A stretch of DNA of 64,000 bases from Crossiella cryophila (GTDB lineage: Bacteria; Actinomycetota; Actinomycetes; Mycobacteriales; Pseudonocardiaceae): NCBI RefSeq assembly GCF_014204915.1, contig NZ_JACHMH010000001.1, positions 2,666,001-2,730,000 on the forward strand, read 5' to 3'. The notes beneath the pieces are model-generated. The model worked only from the letters and a program-made list of their open reading frames with translations, made no database searches and was not told the origin of the DNA. This document shows, piece after piece, positions 1-64,000 of the stretch. How positions within the stretch are numbered: the first letter of the stretch is position 1; every line of letters begins with the position of its first letter. The position numbers were made by a program, and so were the translations under genes.

Positions 1-42
1 GTCCTCCCACACCGCCCCCGCTAACCCACCCACACTCGCCCC

Positions 43-70
43 GGTCCCCGGTCCCCGGTCCCCGGTCCCC
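43..70. repeat. Tandem heptamer GGTCCCC, 4 copies
   Basis: Four perfect head-to-tail copies of GGTCCCC. The neighbouring tracts (184-215 and 324-353) have different unit lengths, so this looks like slippage-prone simple sequence rather than a protein-binding array. Confidence 0.9.
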
Positions 71-183
71 GGCCGCGCCGGCGCCGAGCCCTGCCTTGAG
101 CCGTTCCGCACCTGCCCGCCTCGAACCCAGCCCCGCACCCCCGCGCGCCCAAGCCTCGTCATCCCCTTGACCCTGCACTCTCG

Positions 184-215
184 GCCGCCCCGCCGCCCCG
201 CCGCCCCGCCGCCCC
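184..215. repeat. Tandem octamer GCCGCCCC, 4 copies
   Basis: Four perfect head-to-tail copies of GCCGCCCC, followed by a partial copy, in the C-rich stretch before comEA. Confidence 0.9.
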
Positions 216-323
216 GCCCCCGGTCGCCCTGCCGCCCCCTGGTCGCCCCGCCTCGCCGCCCTGGCCTCCGTTCGGCCGCCCCGGCCCGCCCCAGGCCCCA
301 CCTCCCCCCTCGCCCTCGCCCCC

Positions 324-353
324 CTCGCCCTCGCCCTCGCCCTCGCCCTCGCC
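324..353. repeat. Tandem hexamer CTCGCC, 5 copies
   Basis: Five perfect copies of CTCGCC. Two further copies lie just upstream at 309-320, interrupted by a short C run. Confidence 0.9.
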
Positions 354-496
354 GAGCGCGGCACCCTACACCACCCAACCCCCACCACCTCCCCCAACAA
401 CCCCCTCAACCAGCACTTATCCACAACACCCCACCTATCCACAGCCACCCCCGCCCCAGCTACCCCACACCCCCGCCCACCCCTAGCGTCGATCCC

Positions 497-1336
497 ATGT
501 GGCGCTTCCTCACCGCGGCAACCAACACCCGACGCGACCTCGCCCGGACCCGGTTGTCCGAACTGGCCGCCGCCGCACGCGCCAGACCCGGCCCTGACCC
601 GCCCCCCGAACTGGACGGCATCAAAGTCATCCAGCTCGACGAGTCAGGCCACCAACTGCCGGCCCGGCCGTTGTCCCGCACCCCGAAGTGGCTTTCCCGG
701 CTCCTGCCAAGGAGTCCGCGGGGAGTCAGGTGGGACCCCGGCCGGCTGGCGGCACTGGCGGTCGCGGTCGTCGCAGTCCTGGCTGTAGCGACGACCGCAC
801 TGCTGGTGTGGCAGGACCGGCCGACCAGGGAGATGGCTCCGGAACTCTCCCCGTCGGCCGGTCCCGCCGTCCCTCCGACCACCAAACCCCCGACCACCAC
901 CGGCGCCGGCGCCACCCTGGTGGTCAGCGTGGTCGGGAGGGTGACCAAACCCGGGCTGGTCACCCTCACCGAAGGGGCCCGCGTCGCCGACGCCGTCCAG
1001 GCGGCAGGCGGCGCACACCCGAACGTCGACCTCAACGGCCTCAACATGGCCCGCCGGTTGGCGGACGGGGAGCAGGTGCACGTCGGAATAACGCCGCCAC
1101 CCGAGCAGCCCCAGGACTCCCTGGGAATGCCACCCGGCGGCACCGCCAAAGTCAGCCTGAACAACGCGACCCTCGCCGCCCTGGACGCACTGCCAGGAGT
1201 AGGTCCCGTGACGGCGCAACGCATTGTCCAGTGGCGGACCAAGCACGGCCGTTTCACCTCGGTCGATCAGCTACGAGAGATCGAGGGCATCGGAGAGTCC
1301 CGCCTCGCCCGGCTCCGCGAGCTGGTGAGCCTCTGA
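497..1336 (+). CDS. comEA: ComEA-like DNA-binding competence protein
   Basis: Membrane-anchored DNA receptor of the natural-transformation type uptake system. The 279-residue product has a cytoplasmic N-terminus, one membrane helix (about 84-105), a Pro/Thr linker, an SLBB domain (about 140-197) and a C-terminal pair of helix-hairpin-helix motifs (about 218-279, with LPGVGPVTAQRI and IEGIGESRL). I start at the ATG at 497 because the 110 codons before it are low-complexity Pro/Arg sequence. No clear ribosome-binding site is visible. comEC follows in the same direction after a strong hairpin. Natural competence itself cannot be inferred from this pair in actinomycetes. Confidence 0.9.
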   Translation: MWRFLTAATNTRRDLARTRLSELAAAARARPGPDPPPELDGIKVIQLDESGHQLPARPLSRTPKWLSRLLPRSPRGVRWDPGRLAALAVAVVAVLAVATTALLVWQDRPTREMAPELSPSAGPAVPPTTKPPTTTGAGATLVVSVVGRVTKPGLVTLTEGARVADAVQAAGGAHPNVDLNGLNMARRLADGEQVHVGITPPPEQPQDSLGMPPGGTAKVSLNNATLAALDALPGVGPVTAQRIVQWRTKHGRFTSVDQLREIEGIGESRLARLRELVSL

Positions 1337-1369
1337 CCCAGCGCGCCAGGACCGGGCGCGCTGGGTCAG
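1333..1369 (+). terminator. Perfect 15-bp hairpin at the comEA stop codon
   Basis: Arms 1333-1347 and 1355-1369 (CTGACCCAGCGCGCC and its exact complement) enclose a 7-nt loop. The comEA stop codon lies inside the left arm. No T-run follows, so it could be a T-less terminator, an mRNA stabiliser or an attenuator between comEA and comEC. Confidence 0.65.
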
Positions 1370-1391
1370 AGCATCGAGGCAAGGGGCACAC

Positions 1392-4300
1392 ATGCGGAGA
1401 ACAAGTCGTCCGACGCGGCAGCTCGCCGTGGCCGACGCACGAGAAAGGGGAAAGCGTGCACCTGTATCCACGGCGAGAAGGCGCGGAAAGGAGGGAAGCG
1501 ACAACAGCGCACCGCGCGAACGACTTGTTCTCCGCGAGCCACCCGAACCACCGGACTCCGAGCCAACAACACCTTCCGGCCCGGACCTCCGTCTAGTCCC
1601 CGCCGCCCTGACCACCTGGGCGGTAACCCTGCTCGGCCTCCACACAGGCTGGCTCCCCGCCACCCTGGCCGCCGCGTTGCTCACCGCAACCGCGGCCACC
1701 GCCGCATGCCTCCTGCTCCGCCCCCACCCCAAACCCACCCACCCAACACCCACCCCACCCCCATCACCACCGGTCCACTCACCCCAAACCCCTGCCCCCC
1801 AACCCCTTTCACTCCTCCCACCCCAAACTCCCACACTCGAAACATCCCCCCTGCAAACCACCATCCCTCGAATCTCCCCACCCGAAACACCCGCCCCTCG
1901 ACCCGCCACATCCCAAACGCCCGCACCCCAAACGTGCACCCCCGAACCATCCCCGCCACAACCATCCGCCCCACAACCATCCGCCCCACAAACCGCCCCG
2001 CCGCGGTCCTCCCCACCGCAGCCCTTCGCTCCACAAGCCTCCGCCCAGCAGCCTTCCGCCCCGCAAGTCTCTGTCCCGCAAGCCTCCCCACCACAAGCCC
2101 CCGCCCCTCAACTCACCCCACCCGAGACGCCCGCCCCTCAAACTTCCCCATCCCAAACCTCCGCCCCCCAAACCTCCTCGCCGGGAACCCCGCCCCGCCC
2201 TCACCAACGCCCCCACCTCGATCTCCTTCCCCACCAACGCCCCCATCCCCATTCCCTTCCCCACCAACGTTCCCGACGCCACCGCCTGGCCGCCGCAGTC
2301 CTCACCGCCTGCGCCCTGTCCGGAGCCGCGGCCATCGGCATCGCCCTCAAAACCCACGCCGCCACAACACATCCCCTGCACGCAGCCGCCGAACGAGGCG
2401 CCACCGCGACCCTTACCGGCGTGGTCACCGGCGACCCCCGCCCCATGCGCACCCCGGCCTACGGCGGCCGCCCCGCCAACAGCAACGGCACCGTCCTCAC
2501 CCTCGCCCTCGACACCGCCCACACCACCGGCGACACCATGTCCGTCGGCGGCACGGTCCTCCTGCTCGCCATGCACGAGTCCTGGTCCGACATCTCACCC
2601 GGCCAACGCCTCCGCACCACCGGAAAACTCGCCCCAGCCCACCCCGGCGACCTGACCGTCGCCGCCCTCCGCGTCCACAACGCGCCCGAACTCCTTGGCA
2701 CACCACCGTTCTGGCAACGCGCCGCCACTCACATCCGCGCCGGCCTCCGCCAAGCCAGCGCAGTCCTCCCCACCGACCAGGCCGGTCTGCTGCCCTCCCT
2801 GGTCGTCGGCGACACCACCACCCTGGCTCCCCGCGTCATCGCCGACTTCCGCACCGCGGGCCTGGCGCATCTACTCGCCGTCAGCGGTACCAACCTCGCG
2901 ATCGTCTGCGGCGCGGTCCTCCTGCTGTGCCGGGCAGTCCGCACCGGTCCGCGCACCGCGACGGCGGTGGCCGCCTTGGCACTACTCGGATTCGTCATCC
3001 TGGCCCGGCCACAACCGAGCGTCCTGCGCGCGGCGGTCATGGCCGCCATCGCCCTGTACGCACTGACCACCGGCCGCGACCGAGCCGCGATCCCCGCCCT
3101 GGCCGGTACCGTCACGATCCTGCTGCTCGCCGATCCGGAACTGGCCGGTGACCTGGGCTTCGTCCTGTCCGTGCTGGCCACCGCGGCGCTGGTGCTCCTG
3201 GCCCCACGCTGGTCCGACGCCCTGCGCCGCCGACACGTCCCTGGTGGTCTGGCCGAAGCCCTGGCCATCCCCGCCGCCGCGCACCTGTTCACCGCCCCCG
3301 TGGTGGTCGGCATGACCGGCGAACTCAGCCTCACCGCCATCCTCGCCAACCTGCTCGCCGCCCCGGTGGTCGCCCTGGCCACTGTGCTCGGCGTGCTGGC
3401 AGCCGTCCTGTCGGTGATCCACCCCGGCACGGCCGAACTCCTGGTCCACCTCACCGGACCGGCGATGTGGTGGCTGGTCACGGTCGCGCACCAGGCCGCA
3501 GCCATCCCGATGGCCACCCTGCCCTGGCCCAGTGGACTCGGCGGCGGCTTCCTGCTCATCGGCGTCCTGATCGTCCTCGCCCTGGTCCTACGCCAACGCC
3601 GCTTCCGCGCCCTGCTCATCGCGGCGATCCTGCTCGCGCTCCTGGTCCTCGTCCCGATCCGAGCCCTGCGTCCCGGCTGGCCACTACCGGACTGGGCCGT
3701 GGTCGCCTGCGATGTGGATCAAGGTGACGCCATCGTCCTGTCCACCGCCGAACCCGGTCGCGCGGTCCTCGTCGACACCGGCCCGGACCCGATCGCCATC
3801 ACCAACTGCCTCCGGGACCTGGACATCGACCGGATCGCGCTACTCGTCCTCACCCACCTGCACGCCGATCACATCGGCGGCCTGGCCGAGGTACTCGCCG
3901 GGCACCAGGTCGGCGCGGTGGCGATCAGCCCCGTCCAGCAACCACCTTGGGCCATCAAGGAAATCCGCCGCGCCACCGAGTCCGCGGGCGTCCCCCTGAC
4001 CGAACTCCGCCCCGGCACCAGCACCACCTGGCCCGGCCTGACCATCGACATCCTCGGCCCCCGCAGCCCAGCGGCCCTGGGCGCCACCGGCGAACGCGTC
4101 GGCGGCACGGCCCTGAACGACGCCTCCGTGGTCATCCGGGCCCACACCACCGCGGGCCGGGTCCTGCTCACCGGCGACATCGAACTGGCCGGCCAGGCAG
4201 ACCTGTTGGCGGACAAGGGATCCGAGCTAGCGGCCGACATCCTCAAGGTCCCCCACCACGGCTCCCGCTACAGCCTGCCCAGATTCCTGGCCACCGTCCG

Positions 4301-4496
4301 CCCCCGGATCGCCCTGATCAGCGTCGGCGCCGGCAACGACTACGGCCACCCCAGCCCCCTGATCCTGGAAACCCTCCGCGCCCAGGGAACCCACATCCTC
4401 CGCACCGACCAGGACGGCGACCTGGCCATCGCCCCCAGCCCTCACGGCCCGGTGATCTCCCGCCACGGCAAACAAGAATCCCGGACAGCACGATGA
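1392..4496 (+). CDS. comEC: ComEC/Rec2 DNA-uptake channel with Pro-rich insert
   Basis: Polytopic membrane protein that passes single-stranded DNA through the membrane. The 1034 residues comprise a charged N-terminal extension (1-64), two helices (about 69-108), a Pro/Gln/Ala-rich insert (about 111-300), a further helix and OB-like domain (ATLTGVVTGDPRP), the multi-helix Competence domain, and a C-terminal metallo-beta-lactamase-like domain with THLHADH near residue 820 and HHGSRYS near 955. It is longer than usual for the family because of the insert. The ATG at 1392 has an AAGGGG six bases upstream but sits against an inverted-repeat arm, so a later start is possible. Confidence 0.93.
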   Translation: MRRTSRPTRQLAVADARERGKRAPVSTARRRGKEGSDNSAPRERLVLREPPEPPDSEPTTPSGPDLRLVPAALTTWAVTLLGLHTGWLPATLAAALLTATAATAACLLLRPHPKPTHPTPTPPPSPPVHSPQTPAPQPLSLLPPQTPTLETSPLQTTIPRISPPETPAPRPATSQTPAPQTCTPEPSPPQPSAPQPSAPQTAPPRSSPPQPFAPQASAQQPSAPQVSVPQASPPQAPAPQLTPPETPAPQTSPSQTSAPQTSSPGTPPRPHQRPHLDLLPHQRPHPHSLPHQRSRRHRLAAAVLTACALSGAAAIGIALKTHAATTHPLHAAAERGATATLTGVVTGDPRPMRTPAYGGRPANSNGTVLTLALDTAHTTGDTMSVGGTVLLLAMHESWSDISPGQRLRTTGKLAPAHPGDLTVAALRVHNAPELLGTPPFWQRAATHIRAGLRQASAVLPTDQAGLLPSLVVGDTTTLAPRVIADFRTAGLAHLLAVSGTNLAIVCGAVLLLCRAVRTGPRTATAVAALALLGFVILARPQPSVLRAAVMAAIALYALTTGRDRAAIPALAGTVTILLLADPELAGDLGFVLSVLATAALVLLAPRWSDALRRRHVPGGLAEALAIPAAAHLFTAPVVVGMTGELSLTAILANLLAAPVVALATVLGVLAAVLSVIHPGTAELLVHLTGPAMWWLVTVAHQAAAIPMATLPWPSGLGGGFLLIGVLIVLALVLRQRRFRALLIAAILLALLVLVPIRALRPGWPLPDWAVVACDVDQGDAIVLSTAEPGRAVLVDTGPDPIAITNCLRDLDIDRIALLVLTHLHADHIGGLAEVLAGHQVGAVAISPVQQPPWAIKEIRRATESAGVPLTELRPGTSTTWPGLTIDILGPRSPAALGATGERVGGTALNDASVVIRAHTTAGRVLLTGDIELAGQADLLADKGSELAADILKVPHHGSRYSLPRFLATVRPRIALISVGAGNDYGHPSPLILETLRAQGTHILRTDQDGDLAIAPSPHGPVISRHGKQESRTAR
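1394..1535. repeat. 16-bp perfect inverted repeat spanning the comEC 5' end
   Basis: GCGGAGAACAAGTCGT at 1394-1409 is the exact reverse complement of 1520-1535, with 110 nt between. Inside lies a smaller pair, GCACG and CGTGC, around a purine-rich loop. The left arm overlaps the second base pair of the predicted ATG onward, so the folded mRNA could hide the start. Confidence 0.8.
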
Positions 4497-4529
4497 CTCC
4501 CCAGAACCCTGTCACCCGCCACAAACACG

Positions 4530-4573
4530 TCCGGCGTGTCACCCGGTCGCAAGAGACCAGGTGACACGCCGGA
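4530..4573. terminator. Bidirectional terminator between comEC and thrC
   Basis: A perfect 14-bp stem (4530-4543 with 4560-4573) continues into an inner GGTC/GACC stem (4545-4548 with 4555-4558) and a 6-nt loop. It lies between the convergent 3' ends of comEC and thrC. Confidence 0.8.
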
Positions 4574-4588
4574 AGGCGGAGCTTGGGG

Positions 4589-5854
4589 TCAGAGGCCGAG
4601 GGCCTCGCGGACCGCGGCGGCTGACGGGGGAACGGTGGCGCGCGGGCCGATCCGGTCCTGCACCGCGTCCAGGGTCTTGAGGCCGTCGCCGGTGATCAGC
4701 AGGACGGTTTCGGCGTCCGGGTCGAGCTGGCCGGTCTCGATGAGCTTCTTGGCCGTCGCGACGGTCACGCCGCCCGCGGTCTCGGCGAAGATGCCCTCGG
4801 TGCGGGCGAGCAGCCGGATGCCCTCGACCACCTCTTCATCGGAGACGTTCTCGATGGAGCCGTTGGTGCGGCGGACGGTGTCGAGCACGTACGGGCCGTC
4901 GGCGGGGGCGCCGATGGCCAGGGAACGGGCGATGGTGTCCGGCTTGACCGGGGTCACCACGTCGTGGCCTGCCTTGAAGGCGGCGGCGACGGGGGAGCAG
5001 CCGGTGGCCTGGGCGCCGAAGACGCGGTACGGGGACTGCTCGACCAGGCCCAGTTCGCCCAGTTCGCGGAAGCCCTTGTCGACCTTGGTGAGCTGGGAGC
5101 CGGAGGCGATCGGCACCACGATCTGGTCCGGCAGCCGCCAGCCGAGCTGCTCGGCGACCTCGTAGCCCAGGGTCTTGGAGCCCTCGGCGTAGTAGGGCCG
5201 GACGTTGACGTTGACGAACGCCCAGTCCTCGTGGTCCGCGGCCAGTTCGGTGGCCAGGCGGTTCACGTCGTCGTAGTTGCCGTCGACGGCGATCAGGGCG
5301 CCGTCGTACACGGCGGTGGTGAGGATCTTGGCCCGTTCCAGCGAGGACGGGATCAGCACGACCGACTCCCAGCCGGCGCGAGCGGCGGCCGCGGCGACGG
5401 CGTTGGCCAGGTTGCCGGTGGAGGGGCAGGCCAGGACCTTGAAGCCCAGCTCGCGGGCGGCGGCCAGGGCCACCGCGACCACGCGGTCCTTGAACGAGTG
5501 GGTGGGGTTGCCGGTGTCGTCCTTCACCCAGATCCGGCGGACGCCCAGTGCCTTGGCCAGGCGGTCCGCGCGGACCAGCCTGGTACAGCCGGGGTCGGTG
5601 TTCGGGTGGGCGTCCACAGTGGACGGCACGGGGAGCAGGTTGCGGTAGCGCCAGATCGACTGCGGGCCGGCTTCGATGTCCTCCCGGCGGACGGTCCCGA
5701 AGTCGTAGCCGACCTCAAGGGGACCGAAACACTCGGAACAGGCGAACTCGGCGGCGAGTGGGACCTGGTGGCCGCACTCCCGACAGACCAGGCTGCGCGC
5801 CGGGCCGAGGTCAAGGGTCTGCTGGGCGCTGTTGGGCGCCTCGATGGTCGTCAT
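4589..5854 (-). CDS. thrC: Threonine synthase
   Basis: PLP-dependent enzyme converting O-phosphohomoserine to threonine, the last step of threonine synthesis. The 421 residues begin with a zinc-ribbon-like segment (C24, C27, C39, C42) and carry the PLP lysine at about 122 in the motif PTHSFKDRVV, plus SGSQLTKVDKG further on. The ATG at 5854 is preferred over one at 5872 because AGGAGAG lies eight bases ahead of it. The gene is alone here, convergent with comEC and divergent from holA, and is not in the usual hom-thrC-thrB cluster, so a second thrC may exist elsewhere. Confidence 0.93.
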   Translation of the reverse strand: MTTIEAPNSAQQTLDLGPARSLVCRECGHQVPLAAEFACSECFGPLEVGYDFGTVRREDIEAGPQSIWRYRNLLPVPSTVDAHPNTDPGCTRLVRADRLAKALGVRRIWVKDDTGNPTHSFKDRVVAVALAAARELGFKVLACPSTGNLANAVAAAAARAGWESVVLIPSSLERAKILTTAVYDGALIAVDGNYDDVNRLATELAADHEDWAFVNVNVRPYYAEGSKTLGYEVAEQLGWRLPDQIVVPIASGSQLTKVDKGFRELGELGLVEQSPYRVFGAQATGCSPVAAAFKAGHDVVTPVKPDTIARSLAIGAPADGPYVLDTVRRTNGSIENVSDEEVVEGIRLLARTEGIFAETAGGVTVATAKKLIETGQLDPDAETVLLITGDGLKTLDAVQDRIGPRATVPPSAAAVREALGL

Positions 5855-6108
5855 CGCGAGGTCTCTCCTCATCTTTCCCGCTGGCGCGGGGCGGATTTGG
5901 CACCGTGTTCACCTGCTCCCTCGCGGAATACGCGTCGAGCCTGTGCCGGTTGCCGGGGTGTCGTAGGGCCGATCCCTCTACCCCTCTGGATGAGCTGTAT
6001 TCAGTTGTCTGCGACTCACCGTACGGCACGGTCGCCACTGAGAGCTACCGTCAGCCCAGTATGCGGGAGCCCGCGGGGCTGTCAGACCCCCGTGAAAGGA
6101 TTGCCGAC

Positions 6109-7089
6109 GTGAGCGCCCCAGCCGTCACCCCGGAGCCACTGCATCTGGTGATCGGGGAAGAGGAACTGCTGGTCGAGCGGGCCGTCAAGGCGTCTCTGGA
6201 CGCCGCGCGGCTGGCCGATCCGCAGACCGAGCTGAGCAAGGTCCGGGTGACCGACCTCACCCCGCCGGAGCTGATCGAACTGGTGAGTCCGTCCCTGTTC
6301 GCCGAGGGCCGGGTCATCGTGCTGGAGGCCGCCCAGGAGGCGGGCAAGGAGATCGCGGAGGCGATCGGCGCCTACTGCAAAGCGCCCAGCGAGGGCGTTG
6401 TGCTGGTGGTCGTGCACAGCGGCGGCGGCCGGGGCAAGCTCGCCAAGGAACTGCCGGACGCGTTGCGCAAGGCCGGCGCCAAGGTCACTACCTGCGGGAA
6501 GCTGAGCAAGCCTGGCGAGCGCGAGTCCTTCGTCAAGGAGGAGTTCCGCCGGGCCGGTGGCCGGGTCGACCCGGCAGGCCTGGCCGCGCTGATCGAGACC
6601 GTGGGCTCGGACCTGCGAGAACTGGCCGCCGCCGCCTCGCAACTGGTGGCCGACACCGGCGGCCAGGTCGACGAGCAGGCGGTGCGCCGCTACCACCGCG
6701 GCCGGGCCGAGGTGACCGGGTTCGTGGTCGCGGAGAAGGCGGTGACCGGCGACCGCGCCGGGGCGCTGGAGGCATTGCGCTGGGCACTGCAGACCGGCGT
6801 GCCGCACGTGCTGATCGCGGACGCCCTGGCCGACGCGGTCCGCACCATCGCCAGGGTGACCGCCGGCGGCCGGGCCGACCCGTTCGCGCTGGCCGGTCAG
6901 TTGGGCATGCCGCCGTGGAAGGTCAAGAAGGCCCTGGCCCAGTCCCGCGGCTGGGAACCAGAAGGACTCGCCGAGGCCATGAACCTGGTGGCCAGGCTAA
7001 ACGCGGATGTGAAGGGCGTCGCCGCCGACGGCGGTTACGCACTGGAGCGAGCGGTGCTGAGGTTGATCCTGGTTCGGCGAGGTCGCTGA
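6109..7089 (+). CDS. holA: DNA polymerase III delta subunit
   Basis: Clamp-loader delta subunit that opens the sliding clamp during replication. The product is 326 residues, normal for the family, and is fully alignable by eye, with the conserved C-terminal helical-domain motif LGMPPWKVKKA. The GTG at 6109 is preferred over upstream ATG codons because GAAAGGA lies eight bases ahead. comEA-comEC upstream and rpsT downstream match conserved actinobacterial order, although here an inhibitor/sigma pair separates holA from rpsT. Confidence 0.93.
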   Translation: MSAPAVTPEPLHLVIGEEELLVERAVKASLDAARLADPQTELSKVRVTDLTPPELIELVSPSLFAEGRVIVLEAAQEAGKEIAEAIGAYCKAPSEGVVLVVVHSGGGRGKLAKELPDALRKAGAKVTTCGKLSKPGERESFVKEEFRRAGGRVDPAGLAALIETVGSDLRELAAAASQLVADTGGQVDEQAVRRYHRGRAEVTGFVVAEKAVTGDRAGALEALRWALQTGVPHVLIADALADAVRTIARVTAGGRADPFALAGQLGMPPWKVKKALAQSRGWEPEGLAEAMNLVARLNADVKGVAADGGYALERAVLRLILVRRGR

Positions 7090-7123
7090 GCCGGCAGTGA
7101 GGCCAGGCCGCGGACTCGACCCC

Positions 7124-7178
7124 GGCCCCGGTCTGGCCGGGGCCTTGGACTTGGTGCCAGTCCTAGGACCTGGCACCA
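7124..7178 (+). terminator. Two consecutive hairpins after holA
   Basis: GGCCCCGG (7124-7131) pairs with CCGGGGCC (7137-7144) around a 5-nt loop. TGGTGCCA (7152-7159) pairs with TGGCACCA (7171-7178), with an inner palindrome CCTAGG. They begin 35 bases after the holA stop and probably terminate it. Confidence 0.6.
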
Positions 7179-7331
7179 GCCCTAAGGCTGATCCGAGTGC
7201 TGGGCCTGGGCCCGGAGTCGGAGCCGGTTGAGTCGAGGAGTCGGCCACGGCGGCTGATGGTGCTGGGCCGGACCGGCTGAGCCGATCCGCGTGGATCGTG
7301 CTGATCGCGCGATCCGGCCGGAGGTGGTGCT

Positions 7332-7372
7332 GGCGAGGTTCCTCGGCCAGCGGCGTGCCGAGGAACCTCGCC
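7332..7372. repeat. 16-bp perfect inverted repeat, 9-nt loop
   Basis: GGCGAGGTTCCTCGGC (7332-7347) and its exact complement (7357-7372). It could be a second terminator in the holA/SSI convergent gap. No T-run follows on either strand. Confidence 0.75.
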
Positions 7373-7803
7373 GGGGCCTGCCGATCGGCAGGCGGCTGGG
7401 GGTTGGGGGTTGGGGGCGGGCCGAGCCGGGATTTGGCCGGCCGCCGACCTGGAGATACCTAGGTAACTAGTGGGTGGGCTGGGTAGAGGTTGGTTGTTCG
7501 GGTTGTTGGGGGCCGGTGGTGGGTGTGCGTTGATGACGGGGGTATGGCACTTCGGTACCACGGGTTTTGTGTGCCGGGGGCTGTGGGGAAGTGTTTGTCA
7601 CCGTGTGTACCGGCTTTGTTTGCCTTTGTTCTGCCGCTTGGGTGAGTGATGTGCGGAGAGTGGTGGCGCATATTGCGAGTCGCAGATTGCCTTCGGTTGT
7701 GCCTGGCAATCGGTTGCCTGCGCCGAAAGGTCATCGCGTGGGTGTTGCGCTCGATTTTCGTATTTCTGTCAATACGGCGACCGGGTGATACCTGGAGGCC
7801 TGA

Positions 7804-8223
7804 TCAGAAACGGAAGAGTGGGCCCTTTTCCTGATACAGCACGCAATCGTTGGGGAACGTTTCCTGATAGGTGACGGGGCGGCCGTTCCACATGCCGCGG
7901 GCGGTGACGGTGATGGGAGCGTAGATCAGGTAGCACGGTTCCTGGGGGCCGACGTTCACTCGGCGGAAGTCGCCTGCCGTCTTCTTCAGCTCGTGGCAGG
8001 ACCAGGCGGGCTGGGGGTGCGCGCCGGCTGCGGGTTCGCAGGTCAGTGTGCGTGCGCGGGCGTCCCTGGTCGGGGCCTCGCCGGGGTTGCTGGTCAGCAC
8101 CAGCCAGCTGGTTGCTCGCGGAGTCGCCGTCGTGGCCGTCGCGGTGGGCGCGGTGACCACGGCAAGGGGCAGCAGGGTCGCTGTCAGCCCGAGTGCCAAC
8201 GGCAGAAGTCGCTTGCGAGACAT
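7804..8223 (-). CDS. Secreted subtilisin-inhibitor-like (SSI) protease inhibitor
   Basis: Small extracellular serine-protease inhibitor of MEROPS family I16. The 139 residues start with a clear signal peptide (about 1-31, ending in an Ala/Thr-rich stretch). The mature part carries the four SSI cysteines in the contexts LTCEP, WSCHE, EPCYL and NDCVL, and ends like SSI in a Phe-x-Phe pattern (PLFRF). Aligned to Streptomyces SSI, where CPMVYDP carries the reactive bond, the matching segment is CYLIYAP, giving Leu at P1 and Ile at P1'. The start at 8223 has AAAGG six bases upstream. It is divergent from a sigma-factor gene. Family assignment is strong; the target protease is unknown. Confidence 0.88.
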   Translation of the reverse strand: MSRKRLLPLALGLTATLLPLAVVTAPTATATTATPRATSWLVLTSNPGEAPTRDARARTLTCEPAAGAHPQPAWSCHELKKTAGDFRRVNVGPQEPCYLIYAPITVTARGMWNGRPVTYQETFPNDCVLYQEKGPLFRF

Positions 8224-8506
8224 TGTTCGCCTTTCAAGGAATGAGTCTGTTTGTGGCCGCCTGTTCCGGCCGCCATGATGAATACGAATACAGTGATTTC
8301 GGCGCACGGTGACTGTGGTCACATGACTCCCGGGTAACACCCTTTCCTGTCCCACGAACGGCGGTACGCAACAGTCCCGAAACATACGAAGCTTGTCCTC
8401 GAAAGCAACCATGCTTGCCAACGCGCCGGTTCTGCGGTGTCATCAGGGTGTAACGCACTTCCGGATGACCGCCCTCGGACGGGACGCGCCTCGAAAGGAA
8501 TTACCG

Positions 8507-9118
8507 GTGATTACCCCAGGATCTACCGGGTTGATTTCTCACGGGGCGAAGGGGCAGTTGGTGAAGAACGAAGGTGGTCTGGATGGTGAGACGTCTGCCG
8601 TGGGTACGCGGCAGAGCTTCTGGCGGGAGTGCCTGCGGCTGCGGCCCGCGCTGATCCGGGTGGCCCGGCGGCAGGGTGTGAACCCGGCCGAAGCGGAGGA
8701 CGTCGTGCACGATGCGTTCCTCCGCGCCGCACAGTACGCACAGCTCGACCACGGAAGGCTGATGCCGTTCCTGGTCACGGTGGTGAAACGCCTGGGTGTG
8801 GACGAGTTGCGGCGGCGGGCATCAGCACAGCAAGTGTGCACCCACCCCGGACTGTTGCCCATGCAGGTGATCGATCCCGCCGATGTGGTGACGGATCGGC
8901 ATGAGGCTCGCTGGTTGCTGGCCAGGTGTGGGAAATTGAGTCAGCGCGAATGGCTCGTCCTGCTGTGGCTTGACCAGGGACTTCCTCATGAGGAGATCTC
9001 ACGTCTGCTCGGCACCACGCGCAGGGCGACCGAGTGCATCGCGAGCAGGGCGCGATGCCGGGTTCGCCGGTGGATGGCTCGTCGGCTCCGCTCAGCAGGG
9101 GAGCGAGCCGGCTACTAA
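8507..9118 (+). CDS. ECF-type RNA polymerase sigma factor
   Basis: Alternative sigma factor of 203 residues. Region 2 is recognisable (AEDVVHDAFLRAAQ followed by FLVTVVKRLGVDELRRR) and region 4 carries the helix-turn-helix (KLSQREWLVLLWLDQGL, HEEISRLLGTT). The GTG at 8507 is preferred because GAAAGGA lies about seven bases ahead; longer forms add non-conserved sequence. No anti-sigma gene is adjacent, so how it is held in check is not visible. Its divergent neighbour encodes a secreted protease inhibitor and may be a target. Two terminator hairpins follow. Confidence 0.85.
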   Translation: MITPGSTGLISHGAKGQLVKNEGGLDGETSAVGTRQSFWRECLRLRPALIRVARRQGVNPAEAEDVVHDAFLRAAQYAQLDHGRLMPFLVTVVKRLGVDELRRRASAQQVCTHPGLLPMQVIDPADVVTDRHEARWLLARCGKLSQREWLVLLWLDQGLPHEEISRLLGTTRRATECIASRARCRVRRWMARRLRSAGERAGY

Positions 9119-9125
9119 ATAGGGA

Positions 9126-9158
9126 CCCCGGTGCGGTGTGCAGGGCACCGCACCGGGG
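9126..9158 (+). terminator. Terminator after the sigma-factor gene
   Basis: A perfect 13-bp stem, CCCCGGTGCGGTG (9126-9138) with 9146-9158, and a 7-nt loop. It starts 8 bases after the sigma stop codon. Confidence 0.75.
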
Positions 9159-9165
9159 ACCCGAT

Positions 9166-9213
9166 ACGACGAAGGCGCCGCCTCACCTTCCGGTGGGGCG
9201 GCGCCTTCGTCGT
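9166..9213. terminator. Bidirectional 17-bp terminator between sigma gene and rpsT
   Basis: ACGACGAAGGCGCCGCC (9166-9182) is the exact complement of 9197-9213, with further CACC/GGTG pairing in the 14-nt loop region. It lies downstream of rpsT on the minus strand and of the sigma gene on the plus strand. Confidence 0.85.
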
Positions 9214-9255
9214 TCAGCGTTCCGTGCCCTGCTCACTCCGTGCGGAGCGGCGGAC

Positions 9256-9516
9256 TCAGATCTTGTTGGCGCGCAGCGCGAGGGCCGACTTCTTGTTCGC
9301 GGCCTGGTTGGCGTGGATCACGCCCTTGCTCGCCGCCTTGTCCAACTTGCGGTTGGCCACGCGGAGCAGCTCAAGAGCCTTGTCCTTGTCCCCGGCCTCG
9401 GCGGCCTCGCGGAACTTGCGGACGGCGGTCTTGACCTCCGACTTGACGGACTTGTTGCGCAGGCGCGCCTTCTCGTTGGTCAGGATGCGCTTCATCTGCG
9501 ACTTGATGTTGGCCAT
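9256..9516 (-). CDS. rpsT: 30S ribosomal protein S20
   Basis: Small basic ribosomal protein that binds 16S rRNA in the 30S subunit. The 86 residues match S20 throughout, starting [17 protein letters not shown] and ending [19 protein letters not shown] lies about six bases before the ATG. It stands alone, convergent with the inserted sigma gene and upstream of the accessory block. Confidence 0.98.
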
Positions 9517-9688
9517 GGTGCTACCTCGGTCTCATCTGATCGGAAGTCGTGCCGCGCTGTAGTGGCGCTACGCGGAACGCGCAGCCTTCCTCCAGGGCGG
9601 AAATGCCGCACGGCACGGCTGGAGATGCTATCAGCCGTGCCGTGCGGGATCCCAATCGAGGCTGGTCAGCGACCAGCGGACCGCCTGA

Positions 9689-11974
9689 TCAGCGCAGGGT
9701 CAGCGGGGCCGTCTTGCCGCCGGCCTCCACCAGATACCCGCCCCTGGCGACCTCGCGACGGCCTGCGCCGTCCACATCGCCCACGGTCAGCGCCAGCTGG
9801 TCGGTGTCGAAGGTCACCTCCAGCGTCTTCTGCTCACCGGGGTTCAGCGTGGCCCTGGCGAACCCGACCAGTCGCCGCTCCGGCACCTGCACCGCGCTCA
9901 CCGGCTGCTGGATGTAGACCGGCACCACCTCGGTGCCCGCCCGCGAGCCGGTGTTGCGCACGGTGAAGGACACCTTCACGTTGTCCCGTGCCTTGGCCAC
10001 GCTCGGCGTGGTCGGCGCTCCCACCTCGAAGCTGGTGTAGGACAGCCCGTACCCGAACGGGTAGGCCGGGTCGTACTTGGAACTCGCGCCGCCGTTGGCC
10101 CCGGGCAGCTGGTCGTAGGACATCGGCTGGTCGCCAACGGTCTTGGGCCAGGACACCGACAGCTTGCCGCTGGGGTTGGCCTTGCCGAAGAGCACATCCG
10201 CCACCGCGTGCCCGCCCTCGGTGCCGGGCAGCCAGCCCGAGAGCAGCGCGTCCGCGTCGGAGACCGAACCCAGCACCCGGCCGCGGCCGGTCAGCAACAC
10301 CACCACGACCGGCTTGCCGGTGGCCTGCACCGCGTCCACCAACTGCTGCTGCGCCGGGCTCAGCGACGGGTCCTCGGTGTCGCCGGGGCCCTCCGCGCCC
10401 TCCTTCTCACCCAGCACCACCACGACCGCGTCCGCCGACTTGGCCTCGGCGACCGCACTGGCCTGGTCCTTGGCGTGGCTGATCTCGGTCTGCGGCGCCG
10501 CGGCCTTCAGGCCTTCCAGCACCGTGGTGGTCTCCGGGAACGGGCCCTCCGCGGGCACGCCCTGCCATTCCACGGTCCAGCCGCCGAGCTGCCGCCGCGC
10601 GTCGTCCGCGGTGTCCCCGGCGACCACCAGCTTCTTGACCGAAGTGGACAGTGGCAGGGTGGACTTCTCGTTGCGCAGCAACACCATCGACTCGGTCGCG
10701 GCCTTGCGCGCGATGTCCACGCCGTTGCCGATCACGGCCCGCTCCGCCGCCGCGGGGTCCACGAACGGCCGCTCGAAGAGCCCCAGCTCGAACTTGAGCT
10801 TGAGGATCCGCCGCACCGCCTCGTCGATCCGGCGCTGGCTGACCCGCCCGTCACGGACCACGGTGAGCAGGCCCTGGGTGAACTCCGCGGCGTTGGACGG
10901 CTCCATCGCCATGTCCACGCCCGCGTTCACCGAGATCGCGATCGCGGCCGGGTAGTCCGCGGCGACCTTGTGGTGGGTGACCAGTTTCCGCAGGTCCTCC
11001 CAGTCGCTGACGGCCACGCCCTGGAAGCCCATCCGCTCCCGGAGCTGCTCGACGAGCATGTACCGCGAGGCGTGCACCGGGATGCCGTTGATCGCGCCCG
11101 AGTTGATCATCACGGTCTTCACGCCCGCGTCGAACTGCGCCTGGAACGGCGGCAGCACGGTGTCCTGCAACTGCCGCACCGGGATGAACGCGGCACTGCG
11201 GTCGTGGCCGTTCTTCGGCTCGGAGTACCCGGCGAAGTGCTTGGCCGTCGCGGTGAGCTGCGCGGTGTCCTTGGCCGGGGTCTGCATGCCCTTGACCGCG
11301 GCCGCGGCCAGCGAGCCGGCCAGGAACGGGTCCTCGCTGTATGCCTCGTAGTAGCGGCCCCACCGGGTGTCCCTGGCGATGTCGGAGACCGGGGCGAAGT
11401 TCCAGAACACGCCGGTGGCCCGCATGGCCTCGCCGGTGGCCTTGCCCGCCTGCTGGATCAGCTCCGGGTTCCAGGTCGCGCCGAGGCCGATCTGGTGCGG
11501 GAACATCACCGCCGACGGCAGGTTGCTGTGCCCGTGCACGCCGTCCGCGCCGTAGATCACCGGGATCCTGAGCCGGTTGTTGTCCAGCGCGTACTTCTGG
11601 ATCTGGTTGGTCATCTCGGCCCAGGCCTTCGGACCGGGGTCCGGGGCCGGGTTGTCACCGCCGCCGGAGAGGATCGAGCCGACCTTGGCCTCGCCCAGCA
11701 CGGTCTTCATGCAGGACTCGACCAGCGGCCCCGGCACGTTGTTGCAGTCCCCGCGCAGCTTGCCCACGCGGATCTGGGTCATCTGCCCGACCTTCTCCTC
11801 CAGCGTCATCCGCCGGAGCAGGTCGTTGACCCGCCGCTCCACCGGCGCGGCGGCGTCCTGGTAGGCCGCGGGTCCCTGCTCCGCACCTGGTTCCTGGGCG
11901 GTGCCGGCATGGGCGGATGCCAGCATCAGGGCCGCGGCGGCCGTCAACGCGAGTGTGGGACGTGTCCGCAGCAC
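9689..11974 (-). CDS. Secreted glycoside hydrolase family 3 beta-glucosidase/xylosidase-like
   Basis: Extracellular exo-glycosidase of 761 residues. A signal peptide (about 1-26) is followed by the GH3 TIM-barrel, with KHFAGYSEP and the nucleophile Asp near residue 322 in VAVSDWEDL, then the GH3 C-terminal alpha/beta domain and a fibronectin-III-like domain near the end (PERRLVGFARATLNPGE). Layout and length match BglX-type enzymes. Exact sugar specificity cannot be read from sequence. The GTG start has GGAGG four bases upstream. Two LacI-type operator sequences lie in the 100 bases upstream, suggesting sugar-induced expression. Confidence 0.9.
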   Translation of the reverse strand: MLRTRPTLALTAAAALMLASAHAGTAQEPGAEQGPAAYQDAAAPVERRVNDLLRRMTLEEKVGQMTQIRVGKLRGDCNNVPGPLVESCMKTVLGEAKVGSILSGGGDNPAPDPGPKAWAEMTNQIQKYALDNNRLRIPVIYGADGVHGHSNLPSAVMFPHQIGLGATWNPELIQQAGKATGEAMRATGVFWNFAPVSDIARDTRWGRYYEAYSEDPFLAGSLAAAAVKGMQTPAKDTAQLTATAKHFAGYSEPKNGHDRSAAFIPVRQLQDTVLPPFQAQFDAGVKTVMINSGAINGIPVHASRYMLVEQLRERMGFQGVAVSDWEDLRKLVTHHKVAADYPAAIAISVNAGVDMAMEPSNAAEFTQGLLTVVRDGRVSQRRIDEAVRRILKLKFELGLFERPFVDPAAAERAVIGNGVDIARKAATESMVLLRNEKSTLPLSTSVKKLVVAGDTADDARRQLGGWTVEWQGVPAEGPFPETTTVLEGLKAAAPQTEISHAKDQASAVAEAKSADAVVVVLGEKEGAEGPGDTEDPSLSPAQQQLVDAVQATGKPVVVVLLTGRGRVLGSVSDADALLSGWLPGTEGGHAVADVLFGKANPSGKLSVSWPKTVGDQPMSYDQLPGANGGASSKYDPAYPFGYGLSYTSFEVGAPTTPSVAKARDNVKVSFTVRNTGSRAGTEVVPVYIQQPVSAVQVPERRLVGFARATLNPGEQKTLEVTFDTDQLALTVGDVDGAGRREVARGGYLVEAGGKTAPLTLR

Positions 11975-11990
11975 AAAGCCTCCAGTGGCG

Positions 11991-12004
11991 TGAGAGCGGT
12001 GTCA
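11991..12004. promoter_or_regulatory. LacI-type operator-like site, proximal
   Basis: TGAGAGCGGTGTCA, a weaker relative of the site at 12060-12073, 17 bases upstream of the GH3 start codon. Confidence 0.45.
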
Positions 12005-12059
12005 GGGACCGACCCTGCTGCCCGGCACCGGCCACGTCCATCGGCTGAACGGCGGAATG

Positions 12060-12073
12060 TGAGAGCGCTTTCA
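12060..12073. promoter_or_regulatory. LacI-type operator-like palindrome, distal
   Basis: TGAGAGCGCTTTCA, nearly symmetric around a central GCGC and matching the general TGRRAGCGCTYYCA form used by LacI-family sugar regulators such as CebR. It lies 86 bases upstream of the GH3 gene. No lacI gene is in the window. Confidence 0.6.
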
Positions 12074-12124
12074 GGTAGATGAAGTACGCCCATTATTTTT
12101 GGCTTGAATTAAGGTGCTTTCGGC

Positions 12125-12904
12125 TCAACCGCAGGGGCGGAACCGCGGGTCGGCCACGCCGCCGCGACCCAGTGCGTTGAGCACCCACTTGATGGTGGCC
12201 GAGGAGTGCGGGATGTAGAGGTGCTCGCTCAGGTTGGCCGGGCAGGCATCCTGCAGCACCACGTTGGTCACCCGGTTCGCCGGACCGGAAAGGTGTTGGC
12301 TGGCAAAGGGAGTGACCACCTCGTCGTAGCGGGTGGTGATCGTCGTGTACTTCACCGACCCGGCCAGGTCGCCGCCCTCGTTGAGCCGCCGGATGAAGGC
12401 CGAGTTCGACGCCTGGTCGCCGCAGGCCGGGCAGAACGTGGCGCCCAGCAGCTTCGCCAGCGGCTGGCTGGTGCCGTGGTTGGACGGGGCGATGCCGATC
12501 AGCGCGTTGACCTTGGCCGCGCCGCCGAGGAACTTCAGGTAGTGCCGCGGCATCATCCCGCCCTGGCTGTAGCCGACGATGTCCACTGTGGACCACCCGC
12601 TGCTCGCCCTGACCTGGTCCACGTACCTGGCCAGCTCGGCGGCGGAGTCGGCGACCGGGTTCAGGCCGCCGTTGCCGTAGTCCAGCGTGTAGCTGCAGTA
12701 ACCGTTGCGGGACAGCTCGGGTGCGAGGCCGCCCCAGCTCCAGCCGGACTTCTTGAACGTCCCGTGCAACAGCACCACCGGGCGTTTGTCCGACTGGCAG
12801 CCCGCGACGTCGGCCAACGATTGCGCTGGCGTGGCCGCGGCCGGAAGCTGGCCGGCGAGCAGGACGAGGATCGCGGTGCCCAGCAGGGCGAGCGTCCGGC
12901 GCAT
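12125..12904 (-). CDS. Secreted triacylglycerol lipase/esterase
   Basis: Secreted alpha/beta hydrolase of 259 residues. A signal peptide (about 1-24) precedes RPVVLLHGTF (oxyanion region), the nucleophile elbow GYSQG with Ser113, the acid Asp194 in TTRYDEVVTP and the catalytic His233 in LYIPHSS. Cysteines at 36, 70, 158, 161, 211 and 258 suggest disulfides. This matches the bacterial class 2 lipase family. A palindrome at 12919-12932 just upstream may be its operator. Confidence 0.88.
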   Translation of the reverse strand: MRRTLALLGTAILVLLAGQLPAAATPAQSLADVAGCQSDKRPVVLLHGTFKKSGWSWGGLAPELSRNGYCSYTLDYGNGGLNPVADSAAELARYVDQVRASSGWSTVDIVGYSQGGMMPRHYLKFLGGAAKVNALIGIAPSNHGTSQPLAKLLGATFCPACGDQASNSAFIRRLNEGGDLAGSVKYTTITTRYDEVVTPFASQHLSGPANRVTNVVLQDACPANLSEHLYIPHSSATIKWVLNALGRGGVADPRFRPCG

Positions 12905-12918
12905 GGCGTCCTCCGTTA

Positions 12919-12932
12919 TTACCTGGCGGTAA
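12919..12932. promoter_or_regulatory. Palindrome TTACC-N4-GGTAA upstream of the lipase gene
   Basis: TTACCTGGCGGTAA, perfect 5-bp arms around TGGC, 15 bases before the lipase start codon. This is the position of a repressor site or core promoter element. The regulator is unknown. Confidence 0.45.
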
Positions 12933-12970
12933 CCTGGGAGACACCAATGTAAGGTGCGTCACAGTGGAGG

Positions 12971-13213
12971 TCACTCCGCTGAACGGTCGCCCTGCTGATC
13001 TTCCGTTTGGTCCTCTGCGACGGGCTTGCGCGGGCGGCCCCGTTTGGCCGGTCGCCCGGCCTCGCTGGGCATCCGCCCCTGCTCGCTCAGCGCCCGGCGC
13101 AGCAGGAACTCGATCTGCGCGTTGACGCTGCGCAGTTCGTCCCCGGCCCACCTGGTCAGCGCGTCGTGCACGGCCGGGTCCAGGCGGAGCAGGAAACTCT
13201 TGCGGTCAGCCAC
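12971..13213 (-). CDS. Ribbon-helix-helix (Arc/HicB-like) regulator with AT-hook-like tail
   Basis: Small DNA-binding protein of 80 residues. The first half fits a ribbon-helix-helix fold (KSFLLRLDPAVHDALTRWA, then SVNAQIEFLLRRAL). The tail is basic with KRGRPRKP, resembling an AT-hook, followed by an acidic end. It lies 12 bases downstream of the SPFH gene on the same strand, an association seen in other actinomycetes, and may bind the palindrome at 14176-14191 to control the pair. Confidence 0.75.
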   Translation of the reverse strand: MADRKSFLLRLDPAVHDALTRWAGDELRSVNAQIEFLLRRALSEQGRMPSEAGRPAKRGRPRKPVAEDQTEDQQGDRSAE

Positions 13214-13225
13214 GGTGGCCGGCCA

Positions 13226-14131
13226 CTAGTGGTAGAGCGAGCCCGCGTTGACGACCGGCTGGGTCGCACGATCCCCGCACAGCACCACCAGGAGGTTGCT
13301 CACCATGGCCGCCTTCCGCTCCTCGTCCAGTTCCACCACGTCGTGCTCGGCCAGCCGGGCCAGCGCCAGTTCGACCATGCCGACCGCACCCTCCACGATC
13401 CGCTGCCGGGCCGCGACCATCGCGCCTGCCTGCTGCCGCTGCAACATGGCGTGCGCGATCTCCTGGGCGTAAGCCAGGTGGGTGATCCTGGATTCGATCA
13501 CGTGCACGCCGGCCGAGGTGATCCGGGCCGAGATCTCCGCGCTGAGCTTCTCGGTGATCTCATCGGCGTTCTCGCGCAGGGACAGTCCGGTCTCGCCGTG
13601 GTTGTCATAGGCGTAGCTGGTGGCGATGTGCCGGACCGCGGTCTCGGTCTGGATGCCGACGAAGCCGACGAAGTTGTCCACGTCGAAGACGGCCTTCGCG
13701 GTGTCCTCGACCTGCCAGACCACCACCGCGGCGATCTCGATCGGGTTGCCGTCGGCGTCGTTGACCTTGAGCACCGCGGACTCGTGGTTGCGGATCCTGG
13801 TGGACACCGTGGTGCGCTTGGTGAACGGGTTCACCCAGCTCAGGCCGTCCTGGCGGAGGGTGCCGTTGTACCGGCCGAGGAACTGCAGCACCCGCGCCTC
13901 GCCGGGGGAGACCATGATCAGCCCGCAGGCCAGGGTCAGCACGGTCACCAGCACCACCGCGCTCACCACGACGGCGGCCGGTCCGGTGACGAACAGGCCC
14001 AGCGCGATCCCGCCCAGGCTGGCCAGCCCGAAGAACAGCAGGGCGGCCGCCGCGGCGATCCCCGGCAAGGTGAAGGGCACCCGTTCCCGTACGCCCGCCA
14101 CGGGCGCTTTGACAAGCGTCGATGTAGTCAT
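13226..14131 (-). CDS. SPFH/Band 7 domain membrane protein
   Basis: Flotillin/stomatin-like membrane scaffold protein of 301 residues. Two hydrophobic segments near the N-terminus (about 24-45 and 50-68) are followed by the SPFH domain ([20 protein letters not shown], then [19 protein letters not shown]) and a helical tail ([24 protein letters not shown]). It probably oligomerises at the membrane; the client is unknown. It is first gene of a two-gene unit with the ribbon-helix-helix regulator and divergent from the ABC transporter operon across a perfect palindrome. Confidence 0.88.
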
Positions 14132-14175
14132 CTCTGGTCCACTCTCCCCATGCGCCGCCTGTCGCGGTGCCTAGC

Positions 14176-14191
14176 AAAGTGATATCACTTT
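14176..14191. promoter_or_regulatory. Perfect 16-bp palindrome AAAGTGATATCACTTT
   Basis: A fully symmetric 16-mer in the 99-bp gap between the divergent SPFH and ABC transporter genes. It is unusually AT-rich for this genome. It is a likely operator for the ribbon-helix-helix protein at 12971-13213, whose family binds short palindromic repeats. Confidence 0.7.
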
Positions 14192-14230
14192 AAGTCGGAA
14201 CCGGCAACGCGCCGGGGGGAAGGGAAGCCG

Positions 14231-15001
14231 GTGGAGATCGAGACCGACGGACCGGCGCTGCGGCTGTCCGGCCTGTGCAAGCGCTTCGGCGAGACGATCG
14301 CGGTGGATCGGGTGGACCTCGTGGTGCCGCGCGGGTCCTTCTTCGGACTGGTCGGGCCGAACGGCGCGGGCAAGACGACCTCGCTGTCCATGGCGGTCGG
14401 CCTGCTGCGGCCGGACGCGGGCACCGCGCGCGTGTTCGGGGTGGAGGTGTGGGAGGACCCGGTGCGGGCCAAGGCCCTGGTCGGCGTGCTGCCGGACGGG
14501 CTGTCCCTGCCGGAGCGGCTCACCGGGCGGGAACTGCTGACCTACATGGGTTTGCTGCGCGGCATCGACGAGGCCACGGTCGCCGCGCGGGTGGCCGAAC
14601 TGCTCGGCGTGCTGGAGCTGACCGGGGCCGAGCGCACCCTGGTGGTGGACTACTCGGCCGGGATGCGCAAGAAGATCGCGCTGGCCACCGCGTTGCTGCA
14701 CGGGCCGCGGCTGCTGGTGCTGGACGAGCCGTTCGAGGCGGTGGACCCGGTCTCGGCCAGCACCATCCGGGTGATCCTGCAGCGCTTCGTCGCTGGGGGC
14801 GGTGCGGTGGTGCTCTCCAGCCACGTGATGGACCTGGTGGAGCGGCTGTGCGACCACGTCGCGGTGATCGCGGGCGGCCGGGTGGTCGCGGCCGGTCCGC
14901 TGGCCGAGGTACGGGGTGCGGGCAGCCTGGAGGAACGGTTCGTGCACCTGGTCGGCGGTCGCACCGGTGGTGGGGAGGGGCTGTCGTGGTTGGCGTCCTG
15001 A
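14231..15001 (+). CDS. ABC transporter ATP-binding protein
   Basis: ATPase of an export-type ABC transporter (256 residues). Walker A is GPNGAGKTT (about 47-55), the signature region is reduced to DYSAGMRKK, and Walker B is LLVLDEPFEAVD, followed by the H-loop SSHVMD. The GTG start has a strong GGGGGGAAGGG upstream. The permease starts inside this gene, 16 bases before its end, so the two are translationally coupled. The substrate is unknown. Confidence 0.92.
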   Translation: MEIETDGPALRLSGLCKRFGETIAVDRVDLVVPRGSFFGLVGPNGAGKTTSLSMAVGLLRPDAGTARVFGVEVWEDPVRAKALVGVLPDGLSLPERLTGRELLTYMGLLRGIDEATVAARVAELLGVLELTGAERTLVVDYSAGMRKKIALATALLHGPRLLVLDEPFEAVDPVSASTIRVILQRFVAGGGAVVLSSHVMDLVERLCDHVAVIAGGRVVAAGPLAEVRGAGSLEERFVHLVGGRTGGGEGLSWLAS

Positions 15002-16563
15002 TCCGGATGAAACTGCGCCTGCTCAGCCACGGACTGCGTGGGGTGGCACGGGCGATCACACTGATCGGTGGGGTGCTGGGCGGGCTGATCGCGGCCGGGT
15101 TCTCGGTGTTCCTGATGAACATCGACCTCCTGGGCGCACCGGTGCCCGGCTACGACCTGACCGCGGGGATTTTCGCCGGGTGGACCCTCGGCTGGGTGCT
15201 CGGACCGATTTTCGTGGCCGGCAGTGATGAGACCCTGCAGCCCGAGCACTTCCGGCTGCTGCCGGTGAGTCCGCGGAAACTGGCCGTCGGCCTGCTGGTC
15301 GCCGCGGTGGTCGGCGTGCCGGCGGTGGCCAGCCTGCTCGCCTTCGGCGGACTGGTGCTGCGTGCCTCGGCGGACGGCCTGGTGCCCGCGCTGGTCGCGA
15401 TCGTCGGCGTGCTCGCGCAACTGGCGTTCGTGCTCACGCTGTCCCGGGTGGTGGTCGGGGCGCTCGGCGACGTGCTGCGCTCGCGGCGCGGGCAGGACCT
15501 GGGGGTGCTGCTCGCGGCCTGCGTCGGTCTGCTGGTGCTGCCATTGCAGTACGTGCTGAACTCGGTCTCCGCCGGGCTGGTGCTGGGGTTTCCGCCGGAA
15601 CTGGGTGCGGTGCTGCGGTGGCTGCCCCCTGGCTGGGCGCCTGCCGCGGTCGCCGCGTCGGTGCGGGGTGACTGGCTTACCGTGGTGGCGGGGCTGGGTG
15701 GACTGGTGGCGCTGACCCTTGCGCTCGCGCAGGTGTGGGCGATCCTGTTGCGGCGCAGGATGACCCGGCCCAGCGTCGGGCTGCGCGGCGCGGACGTGCG
15801 CGCCGGGAACGGGCTGCTGCAAAGGTTTCTGCCGTCCGGGCCGGTCGGCGCGGTGGCCGCCAAGGAGGTGCGCACCTGGTGGCGTGATCCGCGACGGCGG
15901 GCGGTGTTGTTGCCCGCCTTGGTGATCGGGCTGGTGCTGCCGTTGGTGCTGTCCAGCGTCAACCCGGCGGCGGGCATGGTCGCGCCGGCCGGCGGGCTGC
16001 TCGTGGTCGGCTTCGCCGCGCTCAACGCGGGCAACCTGTACGGCTTCGACGGCACCGCGCTGTGGCACATCCTGGTGCAGCCCGACGCCGCCCGCGCCGA
16101 CATCCGCGGCAGGCAGCTCGGCTGGCTGGTCTACGTGGCGCCGGTGGCCCTGCTCGCGGTGCTGGTGCTGCCCGCGGTGACCGGGCGGCCGCAGGCATAT
16201 CCCTACGTGCTCGCGCTGCTGCCCGCGCTGCTCGGCGGCGGGGCCGGGCTGCTGGTGATCCTCTCGGTGTTCGCACCGTTCCCGGTGGCCCCCCAGCGCG
16301 GCAACCCGTTCGCCGGTTCCGGGAACCCCGGCTGCGCGAAAGTGTTGCTGCAACTGGTGATCGGGCTGCTGCTGGTGGTCGCGGCGGTGCCGCCGGGGCT
16401 GCTGCTGCTCGGTGGCGCGCTCTCCGGCAACGCGGTGCTGACCTGGCTGGCACTGCCGGCCGGGATCGGCTCCGGGGTGCTGTTCGGCTGGTGGTGGGGC
16501 GCGCTCGCGGCCCGGCGGCTGGCCGAACGCGGCCCTGAGCTGCTGGCCGCCGTCCGGACTTGA
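14986..16563 (+). CDS. ABC transporter permease
   Basis: Large integral membrane protein of 525 residues with about 12 hydrophobic segments, resembling ABC-2-type exporter permeases. The GTG at 14986 follows GGGGAGGGG at five bases and overlaps the ATPase gene. A cytoplasmic loop near the middle (AAKEVRTWWRDPRRRAVLL) is typical of this family. The substrate is unknown. Confidence 0.85.
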   Translation: MVGVLIRMKLRLLSHGLRGVARAITLIGGVLGGLIAAGFSVFLMNIDLLGAPVPGYDLTAGIFAGWTLGWVLGPIFVAGSDETLQPEHFRLLPVSPRKLAVGLLVAAVVGVPAVASLLAFGGLVLRASADGLVPALVAIVGVLAQLAFVLTLSRVVVGALGDVLRSRRGQDLGVLLAACVGLLVLPLQYVLNSVSAGLVLGFPPELGAVLRWLPPGWAPAAVAASVRGDWLTVVAGLGGLVALTLALAQVWAILLRRRMTRPSVGLRGADVRAGNGLLQRFLPSGPVGAVAAKEVRTWWRDPRRRAVLLPALVIGLVLPLVLSSVNPAAGMVAPAGGLLVVGFAALNAGNLYGFDGTALWHILVQPDAARADIRGRQLGWLVYVAPVALLAVLVLPAVTGRPQAYPYVLALLPALLGGGAGLLVILSVFAPFPVAPQRGNPFAGSGNPGCAKVLLQLVIGLLLVVAAVPPGLLLLGGALSGNAVLTWLALPAGIGSGVLFGWWWGALAARRLAERGPELLAAVRT

Positions 16564-16566
16564 CGC

Positions 16567-16582
16567 GTAGGAGATTTCCTAC
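16567..16582. promoter_or_regulatory. ArsR-type operator upstream of the ArsR/SRPBCC pair
   Basis: GTAGGAGATTTCCTAC is symmetric at seven of eight positions per half and lies 14 bases before the ArsR start codon. ArsR regulators commonly repress their own operon through such sites. Confidence 0.6.
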
Positions 16583-16596
16583 CTATTCTCCTCCGC

Positions 16597-16908
16597 ATGG
16601 ATGTGTTCGCTGCGTTGGCCAATCCGACCCGCCGGGAGTTGCTGGGGTTGCTCCTGCGTGGGCCGCGGCCGGTGCAGTCCCTCGCGGAGCATTTCGACAT
16701 GAGCCGCCCGAGCGTGTCCGAGCACCTGCGGGTGCTCAAGGACGCGGGGCTGGTCGCGGAAGCCAGGCGCGGCCGGGAACGGCACTACCAGCTCGAACCC
16801 GAGCCCCTGCAGGAGCTTCGGGACTGGCTCACGCCGTACGAGCGGTTCTGGCGGGAGCGGTTGTCCGCGCTGTCCGACCTGCTCGACGAGGAGGAAGAAG
16901 AGGAATGA
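16597..16908 (+). CDS. ArsR-family transcriptional regulator
   Basis: Winged-helix repressor of 103 residues starting MDVFAALANPTRRELL, with the recognition helix in MSRPSVSEHLRVLKDAG. It lacks the metal-binding cysteines of ArsR/SmtB and is of the metal-independent type usually paired with an SRPBCC protein. It ends in a run of Glu. The ATG of the SRPBCC gene overlaps its stop codon (ATGA). A palindrome upstream suggests autoregulation. Confidence 0.9.
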   Translation: MDVFAALANPTRRELLGLLLRGPRPVQSLAEHFDMSRPSVSEHLRVLKDAGLVAEARRGRERHYQLEPEPLQELRDWLTPYERFWRERLSALSDLLDEEEEEE

Positions 16909-17354
16909 CCAACGCCACCGACATCAAGGTGGACCAGTACCTGGCCCATCCGCCCGCCAAGGTCTGGCGGGCGCTCACCGACCCGGCCCGGCTGGCCCGC
17001 TGGCTGATGCCCAACGATTTCCAGCCCGTGCTCGGCCACCGCTTCACCTTCAATCGCGGTGAACCGCTGCCCGCGGTCCGCACCGACGGCATCGCGCACT
17101 GCGAGGTGCTGGCGATCGAGCCGGAACGCCTGCTGCGCATCAGTTTCGACGACAGCGGTCCGGACAACGGCATGCGGACCACCATCACCTGGACCCTGGA
17201 GCCCGAGGGTCGCGGCACCCGGTTGTTCTTGGCGCACACCGGATTCGACCCGGACAACGAGTTCCAGCAGCTCTCCCGCAAGTTCATGGGCAGTGGCTGG
17301 AGTTCGGGTGTGGCCGCGGCGCTGGCGCGATTACTGGACGAGGAGACCGACTGA
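16905..17354 (+). CDS. SRPBCC (AHSA1-type) domain protein
   Basis: A 149-residue START-like fold protein of the Activator-of-Hsp90 homology family, with the typical N-terminal VDQYLAHPPAKVWRALTDPARLARWLMP and a C-terminal amphipathic helix. Such proteins bind hydrophobic ligands, but the ligand is unknown. It is translationally coupled to the ArsR regulator upstream. Confidence 0.88.
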   Translation: MTNATDIKVDQYLAHPPAKVWRALTDPARLARWLMPNDFQPVLGHRFTFNRGEPLPAVRTDGIAHCEVLAIEPERLLRISFDDSGPDNGMRTTITWTLEPEGRGTRLFLAHTGFDPDNEFQQLSRKFMGSGWSSGVAAALARLLDEETD

Positions 17355-17444
17355 CGGTGTCCGTCGCACACTCCTCCGCGATCTGAACGACCCGCGGTCC
17401 GGCCGCGCTGGCCATGAGCCACTACTCGGTGATACGTTGTACCG

Positions 17445-17465
17445 GTACTCGGTACCACCGAGTAC
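17445..17465. promoter_or_regulatory. PadR operator: GTACTCGGT-ACC-ACCGAGTAC
   Basis: Perfect 9-bp arms (17445-17453 and 17457-17465) around a 3-base spacer, 25 bases before the PadR start codon. It is the likely autoregulatory operator of the PadR-DUF1048 operon. Confidence 0.65.
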
Positions 17466-17489
17466 TTCGGAGATCGAAGAGGGCTCACG

Positions 17490-17816
17490 ATGGACGACCT
17501 GACGGAGATGCTGAAGGGCACGCTTGAGGGTTGCGTGCTGGAGATCATCGCCAGTGAGGAGACCTACGGGTATGCCATCACGCGTCGGCTGAACGAACTC
17601 GGCTTCACCGATGTCGTCGAGGGCACGGTGTACACCATTCTGCTGCGCCTGGAGAAGAACGGGCTCGTCCTGGTGACGAAACGACCGTCCGGGCAGGGGC
17701 CGCCGCGCAAGTTCTACGCGCTCAACGATGACGGGCGCGCGGAACTCGTGAAGTTCTGGGCGAAATGGGAGTACATGACATCGCGGATCGACAAGCTCAA
17801 GGAGGGCGGGCGATGA
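17490..17816 (+). CDS. PadR-family transcriptional regulator
   Basis: A short (108-residue) PadR regulator with only the winged-helix domain and a C-terminal dimerisation helix: LEGCVLEIIASEETYGYAI, then the wing TKRPSGQGPPRKFYALND. It is the first gene of a three-gene unit with two DUF1048 proteins, and its TGA overlaps the next ATG. The perfect inverted repeat upstream points to autorepression. Confidence 0.92.
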   Translation: MDDLTEMLKGTLEGCVLEIIASEETYGYAITRRLNELGFTDVVEGTVYTILLRLEKNGLVLVTKRPSGQGPPRKFYALNDDGRAELVKFWAKWEYMTSRIDKLKEGGR

Positions 17817-18169
17817 ATTTCTGGGAGACCATCACCGGTAGCGATATCACCAGGGATTTCAAGGCGTTCGAGGCCAGGGCCGAGGTGTTGCCCGCGGAGC
17901 ACCGGGCGGCGTGGGAGCAGATCAAGGGCCATCTCATGCCCTACTCGGACTTCACCGGCCGGAACCTGATGCCGATCCTCGACAGCGCCCTGGGCCTGCT
18001 CGAGGAGACCGCGGCCGATGGCCAGGGCATTCACGAGGTGCTGGGTGATGACGTCAAGGGTTTCTGCGCGGCGCTGGCCGGCGAAGAACGAAGCCGGGAT
18101 TACCGCGACCGGTGGCGTGAGCAGTTGAACAGGAATGTCGCCAGGAAATTGGGCAGGCTGGGAGGCTGA
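17813..18169 (+). CDS. DUF1048 domain protein 1
   Basis: A small, soluble, mostly helical protein of 118 residues of the DUF1048 family, found next to PadR regulators in Gram-positive bacteria and of unknown function. Its stretch NLMPILDSALGLLEETAADGQGIHEVLGDDVKGFC aligns with LLSGIVDFFEEGVAGGKGVLELIGDDVAAFC of the next gene, so the two are diverged copies. The ATG overlaps the PadR stop codon. Confidence 0.82.
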   Translation: MNFWETITGSDITRDFKAFEARAEVLPAEHRAAWEQIKGHLMPYSDFTGRNLMPILDSALGLLEETAADGQGIHEVLGDDVKGFCAALAGEERSRDYRDRWREQLNRNVARKLGRLGG

Positions 18170-18170
18170 T

Positions 18171-18497
18171 GTGGGCATCCGGGACATGATCGAGGGCAAG
18201 AAGCAGTGGCGGGCGCATATGGCGCGGGTCAAGGCGCTCCCGCCGGACTATCAGATCGTCTACAAGGAGATGCAGCGGTATTTCTTCAAGGTCGGGCCGG
18301 TCGACTTACTGGAGGGCACCCTGCTCTCCGGGATTGTCGACTTCTTCGAGGAGGGAGTAGCGGGCGGCAAGGGCGTCCTGGAACTCATCGGCGATGACGT
18401 GGCCGCTTTCTGCGACGACCTGATCAAGGACTCGCGCACCAACGCGGACATCTATCAGGAGTCCATCAGCGGGAAATCCGGCCCGGCCGAGAGGTGA
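18171..18497 (+). CDS. DUF1048 domain protein 2
   Basis: Second DUF1048 protein (108 residues), starting at GTG 18171 with GGAGG five bases upstream and one base after the first copy's stop. It shares the spacing and the motif (G)GKGVLELIGDDV with the upstream copy. The product probably partners the first in a complex, an inference from coupling and similarity. Confidence 0.82.
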   Translation: MGIRDMIEGKKQWRAHMARVKALPPDYQIVYKEMQRYFFKVGPVDLLEGTLLSGIVDFFEEGVAGGKGVLELIGDDVAAFCDDLIKDSRTNADIYQESISGKSGPAER

Positions 18498-18561
18498 CAC
18501 CCGCCGTCCCGGCGCGAACCCGGGGCGAGCAGCCCCTGGCCCACGCTCGGGGACGACGTGA

Positions 18562-20136
18562 CTAGCGGGCGTCGCTGTCGATCTTCAGGCCGCCGCCGGA
18601 GCGGATCACCCGGATCGTGCGCTGCTCGGACCGGTTGGGGTAGACCACGGTGAGGGTGACGTCCACGGCGTTGTCCGAGGTCTTCTTGCCGGTCGCCTTC
18701 TGGCTGTACACCAGCTTGTACTGCGACCAGTACTGGGTGAACCCGGATTCGCCGCCGATCAGGCCCTTGGCGTTGTCGGTGAGCATGTCGAAGGCCTGGC
18801 CGCGGTCGGCCGCCCGGCCGGCGGCACCGTAGTAGTCGACCACGAACTGGCCCGCCTCGCGGAAACCGATCGGCGCCGAGTCATCCGGCGGGGTCGGCTT
18901 GTCCGCGACGGAGGTCGGCGGCGGGGGCGTGCTGGAGTTGCTGGTCTGGCCGCCCGCGGAGTTCTGGGGCGTACCGCGGAGCCCGTAGTAGGCGCCGCCA
19001 ACGCCGGCCAGCAGGGCGATCGCGGCCGCGATGGCGATCACCAGGCCACGCCGGGACTTCTTGCGCGGTGGCGAGGCGGGGTCGCGGACGTAGGCCGCCG
19101 GGCGCGGGCGCGGCGTGGACATGGTCGGGTTCGGCGTCGGTCGGTTCAGCTGCGGCTGGGTCGGCGGCCGGTAGGGCGGTGGCGGCGTGTTGCCGCCGAG
19201 TACCCGGGTGCTCGGCGCCGGGCGCAGCGGCGTGGGCTGGGCGTTGGCCAGGTTCGGGTCGTTGGCCAGGGAGCTGAGCGTGGCGGCGGCCTGGGACATG
19301 CTGGGCCGGTCGGCCGGCTCCTCGCGGAGCAGGCTCATCAGCACCGCGGTCATCGGGCCTGCCTGCCGGGGCGGCTCGACCTTGCCTGCGGCGACCAGGT
19401 GCAGCAGCGCCAGCGGGTTCGGGTTGTTGCCGAAGGGCGGCTTGCCCTCGATCGCGGTGTAGAGCGTCGCGCCGAGGGAGAAGACGTCCGAGGGCGGGGC
19501 CGGGTCGTGGCCCTTGGCGATCTCCGGCGAGAGGTAGGCCGGGGTGCCGGCCATCATGCCGGTCTGGGTGACGGTGACGTCGCCCGCGGCCCTGGAGATG
19601 CCGAAGTCGGTGATCTTGGCCAGCCCGGACTCACTGACCAGGATGTTGGCCGGCTTGATGTCCCGGTGCACGATCCCGGCCTGGTGCGCGGCGGCCAGCG
19701 CGCCGGCGACCTGGCCGCCGATCGCGGCGACCTCGCGGATGGGCAGCGTGCCGCGTTCGTCGAGCAGGTCGGCCAGGCTGCGCGAGCGCAGGAACTCCAT
19801 GACCAGGCAGGGGTCCCCGTTGTGCTGCACCACGTCGAAGATGGTGATCGCGTTGGGGTGGGACAGCCGGGCGGCGATCCGGGCCTCCCGCATCGCCCTG
19901 CGCCGCGCGTCCAAGGTCTGATCCTCGGACTGGCCCGGCTGCAGCAGGAGCTGCTTGATGGCGACGGGGCGCTGAAGGCGCTCGTCGTATGCCTGCCACA
20001 CCGCGCCCATGCCGCCGCTGCCGATGTGCTCGACCAGCCGGTAGTTCCCGGCGATCACCTGGCCCCTGTCGATGGCCGATCGCTCCTCGTCCTGATGAGT
20101 GGTGACGGCCCCACGCCGTCTGCCAGACGCGTCCAC
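18562..20136 (-). CDS. Membrane Ser/Thr protein kinase (PknB-like, no PASTA repeats)
   Basis: Hanks-type receptor kinase of 524 residues. The kinase domain spans about 31-295: glycine loop IGSGGMGAV (38-46), Lys61, catalytic HRD (147-149), DFG (167-169) and an activation loop with threonines ([14 protein letters not shown]). A Pro-rich juxtamembrane linker, one membrane helix (about 367-388), a Ser/Pro-rich spacer and a roughly 100-residue extracellular domain follow, starting [13 protein letters not shown]. That outer domain is not PASTA and resembles an NTF2-like fold, a weak call. The GTG start lacks a ribosome-binding site. Confidence 0.9.
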
Positions 20137-20492
20137 CCTAATTGACGCGCTGGAGGGGGTTGGTGAGCGTTAGGTTGGCGAAAATAGTGCCTAGGGACTC
20201 ACTGGCGTTACGACAAATGGACTAATTGCGGCAACTTTCAGGCGCAAGCAGTCTGGCCTTGATCACGTTCGGTGTCGAGACGCTGCCGGAGGGGCAGGTC
20301 CTGGCCCCGGGCTCCGGCGCAGCCCAGGGCCGGGGACGGCCAGTGCGCGGTGGTCGCCCGCGGTGTGGCCGTGGTGGCTGGCGGTGTTGGATGCCTGGTC
20401 AGCGGATCGCGGCGGGGTGGGCGCGGCGGGCGCGGGATAACGATCCGGTCGGCGTGGCGTTGGTCACGCTGTCGTCGATTCGGCGGCGTGGG

Positions 20493-20529
20493 GTCCCCGC
20501 GCACGGCGGGAGGCGCCGTGCGCGGGGAC
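20493..20529 (-). terminator. 16-bp hairpin downstream of the monooxygenase gene
   Basis: GTCCCCGCGCACGGCG (20493-20508) pairs exactly with 20514-20529 around a 5-nt loop. On the minus strand it lies after the monooxygenase stop and the repeat array. Confidence 0.65.
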
Positions 20530-20551
20530 GCGAGGGTGCGGGGATGGTGGC

Positions 20552-20621
20552 GCCCGAGGCCCGAGGCCCGAGGCCCGAGGCCCGAGGCCCGAGGCCCGAA
20601 GTCCGGGGTCCGGAGTCCGAG
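20552..20621. repeat. Heptamer array GCCCGAG, 6 perfect copies plus degenerate copies
   Basis: Six perfect copies of GCCCGAG at 20552-20593, then GCCCGAA, GTCCGGG, GTCCGGA and GTCCGAG in the same 7-bp register. Less regular copies continue to about 20668, the end of the monooxygenase gene. Confidence 0.9.
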
Positions 20622-20667
20622 GCTGAGGGCCGGGGAGTCCGAGGCCGGGAGTCCGGGGTCCGGGGGG

Positions 20668-22239
20668 TCAGGCGCGGAGCAGTTGTTCCAGTGCGGCGCT
20701 GAGCTGGTCGTGTGGATTGGCGTCGGACTCGGTGCGCCAGGCCAGGTAGCCGTCCGGGCGGATCAGCACCGCGCCCTCGGGCAGGGCGTAGCGGGTTGGC
20801 CACTGGTTTTCCGGGTCGAGCAGGTCGGTGCCGATCCGGTGGGCGGTCAGCGGGATGCCGGAGCGCTCGGCCAGTTCGGTGGCTGCCCGGCGCCAGTCGT
20901 CGCCCTGGGGGCCGGTGAGCAGGAGTAGGCCGGTGGAGACCAGGTCGTGCAGGGCCAGGCGGTCGCCGTTGTGGGTCAGCCACAGGTGGGGGGCGCGGTG
21001 GCCTGGTTCGGGGACGGGGTGGTGGTCTTGGGTGAAGGCGGACTCGTAGGGCCTGCCCAGGATGGCGGGGGAGGTGTAGCGCTGGCCGAACATCCAGCGG
21101 ATGTCGGAGTTGGCCTCCTCCTCCGGGTCGCTGCTGGTGCGGCTCTCCTGGCGGTTGATGGTGATGTCCACGAACTCCTTGGCCAGTGGGCGGCGTTCGG
21201 GTTCGTAGCTGTCCAGCAGGGCGGGCGTGGCCCAGCCCTTGAGCACCGCGGCCAGTTTCCAGGCCAGGTTGTGCGCGTCCTGGACGCCGGTGTTCGCGCC
21301 GTAGCCACCAGCGGGCGGCCACACGTGCGCGCTGTCCCCGGCCAGGAAGACCCGGCCCTGGCGGAACCGTTCGGCCACCGCGGCCACCTGTTGCCACGGG
21401 GTCACGTCGACCACCTTGACCGGGATGTCGTCCCGGCCCAGCAGCTCGTGCAGCATCGGGGTCAGGCGTTGCTGGGTGAAGTCGGCCGGGGTGTCCACCG
21501 CGGCGTCGTAGCTGAACGCGGCGGCCCAGCGGCCGGGGTGCGCTGTGGTGGTCAGGAAGCCGGGCGGGCCGCCGGGCTTGACCACGAACCACATCACGGC
21601 GCGTTCCGGGATCAGTTCGGACAGGTCCGCCTCGAAGAGCACGCCGAGGAAGTCGCCCAGGATGCCGGGGCCGTCGCGGCGGATGCCGAGCTGTTCGCGG
21701 ATGGTGCCGCGGTTGCCGTCGGCGGCGATCAGGTAGTCCGCGTGGATCCGGTACTCCTCGCCGGTGGCGCGGTCCTTGGTCACCGCGTGCACGCCGTCGG
21801 CGGTCTCGGTGAAGGACACCAGCTCGGTGTTGAACCGCTGCTCCGCGCCGCGGGCCTGGGCCGCCGCGCTGAGCACCGGCTCCACCGTGCTCTGGTCGGC
21901 CAGGCACAACCGGCCTGCGCTGTACTCGTCGTAGCTCGCGGTGGCGCCCAGCCGGAACAGCCAGCGCCATTCGCCGGCCAGTGACTGGCAGTGCACGCCG
22001 CCCTTGTCGTTCTCGAACGGCTTGCCCGCCTCGTACACCGCTTCCGCGATGCCGAAGGCGCGGTAGATCTCCATGGTCCGCACGTTGATCCCGCGCGCCC
22101 TGCCCTGCGGCGACGGGCCGGGGTGCTTGTCCACCAGGATCGACTCGACCCCGTGGGAGGACAGGAAAAGCGAGGCGGTCAGGCCGGCCAGGCCGCCGCC
22201 GGTGATGAGCACCGGCACTCGTTCGGCGTTGCTGCTCAT
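20668..22239 (-). CDS. FAD-dependent aromatic monooxygenase
   Basis: Class A flavoprotein hydroxylase of 523 residues (PheA/TetX-like group). GGGLAGL (14-20) is the FAD Rossmann motif, AADGNRGTIR the DG motif, and AGDSAHVWPPAGGYGANTG the second FAD motif. A thioredoxin-like C-terminal domain follows. The substrate is unknown; polyketides, phenols and antibiotics are typical. The ATG at 22239 overlaps the stop of the PadR gene, so the two are co-transcribed. Confidence 0.92.
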   Translation of the reverse strand: MSSNAERVPVLITGGGLAGLTASLFLSSHGVESILVDKHPGPSPQGRARGINVRTMEIYRAFGIAEAVYEAGKPFENDKGGVHCQSLAGEWRWLFRLGATASYDEYSAGRLCLADQSTVEPVLSAAAQARGAEQRFNTELVSFTETADGVHAVTKDRATGEEYRIHADYLIAADGNRGTIREQLGIRRDGPGILGDFLGVLFEADLSELIPERAVMWFVVKPGGPPGFLTTTAHPGRWAAAFSYDAAVDTPADFTQQRLTPMLHELLGRDDIPVKVVDVTPWQQVAAVAERFRQGRVFLAGDSAHVWPPAGGYGANTGVQDAHNLAWKLAAVLKGWATPALLDSYEPERRPLAKEFVDITINRQESRTSSDPEEEANSDIRWMFGQRYTSPAILGRPYESAFTQDHHPVPEPGHRAPHLWLTHNGDRLALHDLVSTGLLLLTGPQGDDWRRAATELAERSGIPLTAHRIGTDLLDPENQWPTRYALPEGAVLIRPDGYLAWRTESDANPHDQLSAALEQLLRA

Positions 22240-22874
22240 GACGATTCCCCCTCGTCGGTTGGTGTGCTGAAGCTGTCCCCGACCGCGCGCAGCCACTCCT
22301 GGTCCCAGCTGATCCGGCCGTCGTCGAGTTCGGCCACCGTCGCGCGCACCCAGTCGAGCTGGGCGACCAGCGTGGCCCGCTGGTACTCCTCCTCCAGCAG
22401 GAACAGCCGGGGCAGGCCGGTGGCCAGCGCCTCGGCCATCACGGTGTCGATCTCGGCGACCAGTTCGGCGAGCTTGTCCGCGCGCACCGCCAGCAGCGCG
22501 CGGATCTCGCCCGGCTCCAGCAGCGGCATGAACGCCACCGCGGCCGGGAACTCCGGGAACTCGGTGCCGGTCGCGGTGAACATCTCGCGCAGCCAGGCGC
22601 GGGCCGTGGCCAGCCCCTCCGGGCCGATCTCGTAGATGGTCCGCTCCGGCCGGTTGTCGGCCCGTTCGGTCTCCTTGACCTTGATCAGTCCGGCCTTCAG
22701 CAGGCGTTCGATGGTCTGGTAGACGCTGGCCCGCTGCCGGACGTTGACCACCCGGTCCTTGCCGCGTTCCTTGATCAGCTGCTGAATCCGGTACGCGTGC
22801 ACCGGGGCCTCGATCACCAGGCACAACACGGTCAGTGCCAGCGGCGAACGACGGATCGGGGTTGCCATAGTCAT
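22236..22874 (-). CDS. PadR-family regulator of the monooxygenase
   Basis: A 212-residue PadR of the longer (subfamily-1) type: an N-terminal winged helix (SPLALTVLCLVIEAPVHAYRI) and a C-terminal helical dimerisation domain. It is translationally coupled (ATGA) to the flavin monooxygenase and probably represses the pair until an aromatic compound binds. Two in-frame starts exist, 22874 and 22868. Both fall within one arm of a 21-bp perfect inverted repeat that also holds a CATAAT -10-like sequence (22890-22895, read on the minus strand). Confidence 0.92.
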   Translation of the reverse strand: MTMATPIRRSPLALTVLCLVIEAPVHAYRIQQLIKERGKDRVVNVRQRASVYQTIERLLKAGLIKVKETERADNRPERTIYEIGPEGLATARAWLREMFTATGTEFPEFPAAVAFMPLLEPGEIRALLAVRADKLAELVAEIDTVMAEALATGLPRLFLLEEEYQRATLVAQLDWVRATVAELDDGRISWDQEWLRAVGDSFSTPTDEGESS

Positions 22875-22911
22875 AAACCTACTAGTGAGATTATGACTAT
22901 GGCAACCCCGA
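22856..22911. repeat. 21-bp perfect inverted repeat over the PadR start
   Basis: Arms 22856-22876 and 22891-22911 are exact complements around a 14-nt spacer. The left arm contains the first codons of PadR. The right arm read on the plus strand spells the same codons again. It could be the PadR operator, a terminator for the methyltransferase mRNA, or both. Confidence 0.9.
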
Positions 22912-22931
22912 GGGGGACTCAGGGGGAGTGG

Positions 22932-23540
22932 TCAGCGGTTCTCCGGGCGGCCGGCGTGCAGTTCGTAGCTGGGGCCGAGCAGGCCGCGGCGGTCGTTGAG
23001 CCGCAGCAGCACCCTGGTGAACCCGGCGCACTCCACATCCAGCCGCAGCGTGGCCGGACTGCCCTCCAGCAGCATCCGGTGCGCCGACATGATCAGCCGC
23101 CCGCCCGGCCGCAGCACCCGGTACAGCTCGGTCAGTGCCCTGGTCCGGTCCGGCCACAGGTGCAGTGTGTTCACCGTGAGCAGCACGTCGACGCTGCCGT
23201 CGGGTTGCCCGGTGTCCTCGGCGTCACCCCGGTGCAGCCGCACGTGTCCGGTTCTGGCCTGCTCGGCGCAGCGCTCCCGGCACTGGCGCAGCATCTCCTC
23301 GGCCGGATCCACCCCGATCACCCGTCCGGCCGAAGCCGCCGCGGCCGCCGCGGCCAGCCCGACCCCGGGGCCGGGGCCGAGCACCAGCACCGTGTCGGTG
23401 TGCCGTAAACCGGCCTCGGCCACCAGTTCCCGCTCGGTGGCGGCGTTGGCGCGCGCCATGATCGCCCCGCCGATCCGGCCGGCGAGGCCGCGGGGATGCC
23501 CGAACGCGGAGTCCACGATCCGCGGGAAGGAAGTAGCCAT
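22932..23540 (-). CDS. SAM-dependent class I methyltransferase
   Basis: A 202-residue Rossmann-fold methyltransferase. Motif I is VLVLGPGPGVG (about 51-61), followed by VIGVDPAEEML and the motif LYRVLRPGGRLIMSAH. The substrate is unknown. The annotated ATG has GGAGGT directly against it, a poor spacing, so the start is uncertain. It lies upstream of the PadR/monooxygenase pair on the same strand but is separated from it by the 21-bp inverted repeat. Confidence 0.85.
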   Translation of the reverse strand: MATSFPRIVDSAFGHPRGLAGRIGGAIMARANAATERELVAEAGLRHTDTVLVLGPGPGVGLAAAAAAASAGRVIGVDPAEEMLRQCRERCAEQARTGHVRLHRGDAEDTGQPDGSVDVLLTVNTLHLWPDRTRALTELYRVLRPGGRLIMSAHRMLLEGSPATLRLDVECAGFTRVLLRLNDRRGLLGPSYELHAGRPENR

Positions 23541-23646
23541 ACCTCCAGCACAGCTCGCATCGTGGCTGCTCGCATCGGGGACTTCCCTGAAATTCCTTCA
23601 CTCGGAGGTAGTGCGCAAAGATCGTCCCTCGGGTGAGGATGACTGA

Positions 23647-25257
23647 ATGAGCCCCGCCGTGACCCGCGCGCGCCGCACCCGCACCCCGCGCAGCCCGCTG
23701 TTCGAGGGCTACCAGGATCCCGACGGCCCGTACGCGGGCGTGCACGACGAGATGTTCGACGAGGACGGCCAGGTCCGGCAGGCCTACCGCAGGCTGTACG
23801 AGTCGATCGCGCCCTCGGAGGTGGCCGACCTGGCCGCGCGGGCCGAGGCGCTCGGCCGCGCCTTCGTCGACCAGGGCATCACCTTCTCCCTCTCCGGCCA
23901 GGAGCGCCCGTTCCCGCTGGACCTGATCCCCCGGGTGATCGGCGCCACCGAGTGGGCCCGGCTGGAACGCGGCATCGTGCAGCGGGTCCGCGCGCTGGAG
24001 GCATTCCTGGCCGACATCTACGGCGACGCGCAGATCCTGCGGGACCGGGTGCTGCCCCGGCGGCTGATCACCTCCTGCGCGCACTTCCACCGCGAGGCCG
24101 CCGGCATCTCCCCGGCCAACGGCGTGCGCATCCACGTCGCCGGGATCGACCTGGTCCGCGACGGCGAGGGCGTCTTCCGGGTGCTGGAGGACAACCTGCG
24201 CTGCCCGTCCGGGGTGTCCTACGTGATGGAGAACCGGCGCACCATGGCCAGGGTCTTCCCCGACCTGTTCGCCCGGCACCGGGTGCGCGCGGTCGGCGAC
24301 TACGCCGGGCACCTGCTGCGCGCGCTGCGTGCCTCGGCCGCGCCCAACGCCGCCGACCCCACCGTGGTTGTGCTCACCCCCGGCGTGCACAACTCCGCCT
24401 ACTTCGAGCATTCGCTGCTGGCCAGGCAGATGGGTGTGGAGCTGGTCGAGGGCAGGGACCTGTTCTGCCGGGACAACGCGGTCTACATCCGCACCACCGA
24501 GGGCGAACGCCGGGTCGATGTCATCTACCGGCGCATCGACGACGAGTTCCTTGACCCGCTGCACTTCCGCCCCAGCTCGGTGCTGGGCGTGGCCGGCATG
24601 GTCAACGCGGCCCGCGCGGGCAACGTGGTGATCGCCAACGCGGTCGGCAACGGGGTGGGCGACGACAAGCTCGTCTACACCTACGTGCCCGAGATGGTCC
24701 AGTACTACCTCGGCGAGAAACCGTTGCTGCCCAACGTGGACACCTTCCGCTGCTGGCTCGACGAGGAGCGCGAGCAGGTGCTGGACCGGCTGGACGAGCT
24801 GGTGATCAAACCGGTGGAGGGCTCCGGCGGGTACGGCATCGTCTTCGGCCCGGACGCCAGCGCGCGCGAGCTGGCCTCGGTGCGCAAACGGGTCCGCAGC
24901 GATCCGCGCGGCTGGATCGCCCAGCCCGTGGTGCAGCTCTCCACCGTGCCCACCAAGATCGGCAACAAGCTGGCGCCGCGGCACGTGGACCTGCGGCCGT
25001 TCGCGGTCAACGACGGCGAGAACGTCTTCGTGCTGCCCGGTGGGCTGACCAGGGTCGCGCTGCGCGAGGGCAGCCTGCTGGTCAACTCCTCCCAGGGCGG
25101 CGGCTCCAAGGACACCTGGGTGCTGGCCCCCCGATCGTCCACTGTGGAGAGTGAACTGGCCGAGCCGGGACTGGCCGGGGCGGTGACCGACGGACAGGCC
25201 GCCGAGCACGGCCCCGAGCTGACCACGAGTCAGCAGCAACAGCAGCAACAGCAGTGA
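23647..25257 (+). CDS. Circularly permuted ATP-grasp protein (COG2308, Rv2411c-like)
   Basis: A 536-residue member of the circularly permuted ATP-grasp type 2 family, with FRVLEDNLRCPSGVSYVMENR and KPVEGSGGYGIVFGPDA (nucleotide-binding loop). It is first gene of the conserved three-gene unit with an alpha-E protein and a transglutaminase-like protease, a set predicted by comparative genomics to form or cut amide bonds; no reaction is established. The protein ends in eight consecutive Gln (25231-25254). It sits between rpsT and lepA in M. tuberculosis too, apart from the accessory block here. Confidence 0.93.
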   Translation: MSPAVTRARRTRTPRSPLFEGYQDPDGPYAGVHDEMFDEDGQVRQAYRRLYESIAPSEVADLAARAEALGRAFVDQGITFSLSGQERPFPLDLIPRVIGATEWARLERGIVQRVRALEAFLADIYGDAQILRDRVLPRRLITSCAHFHREAAGISPANGVRIHVAGIDLVRDGEGVFRVLEDNLRCPSGVSYVMENRRTMARVFPDLFARHRVRAVGDYAGHLLRALRASAAPNAADPTVVVLTPGVHNSAYFEHSLLARQMGVELVEGRDLFCRDNAVYIRTTEGERRVDVIYRRIDDEFLDPLHFRPSSVLGVAGMVNAARAGNVVIANAVGNGVGDDKLVYTYVPEMVQYYLGEKPLLPNVDTFRCWLDEEREQVLDRLDELVIKPVEGSGGYGIVFGPDASARELASVRKRVRSDPRGWIAQPVVQLSTVPTKIGNKLAPRHVDLRPFAVNDGENVFVLPGGLTRVALREGSLLVNSSQGGGSKDTWVLAPRSSTVESELAEPGLAGAVTDGQAAEHGPELTTSQQQQQQQQ

Positions 25258-25293
25258 CATGTCACGGAAACACGGACGGCAGAGGGTGGTGTC

Positions 25294-26241
25294 ATGCTGG
25301 CCCGCAACGCAGAGTCGCTGTACTGGATCGGCCGCTACGTGGAACGGGCCGACGACACGGCGCGCATCCTCGACGTCTCCGTCCACCAGCTACTGGAGGA
25401 CGCCACCGTCGACCCGGACTCGGCGAGCCGGGCGCTGTTGCACGTGCTGGGCATCCAGCCGCCCGACGGCCGTGAGCTGGACGCCTGGTCGCTGACCGAG
25501 CTGGTCGCCTACGCCCCGGCCAACTCCGGCTCCATCGTGGCCTCGCTGACCAGCGCGCGGGAGAACACCAGGGGCGCCCGCGAGGTGGTCTCCACCGAGA
25601 TGTGGGAATGCCTGAACGCCACCTGGAATGCGCTTCCCGAACGGCAGCGCTATGCCAGGCAGATGGGCCCGCACGCCTTCTTCTCCTTCGTGGAGGAGCG
25701 CGCGGCCATGTTCGCCGGACTGGCCGACTCGACCATGAGCCGGGACGACGGCTGGCGGTTCCTGCTGCTGGGCCGCTCGGTGGAACGGGTGGACATGGTG
25801 GTCCGGCTGCTGCTCTCCCGGGTGGGGGACAAGGCATCCTCGCCGGGCTGGGTCACCGTGCTGCGCTCGGCGGGCGCGCACGACACCTACCTGCGGACCT
25901 ACCGAGGGGCCATGGACGCCGGGCGGGTGGTGCAGTTCCTGTTGCTGGACCGGCTGTTCCCGCGCTCGGTCTTCCACGCCCTGCGCAACGCCGAGGCATG
26001 TCTGGAACAGCTGGACCACCGGCCCAGCGTGCGCATCGGGGCCAAGGCCGAGGCGCTGCGGCTGCTCGGCCGGGCCCGCAGCGAGCTGGAGTTCCTGCGG
26101 CCCGCCGACCTGCTGGACGACCTGCCCAAGCGGCTCAGTTCGCTGCAGGGCACCATTCGGGAGGTCGGCGAGGCGGTGTCGTTGCAGTACTTCCACGCCG
26201 CGCCCTGGGTGGCCTGGACCAACGCGGAGGTGACCTCGTGA
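25294..26241 (+). CDS. Alpha-E domain protein (COG2307, Rv2410c-like)
   Basis: A 315-residue, mostly helical protein of the alpha-E family starting MLARNAESLYWIGRYVERADDTARILDV, the hallmark of the family. It always accompanies the ATP-grasp and transglutaminase partners. Function is unknown. GAGG lies about eight bases before the ATG, and its TGA overlaps the next GTG (GTGA). Confidence 0.92.
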   Translation: MLARNAESLYWIGRYVERADDTARILDVSVHQLLEDATVDPDSASRALLHVLGIQPPDGRELDAWSLTELVAYAPANSGSIVASLTSARENTRGAREVVSTEMWECLNATWNALPERQRYARQMGPHAFFSFVEERAAMFAGLADSTMSRDDGWRFLLLGRSVERVDMVVRLLLSRVGDKASSPGWVTVLRSAGAHDTYLRTYRGAMDAGRVVQFLLLDRLFPRSVFHALRNAEACLEQLDHRPSVRIGAKAEALRLLGRARSELEFLRPADLLDDLPKRLSSLQGTIREVGEAVSLQYFHAAPWVAWTNAEVTS

Positions 26242-27080
26242 GCTGGCGGGTACGCATCGTGCACACCACCGGCTACCGCTACGACGAGCCGGTGATCCAG
26301 TCCTACAACGAGGCCAGGCTCACCCCGCGCGGCGACGGCAGGCAGAACCTGGTGGTCAACCGGGTGGAGACCACCCCGGCCACCCGCGCCTACAAGTACA
26401 CCGACTACTGGGGCACCGCGGTCACCTCCTTCGACCTGCACGCCCCGCACACCGAGATGAAGGTGGTCGCCTCCTCGGTGGTGGAGACCGCGGACGAGGA
26501 CAAGCCGATCCGGGTCACCGAGTGGTCAGGGCTGGCCTCCGCGGACGTGCTGGACCGCTTCGGCGAACTGCTGGAGGCCAGCTCCTACGTGCCGACCAAC
26601 CGCGAGCTGGCCGCGGTGGCCCGCAAGCTGCAGCGCGGCCTGGAACCGGCGGACGCGGTGCTCGCGGTGTGCGCCTGGGTGCACGAGCAGCTCACCTACC
26701 GGCCCGGCACCACCGGCGTGCACAGCTCGGCCATCGACGCCTGGCGGGCCCGCGAGGGCGTCTGCCAGGACTACGCGCACCTGACCCTGCTGTTGCTGCG
26801 CGCGATCGGCATCCCGGCCCGCTACGTCTCCGGCTACCTGCACACCCAGCCGGATGCCCGCCTCGGCCAGACCGTGCGCGGGGAGAGCCACGCCTGGATC
26901 GAGGCCTGGACCGGCGGCTGGTGGGGCTATGACCCGACCAACGACGTGCCGATCGGCTCCAGGCACGTGCGGGTGGCGCTGGGCAGGGACTACGCCGACG
27001 TCGCCCCGCTCAAGGGCATCTACTCCGGCGGCGGGTCCTCCGCGCTGGAGGTGACCGTGGACATCACCCGGCTGGCCTGA
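26238..27080 (+). CDS. Transglutaminase-like cysteine peptidase (Rv2409c-like)
   Basis: A 280-residue protein with an N-terminal beta domain (WRVRIVHTTGYRYDEPV) and a transglutaminase core. The triad is visible: Cys about 176 in REGVCQDYAHL, His about 218 in ESHAWIEAW, and Asp about 232 in YDPTND. It completes the ATP-grasp/alpha-E operon. It is probably an amide-bond hydrolase or transferase acting on the ligase product, which is inference. Confidence 0.93.
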   Translation: MSWRVRIVHTTGYRYDEPVIQSYNEARLTPRGDGRQNLVVNRVETTPATRAYKYTDYWGTAVTSFDLHAPHTEMKVVASSVVETADEDKPIRVTEWSGLASADVLDRFGELLEASSYVPTNRELAAVARKLQRGLEPADAVLAVCAWVHEQLTYRPGTTGVHSSAIDAWRAREGVCQDYAHLTLLLLRAIGIPARYVSGYLHTQPDARLGQTVRGESHAWIEAWTGGWWGYDPTNDVPIGSRHVRVALGRDYADVAPLKGIYSGGGSSALEVTVDITRLA

Positions 27081-27135
27081 ACAAGGCGGCCGATTCCCGC
27101 CGGAGTCCGGCCGCGGCCGTTGGTTGGCTGGCCTG

Positions 27136-27552
27136 GTGAGTGAGACGTTGACGATCCTGGACCGCTTCTACGCCGCCGAGCTGGCCTACCTCTCCGGTGC
27201 GACGGGGTTCGAGCCGGTCGCGGAGTTCCTGGACCCGGAGATCGTGCTGCACCAGGCCGAGGGCCTGCCCTACGGCGGGCAGTGGCGCGGGCCGGACGGG
27301 CTGGCCCGGTTCATGGCGGAGATGGCGCGGACCTGGGCGTCCTTCGAGATCCTGGCCCAGGAGACCCTGGTCGACGGTGACCGGGTGAGCGTGCTGAGCC
27401 AGGTCAGGGCGCGCGGGCGGGCCACCGGGACCGAACTGGAGTTCCCGATCCTGCAGCTCATCCGGCTGCGCAACGGTCGACTGGCCGAGGTCCGGCCGTT
27501 CTACTGGGACACCGCGGCGGTGGCGGCGGCCTGCACCGGCGCGGACCGGTGA
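27136..27552 (+). CDS. NTF2-like/SnoaL-like domain protein
   Basis: A 138-residue protein with the cone-shaped NTF2-like fold pattern: an N-terminal helix (ILDRFYAAELAYLSG), LDPEIVLHQAEGLPYGGQWRGPDGLARFMAEM, and a C-terminal strand pair (LIRLRNGRLAEVRPFYWDTAAV). No catalytic assignment is possible. GTG 27136 was chosen over TTG 27124; neither has a clear ribosome-binding site. Confidence 0.75.
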   Translation: MSETLTILDRFYAAELAYLSGATGFEPVAEFLDPEIVLHQAEGLPYGGQWRGPDGLARFMAEMARTWASFEILAQETLVDGDRVSVLSQVRARGRATGTELEFPILQLIRLRNGRLAEVRPFYWDTAAVAAACTGADR

Positions 27553-27651
27553 CGGAAGCCGGTCGAGACACAGATCACCGGGACTTGTTCGGGGCACTCC
27601 CTCCGGCATGGGACGATAGGTCGTCACCCGTCCGTTTCAGCGAGGGAATCA

Positions 27652-29493
<1,842 letters not shown>

Positions 29494-29498
29494 CCGCG

Positions 29499-29528
29499 CG
29501 GTGACCGGGTCTGCTGGCCCGGTCACCG
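29499..29528 (+). terminator. lepA terminator hairpin
   Basis: An 11-bp stem CGGTGACCGGG (29499-29509) with 29518-29528 and an 8-nt loop, five bases after the lepA stop codon. Confidence 0.75.
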
Positions 29529-29612
29529 GAGCGGGTGTGGTGGTGACCCACCGGCCGGACCCTGTGGAAAGTGGGGGTGCGGGGGGTGGGTGGTGGGGGT
29601 ACCCTGGGGGTT

Positions 29613-29969
29613 ATGGGGAAGCACAAGGAGTACGGCCTGCTGGTGAGTGGGCCTGCTGCCGCGGTGACCATCCAGGTCCCCGTTGGCACCTTGCTGCACG
29701 ACTGGCCCAGCGTGCTCGGCCGGATCACCGATGGCGAGCGGGTCCAGGTCACCCGCAACGGCAAGGTCGTCGCCGTGCTCACCGCGCCCGACCCGGACGA
29801 GGTCGCGCTGGACGAGCTGGCCGCCGCGGGCCAGGTCGCCGCCGACTGGCGGGTCCGCCAGAGCACCCTGCGCGGCCTGCTCCGCACCCTGCCGGCCCGT
29901 ACCGCCAAGCCCGGCGACGACCGCGGCTCGGCCGCGGTGCTCGCCGACCGCGAGGACACCGATCGGTGA
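29613..29969 (+). CDS. Phd/YefM-type antitoxin
   Basis: A 118-residue antitoxin-like DNA-binding protein. The Phd fold is visible in VPVGTLLHDWPSVLGRITDGERVQVTRNGKVVAVLTAPD, and the C-terminal tail is of the toxin-neutralising kind. It lies directly upstream of a PIN-domain toxin, with stop and start overlapping (GTGA). A longer reading from 29571 is possible, but the ATG at 29613 has GGGGG immediately upstream. Confidence 0.82.
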   Translation: MGKHKEYGLLVSGPAAAVTIQVPVGTLLHDWPSVLGRITDGERVQVTRNGKVVAVLTAPDPDEVALDELAAAGQVAADWRVRQSTLRGLLRTLPARTAKPGDDRGSAAVLADREDTDR

Positions 29970-30364
29970 TCTACCTCGACAGCTGCGCGCTGATCAAACT
30001 GATCGTGCCGGAACCCCTGTCCGAGGACCTGTTCGGCTACCTGGACACCCGCACCGAACCACTGGTCAGCTCCGAGCTGGCCGTGGTCGAGGTGCACCGC
30101 GCCCTCACCCGCATCGAGGCAGGCGAGCAGGCCCGCACCCTGGCCGAGGAGCTACTGGACAACATCACCCAGCTCCCACTGGCCCCGGTGGTCCGCGCCG
30201 CCGCCGCCCTGCCCGACCGGTACCTGCGCAGCCTGGACGCCCTGCACCTGGCCACCGCGCTGCGGGTGCCGACGACGCGGTTCGTGAGTTACGACCGGCG
30301 GTTGAACGAGGCGGCGGCCAAGGCCGGGCTGACGGTGCGGGCGCCGGGCGCGGCCCGGACCTGA
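29966..30364 (+). CDS. PIN-domain (VapC-type) toxin ribonuclease
   Basis: A 132-residue metal-dependent endoribonuclease toxin. The PIN acidic residues are visible: Asp5 in YLDSCALIK, Glu in AVVEVHRAL, Asp in SLDALHLATA and Asp in FVSYDRRL. It is coupled to the Phd-type antitoxin. The pair is likely a type II toxin-antitoxin module autoregulated through the Phd protein. Confidence 0.88.
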   Translation: MIYLDSCALIKLIVPEPLSEDLFGYLDTRTEPLVSSELAVVEVHRALTRIEAGEQARTLAEELLDNITQLPLAPVVRAAAALPDRYLRSLDALHLATALRVPTTRFVSYDRRLNEAAAKAGLTVRAPGAART

Positions 30365-30386
30365 GCGCTCGGCCGCGGGGCCACGC

Positions 30387-30755
30387 TCAGGCGGAGATGC
30401 CGGTCGACAACGGCACCTCGTGCTCGTCGAGCTGGGCGATCAGCCGGAGCCGCCCGCCGATCGCGGTGACGTACCGGTGCACCGTGTCGACCTCGAGTTC
30501 GCCGACCTCGCCGCGTTCCACCTGACTGACCCGCGCCTGACTGATCCCCATCCGCTTGGCCACCTCGACCTGCGTCAGCCCGGCTTCCTTGCGCAGCTCC
30601 GCCAGGCGATAGCCGACCACGTAGGCCGCGGTGTGCCGACGAGCGTCGGCGCGGGCGGCGTGGACGTCCCGGCCTGCGTCGCGATCGAGCTTCTCCTTGT
30701 CCGCCTGGACCGCTGTCAGTCGCTGCTTCTGCGTAGTGGCGAGCAAACCAGCCAC
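30387..30755 (-). CDS. Xre-family helix-turn-helix protein
   Basis: A DNA-binding protein of about 122 residues with the HTH in LAELRKEAGLTQVEVAKRMGISQARVSQVERGE, resembling HigA-type antitoxins and related regulators. No toxin gene is adjacent on its strand. It overlaps the 3' end of the MFS transporter gene by about 40 bases and follows it, so it may be co-transcribed. No start has a good ribosome-binding site; the GTG at 30755 is a guess. Confidence 0.75.
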   Translation of the reverse strand: MAGLLATTQKQRLTAVQADKEKLDRDAGRDVHAARADARRHTAAYVVGYRLAELRKEAGLTQVEVAKRMGISQARVSQVERGEVGELEVDTVHRYVTAIGGRLRLIAQLDEHEVPLSTGISA

Positions 30756-31951
30756 AACGCGGCCAGCATCGCCCCCGCCGTGGCCACCCACAGCGCCCCG
30801 CGCAACCCGATCACCTCGCCCAGCACCCCACCGAGCAGGCTGCCCACCGGGATCGCGCCCCAGACCAGGAACAACATCGTGGCGTTCATCCGGCCGAGCA
30901 GGGCCGGTGGGCAGAGGGCCTGCTGGCGGCTGGACATGGACACGGTGAGCACGATCAGGCTGAACGCGGTGCCGAAGGCGGCCACCGCCCACCAGATCAG
31001 GCCGTAGCCGGGGGTGGTCAGCGGGAAGCCGAGGAAGAGCACGCCCAGGGCGGTGCCGGAGCACAGGATGGTGCGGTCCTGGCCCAGGTGGGTGGCCAGG
31101 CGGCGGGCCAGCAGGGCGGCGGCCAGGGCGCCGGTGAGGCCGAGGCTGCTGAGCAGGCCGATGGCGCCGGGGGAGAGGTTGATCTCGCGGAGCAGGAACA
31201 GCACGCCCAGGGCGACCTGGATGGACTGGAAGAGGACGAAGGTGGCGCCGTGCAGGCCGAAGGCGCGCAGCAGGGGGTGGCCGAAGACCAGGCGCAGGCC
31301 CTCGGTGATCTCGCGGCCGAGGTGGCGCTGGGTGGGGGCCGGGGGCTGGGGTTCGTGGTGGCGGATGCCGCGTAGCCACAGGGCGGACCAGAGGTAGCCG
31401 GCGGCGTTGACCAGCACGGTGGCCGGGGCGCCGAAGGACTGGAAGAACAGGCCGGCCACGGTGGGGGCTGCGGTGGCGGCGACGGCGTGGTTGCCGCGGA
31501 GTTTGGCGTTGGCCTCGATCAGGTCCTGGGCCGGGACCAGGCGGGGCAGGTAGGTCTGGTGGGCGATCTCGAAGAAGACCGAGAAGACCCCGGCGATCAG
31601 CACGGCCACGTACACCTGGGTCAGGGTCAGCGCGTCGAAGGCGGCGGCCACCGGGATCGAGCAGAACGCCGCCGCGCGGGCCAGGTCGGCGACAACCAGC
31701 ACCGGCAGGGCGCGCATCCGGTCGCACCAGGCGCCGACCAGCAGGCCGAGCACCAGGAAGGCCGCGGTCTGCAGGGTGCGGATCGCGGAGACCTCGAAGG
31801 CGCCCGCGTGCAGGGTCTCGGCGGCGAGCAGGGGCAGGGCCAGGTGGCTGACCCGGGTGCCGAGCTGGCTGAGCACGTCGGCCGCCCACAGGTGCCGGAA
31901 GTCCCGTTGCCGGAGCAGCCCGCCGGGCCGCCGGGCGGTGTCCTTGGTCAC
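30716..31951 (-). CDS. MFS transporter (MdtG/efflux-like)
   Basis: A roughly 411-residue major facilitator with about 12 helices, resembling the group of drug-efflux MFS proteins (FRHLWAADVLSQLGTRVSHLALPLLA at the N-terminus, and GVFSVFFEIAHQTYLPRLV). The GTG at 31951 was chosen for its fit to the family start; a TTG at 31987 extends it. The substrate is unknown. Confidence 0.85.
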   Translation of the reverse strand: MTKDTARRPGGLLRQRDFRHLWAADVLSQLGTRVSHLALPLLAAETLHAGAFEVSAIRTLQTAAFLVLGLLVGAWCDRMRALPVLVVADLARAAAFCSIPVAAAFDALTLTQVYVAVLIAGVFSVFFEIAHQTYLPRLVPAQDLIEANAKLRGNHAVAATAAPTVAGLFFQSFGAPATVLVNAAGYLWSALWLRGIRHHEPQPPAPTQRHLGREITEGLRLVFGHPLLRAFGLHGATFVLFQSIQVALGVLFLLREINLSPGAIGLLSSLGLTGALAAALLARRLATHLGQDRTILCSGTALGVLFLGFPLTTPGYGLIWWAVAAFGTAFSLIVLTVSMSSRQQALCPPALLGRMNATMLFLVWGAIPVGSLLGGVLGEVIGLRGALWVATAGAMLAALWLVCSPLRRSSD

Positions 31952-32007
31952 CAGGGCACTGTGGCAGCTTGAGTGTGATGGGCGCAAGTAGCTTGAGTCG
32001 TGAAGAC

Positions 32008-32478
32008 TCAGGTTTTGGGTTTCTCCTGGTCAGCGCGGTACTCGGCGAGCAGGGACAGGGCTTTGGCGTACTTGGCGCGCAGCCGGTCCTGGGTCGCGGG
32101 GTCCAGCCGGCCCATCCGGTCGGGGCCGCTGTTGTCGGCGATGTCGGCGTGTTTGACCACGATCGCGATCTCGTCCGCGGCGGCCCGGCGCAGGTAGCCC
32201 TCCATCGGCTCGCCGGGCCGTTTGCTCAACGCCAGCACCGCGGTCACCACCCGCTCCGGGCAGCCCGCCGCGCGCAGGTCATCCGCGGTGACCTCAGTGT
32301 CCTCGATGACGTCGTGCAGCACCGCGGCCATCTTGGGCCACTCGCCGGTCACGCTGTCCATCACCCGCAACGGGTGCCGGATGTAGGGCAGTCCGGCCTT
32401 GTCCATCTGGCCTTCGTGCGCCCGCGTGGCGATCTCCACCGCACGCGCGAGCGAGAAGCTGTCAGAGCTGCTCGGCAT
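32008..32478 (-). CDS. HD-domain phosphohydrolase (small SpoT-like)
   Basis: A roughly 156-residue metal-dependent phosphohydrolase of the RelA/SpoT hydrolase-like HD group. The His and Asp of HD are in AAVLHDVIEDTEVT, with H in RAHEGQ and PYIRHPLRV upstream and KHADIADN downstream, matching the metazoan SpoT homologue/small alarmone hydrolase type. An alternative ATG at 32496 has GAGGT seven bases upstream and adds six residues. Its 5' end collides with the divergent nitronate monooxygenase gene. Confidence 0.85.
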   Translation of the reverse strand: MPSSSDSFSLARAVEIATRAHEGQMDKAGLPYIRHPLRVMDSVTGEWPKMAAVLHDVIEDTEVTADDLRAAGCPERVVTAVLALSKRPGEPMEGYLRRAAADEIAIVVKHADIADNSGPDRMGRLDPATQDRLRAKYAKALSLLAEYRADQEKPKT

Positions 32479-32494
32479 GGCTAGATTCGAGCAC

Positions 32495-33556
32495 ATGATC
32501 GCTACCTCGCGCGTGCCGCTGATCGTCGCGCCCATGGCGGGCGGCCCGTCCACCCCGGAACTGCTCGCCGCGGCAGGCTCGGCGGGGGCCTTCGGCTTCC
32601 TCGGCGCCGGTTACCTCAGCGTCGAAGCCCTGGACGGCCAGATCGAGCGGACCAGGGCACTCGGGGTGGATGCCTTCGGGGTCAACCTGTTCGTGCCGGG
32701 CGCCGACGCGGGAGTGCCGGTCGGGGACTACGCCGAGCGGCTGGCGGCGGAGGCGCGGCGGTACGGGGCCGAGCTGGGGCAGCCGCGCTGGGAGGACGAC
32801 GACTACCCGGCCAAGGCCGAACTGCTGCTGGCCCGGCGGGTGCCGGTGGTGTCCTTCACCTTCGGTCACCCCGCGCCGGAACTGGTCACCAGGTTCAAGG
32901 CCGTGGGCACCGAGGTGTGGGTCACGGTCACCACGCCGGCGGAGGCCCGGCTCGCCGCCGGGGTCGGCGCGGACGTGCTGGTGGTGCAGGGCATGGAGGC
33001 CGGTGGGCACCGGGGCGCCTTCGCCAACGACCCAGGGCAGCCCGGCGCCGCGCCGCTGTACGGGCTGCTGGCCGCGTTGCGGCTGATCGGCGCGGTCACC
33101 GAGCTGCCGCTGGTGGCCACCGGCGGGCTGGTGCACGGTGCGGACGTCGCCGCGGTGCTCACCGCGGGTGCGGCGGCCGCGCAGCTGGGCACCGCGTTCC
33201 TGCGCTGCCCGGAGGCAGGCACCCAGCCCGCGCAGCGGGCCGCGCTGGCCGCGGCGGACCGGGAGACCGCGCTGACCCGCGCCTTCACCGGCCGCCCGGC
33301 GCGCGGACTGGTCAACCGGGTGCTCACCGAGCACAGCCCCGCCGCCCCGGCCGCCTACCCGCAGCTGCACCACCTGACCAGGCCGGTGCGCGCGGCCGCG
33401 GCCAAGGCCGGTGACCCCGAGGCGATGTCGCTGTGGGCCGGGCAGACCTACCGGCTGGCCCCCGAACTGCCCGCGGCCGAACTGGTGGAGCTGCTCATGA
33501 CACAGGCCCGGGACGCCTGGTCCCGGGCCTGTGGTCGCTGGCTCGATCAGTCCTGA
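32495..33556 (+). CDS. Nitronate monooxygenase (2-nitropropane dioxygenase family)
   Basis: A roughly 353-residue FMN-dependent TIM-barrel enzyme that oxidises alkyl nitronates or acts as an enoyl-reductase-like protein. Start motif VPLIVAPMAGG, FMN phosphate region VATGGLVHGADVAAVLTAGAAAAQLGTAFL, and QGMEAGGHRGAF are visible. The start is either ATG 32495 or ATG 32477; neither has a good ribosome-binding site. Its 3' end overlaps the convergent permease gene by ten bases. Confidence 0.88.
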   Translation: MIATSRVPLIVAPMAGGPSTPELLAAAGSAGAFGFLGAGYLSVEALDGQIERTRALGVDAFGVNLFVPGADAGVPVGDYAERLAAEARRYGAELGQPRWEDDDYPAKAELLLARRVPVVSFTFGHPAPELVTRFKAVGTEVWVTVTTPAEARLAAGVGADVLVVQGMEAGGHRGAFANDPGQPGAAPLYGLLAALRLIGAVTELPLVATGGLVHGADVAAVLTAGAAAAQLGTAFLRCPEAGTQPAQRAALAAADRETALTRAFTGRPARGLVNRVLTEHSPAAPAAYPQLHHLTRPVRAAAAKAGDPEAMSLWAGQTYRLAPELPAAELVELLMTQARDAWSRACGRWLDQS

Positions 33557-34998
33557 GTGGACTGCTCGGCAGGCTGGTTGAGCTTGGACTTGCGGTAGGA
33601 GTAGGCGAAGTAGACGACCAGGCCGATCGCGAACCAGATCGCGAAGCGCAGCCAGGTCTCCGGCTGCAGGAAGGTGATCAGCCAGATCGAGAACACCACG
33701 CCGATGATCGGCACCACCGGCATGCCGGGGGTGCGGAAGGTGCGCGGCAGGTCCGGCTGCCGGTAGCGCAGCACGATCACCGCGATGCAGACCACCACGA
33801 AGGCCAGCAGGATGCCGATGTTGGTCAGCTCGGCCGCCTCGTTGATGTTGAGGAACCCGGCGATGAAGGCCGAGCAGACACCGACGATCCAGGTGATCCG
33901 GCTGGGCACCTTGCGCTTGACGCTGGTCTTGGCCAGGAACTGGGGCAGCAGGCCGTCCCGGCTCATCGCGTAGCCGACCCTGGTCACGCCCATCATGAAG
34001 GTGAACATCACGGTGAGGATGCCCAGGATCGCGCCGACCGAGATGATCATGCCGAGCACCGGCAGGCCGACGTCGGCGAAGGCACTGGCGAAGGCCGCCT
34101 CACCGTTGATCTTGGTGTAGTGCACCATGCCGGTCAGCACCAGGCAGGCCAGCACGTAGAGCACCATCGAGATGGCCAGCGAGTAGATGATCGCCTTGGG
34201 CATGTGCCGCTGGGAGTCCTTGGACTCCTCGGCCGCGGTGCTCATCGCGTCGTAGCCGAACACCGCGAAGAACACGGTGGCCGCACCGGTGACCGCGCCG
34301 CCGAAGCCGAACGGGAAGAAGTTGCTGTAGTTGCCGGTGTTGATGTGGAAGACGCCGACCACGATGACCAGCAGCACCACGCCGACCTTGAGCCAGACCA
34401 GCGCGCTCTCGAACCGGGCCGCGCTCTTCATGCCCAGGTTGAGCACATAGGCGATGAGCAGGCAGAGCAGCGCGGCGAACAGGTTCACGCTGTAGCTGCC
34501 AGGGGCCACGCCCGCGGGTTCGGTGCCCGGCGCGCCCAGCATCCAGGCCGGTAGTTGCAGGTCCAGCAGACCGAGCAGGTTGTTGAAGTAGCCCGAGATG
34601 CCGATGGCGACCACCGCCACGATCGCGGTGTACTCCAGCAACAGGTCCCAGCCGATCAACCAGCCCGCCAGCTCCCCGAGCACCACGTAGCCGTAGGTGT
34701 AGGCCGATCCGGCCTTGGGGATCAGGCCGGCGAACTCGGCGTAGGAGAAGGCCGCGGCCGCGCTGGCGATGCCGGCGATCAGGAAGGAGATCAGCACCGC
34801 CGGACCGGCGGTCTTGTTGGCCACCGCACCGGCCAGCGAGAAGATGCCGGCGCCGATGATGCCGCCGACGCCGATCGCGGTCAGTTGCCACAGCCCGAGC
34901 GACTTGGCCAGCCCACCCTCGGACTCCGCGCTCACCTGCTCGATCGGTTTGCGCCGGAACACACTCCGGCCGCCGGACGGACTCTGCGCCCTTGTCAT
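33547..34998 (-). CDS. APC-family amino-acid permease (cationic amino-acid transporter type)
   Basis: A 483-residue transporter with about 12 to 14 helices. Family motifs GVGGIIGAGIFSLAG (about 40-54) and the loop FFAVFGYDAMSTAAEESKD near residue 235 mark the CAT/APC family. The ATG at 34998 has GGGAG seven bases upstream. The substrate is inferred to be a cationic or neutral amino acid. Confidence 0.9.
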   Translation of the reverse strand: MTRAQSPSGGRSVFRRKPIEQVSAESEGGLAKSLGLWQLTAIGVGGIIGAGIFSLAGAVANKTAGPAVLISFLIAGIASAAAAFSYAEFAGLIPKAGSAYTYGYVVLGELAGWLIGWDLLLEYTAIVAVVAIGISGYFNNLLGLLDLQLPAWMLGAPGTEPAGVAPGSYSVNLFAALLCLLIAYVLNLGMKSAARFESALVWLKVGVVLLVIVVGVFHINTGNYSNFFPFGFGGAVTGAATVFFAVFGYDAMSTAAEESKDSQRHMPKAIIYSLAISMVLYVLACLVLTGMVHYTKINGEAAFASAFADVGLPVLGMIISVGAILGILTVMFTFMMGVTRVGYAMSRDGLLPQFLAKTSVKRKVPSRITWIVGVCSAFIAGFLNINEAAELTNIGILLAFVVVCIAVIVLRYRQPDLPRTFRTPGMPVVPIIGVVFSIWLITFLQPETWLRFAIWFAIGLVVYFAYSYRKSKLNQPAEQSTQD

Positions 34999-35138
34999 CT
35001 TCCTGCTCCCTCCACCCGGGCACGCCGCTGTGCCGCGCACACCGTAGACGACCGGACCTGCTCACGGCAGCGTCAGTACCTCGTCCAAGACCAGAAAATC
35101 GCCAGGCTGGGGTGATCCGTGCCGACTAGGTTGGTGGC

Positions 35139-35777
35139 ATGGGTGCAGGGAGTGTCGTTTCAGTGAACGTCGGCGCCATCCAGGCCGTGGACTGGGCCGG
35201 GCGCAAGGGCAAGAGCGGTATCGACAAGCGGCCGGTCGAACTCGCCCGGATCGAGCGGCTCGGCCTGGCCGGGGACGAGATCAGCGATCTGGAGCACCAC
35301 GGCGGCGAGTTCCAGGCCGTCTACGCCTACGCGGTGGAGGACCTCGCGTTCTGGTCGGCCGAACTGGATCGCACGCTGACGCCGGGCAACGCGGGGGAGA
35401 ACCTGTCGCTGTCCGGAGTGGACACCCAGGCGCTGGTGATCGGCCAGCGGCTGCGGGTCGGCACCGCGGTGCTGCGGGTGACCGCGCCACGCATCCCCTG
35501 CCAGGTCTTCGCCGGGTTCTGGGATGTGCGCGGACTGGTGAAGCGGTTCACCGTGGCCGGGCGCACCGGGGCCTACTTCGCGGTGGAGACCCCCGGCGAG
35601 GTGCGGCCGGGTGACGCGGTGGAGACCTTGTCCACGCCGGCGCACGGGGTGGACATCGCGACCGTGTTCGACTTCGTGGGCCGCAACAACCGGGACCGGG
35701 TGCCGGAACTGCTGCCCGCGATGACCGACTTCCCGCCGAAGGTGCAGGGCTGGGTGCGGGAGCACGCGGCGGTCTGA
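35139..35777 (+). CDS. MOSC domain protein
   Basis: A 212-residue MOSC domain, a sulfur-carrier fold found in molybdenum-cofactor sulfurases and YiiM-like proteins. The family cysteine lies in APRIPCQVFAGFW, with GLAGDEISDLEHHGG, PGNAGENLSLSG and GRTGAYFAV also conserved. It could be a YiiM-like molybdoenzyme-linked protein. It is convergent with the oxidoreductase. Confidence 0.9.
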   Translation: MGAGSVVSVNVGAIQAVDWAGRKGKSGIDKRPVELARIERLGLAGDEISDLEHHGGEFQAVYAYAVEDLAFWSAELDRTLTPGNAGENLSLSGVDTQALVIGQRLRVGTAVLRVTAPRIPCQVFAGFWDVRGLVKRFTVAGRTGAYFAVETPGEVRPGDAVETLSTPAHGVDIATVFDFVGRNNRDRVPELLPAMTDFPPKVQGWVREHAAV

Positions 35778-35781
35778 GGCG

Positions 35782-35811
35782 GCGCGGGGACCGCGTGGGC
35801 AGTCCCCGCGC
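35782..35811. terminator. Bidirectional terminator after the MOSC gene
   Basis: GCGCGGGGA (35782-35790) pairs with TCCCCGCGC (35803-35811), loop 12, in the 43-base gap between convergent genes. Confidence 0.6.
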
Positions 35812-35820
35812 ACAGCAGGC

Positions 35821-36786
35821 TCAGCGGGTGAAGACGATCTTCCCGGCGGTCTCGCCGCCGAGCATGGCCCGGAAGCCCTCCTCGGCCTTCTCCATCGGCA
35901 GCTCCAGGCCCACCTGCGGGCGCAGGCCGGTCAGGTCCAGGAAGGTGACCAGGTCGGCCAGCTCGTCCCTGGTGCCCATCATCGAGCCGACCACGTGCAG
36001 CTGGAAGAAGAACAGGCGCTGGAGTTCGGCTGGCGGGTTGCCGCCGGTGGTGGCGCCGGAGCAGACGATCACGCCGCCGGGCTTGAGCGCGCGCATGGAG
36101 TGCGACCAGCTCGCCTCGCCCACGGTCTCGAACACCGCGTCCACCTTGCCGGGCAGCCGGGCGCCGGGCTCGAAGACCCCGTGCGCGCCCAGCCGTTCGG
36201 CCAGCGCCCGCTTGTCCTCGGAGCGGCCGGTGGCCCACACCCGCAGGCCCGCCGCCTTGCCCAGCTGCACCAGCGCGGTGGCCACGCCACCGGAGGCGCC
36301 CTGCACCAGGATGGTCTGCCCCGGACGGGCGGCGGCCTTGGTGAACAGCATCCGGTAGGCGGTCAGCCAGGCGGTGCCAAGGCAGGCGGCGTCGGTGAAG
36401 GACAGCCCGGCCGGTTTGGCCAGCACGTTGCGCTTGGGCAGCACGATGGTGTCGGCGAAGGAGCCCTGCAGCTTCTCCGTCAGCAGCGTGCGTTTGGGGT
36501 CCATGGTCTCGTCCCCGCGCCAGTCCTCGTCGTTGATCACCCCGTGGATGACCACCTCGGACCCGTCGGCCAGGGTGCCCGCGCCGTCGCAGCCCAGCAC
36601 CATCGGGAACTGCTCGGCCTTGATGCCGACCCCGCGCAGCGTCCACAGGTCGTGCATGTTGAGGCTGGCGGCCTTGACGTTGACCGCGACCCAGCCCGCT
36701 GGGACCTCCGGCTCAGGGCGCTCGCCGACCACCAGGCCGGCCAGGGGATCCTCGGGATTCGGCTTGTCGGCGTATACGGCGAACAT
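35821..36786 (-). CDS. Zinc-free medium-chain dehydrogenase/quinone oxidoreductase-like
   Basis: A 321-residue NADPH-dependent MDR enzyme. It contains ILVQGASGGVATALVQLGKA (the Rossmann nucleotide motif) and the N-terminal GroES-like fold VLGCDGAGTLADGSEVV, and lacks the structural-zinc cysteine set. It resembles quinone oxidoreductases and enoyl reductases. The ATG at 36786 has no ribosome-binding site. Confidence 0.9.
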   Translation of the reverse strand: MFAVYADKPNPEDPLAGLVVGERPEPEVPAGWVAVNVKAASLNMHDLWTLRGVGIKAEQFPMVLGCDGAGTLADGSEVVIHGVINDEDWRGDETMDPKRTLLTEKLQGSFADTIVLPKRNVLAKPAGLSFTDAACLGTAWLTAYRMLFTKAAARPGQTILVQGASGGVATALVQLGKAAGLRVWATGRSEDKRALAERLGAHGVFEPGARLPGKVDAVFETVGEASWSHSMRALKPGGVIVCSGATTGGNPPAELQRLFFFQLHVVGSMMGTRDELADLVTFLDLTGLRPQVGLELPMEKAEEGFRAMLGGETAGKIVFTR

Positions 36787-36864
36787 GGTGGGAAACTTAT
36801 CGCCTGACCCGGTCACCCGCCCGTGATGCCGGTCACTGCGATGACCCCGCGTAGGCTCGGGGCC

Positions 36865-37059
36865 GTGCAGTGGTTGGCTGACTCCTGGGACGCGGTCGGG
36901 CTGTGGCTCGCCCAGCAGTGGTTCCCGTTCCAGTTCCTGCTGGTGATGGCCGTGCTGCTGCCGTTGTGCTGGGCGGTTGCCTGGGGGATCGACCGTGCGG
37001 TCGACCAGGTCTCCGCGGGACTGTCGAGGATCCGGGACCGCAACAGTGACCTCTCGTAA
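36865..37059 (+). CDS. Small membrane protein upstream of the ribonuclease
   Basis: A 64-residue protein with one hydrophobic helix (FQFLLVMAVLLPLCWAVAW). A TAGGCT seven bases ahead of GTG 36865 suggests a leaderless start; ATG 36826 would extend it. It overlaps the secreted ribonuclease gene by 14 bases and probably belongs to the ribonuclease/barstar transcript. No family was recognised. Confidence 0.7.
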   Translation: MQWLADSWDAVGLWLAQQWFPFQFLLVMAVLLPLCWAVAWGIDRAVDQVSAGLSRIRDRNSDLS

Positions 37060-37516
37060 GCGCATCACCCTGGCCCTGGCCGGACTGCTCGGACTGGTGC
37101 TCGTCGGCTGGTTCGCCCGCGGCCTGATCGGCGGGGACACCACCGCGCCGCCGTCGAAGACCACCGTGGTCAGCTCGCAGCAGGCCGGTGGCGCGACCAG
37201 CTCCGGCAAGGCGACCCGCTCCGGCGGGGAGGTCACCGAGGCGCTGTCCAAGCTGCCCGCCGAGGCGGCCAGGACCTGGAAGCTGATCCAGAGCAACGGG
37301 CCCTTCCCGCACCCGGACCGGGACGGGGTGGAGTTCGGCAACCGGGAGAAGCGGCTGCCCAGTCAGGGCAAGGGCTACTACCGCGAGTACACCGTGCCCA
37401 CGCCGGGCGAGCGCACCCGCGGCGCGCGGCGGCTGGTCACCGGCGGCGGCACCAAGGAGCTGTACTACACCGCCGACCACTACGAGAGCTTCGTGAAGGT
37501 GGATCCGAACCGATGA
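37046..37516 (+). CDS. Guanyl-specific (barnase/RNase Sa-like) ribonuclease, anchored or secreted
   Basis: A 156-residue protein: an N-terminal hydrophobic segment (about 10-27, without a clear cleavage site), a Ser/Thr-rich linker, and a C-terminal N1/T1-type ribonuclease domain. Candidate catalytic residues are Glu in YYREYTVP, Arg in GARRLVTG and His in TADHYESF, matching barnase-type Glu, Arg and His. Its TGA overlaps the start of the barstar gene (ATGA), as expected for an enzyme and its inhibitor. Confidence 0.9.
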   Translation: MTSRKRITLALAGLLGLVLVGWFARGLIGGDTTAPPSKTTVVSSQQAGGATSSGKATRSGGEVTEALSKLPAEAARTWKLIQSNGPFPHPDRDGVEFGNREKRLPSQGKGYYREYTVPTPGERTRGARRLVTGGGTKELYYTADHYESFVKVDPNR

Positions 37517-37803
37517 CCCCGGTGGAGCACGTGGTCGACGGCAGCACCCTGCGCACCGGGCGGGCCGCGCTGGCCGCCTTCGCCGAGGCGCTGTCCTTCC
37601 CGGACTACTTCGGCGGCAACCTGGACGCGCTCTATGACTGCCTGACCGACCTGTCCTGGCTGCCCGCGGTCGAGCACCACGTGCACTGGACGCACGCCGA
37701 GGTGTTGCGGCGCAACGATCCGGACGCCTTCGCCGGGATCAGCGAGGTGCTCGCCGACGCGGTCGCGGCCAACCCGCTGCTGACCGTGCGGGTCACCGCC
37801 TAG
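37513..37803 (+). CDS. Barstar-family ribonuclease inhibitor
   Basis: A 96-residue cytoplasmic barstar-like protein. The conserved ALSFPDYFGGNLDALYDCLTDLSWLP carries the acidic residues that plug the ribonuclease active site. It is coupled to the ribonuclease and protects the cell before the enzyme is exported. It overlaps the next gene's 3' end by four bases in convergent orientation. Confidence 0.92.
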   Translation: MTPVEHVVDGSTLRTGRAALAAFAEALSFPDYFGGNLDALYDCLTDLSWLPAVEHHVHWTHAEVLRRNDPDAFAGISEVLADAVAANPLLTVRVTA

Positions 37804-38768
37804 ACCAGGCCGGAGCGCTGCCTGCAGCGCAGGTAGGCGCGTAAGAAGTCGGCGCGCAGGTAGGACCAGGGATACCGGTCGGCGTGCCCTCGGGTGGCCT
37901 CGAAATGCGGCCGGGCCAGCTCCGGCTCACCGCACAGCGAGTACCAGAACGCGACCAGGTTGTGCCCGCTGATCCGGGCCCGAGGGTCCACGCCGTGCGG
38001 GTGCAGCCAGCGGTCCACCGCCTGCTGGGCGTGCGCGCGCACCTCGGGCCGCTCCAGCAACCGGCGTTGCCCGCCGGGGGAGCACTCCACCCATTCCTCC
38101 AGGTATCCGCGCAGCACCAACAGGTTCAGCGCGGAGCCGACCGGCGCGGTGGCCACCGCACCGGCGACGAACTCGGTCATCACCCGTGGCGGGTGCCCCC
38201 ATTTCGGGGACAGCGAGATGAGCATCTGCTCGTGCCCGCGCAGGTGTTGCGGGGCCAGCGCGCGCAGCCGCGTCCAGCGCTCGCGCAGCGCGGTCGGGGG
38301 GCCGTCCTGGCCGCGGGCCAGGTGCACCAGCCACACCCACGGCGTCGGATCGGCCGGGTCGAGTTCGGCGGCGCGGGCGCACATCACCTCGGCCGCGTCC
38401 AGCATCCGGGGGAAGCCCGGACCCGGCTCCCTGACCCGGTGGTAACCGCGGACCTCCCAGGCGCGCAACACCTCCACCGCCCCGCGCAGAGTCCAACCGA
38501 TCGGGTCACCGGGTTCGCCGGTGACCCAGTCCAGCAGCCAGCGCGGCACGGTGCCGCCGTGCCCGGCCACCACCGTGCTCGCCGCGACCAGCACGGTGTC
38601 GGAGCGGTCGTCGGAATCCTGCGCGCAGGCGATCAGCGCGGCCACCGCGGTCCGGTCCCCGGCACGGGCGGCCGCCCTGACCGCCTCCAGTTCGGGGCTG
38701 CCGTAGGTCAGGCCCTCACGGGCCTCGGGCAGGGTGCTGGACCGCCGCCACGGGAAGATCTTCGGCAC
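37800..38768 (-). CDS. Conserved helical-repeat protein, function unknown
   Basis: A 322-residue soluble protein I do not recognise at family level. It is rich in helices with repeated [14 protein letters not shown]-like segments, suggesting TPR-like or alpha-solenoid packing, and several Trp/His clusters. The GTG at 38768 sits eight bases downstream of TAGGCT (38777-38782 on the opposite strand), so it is probably leaderless. It diverges from the GNAT gene with overlapping -10 elements. Confidence 0.75.
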
Positions 38769-38776
38769 GAAGATCG

Positions 38777-38786
38777 AGCCTATGGT
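38777..38786. promoter_or_regulatory. Overlapping divergent -10 elements
   Basis: AGCCTATGGT holds TAGGCT on the minus strand (38777-38782) and TATGGT on the plus strand (38781-38786). The start codons GTG 38768 and ATG 38794 lie eight and seven bases downstream respectively, as for leaderless mRNAs. Confidence 0.6.
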
Positions 38787-38793
38787 GTGTGGC

Positions 38794-39636
38794 ATGGATC
38801 TGCTCCGCCAGATGGAGGCCAATCTGGCCCGGCACGCGAGTCTGTTGCACGATCCGGCGCGGGTCACCGAGACCCCGGATCTGTTCCACGCGGACAGCGG
38901 ACTGGCCGATGACACCTTCAACATCGTGGCCGGGGCCCGCTTCACCGAGGCCACCGCGGATCGCCGGATCGCCGAGACCGTGGCCACCCTGCGCGGCACC
39001 GGCCGCCCGTTCTCCTGGTGGGTCGGCCCGGCCGCCACACCGACTGACCTGTCCGCGCGGTTGAGCGCGGCCGGACTGCCCGCCACCGAGTCCGAGACCG
39101 CGATGTGGCTCAGCCTGGACGAACTGCCGGCGCCCCGGCTGGCCGAGGGCCTGGACCTGGTGGTGGCCGGCACCGAGGCACAGCTGGCCGACTACGCCAC
39201 CGTGCTCGCCGCGCTCTGGGACCCGCCCTCGCCCACCGTGCCCGCCTACTACGCCAGGCCCGGCGCGCTGGACTGCTCCGCGCGATTCCTGGTGGGCTAC
39301 GCCGAGGGCGAGCCGGTGTGCACCGCCGAGGTGACCCTGCACGCCGGGGTCGCCGGGCTCTACAACATCGCCACCGCGAGCACCCACCGCCGCCGCGGTT
39401 TCGGCGGCGCGGTCACCGACGCGGCCCTGCGGGTGGCCAGGGAAGCCGGGTACCGGACCGCGGTGTTGCAGGCATCGGCCGACGGCGAACCGGTGTACCG
39501 GCGACTGGGTTTCCAGGCCTGCGGAAGCTTCACCGAGCACGCGGTGCCCGCAGCGGCATCCGGGATGTACGAAGGTGCACCCGGTCTGGCGGTGGCCCCG
39601 CCACCCCAGCAGAATCGGCCGGCATGCGACGAATGA
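38794..39636 (+). CDS. GNAT-family N-acetyltransferase
   Basis: A 280-residue acetyltransferase with an N-terminal domain and a C-terminal GNAT fold. Acetyl-CoA binding is visible in [27 protein letters not shown] and the closing [13 protein letters not shown]. The substrate is unknown. It probably starts on a leaderless transcript, and its 3' end overlaps the SOD-like gene by 13 bases. Confidence 0.88.
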
Positions 39637-40223
39637 CACCGGCCGTGCTGACCGCGGTGGCGATGATCGGCCTCACGGCGTGCTCGTCCGGCGGCACCGG
39701 GTCCACCGGCACGCAGACCCCCACCAGCAGCGCGGCCCCGGTGGCCGCGGCGACCTTCGCCCCACCGGCCGCCGCAGGCGCCCAGCCCGCCGGCGTGGTG
39801 CACAACACCGAGCTGGTGCCCGCGGGCGCCGCCGCCATGGTCACGGCCAACGCCGCGGGCACTGGCACCACGGTGAGCCTGGACGTCAGAGGGTTGCGCC
39901 CCAACCGCAAGTACGGCTCGCACGTGCACACCAAGGTGTGCGGACCGAAGCCGCTGGACTCCGGCCCGCACTACCAGGACAAGCTGGACCCGGTGCAGCC
40001 CTCGGTCGACCCGGCCTTCGCCAACCCCAAGAACGAGGTCTGGCTGGACCTGGAGACCGACGCCAGCGGCGCGGGCAAGGCCAGCGCCACCGTGGCCTGG
40101 AAGTGGCGGCCGAACGAGGCCAACTCGGTGGTCCTGCACATCGACCACACCAACCACCACGACCCGGGCAAGGCAGGCACCGCGGGCGAGCGCCTGGCCT
40201 GCCTGACCACCCCGTTCCGCTAG
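39624..40223 (+). CDS. Cu-type superoxide dismutase-like lipoprotein
   Basis: A 199-residue exported lipoprotein. The signal peptide ends in the lipobox LTAC (Cys about 20). The SodC fold motifs are HVHTKVCGP (two His and the disulfide Cys), [16 protein letters not shown], and [13 protein letters not shown] (second disulfide Cys). The segment that normally supplies the zinc ligands is short and lacks His, so it resembles copper-only SODs. Start is ATG 39624, or ATG 39633 overlapping the GNAT stop. Confidence 0.85.
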
Positions 40224-40245
40224 CCCCTGCGGCCGCCTGCCGGGC

Positions 40246-41022
40246 TCATCCGGCGGGCGGCACCCAGGAGGCCGGGCGCTTCTCGGCGAAGGCGCGGATG
40301 CCCTCCTGGCCCTCGGCACTGGCGAAGTGCTCGGCGGAGAGTTCCAGCATGTCGGCGAAGTCCTCGCCCAGACCGGACGCGGGGGAGCGGCGCAGCATGG
40401 CCTTGGTGGCCGCCAGCGCGGTGGGGCCGCCCAGGGCGAGCATGTCGGTGTAGCGGCGGACCTCGGACTCCAGCGCGTCGGCGGCGACCGCGGAGTTGAT
40501 CAGGCCGATGGCCGCGGCGCGGGCGGCGTCGAACTTCTCGCCGGTGAGGAACAGCTCGTGCGCGGCGCGCGGCAGCAGCCGGGGCAGCACGGTGACCGAG
40601 ATGACCGCAGGGACCACGCCGATGCGGACCTCGGTGAAGGCGAAGCTGGACTCGTGCGTGGCCACCGCGATGTCACAGGCGGCGATGATGCCCACGCCAC
40701 CGGCCCGTGCCGGACCGGCGATCTTGGCCACCACCGGCTTGGGGCTGGTCCAGATGTCCTCCAGGATCGCCGGGAACTCGTTGACGCCCTGGGCGTCCGC
40801 GCCCGCGCCGCGGGACTCCTTGAGGTCCATGCCGGAGCAGAACACGGTGCCGGTGTGGCCCAGCACGATCACCCGGACCGCCTCGTCGGCGATCGCGCCG
40901 CTCAGGTGGGCGCGCAGTTCGCGGCGGAGCTGGGCGGAGAGGGCGTTGCGGTTGTGCGGGGAGTCGAGGGTGATCTCGGCGATCCCGCGGTCGACCGCGT
41001 AGTGGACGAGTTCGTCAGCCAT
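40246..41022 (-). CDS. Enoyl-CoA hydratase/isomerase (crotonase) family
   Basis: A 258-residue crotonase-fold enzyme of fatty-acid or related CoA metabolism. Oxyanion-hole motifs are FCSGMDLKES and GPARAGGVGIIAACD. A Glu is present in FTEVRIGVVP but the second catalytic Glu of hydratases is not obvious, so isomerase or hydrolase function is possible. The operon context is neutral. Confidence 0.88.
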   Translation of the reverse strand: MADELVHYAVDRGIAEITLDSPHNRNALSAQLRRELRAHLSGAIADEAVRVIVLGHTGTVFCSGMDLKESRGAGADAQGVNEFPAILEDIWTSPKPVVAKIAGPARAGGVGIIAACDIAVATHESSFAFTEVRIGVVPAVISVTVLPRLLPRAAHELFLTGEKFDAARAAAIGLINSAVAADALESEVRRYTDMLALGGPTALAATKAMLRRSPASGLGEDFADMLELSAEHFASAEGQEGIRAFAEKRPASWVPPAG

Positions 41023-41045
41023 GCACGCACCCTAGACATAAAAGT

Positions 41046-41085
41046 GACCGCATCGGGGAGACGGGCGGTTCTCCCCGATGCGGTC
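41046..41085 (-). terminator. Terminator of the secreted-protein gene
   Basis: A perfect 16-bp stem (41046-41061 with 41070-41085) and an 8-nt loop. On the minus strand ACTTTTATG follows, giving a short T-run, so this is a canonical intrinsic terminator. Confidence 0.85.
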
Positions 41086-41108
41086 TGGAACGGCTGAAAG
41101 GAGGCAGT

Positions 41109-41744
41109 TCAGCCGATCGTCGTGGTGGTCAACGCCGGGTTGGGGTTGGGGTAGCACTTGGTGGGGGCGTCGACCGGGAACCCGAACACCACCGCGGTGG
41201 CGACGAAGGTCAGGCCCGGGTTGGCGAAGCTGGAGCCGCCGAGCTTGGTCTCGATGGTGCCGCTGGCGCCAGCGGTCAGCTTCACCGTGATGGTCGGGAT
41301 CTCGAAGGCCGCGCCGCCCTTGAGCGCCGCGCTCAACTTGACCTCGAGGTTGTTGCCGACCTTGGTGATCGTCGGGGTGCCCACACCGGACCCGCCGGAG
41401 AGGGTGGCCGAGACGTAGCTGGAGTTGGCCGGGACGGGGACGGTGAGCACGAAGGTCTTGATCTCGCGCAGCGTGTAGTTGCCGACCTTGTCCGGCACCT
41501 TGTTCGGCGCCGGGTCGAACACCGCGGTGACCTCGCCGCCGGGGGCGACGGTGGCCGGCGCGGCGGCGGTGAGGTCCTGGCTGAAGGTGGCGTCAACCGG
41601 GCCGAGTGGACTGCTGGCCTGACAGGCGAAGGTCACCGCGGCCGCAGGGGAGGCCGCGGCGGGACCGGCAAGGGTGAGTAGTGGAGCGACAACAGCGGTC
41701 GCGACTAACAACAGTCGAGCGGTGGAGCGTCGTGCAGGGGACAT
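41109..41744 (-). CDS. Secreted beta-rich protein, function unknown
   Basis: A 211-residue protein with a clear signal peptide (about 1-32). The mature part is Thr/Val/Ala-rich with many predicted strands (FEIPTITVKLTAGASGTIETKL) and two Cys near its ends (FACQ and TKCYP), which could form a disulfide. It resembles secreted actinobacterial proteins often labelled cyclase- or dehydratase-like, without catalytic evidence. A strong terminator follows. Confidence 0.78.
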   Translation of the reverse strand: MSPARRSTARLLLVATAVVAPLLTLAGPAAASPAAAVTFACQASSPLGPVDATFSQDLTAAAPATVAPGGEVTAVFDPAPNKVPDKVGNYTLREIKTFVLTVPVPANSSYVSATLSGGSGVGTPTITKVGNNLEVKLSAALKGGAAFEIPTITVKLTAGASGTIETKLGGSSFANPGLTFVATAVVFGFPVDAPTKCYPNPNPALTTTTIG

Positions 41745-41820
41745 ATCCCACCTCGCTGTAGAAAATTCCTCCCGACACGGCGGCGGTTGAGGTGAGTCTC
41801 ACACGACGATCATTCTGTTG

Positions 41821-42588
41821 TTAACCCACTAAAGTCGTGATGTTGCGCCGTTCGGCGGCACACGCCTCGGCATAGCGGTGCAGCACCAGCTCGGCCACCT
41901 CGGGGTCGTCACCGAGTGGTTGGGCCACTACGGTGTCCAGCCCGCCTGCCAGTGCCGCGGCCGCCACCCGGTCCGGCAGCAGACCGGGGGCCAGGAACCA
42001 GGAGGCCAGCGCGATCCGTTGCGCGCCACGGGCTTTCAGTCGCGCGAGGGCGGTGGGCACGTCCGGTTGGGTGCTGGCCGCGAAGGCGGGCTCCACCCCG
42101 GCCCAGCCCGCGCCGAAGGACCAGCGGCGGGCGAGCTGGTGCACGGCGGCGTTGGCCGGGGCGTGCGAGGAGCCCGCACCGGCCAGCACCACACCGAGTT
42201 TTCCGTCCCCTGGCAGGGCTCCGGCCGCGGCCAGCCTGCGCAGCGCGGCCGATTCCAGCCGGGGGTCGGGGCCGAGCACGTCGGCGATGCGCACCGACAG
42301 CCGGGGCAGCCGGGTCACCGTCTCGGCCACCGCGCCGGGCACGTCCACCTTGGCGTGGTAGGCCCGGCCGAGCAGCAGTGGCGCCACCACGACCTCGCGG
42401 TGGCCCTCGTTGTGCAGTCCGGTCAGCACATCGCCAAGGCGTGGCGCGGACAGGTCAAGGAAGGCCACCCGCACGTCCAGGCCCGGCCGCAGCGCGCGGA
42501 CCACGGTGACCAGCTCGTGCACGGTGGCCGCCGAACGCGGGTCGCGACTGCCGTGCGCGAGTGCCACCAACGGGATCCGGCTGTTCAT
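41821..42588 (-). CDS. Sirohydrochlorin chelatase-like protein (CbiX/SirB family)
   Basis: A 255-residue two-domain type II chelatase inserting iron or cobalt into sirohydrochlorin. Candidate metal-binding His are His12 in LAHGSRDP, one in GRAYHAKVDVP, and one in AGSSHAPANA. The last gene of the sulfur operon, it probably supplies siroheme for the sulfite reductase encoded first. Its ATG overlaps the permease stop by one base. Confidence 0.88.
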   Translation of the reverse strand: MNSRIPLVALAHGSRDPRSAATVHELVTVVRALRPGLDVRVAFLDLSAPRLGDVLTGLHNEGHREVVVAPLLLGRAYHAKVDVPGAVAETVTRLPRLSVRIADVLGPDPRLESAALRRLAAAGALPGDGKLGVVLAGAGSSHAPANAAVHQLARRWSFGAGWAGVEPAFAASTQPDVPTALARLKARGAQRIALASWFLAPGLLPDRVAAAALAGGLDTVVAQPLGDDPEVAELVLHRYAEACAAERRNITTLVG

Positions 42589-43472
42589 CACACCGCCGCC
42601 GCCAGGCCGCGGGCACGCAGCACGGCGCGCTCCAGTGGACGGAAGAACAGCAGTTCCACCCCGATGCCCACGGCCAGGATGAGCAGGATCGCCGCGATCA
42701 CCAGCGACATGTCGGTGAGCTGACGGCCCTCCTCCAGCATCTGCCCGAGGCCGATGCCCAGGTCGGGGGAGCGGGCGATGATCTCCGCGGCCATCAGCGA
42801 CCGCCAGGAGAACGCCCAGCCCTGCTTGAGCCCGGCCAGATAACCGGGCAGCGCGGCGGGTAGCAGCACGTGCCGGGCCGACTGCAACCGGCCGGCGCCG
42901 AGCACCGTGCCCACCCGCAGCAACAACGGTGGCACCTGGTCGATCCCGGCGACCAGGCCGTTGGCGATGGAGGGCACCGCGCCCAGCAGCACCACGGCGT
43001 AGATCATCGAGTCGTTCAGGCCCAGCCACAGCAGCGCGGCAGGCACCCAGGCCACCGAGGGCAGGCTCTGCAACCCGCTCAGCAGCGGCCCGATCGCCGC
43101 GCGCACCAACGGGATCCGGGCCACCAGCAGGCCAAGCGGGGTGCCGATGGCCACCGCGGCGAGGAAGCCGAGCACCGCGCGGTGGGTGGAGACCCACAGC
43201 GTTTCCCAGGCCCGGCCATCCAGCAGTCGTTCCCACAGCACGCCGGCCACGGTGAGCGGGGAGGGCAGCTTGTACTCGGGCTCGATCGCCGAGGCCCAGA
43301 ACAGCTGCCACACCAGGATGATCAGCGCGAGCGCGACCAGCGGGGGCAGCGCGGTGCTCGCGAACCGCCGCCACCCGCCGGTCGAGCGCGGTGGCGGCGG
43401 CGCGTCCAGTGCGTCCAGGCCCGCTTCGAGCGCGGCCAGGTCCGGGCTGGACTTGGCTTCAGGCGCGGCCAT
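42588..43472 (-). CDS. ABC transporter permease, sulfonate/taurine type
   Basis: A 294-residue inner-membrane protein with about six helices and the binding-protein-dependent EAA-like loop (GAGRLQSARHVLLPAALPGYLAGLKQGWAFSW). It is of the SsuC/TauC type. It overlaps the ATPase gene by 14 bases. Confidence 0.9.
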   Translation of the reverse strand: MAAPEAKSSPDLAALEAGLDALDAPPPPRSTGGWRRFASTALPPLVALALIILVWQLFWASAIEPEYKLPSPLTVAGVLWERLLDGRAWETLWVSTHRAVLGFLAAVAIGTPLGLLVARIPLVRAAIGPLLSGLQSLPSVAWVPAALLWLGLNDSMIYAVVLLGAVPSIANGLVAGIDQVPPLLLRVGTVLGAGRLQSARHVLLPAALPGYLAGLKQGWAFSWRSLMAAEIIARSPDLGIGLGQMLEEGRQLTDMSLVIAAILLILAVGIGVELLFFRPLERAVLRARGLAAAV

Positions 43473-44247
43473 GGCTGGAGATCACCTCCCGCAGGTGGCC
43501 GGTGATCTCCTCGGTGAGCTTGTCGGTGTCCTGCTCGGTGATCTGCCACTCGCGCACCACCCGGCCGGGCCGGGAGGACAGCAGCACCACCCGCTGACCC
43601 AGCCGCACCGCCTCGCGCACGTCGTGGGTGACGAACAGCACCGCGGTGCCGGTCTGCGACCAGATCCGGCGCAGCTCGCCCTGCAGCGCGTCCCTGGTGA
43701 TCGCGTCCAGCGCGGCGAAGGGCTCGTCCATGAGCAGCAACGGGTTGCCGCCCTCGGCCTCGTCCAGGGTGGTGGCCAGCGCACGGGCCAGCGCGACCCG
43801 CTGGCGCATGCCGCCGGAGAGTTCGTGCGGGCGCTTGCGGCCGACCTCGGCCAGCCGCACCAGGTCCAGCAGCCTGGTCGCGGCGGCGGCGCGTTCGGTC
43901 CGGCCGAGTCCGCGCAGCCGCAGCGGCAGTTCCACGTTGCGCGCGGCGGTGAGCCACGGCATCAGCGCGGGCTCCTGGAAGACCACCGCGGGCCGTCCAC
44001 TGTGGACGGAGACGGTGCCGGTGCTCGGCTTGTCCAGTCCGGCCACCAGGTTGAGCAGGGTGGACTTGCCGCAGCCGGAGGCGCCGAGCAGGCAGACGAA
44101 CTCGCCGGGGCGCACGGTCAGGTCGACCCCGTCCAGCGCCACCACCGTGTTCGTGCCTCGGCCGAAGGACTTGCTGACGTTGTCCAGGTGCACCACCGCG
44201 TCCCCGACGTGGCCGGACGGGCGGGTGTGTTCCAGAGTCGCGGTCAT
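43459..44247 (-). CDS. ABC transporter ATPase, sulfonate/nitrate type
   Basis: A 262-residue ATPase. Walker A GASGCGKSTL, signature LSGGMRQRVALARAL, and Walker B LLLMDEPFAALD are all present, with the H-loop FVTHDVREA. It is of the SsuB/TauB/NrtD type and works with the neighbouring permease and binding protein. Confidence 0.93.
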   Translation of the reverse strand: MTATLEHTRPSGHVGDAVVHLDNVSKSFGRGTNTVVALDGVDLTVRPGEFVCLLGASGCGKSTLLNLVAGLDKPSTGTVSVHSGRPAVVFQEPALMPWLTAARNVELPLRLRGLGRTERAAAATRLLDLVRLAEVGRKRPHELSGGMRQRVALARALATTLDEAEGGNPLLLMDEPFAALDAITRDALQGELRRIWSQTGTAVLFVTHDVREAVRLGQRVVLLSSRPGRVVREWQITEQDTDKLTEEITGHLREVISSHGRA

Positions 44248-44257
44248 CGCCGTGCCC

Positions 44258-45349
44258 TCACTTTCCGTCGAGTCCGGACGCGTCCACCCCGGGCAGGCCC
44301 GCGGCCTTGAGCGCGTTGTTGAGCGCGGCCAGGTCCACCAGGCCCTTGAGGTCGAACTCCTGCTTGGCCACCCCGGCGGCCACGGCGTCCTTGGACAGCT
44401 TCGGGAAGGTGCCGGCTGCCGGGTCGGTGGTGAAGGAGATCTGGCTGAACGCCCGCTCCAGCACCGGTTCCGGCAGTGGCTTGCCCGCGTACTTGCCCAG
44501 TGCGGCGTTGACCGTCTTCTTGGCCTCGGCCGGGCTGTCGGTGAGGTATTTGGTCGCGGCGACGTGCCCGCGCAGCAACGCCTGCACGGTGGCCGGGTGC
44601 TTCTGCGCGAACTCGGTGCGCACGATCAGCACCGTGGTCGGGAACTTCCCGCCCGGCCACAGGTCCCGCTCGTCCACCAGCACCTTGCCGCCGGCTTCCA
44701 GCACCAGCCGGGAGGACCAGGGCTCGGGCAGCCAGCCGCCGTCGAGCTGACCGGTGCGGAAGGCGTCGAAGGTCTGCGGATTCTCCGTGTTGGCGATCTT
44801 GACGTCCTTGCCGCCGGTGGTCTCCACCTTCAGCCCGTGCCCGGCCAGCCAGGCCCGCAGCGCCACATCCTGGGTGCCGCCGAGCTGTGGGGTGGCGATG
44901 CTCTTGTCCTTGAGGTCCTGCGGACCGTTGATCTCCTTGCGCACCACCAGTTGCGCGCCGCCGGTGGCCGCGCCCGCGATCAGCCGGACCGCCTTGCCGT
45001 TGGACTTGGTGAAGGCGTTGATGGTCGGGTTGGGACCGATGAAGGTCGCGTCAAGGGACCCGGCCAGCAGCGCCTCCACCGCGGAGGGACCGGCGTTGAA
45101 CGCCTGGGTGCTCAGCTTGGTGCCGCCGAGTTCCTTGGCGATGAACTTCTTGTCCTCGTCGATGCCGACCAGGGCCGGGGCGTGCGTGACGTTCGGGAAG
45201 AACCCGAGCCGCAGTTCCGCCGCCGGACCGGAGTCATTGGCCGAGGCGGTGGATTCGGCTGCCCTCGAGCAGCCGCTGACCGCGGCGATCAGCGCGGTGA
45301 CGGCGAGCACTGCGGGCAGGACGCGATGACGGCGTCGCGGGGTACGCAC
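44258..45349 (-). CDS. ABC transporter substrate-binding lipoprotein, sulfonate type
   Basis: A 363-residue binding protein. The signal ends in a lipobox with Cys about 27 (AVSGCS). The fold is that of the SsuA/TauA/NMT1 family (LRLGFFPNVTHAPALVG, IGPNPTINAFTKSNG, WLPEPWSSRLVLEAGG). It is probably for sulfate esters or sulfonates, given its place in the cys operon 32 bases after cysN. Confidence 0.9.
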   Translation of the reverse strand: MRTPRRRHRVLPAVLAVTALIAAVSGCSRAAESTASANDSGPAAELRLGFFPNVTHAPALVGIDEDKKFIAKELGGTKLSTQAFNAGPSAVEALLAGSLDATFIGPNPTINAFTKSNGKAVRLIAGAATGGAQLVVRKEINGPQDLKDKSIATPQLGGTQDVALRAWLAGHGLKVETTGGKDVKIANTENPQTFDAFRTGQLDGGWLPEPWSSRLVLEAGGKVLVDERDLWPGGKFPTTVLIVRTEFAQKHPATVQALLRGHVAATKYLTDSPAEAKKTVNAALGKYAGKPLPEPVLERAFSQISFTTDPAAGTFPKLSKDAVAAGVAKQEFDLKGLVDLAALNNALKAAGLPGVDASGLDGK

Positions 45350-45381
45350 GGGGTTCCTCCTGGAGACAAAGGGAAAGAAGG

Positions 45382-46719
45382 CTAGGGGCCGGGCGAGACG
45401 AGGGCTCGGTCGTCGGCGGTCGCGCCGCCGAGTCCGGTGTCCTCGTTGACATCCGGGATGGGCAGTGGAGCGCCGATGAGACCGGCGGCCAGGGTGGCGC
45501 CGTCGTTCGGGTCGATCACGAGGAAGGACCCGGTGCGCCGGCTGCTGGTGTACTCATCAACCGGCAGCGGCTCTGCTGTCCGGATGAGCACTCGGCCAAT
45601 CTCGTTGAGCTGCAACGAATCCGGCGTATCCACAGTGGACAGGCGCTGTTCGTCGAAGCGGTCGGCCAACTCGGTGACGATGGCCGGGACGGTGCGGGTG
45701 CCGTGTTTGATCAGGACACGGGCGTTGGGGAGCAACGGTTTCTCGGCCAGCCAGCAGACGGTGGCGTTGAGTTCGTCACTCACTGCTGGATATTGTTCCG
45801 CGCCCGCGATCAGATCGCCACGGGAGATGTCCAAATCGTTGTCCAGCAACAGGGTCACCGATTGACCGGCGCCCGCTTCGGACAGTTCGCCGTCCGCGGT
45901 GTCGATCCGGACCACGGTGCTGCGCAGGCCGGCGGGCAGCACGATGATCTCATCGCCCGGCCGCACCACCCCGGCCGCCACCTGGCCGGCGTAGCCGCGG
46001 TAGTCGGGGTACTCCGGCGTGCGCGGCCGGATTACGTACTGCACCGGGAACCGGAACGGCACGTCATGCGGATCCGGTTGCACCGGAACGGTTTCCAGGT
46101 GCTCCAGCAGGGTCGGACCGGTGTACCAGGGGGTGCGTTCGGAGCGGTCCACCACGTTGTCGCCGACCAGCGCCGACACCGGTACGGACACCACCGAGGA
46201 CTCGGGGTAGCCCAGTGCGTTGGCGTGTGCCAGGAACTCCTTGGCGATCAGCCCGAACCGGTTCTCGTCGTAGTCGATCAGGTCGATCTTGTTCACGGCC
46301 AGCACGAGCTGGGGCACGCCGAGCATGGCCAGCACGGCGGCATGCCGCCTGGTCTGCTCGATCACGCCCTTCCTGGCGTCCACCAACAGGATCGCCAGCT
46401 GCGCGGTGGACGCGCCGGTGACCGTGTTGCGGGTGTACTGCACGTGCCCAGGGGTGTCGGCGAGCACGTAGCTGCGTCGCGGGGTGGCGAAGTAGCGGTA
46501 GGCCACGTCGATGGTGATGCCCTGCTCACGTTCCGAGCGCAGGCCGTCGACGAGCAGGGACAGGTCCGGTGTGGACAGTCCCCGGTCGACGCTGGCCCGC
46601 TGCACGGCTTCGAGCTGGTCGGCCAGCACGGATTTGGTGTCGTACAACAGGCGGCCGACCAGGGTCGACTTCCCGTCGTCGACGGATCCGGCGGTGGCCA
46701 GCCTCAGCAGGTCGGTCAT
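45382..46719 (-). CDS. cysN: Sulfate adenylyltransferase subunit 1 (GTPase)
   Basis: GTPase subunit of ATP sulfurylase (445 residues) that drives adenylylation of sulfate. GTP motifs: GSVDDGKST (about 11-19), DTPGH and NKIDLIDYDE. The protein ends without an APS-kinase domain, so it is CysN rather than a CysNC fusion. ATG overlaps the cysD stop by one base. Confidence 0.95.
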   Translation of the reverse strand: MTDLLRLATAGSVDDGKSTLVGRLLYDTKSVLADQLEAVQRASVDRGLSTPDLSLLVDGLRSEREQGITIDVAYRYFATPRRSYVLADTPGHVQYTRNTVTGASTAQLAILLVDARKGVIEQTRRHAAVLAMLGVPQLVLAVNKIDLIDYDENRFGLIAKEFLAHANALGYPESSVVSVPVSALVGDNVVDRSERTPWYTGPTLLEHLETVPVQPDPHDVPFRFPVQYVIRPRTPEYPDYRGYAGQVAAGVVRPGDEIIVLPAGLRSTVVRIDTADGELSEAGAGQSVTLLLDNDLDISRGDLIAGAEQYPAVSDELNATVCWLAEKPLLPNARVLIKHGTRTVPAIVTELADRFDEQRLSTVDTPDSLQLNEIGRVLIRTAEPLPVDEYTSSRRTGSFLVIDPNDGATLAAGLIGAPLPIPDVNEDTGLGGATADDRALVSPGP

Positions 46720-47630
46720 CAGAAGTAGCCCTCTCGCTTCCGGTCTTCCATGGCCGCTTCGCTGAGCCGGTCGTCGGCGCGGGTGGCGCCGCGTTCGGTG
46801 AGCCGGGAGGCGGAGACCTCGGCGATCACCGCGGCCAGATCGGCAGCCTCGGACTCGACCGCCCCCGTGCAGGAGCCGTCGCCGACCGTGCGGTAGCGGA
46901 TCACCTTGCGCTGCACCGTTTCCCCGGGCTTCGGACCGCCCCACGGACCCTCGGTGAGCCACATGCCGTCCCGCAGGTAGACATCGCGCTCGTGCGAGTA
47001 GTAGATCGAGGGCAGCTCGATGTTCTCCCGGTCGATGTAGCGCCAGATGTCCAGTTCGGTCCAGTTGGACAGCGGGAAGACCCGGACGTGCTCGCCGGGG
47101 CGGTGCCGTCCGTTGTAGAGGTTCCACAGCTCCGGCCGCTGCCGCTTGGGCTCCCACTGGCCGAAGGCGTTGCGCAGACTGAAGATGCGCTCCTTGGCCC
47201 GAGCCCGTTCCTCATCCCGCCGCCCACCGCCGAAGACCGCGTCGAACTTGTGCGCGGTGATCGAGTCGAGCAACGGCACGGTCTGCAACGGGTTGCGGGT
47301 GCCGTCGGGTCGTTCGGTGAGCCGTCCGTCGTCGATCCAGTCCTGCACGTGCGCGACCTCCAGCCGCAGCCCGTGCTTGGCGATGAGGTCGTCCCGGAAG
47401 GAGATGACCTCCTCGAAGTTGTGCCCGGTGTCCACGTGCAGCAGGGTGAAGGGCACCGGCGCGGGCCAGAAGGCCTTGAGCGCCAGGTGCACCAGCACCG
47501 TGGAGTCCTTGCCGCCGGAGAACAGGACCACCGGCCGGTCGAACTCCCCGGCCACCTCGCGGAAGATGTGGATCGCTTCCGATTCCAGTGCCGTGAGATT
47601 GTCCTGTGCCTGAGGCAGTGTGCTCGTCAT
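46719..47630 (-). CDS. cysD: Sulfate adenylyltransferase subunit 2
   Basis: Catalytic subunit of ATP sulfurylase (303 residues) forming APS from ATP and sulfate. The PP-loop is SGGKDSTV (38-45), with VDTGHNFEEVISFRD and EGPWGGPKPGETVQRKVIRYRTVG near the end. The ATG has GGGGGA directly upstream. Together with CysN it feeds CysH. Confidence 0.96.
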   Translation of the reverse strand: MTSTLPQAQDNLTALESEAIHIFREVAGEFDRPVVLFSGGKDSTVLVHLALKAFWPAPVPFTLLHVDTGHNFEEVISFRDDLIAKHGLRLEVAHVQDWIDDGRLTERPDGTRNPLQTVPLLDSITAHKFDAVFGGGRRDEERARAKERIFSLRNAFGQWEPKRQRPELWNLYNGRHRPGEHVRVFPLSNWTELDIWRYIDRENIELPSIYYSHERDVYLRDGMWLTEGPWGGPKPGETVQRKVIRYRTVGDGSCTGAVESEAADLAAVIAEVSASRLTERGATRADDRLSEAAMEDRKREGYF

Positions 47631-47640
47631 TCCCCCGCCC

Positions 47641-48336
47641 TCATCCGTGCAGTCCGCACTCGGTCTTGCCCTGGCCCGCCCAGCGTCCGCTGCGCGGGTC
47701 GGCGCCCGGCAACGGTTTCGCCGTGCAGGGCGCACAGCCGATGGACGGATATCCCGCGCCCACCAACGGGTTCTCCAGGATGCCGTGCTCGGCGATGTAG
47801 GCGTTGAACTCCTCGTCGGTCCAGGCGGCGATCGGGTTGATCTTGACCAGCCCGTTGCGCTCGTCCCAGCCGACGATCGGCGTGTTCGCCCTGGTCGGCG
47901 CGTCCACCCTGCGCACGCCGGTGACCCAGGCGTCATAGCGGGACAGCGTGCGCTGCAACGGGATCACCTTGCGCAGCGCGCAGCAGCGATCCGGCGCCCG
48001 CTCGAACAGGTTCGGCCCGTGTTCGGCGTCCTGCTCCGGCACGGTCTGATCGGGCAGCGCGTTGACGATCGTCAACGGGTACACCGACTCGACCGCGTCC
48101 CTGGTGCCGATGGTCTCGGCGAAGTGGTACCCGGTCTCCAGGAACAGCACGTCGAACCCGCTGACCACCTTGGCCGCCAGGTCGATCAGCACCGCGTCCT
48201 GCATGTTCGAGGCCAGGATCCACCGGTTGAGCGGGAAGGTCTCGGCCACCCAGGTCAGCGATTCGAGCGCGGTGGCCTCGGCCAGTTCGTCCGCGGCCCG
48301 CTCGGCCAGCGACTTGAGGTCGGTCACCGCGCTCAC
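47641..48336 (-). CDS. cysH: Adenylylsulfate (APS) reductase, iron-sulfur type
   Basis: Reduces APS to sulfite and AMP (231 residues). The cysteine pairs C118-C119 (DRCCALRK) and C201-C204 (SIGCAPCTA) bind the [4Fe-4S] cluster of APS-using enzymes, and the C-terminal catalytic Cys227 lies in TECGLHG. The cluster explains why no cysC is needed. GTG 48336 has GGAGG seven bases upstream and overlaps the zinc-ribbon stop codon. Confidence 0.95.
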   Translation of the reverse strand: MSAVTDLKSLAERAADELAEATALESLTWVAETFPLNRWILASNMQDAVLIDLAAKVVSGFDVLFLETGYHFAETIGTRDAVESVYPLTIVNALPDQTVPEQDAEHGPNLFERAPDRCCALRKVIPLQRTLSRYDAWVTGVRRVDAPTRANTPIVGWDERNGLVKINPIAAWTDEEFNAYIAEHGILENPLVGAGYPSIGCAPCTAKPLPGADPRSGRWAGQGKTECGLHG

Positions 48337-48491
48337 CGGATCACCTCCACCGGGCGTCGCAGGCCGACGAACTTCAGCGAGAACACCCGCTGGCAGCCCG
48401 TGCAGCCCCACGCCCCGTGCGGTTCCTCCTGCGGGCGCAGGTCCTCATCCCCGCAGTAGGGGCAGTAGAACGGCGTGGCTCGTTCGCTCAT
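48333..48491 (-). CDS. Small CxxC/CxxC zinc-ribbon-like protein of the sulfur operon
   Basis: A 52-residue protein: FYCPYCGDEDL (C10, C13) and WGCTGCQRVFSLKFVGL (C30, C33). The two CxxC pairs suggest a zinc ribbon or small iron-sulfur site. It lies between sulfite reductase and cysH with 4-base overlaps on both sides. A similarly placed small gene exists in the Streptomyces cys operon. It may serve electron transfer or regulation; the function is unknown. Confidence 0.85.
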   Translation of the reverse strand: MSERATPFYCPYCGDEDLRPQEEPHGAWGCTGCQRVFSLKFVGLRRPVEVIR

Positions 48492-50173
48492 CGCAGATCC
48501 GCCTCCTCCGCGCGGGCCGCCCACTGGGCGAACCGCTCGCCGTCGGTGCGCTGGGCCACGAAGTTGCGCGCCACCCGCTCCACGTAGTCGCCGAGTTCGG
48601 CGCTGGTCACCTTGTGGCCACGCAGTTTCCGGCCGAATCCGGCGTCCAGGCCGAGCCCGCCGCCCAGGTGCACCTGGTAGCCCTCGACCTGCTGGCCCTC
48701 CCCGTTGGTCACGATCTGGCCCTTGAGCCCGATGTCCGCGGTCTGGATCCGGGCGCAGGAGTTGGGGCAGCCGTTGATGTGCACGCTGATCGCGGACTCG
48801 GCCAGGGTGTGCTGCACGTCGGCGAGCTGCTTCTCCAGCTCGTCCACCAGCCGCGCGGCCCTGGCCTTGGTCTCCACGATGGCGAGCTTGCAGAACTCGA
48901 TCCCGGTGCAGGCCATGGTGCTGCGCCGCCACGGCGAGGGCCGGGCGTGCAGACCGAGGCCGGCCAGCTCGTCCACCAGGGTGTCCACTTCGGACTCGGC
49001 GACGTCGAGCACGACCAGTTTCTGCTGTGCGGTCAACCGGACCCGGCGCGAGCCTGCCCGTTCCACCGCCTTGGCCACCTCGACCAGGATCGAGCCGGAG
49101 ACCCGCCCGGCGATCGGCGCGACCCCGATGTAGAACTTGCCGTCCTTCTGCGGGTGCACCCCCACGTGGTCGATCGGCCCTGACGCGGGCGGCGCGACCC
49201 CGTCGAGCAGCTTGCGCTTGAGGAACTCCGTCTCCAGCACCTCGCGGAACTTGTCCACACCCCAGTCGGCGATGAGGAACTTGATCCGGGCCCGGTGCCG
49301 CAGCCGCCGGTAGCCGTAGTCGCGGAAGAGGCTGATCACGCCCTCCCACACGTCCGGCACCTCATCCCGCGGCACCCACACGCCGAGTCGCTTGGCGATC
49401 ATCGGGTTGGTGGACAGCCCGCCGCCGACCCACAGGTCGAAGCCGGGCCCGTGCTCGGGGTGGTCCACGCCGACGAAGGAGATGTCGTTGACCTCGTGCG
49501 CCACGTCCTGCACACCGGAGATGGCGCTCTTGAACTTGCGCGGCAGGTTCGAGTAGGCCGGGTCGCCGATGTAGCGCTTGACGATCTCGTGGATGGCCGG
49601 GGTGCCGTCGATGATCTCGTCGGCGGAGATCCCGGCCACCGGCGAGCCCAGCACCACCCGCGGGCTGTCCCCGCAGGCCTCGGTGGTGGACAGGCCGACG
49701 CCCTCGATCTTCTCCCAGATCGTGGGCACGTCCTCGATCTGGATCCAGTGGTACTGGATGTTCTGGCGGTCGGTGATGTCGGCGGTGTCCCGGCCGTAGG
49801 TCTGGGAGATCTCGCCAAGCACCCGCAACTGCTCGGTGCTCAGCGCGCCGCCGTCGACCCGGACCCGGAGCATGAAGTACTCGTCGTCCAGTTCCTCCGG
49901 TTCCAGCACGGCGGTCCGCCCGCCGTCGATGCCGGGTTTGCGCTGGGTGTAGAGGCCATACCAGCGAAAGCGCCCGCGCAGATCAGCCGGGTCGATCGAG
50001 GCGAAGCCGCCATGGGCGTAGATGTTCTCGATCCGGGCCCGCACGTTGAGCGGGTTGTCGTCCTTCTTCGAGCGCTCGTTCGGGTTCAGCGGCTCGCGGT
50101 AGCCCAGCGCCCACTGCCCTTCACCGCGGCGCGCTTTCGCGGCCCGCGCCGGGGGAGAGGTTGGGGGGACCAT
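48488..50173 (-). CDS. sirA: Ferredoxin-dependent sulfite reductase (SirA-type)
   Basis: Siroheme/[4Fe-4S] enzyme reducing sulfite to sulfide (561 residues). Cluster cysteines are in STMACTGIEFCKLA and NGCPNSCARI. A Tyr in WYGLYTQRKPG and Cys167 in TEACGDSPR correspond to the Tyr-Cys crosslink described for the M. tuberculosis enzyme. The ATG at 50173 has GGAGG seven bases upstream. It is the first enzyme gene of the nine-gene operon, preceded by a leader peptide. Confidence 0.95.
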   Translation of the reverse strand: MVPPTSPPARAAKARRGEGQWALGYREPLNPNERSKKDDNPLNVRARIENIYAHGGFASIDPADLRGRFRWYGLYTQRKPGIDGGRTAVLEPEELDDEYFMLRVRVDGGALSTEQLRVLGEISQTYGRDTADITDRQNIQYHWIQIEDVPTIWEKIEGVGLSTTEACGDSPRVVLGSPVAGISADEIIDGTPAIHEIVKRYIGDPAYSNLPRKFKSAISGVQDVAHEVNDISFVGVDHPEHGPGFDLWVGGGLSTNPMIAKRLGVWVPRDEVPDVWEGVISLFRDYGYRRLRHRARIKFLIADWGVDKFREVLETEFLKRKLLDGVAPPASGPIDHVGVHPQKDGKFYIGVAPIAGRVSGSILVEVAKAVERAGSRRVRLTAQQKLVVLDVAESEVDTLVDELAGLGLHARPSPWRRSTMACTGIEFCKLAIVETKARAARLVDELEKQLADVQHTLAESAISVHINGCPNSCARIQTADIGLKGQIVTNGEGQQVEGYQVHLGGGLGLDAGFGRKLRGHKVTSAELGDYVERVARNFVAQRTDGERFAQWAARAEEADLR

Positions 50174-50249
50174 GGTCCGACCTCCGGGATTCGAGGCGGC
50201 CGTGCGCACCGTCGAAGCCCCAGGTTTCACATGGTGGGAAGGGGATCTT

Positions 50250-50274
50250 CAGCCGGGACGCCCGTCGCCGGCTG
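50250..50274 (-). promoter_or_regulatory. Hairpin between the leader peptide and sirA
   Basis: CAGCCGG (50250-50256) pairs with CCGGCTG (50268-50274), loop 11. Placed 24 bases after the leader-peptide stop and about 77 bases before sirA, it could be part of a cysteine-responsive attenuator. Alternative pairings were not computed. Confidence 0.45.
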
Positions 50275-50297
50275 GTCAAGAGAAATGCAGCGGCCGA

Positions 50298-50390
50298 CTA
50301 GACGTACTGTCGGCAGAGCGCGCTGGAGACGCGCAGGTAGTCCACGTGGCGGCGAGCCACGAGGACAACACGGCGTCCAGGCGAGGTCAT
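50298..50390 (-). CDS. Cysteine leader peptide of the sulfur operon
   Basis: A 30-codon ORF, too short for standard calling, ending ARRHVDYLRVSSALCRQYV. This matches the actinobacterial 'putative leader peptide' consensus RRHVDLxRVxSAxC, found upstream of sulfur and cysteine genes. It has one Cys codon (residue 26). Cysteine-responsive leader peptides with attenuation upstream of sulfur genes are described in mycobacteria. Its stop is 124 bases upstream of sirA. The ATG lacks a strong ribosome-binding site, consistent with a leaderless start. Confidence 0.82.
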   Translation of the reverse strand: MTSPGRRVVLVARRHVDYLRVSSALCRQYV

Positions 50391-50474
50391 GTGGACCAGC
50401 GTGCCACGCGTCCCCCGATGGGTCTACCGCCATCCGCATAGTGGGATAACGAGACGGATTGAGACACTGCTGTT

Positions 50475-51692
50475 ATGCCCTCTGCACTTCCCGACGGCGA
50501 TCCGGCGCCGCAGGACGGCGCGCTGCCCGCCGCCGCCCTGACCGGCCTGGGTTCCCGCCCGTTCGGGCTGTACGTCCACGTGCCGTTCTGCGCCACCCGC
50601 TGCGGCTACTGCGACTTCAACACCTACACCCCCGGTGAGCTGGGCAGTTCCGCCTCCCCGCAGTCCTGGCTGGCGGGGTTGCGGCGGGAGCTGGAACTGG
50701 GCGCGCGGGTGCTGGGCAGCCCACCGGCCGCGGACACCGTGTTCATCGGCGGCGGCACCCCGTCCCTGCTCGGCGCGGACGGCCTGGCCACGGTGCTGGG
50801 CGCGATCCGGGACACCTTCGGCCTGGCCCCCGGCGCCGAGGTGACCACCGAGTCCAACCCGGAGTCCACCTCCCCGGAGTTCTTCGCGGGCATCCTGGCC
50901 GCCGGCTACACCCGGGTCTCCCTCGGCATGCAGTCCGCCGCCCCGCACGTGCTCCAGATCCTGGACCGCACGCACACACCGGGCCGCGCCCGAGCCGCCG
51001 CCAAGGAAGCACGGGCCGCCGGCTTCGAGCACGTCAACCTCGACCTCATCTACGGCACCCCCGGCGAACGCCCCCAGGACCTGGCCGAATCCCTGGACGT
51101 GGTCCTGGACGGCGGCGTCGACCACGTCTCCGCCTACGCCCTCATCGTCGAGGAGGGCACCGCCCTGGCCCGCCGGATCAGCCGCGGCGAACTGGCCAAC
51201 ACCGACGACGACGTCCTCGCCGAACGCTACGAACAGGTCGACCAGACCCTCCAGCGCGCGGGCCTGACCTGGTACGAGGTCTCCAACTGGGCCACCGACG
51301 ACGCCGCCCGCTGCCGGCACAACCTCGGCTACTGGCTCGGCGGCGACTGGTGGGGCGCGGGCCCCGGCGCGCACAGCCACGTTGGCGGGGTGCGCTGGTG
51401 GAACGTGAAGCACCCGAGCCGGTACGCCGCGCTGCTGGCCGAGGGGCACTCGCCCGCGGCCGGACGGGAGACGCTGACCGCGGCCGACCGGGACGTCGAG
51501 CGCATCCTGCTGGAGTTGCGGCTGGTGGAGGGGCTGCCGGTGGACGTGCTGGATCCGGCAGGGCGGGCGGAGGCGCGGGTGGCGGCGGCGGACGGGCTGC
51601 TGGATCCGGCGAGCCTGGACGGCGGGCGGTGCGTGCTGACCGACCAGGGCAGGCTGCTGGCCGACGCGGTGGTCCGGCGCCTGGTGCCCTAA
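50475..51692 (+). CDS. hemW: Radical SAM heme chaperone HemW (HemN-like)
   Basis: A 405-residue radical SAM protein. The [4Fe-4S] motif is CATRCGYC (C39, C43, C46), followed by GGGTPSLL and the HemN-C domain. HemW transfers heme to target proteins, and genes of this type were earlier called coproporphyrinogen oxidases. It is divergent from the sulfur operon and convergent with the Rv2375-like gene, overlapping it by four bases. Confidence 0.93.
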   Translation: MPSALPDGDPAPQDGALPAAALTGLGSRPFGLYVHVPFCATRCGYCDFNTYTPGELGSSASPQSWLAGLRRELELGARVLGSPPAADTVFIGGGTPSLLGADGLATVLGAIRDTFGLAPGAEVTTESNPESTSPEFFAGILAAGYTRVSLGMQSAAPHVLQILDRTHTPGRARAAAKEARAAGFEHVNLDLIYGTPGERPQDLAESLDVVLDGGVDHVSAYALIVEEGTALARRISRGELANTDDDVLAERYEQVDQTLQRAGLTWYEVSNWATDDAARCRHNLGYWLGGDWWGAGPGAHSHVGGVRWWNVKHPSRYAALLAEGHSPAAGRETLTAADRDVERILLELRLVEGLPVDVLDPAGRAEARVAAADGLLDPASLDGGRCVLTDQGRLLADAVVRRLVP

Positions 51693-51982
51693 CCCAGCAC
51701 GTGCACCCGGACGTGGATGAAGTTGCGCTGCTGCAGTGCCGCCCGCACCGCCCGGTGCAGCCCGTCCTCCAGGAACATCTCCCCGCGCCACTGGACCGCG
51801 TGGGCGAACAGGTCGCCGAAGAAGGTGGAGTCGGAACTGAGCAGGCGGTCCAGCTCCAGGACCTTCTTCGTGGTCACCAATTCGTCCAGCCGGACCGGTC
51901 GGGGCGGGATCTTCGCCCACTCCCTGGTACTCAGCCCGTGGTCCGGGTACGGCCGCCCGTCCCGGACGTCCTTGAAGATCAC
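51689..51982 (-). CDS. Conserved actinobacterial protein (Rv2375-like)
   Basis: A 97-residue protein with FKDVRDGRPYPDHGLSTREWAKIPPR and LLSSDSTFFGDLFAHAVQWRGEMFLEDGLHRAVRAALQQR, near-identical in layout to M. tuberculosis Rv2375, which sits beside hrcA too. Databases sometimes label it a VapB-like antitoxin, but no toxin is adjacent. GTG 51982 has GGAGG five bases upstream. The function is unknown. Confidence 0.85.
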   Translation of the reverse strand: MIFKDVRDGRPYPDHGLSTREWAKIPPRPVRLDELVTTKKVLELDRLLSSDSTFFGDLFAHAVQWRGEMFLEDGLHRAVRAALQQRNFIHVRVHVLG

Positions 51983-52061
51983 CCCGGCCTCCCTGCCAGC
52001 ACTCGCGCCGTGCACCCCACCCCAGACCCTAGACTTGGTGCCGACAGGGAGGTGACGCGCG

Positions 52062-53096
52062 GTGAACACAGGGTCGCCGGAGGACCGGCGCTTCGAGGTG
52101 TTGCGGGCGATCGTCGCCGACTACGTCAACACCCAGGAGCCGGTCGGGTCCAAGGCGCTGGTCGATCGGCACAACCTCGGGGTGTCCAGCGCGACCGTGC
52201 GCAACGACATGGCCGTGCTCGAGGAGGACGGCTACATCACCCAGCCGCACACCAGCGCGGGCCGGGTGCCCACCGACAAGGGCTACCGGGTCTTCGTGGA
52301 CCGGCTCTCCGAGGTCAAACCGCTGTCCACCGCCGAGCGCCGGGCCATCCAGGCCTTCCTGGACGGGGCGATGGACCTGGACGACGTGCTCCGGCGCAGC
52401 GTCCGGTTGCTCGCCCAGCTGACCAGGCAGGTCGCGGTGGTGCAGTACCCGACCCTGACCAGGTCCTCGGTCCGGCACATCGAGGTGGTGCCGATCACCG
52501 CGGCCAGGCTGATGCTGGTGACCATCACCGACACCGGCCGGGTCGAGCAGCGCATGGTCGACCTCGGCGACGTGATCAGCCCGGACGATGTGGCCAGGGT
52601 CCGGTCGGTGCTCAACTCCACCCTGGTCGGGCGCAGGCTCGCCGACGCCTCCGCGCGGGTCGCCGAGCTGCCCGAGGCCGCCCCGACCGAACTGCGCGAC
52701 ATCATGATCCGGGTGTGCACCGCGCTGATCGAATCGCTGGTGGAGTTCCCGGAGGAGCGGCTGCTGCTGGGCGGCACCGCCAACCTGACCCGCAACGTGG
52801 CCGACTTCCCCAACTCCCTGCGTAATGTGCTGGAGGCGCTGGAGGAACAGGTCGTCGTGCTGAAGCTGCTGCAGGCGGCGCACGACCAGTCGACGATCAC
52901 CGTGCGGATCGGTGAGGAGAACGAGGCCGAGGAGATGCGCAGCACCTCCGTGGTCTCCATCGGTTACGGCTCCTCCGCGGGCACCGTGCTCGGCGGTATG
53001 GGCGTGGTCGGGCCGACAAGAATGGACTACCCGGGAACGATGGCGGCCGTCCGCGCCGTTGCCGCATACGTGGGAGACATCCTGGCCGGTCGCTGA
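52062..53096 (+). CDS. hrcA: Heat-shock repressor HrcA
   Basis: A 344-residue winged-helix repressor of class I heat-shock genes, binding CIRCE elements. The N-terminal wHTH reads [27 protein letters not shown], and the GAF-like dimerisation core follows. The GTG start has GGAGGTGA six bases upstream. dnaJ follows after 37 bases. No CIRCE repeat was found upstream of hrcA here, so targets are probably groEL genes elsewhere. Confidence 0.96.
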
Positions 53097-53133
53097 GCGG
53101 CGCCGGCTGTGGGGAAGTAGGGACTGGGAGACG

Positions 53134-54309
53134 GTGGCAAGGGACTACTACGGCACTCTCGGCGTGCGTTCGGACGCATCGCAGGAGGAGATCAAGCGGG
53201 CTTATCGCAAGCTCGCCCGCGAGCTGCACCCGGATGTGAACCCGGAGGAGAGTGCCCAGCAGCGTTTCCGTGAGGTCACCGCGGTCTACGAGGTGCTCTC
53301 CGACCCGGAGAAGCGCAAGATCGTCGACCTCGGCGGTGACCCGCTCTCGCCCGGCGGCGGTGGCGGCGGACGCGGTGGCGGCGGTGGCATGGGCGACCCG
53401 TTCGCCGGGTTCGGCCTCGGCGACATCATGGACGCCTTCTTCGGCGGCGGACCGGCCAGCAGGGGACCGCGCAGCCGGACCCAGCCCGGTTCGGACGCGC
53501 TGATCCGGCTGGAGGCCAGCCTGGAGGAATGCGCCAGCGGCATCACCCGCGAGCTGACCGTGGACACCGCGATCCTGTGCACCCTGTGCGAGGGCTCAGG
53601 CTGCGCCGAGGGCGCCTCCCCGGTCCGCTGCGACACCTGCGGCGGGCGCGGCGAGGTCCAGTCCGTGCAGCGCTCCTTCCTCGGCCAGGTCGTCACCGCG
53701 CGGCCCTGCCCGGTCTGCCGCGGCTTCGGCGAGGTCATCCCCGACCCCTGCCAGCAGTGCGCCGGCGAGGGCCGGGTGCGCTCGCGGCGCACCATCAACG
53801 TCAAGATCCCGCCGGGCGTGGCCGACGGCATGCGGGTCCGGCTGGCCAGCCAGGGCGAGGTCGGCCCCGGCGGCGGACCGGCAGGTGACCTCTACGTCGA
53901 GGTCGAGGAACTGCCGCACGACACCTTCACCAGGGACGGCACCGAGCTGCACTGCACGATCCGGGTGCCGATGACCGCGGCCGCACTCGGCGCGACCATC
54001 CCCATGCAGACCCTCGACGGCGTGCAGGAACTGCCGCTGGACCCCGGCACCCAGCCGGAGACCGAGCTGGTGCTGCCCGGCAAGGGCATGCCCCGGCTGC
54101 GCTCCTCCGGCCGGGTCGACGGCCGCGGCGACCTGCACGTGCACGTCGAGGTCGTGGTGCCGACCAAGCTGGATGAGGAACAGACCGCGCTGCTGCGCCA
54201 GCTCGCCGAACTCCGCGGCGAGGAGGCATCCGAACTGGCCACCAACGCCAACGGGCGCAACGGCGGCGGGCTGTTCTCCCGGCTGCGGCACTCCTTCGGA
54301 CAGCGTTGA
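53134..54309 (+). CDS. dnaJ: Chaperone DnaJ (second, hrcA-linked type)
   Basis: Hsp70 co-chaperone of 391 residues. J-domain with HPD at 32-34, a Gly-rich linker, four CxxCxGxG-type zinc repeats ([32 protein letters not shown]) and the C-terminal peptide-binding domain. It corresponds to the DnaJ2 paralogue linked to hrcA. The GTG start has GGGAG upstream. rsmE overlaps its stop. Confidence 0.96.
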
Positions 54310-55076
54310 TCCACGGCATCCCGGTCTTCCACACCGAGGGCCTGCCCGAGGGTGATCAGGCCAGGCTGGACGGGCCGGAGGGCAGGCACGCGGCCACCGT
54401 GCTGCGCACGCGCGTCGGGGAGCAGCTGGTGCTCTCCGACGGCGCGGGCGGCCTGGCCCGGTGCGCGGTGACCGCGGTCGGCAAGGACTTCCTCGACCTG
54501 GACGTGCTGGCGCGCTGGACCGAGCCCGCGCCCAGCCCCCGGGTGGTGCTGGTGCAGGCGCTGATCAAGGGCGACCGAGGGGAACTGGCGGTCGAACTGG
54601 CCACCGAGGCCGGGGTGGACGCCGTGCACCCGTGGCGTGCGGCCCGCTGTGTGGCCCGCTGGGAGGACGGACCACGCGGGGCCAAGGCGCTGGGCCGGTG
54701 GCGCGCCACCGCGCTCCAGGCGGCCAAACAGGCCCGCCGCGCCTGGGTGCCCGAGGTCGGTGAGCCACTGGGCACCGGCCAGCTCGCCCAGCTCGTCCAG
54801 CACGCCGCGGCCACCCTGGTGCTGCACGAGGCGGCCGAGGTGGTGCTCGGCGAGGTCGAGCTGCCTGCCGAGGGCGATCTGCTCATCGTGGTCGGTCCGG
54901 AGGGCGGTATCACGGAGAGCGAGGTCTCGCGACTCGTCGAAGCCGGGGCCGTTCCGGTCCGGCTCGGACCCACCGTGCTGCGCGCCTCCACCGCCGCGGC
55001 CGTCGCGCTGGGCGCGATCGGGGTGCTGACCAGGCGTTGGCAACCCACCGGAAGCACCGGCGAAGTTGCTCGTTAG
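54306..55076 (+). CDS. rsmE: 16S rRNA m3U1498 methyltransferase
   Basis: SPOUT-family enzyme (256 residues) methylating U1498 in 16S rRNA. Motifs [13 protein letters not shown] and [21 protein letters not shown] form the trefoil knot, and the PUA-like N-terminus is present. It starts at a TTG that overlaps the dnaJ stop (TTGA). Confidence 0.94.
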
Positions 55077-55080
55077 CAAC
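55065..55080 (+). terminator. Small hairpin over the rsmE stop codon
   Basis: GTTGCT (55065-55070) pairs with AGCAAC (55075-55080) around a 4-nt loop; the rsmE TAG lies inside. Confidence 0.5.
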
Positions 55081-55520
55081 GACTTCCGCGCAGTTCTGTT
55101 ATCGCGTCCACGACAAATGGCGACCGGCCCAGCGATCGATCGCCAAACGGCAGCTTTGGCGCGCCGAGCGGCGTGATCCATTCGGTCCAGGTGTAGCGCG
55201 AGGGGCCGGAAAGGAGCTACGCTCTGTCGCCGACGGGCAAGAAAGTTCTGGGGCAGCCTTCGTCGGCCCACCTCAGAGCACTTGCCAAAGCTGGCCTCGG
55301 GTGACGGGCACCCGAAGGATCGCCGGACACCTCCCCCCTCGGTCCGGCGCGGTTGCGTCGCGACGGAGTGACCCCCAGGCTCCGTCGCGACGCAACCACC
55401 CCCATCACCCACCCTGTGGCAAGTCCGGGGTTCGGCTGTTCTGTGTCGAGGTTCGTGTCCACTCTGCCGGTGGAATCGCTTGTGGATTTTTTTATAACAC
55501 GGCTGTGCTAGAAAAGTACA
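55077..55520. other. Gap between rsmE and the TetR gene
   Basis: About 440 bases without a convincing gene. It holds a hairpin at 55351-55397, a smaller TCGGGTG/CACCCGA hairpin near 55297, and an AT-rich stretch just before the TetR start (about 55483-55500) that is the likely promoter. Nothing else could be recognised. Confidence 0.55.
55351..55397. repeat. 18-bp perfect inverted repeat, 11-nt loop
   Basis: Arms 55351-55368 (GGTTGCGTCGCGACGGAG) and 55380-55397 are exact complements. It lies in the rsmE-TetR gap and may be the rsmE terminator or a protein-binding site; no T-run follows. Confidence 0.85.
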
Positions 55521-56147
55521 GTGCCCAAACTCGTCGACCACGAGGCCCGTCGCCGGGAACTCGCCCAGGCCGTGTGGCGGGTGGTCCAGCGCGACGGCGT
55601 CGAACGCGCCTCGGTGCGCGCGGTGGCCGCCGAGTCCGGCTGGTCGGCAGGCGCGCTCCGGCACTACTTCCCGACCCAGGACGCGTTGCTGCACTTCGCG
55701 ATGGACCTGGCCGCGGAGAAGTTCACCGAACGGGCCCGCGCCCTCGACGAGCACGGCGTGCCGCCACAGGAGCACTCCGCGCCCTGGCGGGTCCGCAGGC
55801 TGCTGACCACGCTGCTGCCGCTGGACGCCGACAGCAAGGTCTCCGCCGAGGTGTGGATGGCCTTCGTCACCAGGGCCAGGGTCGACCCGGTGCTGCGCGC
55901 GGCCGGGCGCAAGGGCGACGAGCTGATCGCGGAGTGGCTGCTGGACCGCCTGCGGGACGCCGCAGAGGAGGGCATCCTGCGCACCGGCGCCGACCCGGTG
56001 CGCGAGGCGCTGCGGCTGCTCGCGCTCACCGACGGCCTGGCCCTGCACGGCCTGATCACCCCGGAGGCGATGCCGCCGGAACTCATGGTCCAGCTCCTGG
56101 AGGACCACCTCCGCGAGGTGTTCCCCGGCCGGGACCTGAGCACGTGA
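55521..56147 (+). CDS. TetR-family transcriptional regulator
   Basis: A 208-residue TetR/AcrR repressor with the HTH in VERASVRAVAAESGWSAGALRHYFPTQDALL and the BetI-like ligand domain behind. The GTG start is preceded by an AT-rich promoter-like stretch. Its stop overlaps the HIT-protein start (GTGA). Its ligand is unknown. Confidence 0.92.
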   Translation: MPKLVDHEARRRELAQAVWRVVQRDGVERASVRAVAAESGWSAGALRHYFPTQDALLHFAMDLAAEKFTERARALDEHGVPPQEHSAPWRVRRLLTTLLPLDADSKVSAEVWMAFVTRARVDPVLRAAGRKGDELIAEWLLDRLRDAAEEGILRTGADPVREALRLLALTDGLALHGLITPEAMPPELMVQLLEDHLREVFPGRDLST

Positions 56148-56485
56148 GCGACTGCGTCTTCTGCCGGATCGTGGCTGGTGAACTGCCCGCCAGGGTGCGC
56201 GCGAGCAGCCCCGATGCCCTGGCCTTCGACGACATCGCGCCGCAGGCCCCGGTGCACGTGCTGATCGTGCCCAAGGCACACCACCGCGACGTGCCGGGCA
56301 TGACCGCCGCCGACCCCGGCCTGGCCGCCGAACTGATCGGCCTGGCCGCCGAGGTGGCCGCGGCCACCGGCATCGCCGAACCCGGCTACCGGCTCATCGC
56401 CAACACCGGCCCCGGCGGCGGCCAGACCGTCTTCCACGCCCACCTGCACCTGCTCGGCGGCACCCGCCTGAACTGGCCTGGCTAG
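56144..56485 (+). CDS. HIT-family nucleotide-binding hydrolase
   Basis: A 113-residue HIT protein (HinT-like purine nucleoside phosphoramidase). The signature HxHxHxx is His98, His100 and His102 in QTVFHAHLHLLGG, and a CxxC (4-7) near the N-terminus may bind zinc. It is translationally coupled to the TetR gene. Confidence 0.95.
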   Translation: MSDCVFCRIVAGELPARVRASSPDALAFDDIAPQAPVHVLIVPKAHHRDVPGMTAADPGLAAELIGLAAEVAAATGIAEPGYRLIANTGPGGGQTVFHAHLHLLGGTRLNWPG

Positions 56486-56597
56486 GCACGACGCCTATTG
56501 CGGTGGGGACGCGTCAGGGCCTGGCGTTAGCATCTGAGGCGACAGACCACATCCGTCGTCCAGTCCAGTCGTCAGCAGAAAGCAGGCCCGAGGCCAC

Positions 56598-57631
<1,034 letters not shown>

Positions 57632-57635
<4 letters not shown>

Positions 57636-58264
57636 GCATCGAGATCGCCAACGAGTCCGGGGTCGGGGTCGAGGAGACCTCGATCGTCGACGCGGCGAGG
57701 TTCGCGCTGGATCGCATGGGTGTCAGCCCGCTGGCAGAGCTGTCCGTGCTGCTTGTCGAGCTGGACGTCATGTCCGACCTGCACGAACGCTGGATGGACC
57801 TGCCAGGTCCCACCGACGTGATGGCCTTCCCGATGGACGAGCTGGACTCCGCGCGCCGCCCCGACGCGGCCGGGGTCGGGCCCGCGCTGCTCGGCGACAT
57901 CGTGCTCTGCCCGGCCTTCGCCAAGGACCAGGCCCGCAAGGCCGGGCACAGCCTCACCGACGAACTGCACCTGCTCACCGTGCACGGCGTGCTGCACCTG
58001 CTCGGCTACGACCACGCCGAGCCGGAGGAGGAGCGGGAGATGTTCTCCCTGCAGAACCGCATCCTCGCCGACTTCCGCGGCGCCCGCGCCCAGGAACAGC
58101 AGCGCGCAGCCGACGACAAGGTGCTCGGCGCGGTCGGCCTGCACGACCCGGAGACCGGCGAGGCCCTCGAACCCGCGGCCGAGCCCGAAGCCGTGGCCGA
58201 GGCCGAGGCGCCCGCCGTGGCGGCGGAGCCGGAGCGGCGCGCGGACTCCGACTCCGCGAACTGA
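57632..58264 (+). CDS. ybeY: rRNA maturation RNase YbeY
   Basis: Metal-dependent endoribonuclease of 210 residues for 16S rRNA maturation and ribosome quality control. The motif [11 protein letters not shown] (His118, His122, His128) binds zinc. An acidic, Ala/Glu-rich tail of about 55 residues extends beyond the usual end. It starts at a TTG overlapping the phoH stop (TTGA). Confidence 0.95.
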
Positions 58265-58277
58265 GGCGGCCGCGGCG

Positions 58278-59609
58278 ATGTCCGACCCCGTCTCGCTCGT
58301 GGTCATCGCGGTCCTGCTGGTGCTCGCCGCCGGACTCTTCGGCGCCGCCGACGCCGCACTCGGCACGGTCTCCAGGGCCAGGGTGGACGCCCTGGTCCGG
58401 CAGGGCCGCGCCGGGGCCCGCCAGCTCGCGCTGGTGGTCGCCGACCGGCCCCGGCACATCAACCTGCTGCTGTTGCTGCGGCTGGGCTGCGAACTGGCCG
58501 CGACCGTGCTGGTCACCCTGGCCTGCCTGTTCTGGTTCGAGCCGGAATGGCTGGCCGCCCTGGTGGCCATGCTGAGCATGCTGGTGGCCAGCTACGTGCT
58601 GGTCGGCGTCGGCCCGCGCACCATCGGCCGCCAGCACCCCTACAGCGTGGGCACCCTGGTCGCCGGACCGGTGCGCGCCCTGGTCTCGGTGCTCGGCCCG
58701 CTGGCCAGGCTGCTGATCCTGATCGGCAACGCGATCACCCCCGGCCGCGGCTTCCGCGAAGGCCCGTTCTCCTCCGAGGTCGAACTGCGCGAACTGGTCG
58801 ACCTGGCCCAGGAACGCGGCGTGGTCGCCGCCGGCGAGCGCGAGATGATCCACTCGGTGTTCGAGCTGCGCGCCACCATCGCCCGCGAGGTCATGGTGCC
58901 GCGCACCGAGATCGTCTGGATCGAACAGGACAAGTCGGTCCGGCAGGCGCTCGCGCTGTGCCTGCGCACCGGGTTCTCCCGGATCCCGGTGATCGGGGAG
59001 AGCGTGGACGACGTGGTCGGCGTGGTGAACCTCAAGGACCTGGTGCGCTCCTCGGTGGAGGGCGTCGCCGAGGCCGACCGCACGGTCGGGGTGCGCGAGC
59101 TGATGCGCCCGGCCAGCTTCGTGCCCGACTCCAAGCGGCTGGCCGAACTGCTCAAGGAGATGCAGCTCTCCCGCAACCACCTGGCCATCGCGGTGGACGA
59201 GTATGGCGGCACCGCCGGGCTGCTCAGCATCGAGGACATCATCGAGGAGATCGTCGGCGAGATCACCGACGAGCACGACGCCGACGAACGCCCGCCGATC
59301 GAGGTGCTCGGCGACGGCACCCCCGCGGTCCGGGTCTCCTCCCGGCTGCCGGTGGAGGACCTCGGCGAGTACTTCGGCGTGGAACTGGACGCCTCCGAGG
59401 TGGAGACGGTCGGCGGCCTGCTCGCCCAGCGGCTGGGCCGGGTCCCGCTGCCCGGCGCGGAGGCCGAGATCGAGGGCCTGCGGCTGCGCGCCGAGGGCGG
59501 CAAGGACAACCGCGGCCGGATGCGGATCACCACCGTGCTGGTGACCCCGGCCGCCGCGCTGACCGCGGCCGCCGTGGCCGAGACCGACGGAAAGGACAGC
59601 CGTGCCTGA
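58278..59609 (+). CDS. CNNM/CorC hemolysin-family transporter-like protein (Rv2366c-like)
   Basis: A 443-residue membrane protein: DUF21/CNNM helices (about 1-150), a CBS-domain pair ([12 protein letters not shown]...[10 protein letters not shown]) and a C-terminal CorC_HlyC domain. It is probably a magnesium/cobalt efflux or sensing protein. Position between ybeY and era is conserved. Confidence 0.92.
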
Positions 59610-59934
59610 GCTGGACGCTGAAGACACCAAACTCGTCGTGCTGGCCCGCGCCTCCCGCGCCCGCACCGGCGCGGCCGAGGGCGCCGCGGTCCGGGACACC
59701 GACGGCCGGACCTACGCCGCCACCACGGTCGCGCTGCCCTCGCTGAAGCTGACCGCGTTGCAGGCCGCGGTGGCCGCCGCGGTGGCCAGCGGGGTGGACG
59801 GGCTGGAGGCCGCGGTGGTGGTCACCGCCGCCGAGGGTGCGGACGCGGACTCGCTGGCCGCGGTGCGCGACCTGGCGCCGAAGGCGCCGGTGCACGTGGC
59901 CGCGGGCGACGGCGTGGTGCACACCACGCACTGA
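59602..59934 (+). CDS. Degenerate cytidine-deaminase-like protein (Rv2365c-like)
   Basis: A 110-residue protein aligning with cytidine deaminase ([39 protein letters not shown]), but the zinc-binding Cys/Glu motifs are absent: the CAE site is replaced by ALQ, and the PCxxC motif is missing. Hence no deaminase activity is expected; it is a pseudoenzyme. It overlaps the CorC gene by eight bases. Confidence 0.8.
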
Positions 59935-59980
59935 GCCGTGGACGACGGCGGCGAGCAGCCCGGCGGCGGGAGCTGAAGGA

Positions 59981-60952
59981 TCAGCCGGTCCGGCGGAAGG
60001 TGCGGCGGTAGCTGCTGGGCGCGGTGCCGAGCTGGCTGCGCAGGTGCGCGCGCAGTGACGCCGAGGTGCCGAAACCGGCCTGGCCGGCGATCCGGTCCAC
60101 CGGCAGATCGGTCTCCTCCAGCAGCCGCCTGGCCAGTTCCACCCGCTGCCGCACCAGCCACTGGCCTGGGCTCAGCCCGGTCTCCTCGCGGAAGCGGCGG
60201 GTGAAGGTGCGCACGCTCATCCGCGCCCGAACGGCCAGTTCGCGCAGCTCCAGGGGCTGTTCCAGGTTGCCCAGCATCCACTCGCGGACCTCGGTGGTGC
60301 CCGAATCCGGCTCCACCGGCAGCGGCCGCTCGATGAACTGGGCCTGCCCGCCGTCCCGCCACGGCGCCACCACGCACCGCCGGGCACTGCGGTTGGCCAC
60401 CGAACTGCCGTGATCCAGCCGCACCACGTGCAGGCACAGGTCCAGGCCGGCGGCCACCCCGGCCGAGGTCAGCACCTGGCCGTCGTCGACGAAGAGCACC
60501 TCCTGGTTCAGCCGCACCTCCGGGAACAGCCGCCGGAACCGGTTCACCCACCACCAGTGCGTTGTCGCCGGCCGACCGTCCAGCAAACCCGCCGCGGCCA
60601 GCGCGAACGCCCCGGTGCAGATCGACATCACCCGCTTGCCCGCCGCCACCGCCGCCCGGAACGCCTCGCCGACCCCCTCGGGCAGCACGCCCTCGGTGAC
60701 GATCGGGCCGTCGTGCACCCCGCAGGCGACAATCGTGTCCGCCCACTCGAACGCCTCCAGGCCGTGCTGCGGGAGCACCTGGTACCCGGCCGTGGCCCAC
60801 ACCGGACCGCCGTCCGGGGTGCACACCCGCACCTCGTAGAGCCGCCTGCCGTCCTCGTCCCGCGCGGTGCCGAAGACCTGCGGCGGCACCCCGAGGTCCA
60901 CCCCGGCGGCGTGGTCGAAGGTCAGCACGGCGACACGATGCGGACGGGCCAT
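59981..60952 (-). CDS. GlxA-type AraC regulator with DJ-1/PfpI domain
   Basis: A 323-residue regulator with an N-terminal DJ-1/PfpI-like domain (VMSICTGAFALAAAGLLDG, with a possible nucleophile Cys) and a C-terminal AraC DNA-binding domain (MSVRTFTRRFREETGLSPGQWL...AGFGTSASLRAHLR). It diverges from an MFS gene that it may control; ATCCT-N5-AGGAT lies between them (60959-60973). Confidence 0.9.
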   Translation of the reverse strand: MARPHRVAVLTFDHAAGVDLGVPPQVFGTARDEDGRRLYEVRVCTPDGGPVWATAGYQVLPQHGLEAFEWADTIVACGVHDGPIVTEGVLPEGVGEAFRAAVAAGKRVMSICTGAFALAAAGLLDGRPATTHWWWVNRFRRLFPEVRLNQEVLFVDDGQVLTSAGVAAGLDLCLHVVRLDHGSSVANRSARRCVVAPWRDGGQAQFIERPLPVEPDSGTTEVREWMLGNLEQPLELRELAVRARMSVRTFTRRFREETGLSPGQWLVRQRVELARRLLEETDLPVDRIAGQAGFGTSASLRAHLRSQLGTAPSSYRRTFRRTG

Positions 60953-61022
60953 GGCCCGATCCTTGCACAGGATGGCCTTCGGGCCACTCGTGTCCGGACC
61001 CGGACTGACCGAGGCTGACTCG

Positions 61023-62309
61023 GTGACCCAGACCCAGCTCACCCGTCCCCGGCTGCACCGGGCCTGGGTGGTGGCCGCTGTCGCCTTCGTCGCGCTGGTC
61101 GGCGCCGCCGGCTTCCGCGCCACCCCCGGCGTGCTGATCAACCCGCTGCAACAGGAGTTCGGCTGGCCACTGGGCACCATCTCGCTGGCCGTCTCGATCA
61201 ACCTGCTGCTGTTCGGGCTGACCTCGCCCTTCGCCGCCGCGCTGATGGAACGCTTCGGCATCCGCAAGGTGGTGGCCTGCGCGCTGGTGCTGGTCGCCGC
61301 GGGCAGCGGGCTCACCGTGTTCATGACCGCCTCCTGGCAGCTGGTGCTGCTGTGGGGCGTCTTCGTCGGGCTGGGCACCGGATCGATGGCACTGGCCTTC
61401 GTCGCCACCGTCACCACCCGCTGGTTCGTCAAGCACCGCGGCATCGTCACCGGCGTGCTCACCGCGGGCAGCGCCGCCGGTCAGCTGGTGTTCCTGCCGG
61501 TGCAGGCGCTGCTGGTGGAGTCCTACGGCTGGCGCTGGGCCTCGCTCGTGGTGGCCTTGGGCGCGCTCGCGGTGGCCCCGCTGGTGCTGTGGCTGCTGCG
61601 CGACCACCCGGCCGAGGTCGGCCTCACCGCCTACGGCGCCACCGGCGAACCCCAGGCCCCGGCCCGGCCTGCCGGCGGCGCGGCCCGGCGGGCACTCACC
61701 GCGCTGGCCGCCGCCTCCCGGGTCAAGACGTTCTGGTTCCTGGTCGTCGGCTTCGCCATCTGCGGGATGAGCACCAACGGCCTGGTCGGCACGCACTTCA
61801 TCCCGGCCGCGCACGACCACGGCATGCCGACCACCACCGCCGCCGGACTGCTCGCCCTGGTCGGCATCTTCGACATCGTGGGCACCGTCTTCTCCGGCTG
61901 GCTCACCGACCGGGTCGACTCCCGGCTGCTGCTGGGCGCCTACTACCTGCTGCGCGGGGTGTCCCTGTTCGTGCTGCCCAGCCTGTTCGACGCCAGCGCC
62001 GGGCCCAGCATGCTGGTCTTCATCATCTTCTACGGCCTGGACTGGGTGGCCACCGTGCCGCCGACGGTCGCGCTCTGCCGGGAGCACTTCGGCGCCGACG
62101 GACCGGTCGTGTTCGGCTGGGTCTTCGCCTCGCACCAGATCGGCGCGGCCATCGCGGCCACCGGCGCCGGCCTGCTGCGCGAGCACCTTGGCACCTACAC
62201 CGCCTCCTGGTACCTGGCCGCCGGACTCTGCATGATCGCCGCGGTCTGCTCCATGATGATCGCCACCTCACGCGTTCAGCGCTCGGCCCCGGCCCCGGTC
62301 GCCCCGTAG
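61023..62309 (+). CDS. MFS transporter (monocarboxylate/OFA type)
   Basis: A 428-residue major facilitator with about 12 helices (AFVALVGAAGFRATPGVLINPLQQEFGWPLGTISLAVSINLL). GTG 61023 has GAGG eight bases upstream and is preferred over ATG 60972. It is divergent from the GlxA-type regulator. The substrate is unknown. Confidence 0.88.
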   Translation: MTQTQLTRPRLHRAWVVAAVAFVALVGAAGFRATPGVLINPLQQEFGWPLGTISLAVSINLLLFGLTSPFAAALMERFGIRKVVACALVLVAAGSGLTVFMTASWQLVLLWGVFVGLGTGSMALAFVATVTTRWFVKHRGIVTGVLTAGSAAGQLVFLPVQALLVESYGWRWASLVVALGALAVAPLVLWLLRDHPAEVGLTAYGATGEPQAPARPAGGAARRALTALAAASRVKTFWFLVVGFAICGMSTNGLVGTHFIPAAHDHGMPTTTAAGLLALVGIFDIVGTVFSGWLTDRVDSRLLLGAYYLLRGVSLFVLPSLFDASAGPSMLVFIIFYGLDWVATVPPTVALCREHFGADGPVVFGWVFASHQIGAAIAATGAGLLREHLGTYTASWYLAAGLCMIAAVCSMMIATSRVQRSAPAPVAP

Positions 62310-62320
62310 CGTGGACGCCT

Positions 62321-62659
62321 GTGCGTCTGACCGTGTGCCGTGACTGCTGCTGCGGGACCACCCGCAAGCACCCCGAGATCGACCACGATCTCCAGCTGAG
62401 GCGACTGCGCGAGATCGCCGCGGCGCACGGGGCCAGGGTGACCGTCTCGGACTGCCTGGACGTGTGCGCCCAGTCCAACGTGGTCGTGGTGCAACGCCCA
62501 GGCGGCGGCAAACCGGTCTGGCTGGGCCTGATCCTGGGCGAGGCGGTGCTCGGCGACCTGGACCGCTGGCTGGCCGCGGGCGGACCCGGCCGGGCGCCGC
62601 TGCCGGACACCCTGGAACTGCACCGGATCAGCCCGCCGGTCCGGGAAGGATCCCGGTAG
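62321..62659 (+). CDS. Thioredoxin-like [2Fe-2S] protein
   Basis: A 112-residue protein with cysteines at 6, 9, 10, 11, 45 and 49 (CRDCCCGT and DCLDVCAQSNVVVV), fitting the (2Fe-2S) ferredoxin family with thioredoxin fold. The GTG at 62321 sits seven to eight bases after TAGCGT, suggesting a leaderless transcript. Its electron-transfer partner is unknown. Confidence 0.85.
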   Translation: MRLTVCRDCCCGTTRKHPEIDHDLQLRRLREIAAAHGARVTVSDCLDVCAQSNVVVVQRPGGGKPVWLGLILGEAVLGDLDRWLAAGGPGRAPLPDTLELHRISPPVREGSR

Positions 62660-62680
62660 ACCCGGGCTACAACACGGCGC

Positions 62681-63091
62681 ATGCCGAAGTTTCTGCTGAT
62701 CGCCGCGGTCGTGGTGGTGGTCCAGGCCCTGCTCAACCTCGGGCTCAACGGGTTCGCGCTGGTCCTGCTCGTCCAGCAGGCCAGGCCGGTGAACCAGCAG
62801 GGCGTGCTCCTGGTGGCCTCGATGCTGATCATGGCGCTGCTGCTGGTGTGCGCCCTGCGGTTCCACCGGCGCGAGCCGTGGGTGCGGCACACCACGCTGG
62901 CAGTGGAGTGGATCGTGGTCGCCGGCGCCCTGCTCAACCTGGCCGGCGGACTCCTCCTCGGCCGGTTCACCCCGCAGGCGCTGGTCCCGTTCGTCTTCGC
63001 CGCGCTGGTGCTGCGGGCCCTGCTCAAGGCGGAGGCCAGGGAGTGGTTCGCCGGGGAGCTGCGAGAATGGACGGGTGACCAGCGTCAGTGA
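62681..63091 (+). CDS. Four-helix membrane protein, function unknown
   Basis: A 136-residue protein with four hydrophobic segments (about 5-30, 42-60, 72-92, 97-112) and a charged tail. TACAAC lies eight bases before the ATG. It overlaps era by 17 bases. No family was recognised. Confidence 0.8.
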   Translation: MPKFLLIAAVVVVVQALLNLGLNGFALVLLVQQARPVNQQGVLLVASMLIMALLLVCALRFHRREPWVRHTTLAVEWIVVAGALLNLAGGLLLGRFTPQALVPFVFAALVLRALLKAEAREWFAGELREWTGDQRQ

Positions 63092-63983
63092 CACCCACCG
63101 CTCCGGCTTCGCCTGCTTCGTCGGCAGGCCCAACGCCGGCAAGTCCACCCTCACCAACGCACTGGTCGGCACCAAGGTCGCCATCACCTCCAGCCGCCCG
63201 CAGACCACCCGGCACACCATCCGCGGTGTGGTGCACCGGCCGGACGCGCAGCTGGTCATCGTGGACACCCCCGGCCTGCACCGCCCGCGCACCCTGCTCG
63301 GCCAGCGGCTCAACGACCTGGTCAGGGAGACCTGGTCGGAGGTCGACGTGGTCGGGCTGTGCGTGCCTGCCGACCAGCCGGTCGGGCCGGGCGACAAGTT
63401 CATCGCCGCCGAGCTGAAGAAGATCGCCAAGAGCACCCCGGTGATCGGCATCATCACCAAGACCGACCTGGTCAGCCAGGACGTGGTCGGTCAGCAGCTG
63501 CTCGCGCTGCAGGAGATCATGGAGTTCACCGAGCTGATCCCGGTCTCCGCGGTGGACGGCTTCCAGGTCGAGACGCTGACCCAGCTGCTGGTGGACCGCC
63601 TGCCGCGCGGCCCGCAGCTCTACCCCGACGGCGAGCTGACCGACGAGCCGGAGGCCACCCTGGTCGCCGAGCTGATCAGGGAGGCCGCGCTGGAGGGCGT
63701 GCGGGACGAGCTGCCGCACTCGATCGCGGTCACCGTCGAGGAGATGGTGCCGCACCCGGGCCGCACCGACATGATCGACGTGCACGCCGTGGTCTACCTG
63801 GAGCGGGACAGCCAGAAGGGGATCATGATCGGGCACAAGGGGGCCCGGTTGAAGCAGGTCGGCTCGACCGCGCGCAAGCACATCGAGAGCCTGCTCGGCA
63901 CCAAGGTCTACCTGGACCTGCACGTCAAGATCGCCAAGGACTGGCAGCGGGACCCCAAGCAGCTCCGCCGCCTGGGATTCTGA
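63075..63983 (+). CDS. era: GTPase Era
   Basis: Essential GTPase (302 residues) for 30S ribosome assembly. G1 GRPNAGKST (17-25), G3 DTPG, G4 TKTD, and a C-terminal KH domain with GIMIGHKGARLKQVG bind 16S rRNA. It starts at GTG 63075 inside the preceding gene and ends 17 bases before the window end. Confidence 0.97.
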   Translation: MTSVSDTHRSGFACFVGRPNAGKSTLTNALVGTKVAITSSRPQTTRHTIRGVVHRPDAQLVIVDTPGLHRPRTLLGQRLNDLVRETWSEVDVVGLCVPADQPVGPGDKFIAAELKKIAKSTPVIGIITKTDLVSQDVVGQQLLALQEIMEFTELIPVSAVDGFQVETLTQLLVDRLPRGPQLYPDGELTDEPEATLVAELIREAALEGVRDELPHSIAVTVEEMVPHPGRTDMIDVHAVVYLERDSQKGIMIGHKGARLKQVGSTARKHIESLLGTKVYLDLHVKIAKDWQRDPKQLRRLGF

Positions 63984-64000
63984 GCTTGACACCCGGGCAT

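Follow-up and report, generated by a model that had tools for sequence, protein, structure and literature searches.

In the tna operon of E. coli, a ribosome held at the stop region of the TnaC leader blocks the loading of Rho. Mycobacteria reportedly carry polycysteine leaderless short ORFs, which are said to have been described by Canestrari et al. in 2020. The available excerpts of PMC9031893 and PMC13236596 cite short ORFs of this type in M. smegmatis as attenuating translation in response to cysteine, and the excerpt of PMC9094748 predicts the same attenuation for six ORFs of M. tuberculosis. Runs of Cys codons are stressed in the accessible portions of PMC9031893 and of PMC1262725, in which Seliverstov et al. 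(2005) treated the leaders of actinobacterial cys operons.

The leader analyzed here lies upstream of sirA in the soil actinobacterium Crossiella cryophila. It is predicted to be a ribosome-mediated, cysteine-responsive attenuator at which the ribosome stalls at a Cys codon, a reading to which we assign a probability of about 0.78. Stalling is inferred because the leader belongs to a known family. Of particular interest are the conserved peptide, the preference of the family for TGT at the sensor codon, and perhaps a divergent readout.

The leader and its operon

The window is the whole 64-kb stretch of C. cryophila DNA that was analyzed, part of a 10.06-Mb single-contig genome, and positions refer to it. 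The short minus-strand ORF claimed in a preliminary description exists, with 30 codons whose translation is MTSPGRRVVLVARRHVDYLRVSSALCRQYV. The features of the locus are as follows.

50298-50390, minus strand: leader peptide ORF, 30 codons, with one Cys codon (TGC) at codon 26 and the stop codon TAG
50313-50315, minus strand: candidate sensor codon, Cys TGC, codon 26 of the leader, followed by four codons and then the stop
50398-50403, minus strand: -10-like hexamer CACGCT, 7 nt before the leader start codon, which implies a leaderless transcript
50181-50185, minus strand: Shine-Dalgarno sequence GGAGG of sirA, preceding the ATG at 50173-50171
48488-50173, minus strand: sirA, the first operon gene, of the nitrite/sulfite reductase family
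41821-48491, minus strand: remaining operon genes, with the low coordinate set where the CbiX-carrying ORF ends

Reading of the sequence revealed no Shine-Dalgarno sequence before the leader start codon. The start of sirA is most likely the ATG behind GGAGG, which leaves a 124-nt spacer between it and the leader stop. The gene order is sirA, a 52-amino-acid CxxC ORF, cysH, cysD, cysN, an SsuA-like binding protein, an ABC ATPase, a permease, and a CbiX-type chelatase, and we infer that these nine genes are cotranscribed as one sulfate/sulfonate operon. A Radical_SAM gene diverges from the leader/sirA side at 50475; it is called hemW after an annotated record from Tsukamurella, in which hemW and sirA diverge. 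The 52-amino-acid ORF (48333-48491, minus strand), which lies between sirA and cysH and overlaps the end of sirA, has a CxxC...CxxC arrangement that looks like a zinc ribbon by eye. Elsewhere in the window, a SAM riboswitch (RF00162, 74.9 bits) lies at 5866-5996 on the minus strand, upstream of an ORF (4589-5872, minus strand) that resembles threonine synthase by eye; a SAM riboswitch ahead of threonine genes is reported for S. lividans in the available part of PMC8079986.

The resemblance to a leader-peptide consensus that had been pointed out for this ORF is not a chance match. Residues 8 to 26 aligned with positions 1 to 19 of the NCBIfam model NF042934 ("cis_reg_atten") at 29 bits, above the cut-off of 27 (27.5 bits for the same leader in a search of the whole genome), and a purpose-built 14-residue profile gave 46.4 on the leader strand versus 6.9 when the other strand of this region was scored. 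The family was already known, as had been stated, since NCBI has this model for it. An Rfam search of the leader yielded 0 matches at gathering score, and the four at E ≤ 10 were far below theirs. On sequence grounds, the Crossiella leader is a genuine, well-conserved regulatory leader that adds a member to a recognized peptide family.

Occurrence of the leader

Homologues of sirA were found in all five genomes of the genus (C. cryophila included) and in 126 of 150 genomes of the same order. These amounted to 132 sirA places (5 in the genus and 128 in the order, with the C. cryophila genome counted once), and upstream DNA was read for the best-ranked 114. With our own profile, on which the leader core was aligned, a leader was present upstream of sirA in 106 of the 114 regions and in 79 of 80 named actinobacterial loci, including those of Streptomyces, Kribbella, Nocardia, and Rhodococcus; the two sets overlap in part, and the loci are related, so that these counts are not independent. 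The eight regions in which the profile found no leader were L051, where the contig ends 7 nt upstream of sirA, L078, with 392 nt of upstream DNA, L057, L091, L097, L098, L109, and L122, and the single miss among the named loci has 98 nt of upstream DNA. Two of the matches were weak (L052 and L115), and L037 has Gly in place of the core Cys. Such conservation of the leader is far beyond chance. The model NF042934 is insensitive: of 149 genomes sampled across the phylum, 7 scored over its cut-off.

In 19 of the 114 upstream loci, the opposite strand carries an additional leader of this family in divergent orientation, with profile scores of 27 to 42 (L082, L084 to L087, L089 to L093, L097, L098, L100, L103, L107, L109, L111, L121, and L122). 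In L091, L097, L098, L109, and L122, the divergent leader was the only one found, with none on the sirA side.

An A...T hexamer was located 6 to 7 nt before a possible start in 106 of 106 leaders, compared to 89 of 2,148 other ATG or GTG codons, although the first count is somewhat favored because the leader start was picked among in-frame ATG and GTG codons by the presence of a -10 hexamer. The leaderless geometry was also seen in 78 of the 79 leaders of the named set. These positions point to leaderless transcripts throughout the family. Within the order, many loci from several families have a TGTGGCA-like stretch at about -16 to -8 that overlaps the -10 hexamer; it is possibly an extended -10 element or a regulator site.

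Conservation of the peptide and codon usage

The core of the leader follows the pattern R-x-H-V-D-x-x-R-V-x-S-A-x-C, and the residues kept among the 106 leaders were R0 in 105, D4 in 106, R7 in 102, and C13 in 105. The last Cys lies 0 to 8 codons from the leader stop. Nucleotide information in the core was 1.27, 1.40, and 0.81 at codon positions 1, 2, and 3, respectively, which indicates that the frame is read as codons. For residues shared with sirA, the frequency of the same codon was 0.615 in the leader core versus 0.677 expected from sirA (34 loci with full sirA). This frequency was 0.56 in both for Arg, 0.50 versus 0.94 for Asp, and 0.45 versus 0.58 for Val, and the His codons of the core were as fixed as those in sirA. 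This pattern indicates that selection acts largely on the peptide, most clearly at Arg, Asp, and Val.

These data bear on the possibility that the conserved stretch is an untranslated binding site in DNA or RNA, or a chance ORF, which we consider very improbable. Conservation is on average lowest at third codon positions, synonymous changes occur among the Arg, Asp, and Val codons of the core, and all 106 leaders have an in-frame start and stop. Some constraint at the nucleotide level may nevertheless exist, as the His codons are no more variable than in sirA and the Ser10 codon of the core is AGC in 89 of 92 leaders, compared to 133 of 679 Ser codons in sirA. No pairing partner for the Ser10 codon was found inside the core, and covariation inside the 51-nt core, which is a weak test, indicated weak, scattered pairing at most.

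One tRNA-Cys reads both TGC and TGT, the latter by wobble. The core Cys codon was TGT in 88 of 105 leaders, compared to 3 of 184 Cys codons in the 34 sirA genes; TGT made up 24 of 450 Cys codons in the sirA genes of the 80 named loci and 1 of 20 in a sample from the operon of the window. Relaxed codon bias alone fails to explain the TGT at the core, because other T-ending codons were less frequent in the same leaders (GAT in 39 of 106 and CAT in 14 of 93). Among the Cys codons outside the core, TGT accounted for 33 of 74, with 21 of 25 at the two codons that immediately precede the core Cys and 12 of 49 at the remaining ones. The leader of the window has TGC at the core Cys, as do 17 of 23 leaders of its family (f1) in the order set and 33 of the 79 named loci. 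That its single Cys codon is TGC rather than the commoner TGT counts against our preferred explanation. In the seven other candidate leaders of its own genome, one of which (L005) is doubtful, the core Cys codon was TGT in all.

Two to six Cys codons were present in 39 of 106 leaders, and 67 of 106, like the leader of the window, have one. In the titles and abstract openings of papers matched by text search, neither single-Cys sensing nor a UGU bias was seen for these leaders, which is not to claim that they are absent from print.

The strict conservation of the core suggests a further alternative, in which the leader acts as an arrest peptide: a sulfur metabolite, for example free cysteine, would make the nascent chain stall within the exit tunnel, and the ribosome would not simply be waiting for Cys-tRNA. 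The near-invariance of R0, D4, R7, and C13 with free choice of codons at Arg and Asp, the persistence of the core motif in leaders with Cys runs, and the prevalence of a single Cys codon are all consistent with this alternative, but the position of the Cys codon and the TGT bias point to decoding, and the motif may simply assist a tRNA-limited pause. We therefore regard a metabolite-sensing arrest peptide as unlikely.

Proposed mechanism and the spacer RNA

In the preferred reading, attenuation by stalling at the Cys codon, transcription would start at or beside the leader ATG, and ribosomes would load without a Shine-Dalgarno sequence, as judged from the position of the -10 hexamer. The ribosome would translate 25 codons and reach the single Cys codon, with four codons and the stop to follow. 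When Cys-tRNA is plentiful, the ribosome would pass, terminate, and leave, and expression of sirA and the operon would be low. When Cys-tRNA is scarce, it would stall at the Cys codon and alter the exposure of the 124-nt spacer, so that the operon would be expressed. The stall is probably reinforced by the conserved nascent peptide. The output step could be unmasking of the sirA Shine-Dalgarno sequence, as reported for mycobacteria, or the blocking of Rho; translation control seems somewhat favored because of the mycobacterial precedent.

Several elements of the spacer RNA could take part in such an output.

50250-50274, minus strand: CAGCCGG...CCGGCTG hairpin without a U-tract, the 3' arm (50250-50256) being arm 3 of the script
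50309-50314, minus strand: candidate arm 1, GCCGAC, overlapping the Cys codon and invariant in five Crossiella genomes
50293-50300, minus strand: candidate arm 2, TAGTCGGC, the stop codon and following bases
50193-50202, minus strand: alternative candidate arm 3, CGGCCGCCTC, hand-drawn and invariant in five Crossiella genomes

The preliminary description had given the CAGCCGG hairpin a part in attenuation. The hairpin is present, and visual inspection showed a like hairpin in the Crossiella relatives as well as in one sister genus (L014), but a switching role was not established: it has no U-tract, its formation depends on the stretch that is folded, one Crossiella genome of the five (L013) has a different 3' arm, and the best switch that uses this arm was only borderline compared to shuffled sequences. 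As a terminator the hairpin was ruled out, since it lacks a U-tract and no terminator-like site was detected in 50100-50520 (0 sites; mean of 0.2 in shuffles).

The full-length leader RNA folded better than shuffles (z, -3.5), and in this fold GAGGTC at the sirA Shine-Dalgarno sequence pairs with GACCTC of leader codons 1 to 3. The 124-nt spacer alone folded no better than shuffles (z, 0.6). A search for a three-helix switch, with 40 dinucleotide shuffles per locus, bulges disallowed, and spacers of 60 to 210 nt (79 of 97 loci), did not rise above shuffles over the 79 loci (10 of 79 at P ≤ 0.1). In four of the five Crossiella genomes, the best switch uses 50250-50256 (P of 0.07 for the window and 0.15, 0.05, and 0.07 for the others), and the fifth genome gave a different best switch (P of 0.32). 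Possible partners of the CGGCCGCCTC arm are arm 2 and, if a bulge is allowed, the Shine-Dalgarno region; the script, which was bulge free, did not score this arm as drawn. The switch in Crossiella is thus borderline compared to shuffled spacers and is not a general feature of the family.

The start of sirA with its Shine-Dalgarno sequence was assigned in 97 of 106 loci, the frame heuristic having failed for nine. Over these 97 loci, the predicted accessibility of the Shine-Dalgarno sequence rose by 0.013 when the footprint of a ribosome positioned at the Cys codon was masked, compared to 0.017 to 0.030 for four comparison masks. In this prediction, opening of the Shine-Dalgarno sequence was thus not specific to a ribosome at the Cys codon. 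Mutually exclusive hairpins of the kind for which folding had been suggested can be drawn in Crossiella, as alternating partners that would hide the Shine-Dalgarno sequence and be switched by a stalled ribosome, but neither of the two family-wide folding tests supported them. Pairing of the Shine-Dalgarno sequence was on average below shuffles in the whole locus set, and weaker than shuffles in the family of the window (11.3 versus 13.4). Of the larger families, f8 alone had a mean higher than that of shuffles (12.6 versus 10.5; 3 of 16 loci at P ≤ 0.1), a family read as Mycobacteriaceae from the similarity of its leaders to named loci.

The weak pairing of the Shine-Dalgarno sequence outside f8 favors a Rho-dependent output of the same sensor, in which the untranslated C-rich spacer would load Rho once the ribosome has left and a ribosome stalled over the stop region would block loading. 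Rho was proposed for mycobacterial cys leaders by Seliverstov et al. (2005), a prediction termed rather weak in the accessible part of that paper (PMC1262725). Among the 91 loci that remained when spacers of <40 nt were left out, the spacer after the stop contained more C than G in 90 (median C/G, 1.59), compared to 39 of 91 (median, 0.97) for the DNA upstream of the leader. C exceeded G in 24 of 43 other 5' regions (median, 1.07) from three annotated actinobacterial plasmids, a control smaller than it appears, as two of the three plasmids are close relatives. The excess also followed the stop in 77 of the 79 leaders of the named set, and C/G was at least 1.5 in 57% of 81 spacers versus 14% of 1,626 background windows. 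However, C is also in excess within the leaders (58 of 91; median, 1.13) and over the initial 90 nt of sirA (73 of 91; median, 1.19), the bias of the window itself is weak (C, 0.36, and G, 0.32, in the first 50 nt after the stop), C content is no reliable predictor of Rho sites, and little RNA past the stop is shielded by a ribosome that has halted at the Cys codon. A Rho-dependent output is therefore a tentative possibility.

The observations can also be joined in a broader proposal, in which one UGU codon, read slowly by wobble and placed after a conserved peptide that interacts with the tunnel, would make a sharp cysteine sensor whose readout has diverged, with hairpins that hide the Shine-Dalgarno sequence in Mycobacteriaceae-like loci, with Rho-type termination across a C-rich spacer in other loci, and with UGU swapped for UGC at sirA in Crossiella and many other Pseudonocardiaceae. 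We consider this proposal, taken as a whole, rather doubtful. If it were true, actinobacterial cysteine leaders would be more than codon counters. The comparison across the family makes the choices testable: codon supply alone or a conserved peptide, and unmasking of the Shine-Dalgarno sequence or Rho.

Other leaders in the same genome

Six places in the C. cryophila genome scored over the NF042934 cut-off, including that of the window; the other five were L002, L003, L004, L006, and L008. L005 and L007 are candidates found by similarity only. The downstream genes are as follows.

L002 (C1:3131688-3131753): protein without an NCBIfam match, helix-turn-helix-like by eye
L003: SsuC-like permease, below the curated cut-off
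L004: SsuA-like binding protein, below the curated cut-off
L006: dimethylsulfone monooxygenase SfnG, over the curated cut-off
L007: alkanesulfonate-monooxygenase-like enzyme, below the curated cut-off
L008: dicarboxylate-symporter-family transporter, below the curated cut-off

Four of the seven other candidate leaders precede genes of sulfur-scavenging type (the genes downstream of L005 are outside this tally). The genes behind L002 and L008 are not obviously of sulfur metabolism, which counts against the preferred explanation. The L002 leader has a promoter-like pair, TTGACA...TAGCGT, in the leaderless position. The sulfur operon of Crossiella would thus be placed, probably together with the four further loci, under one ribosome-based cysteine signal. 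Family membership, conservation, gene context, and the codon data lend good support to what was first suggested for this locus, a leader peptide with cysteine as its signal and the nine genes as its target.

Comparison with known systems

The Crossiella leader matched the 19-residue model NF042934 ("putative leader peptide") over its full length and above the cut-off. Its score with NF042936, the Cys-rich leader of the Ms4527A family, was 26.6 bits, below the cut-off of 45. It has in common with the mycobacterial polycysteine leaderless short ORFs a cysteine/sulfur operon downstream, the leaderless geometry, and the R-H-V-D...C core, but they carry a run of Cys codons and the Crossiella leader carries one. 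Its predicted transcription start is of the mycobacterial type, with CACGCT, a 7-nt gap, and no Shine-Dalgarno sequence. A helix hiding the Shine-Dalgarno sequence of the first gene stands above shuffles on average in f8, in contrast to the family of the window.

As far as the available portion of PMC1262725 goes, the actinobacterial cys operon leaders of Seliverstov et al. (2005) are also short ORFs upstream of cys operons, with Cys near the stop and no conserved terminator hairpin; they differ in having runs of Cys codons. The uORFC-8-2 motif upstream of cysS in Rhodobacterales is likewise a Cys-codon uORF attenuator, but according to the accessible text of PMC8632094, it has tandem, mostly UGC codons and an intrinsic terminator and belongs to another gene and another class. 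The intrinsic terminator that a classical transcription attenuator has between leader and first gene did not appear in the Crossiella region.

A TnaC-type leader with Rho and the Crossiella leader family share a regulatory residue near the stop and a C-rich spacer and have no sequence relation. The bias toward C-rich, G-poor RNA after the stop that is expected of Rho-dependent attenuators is strong in the leader family and weak in the window. With regulatory arrest peptides, the leader family shares conservation at the amino acid level of the C-terminal 15 to 20 residues.
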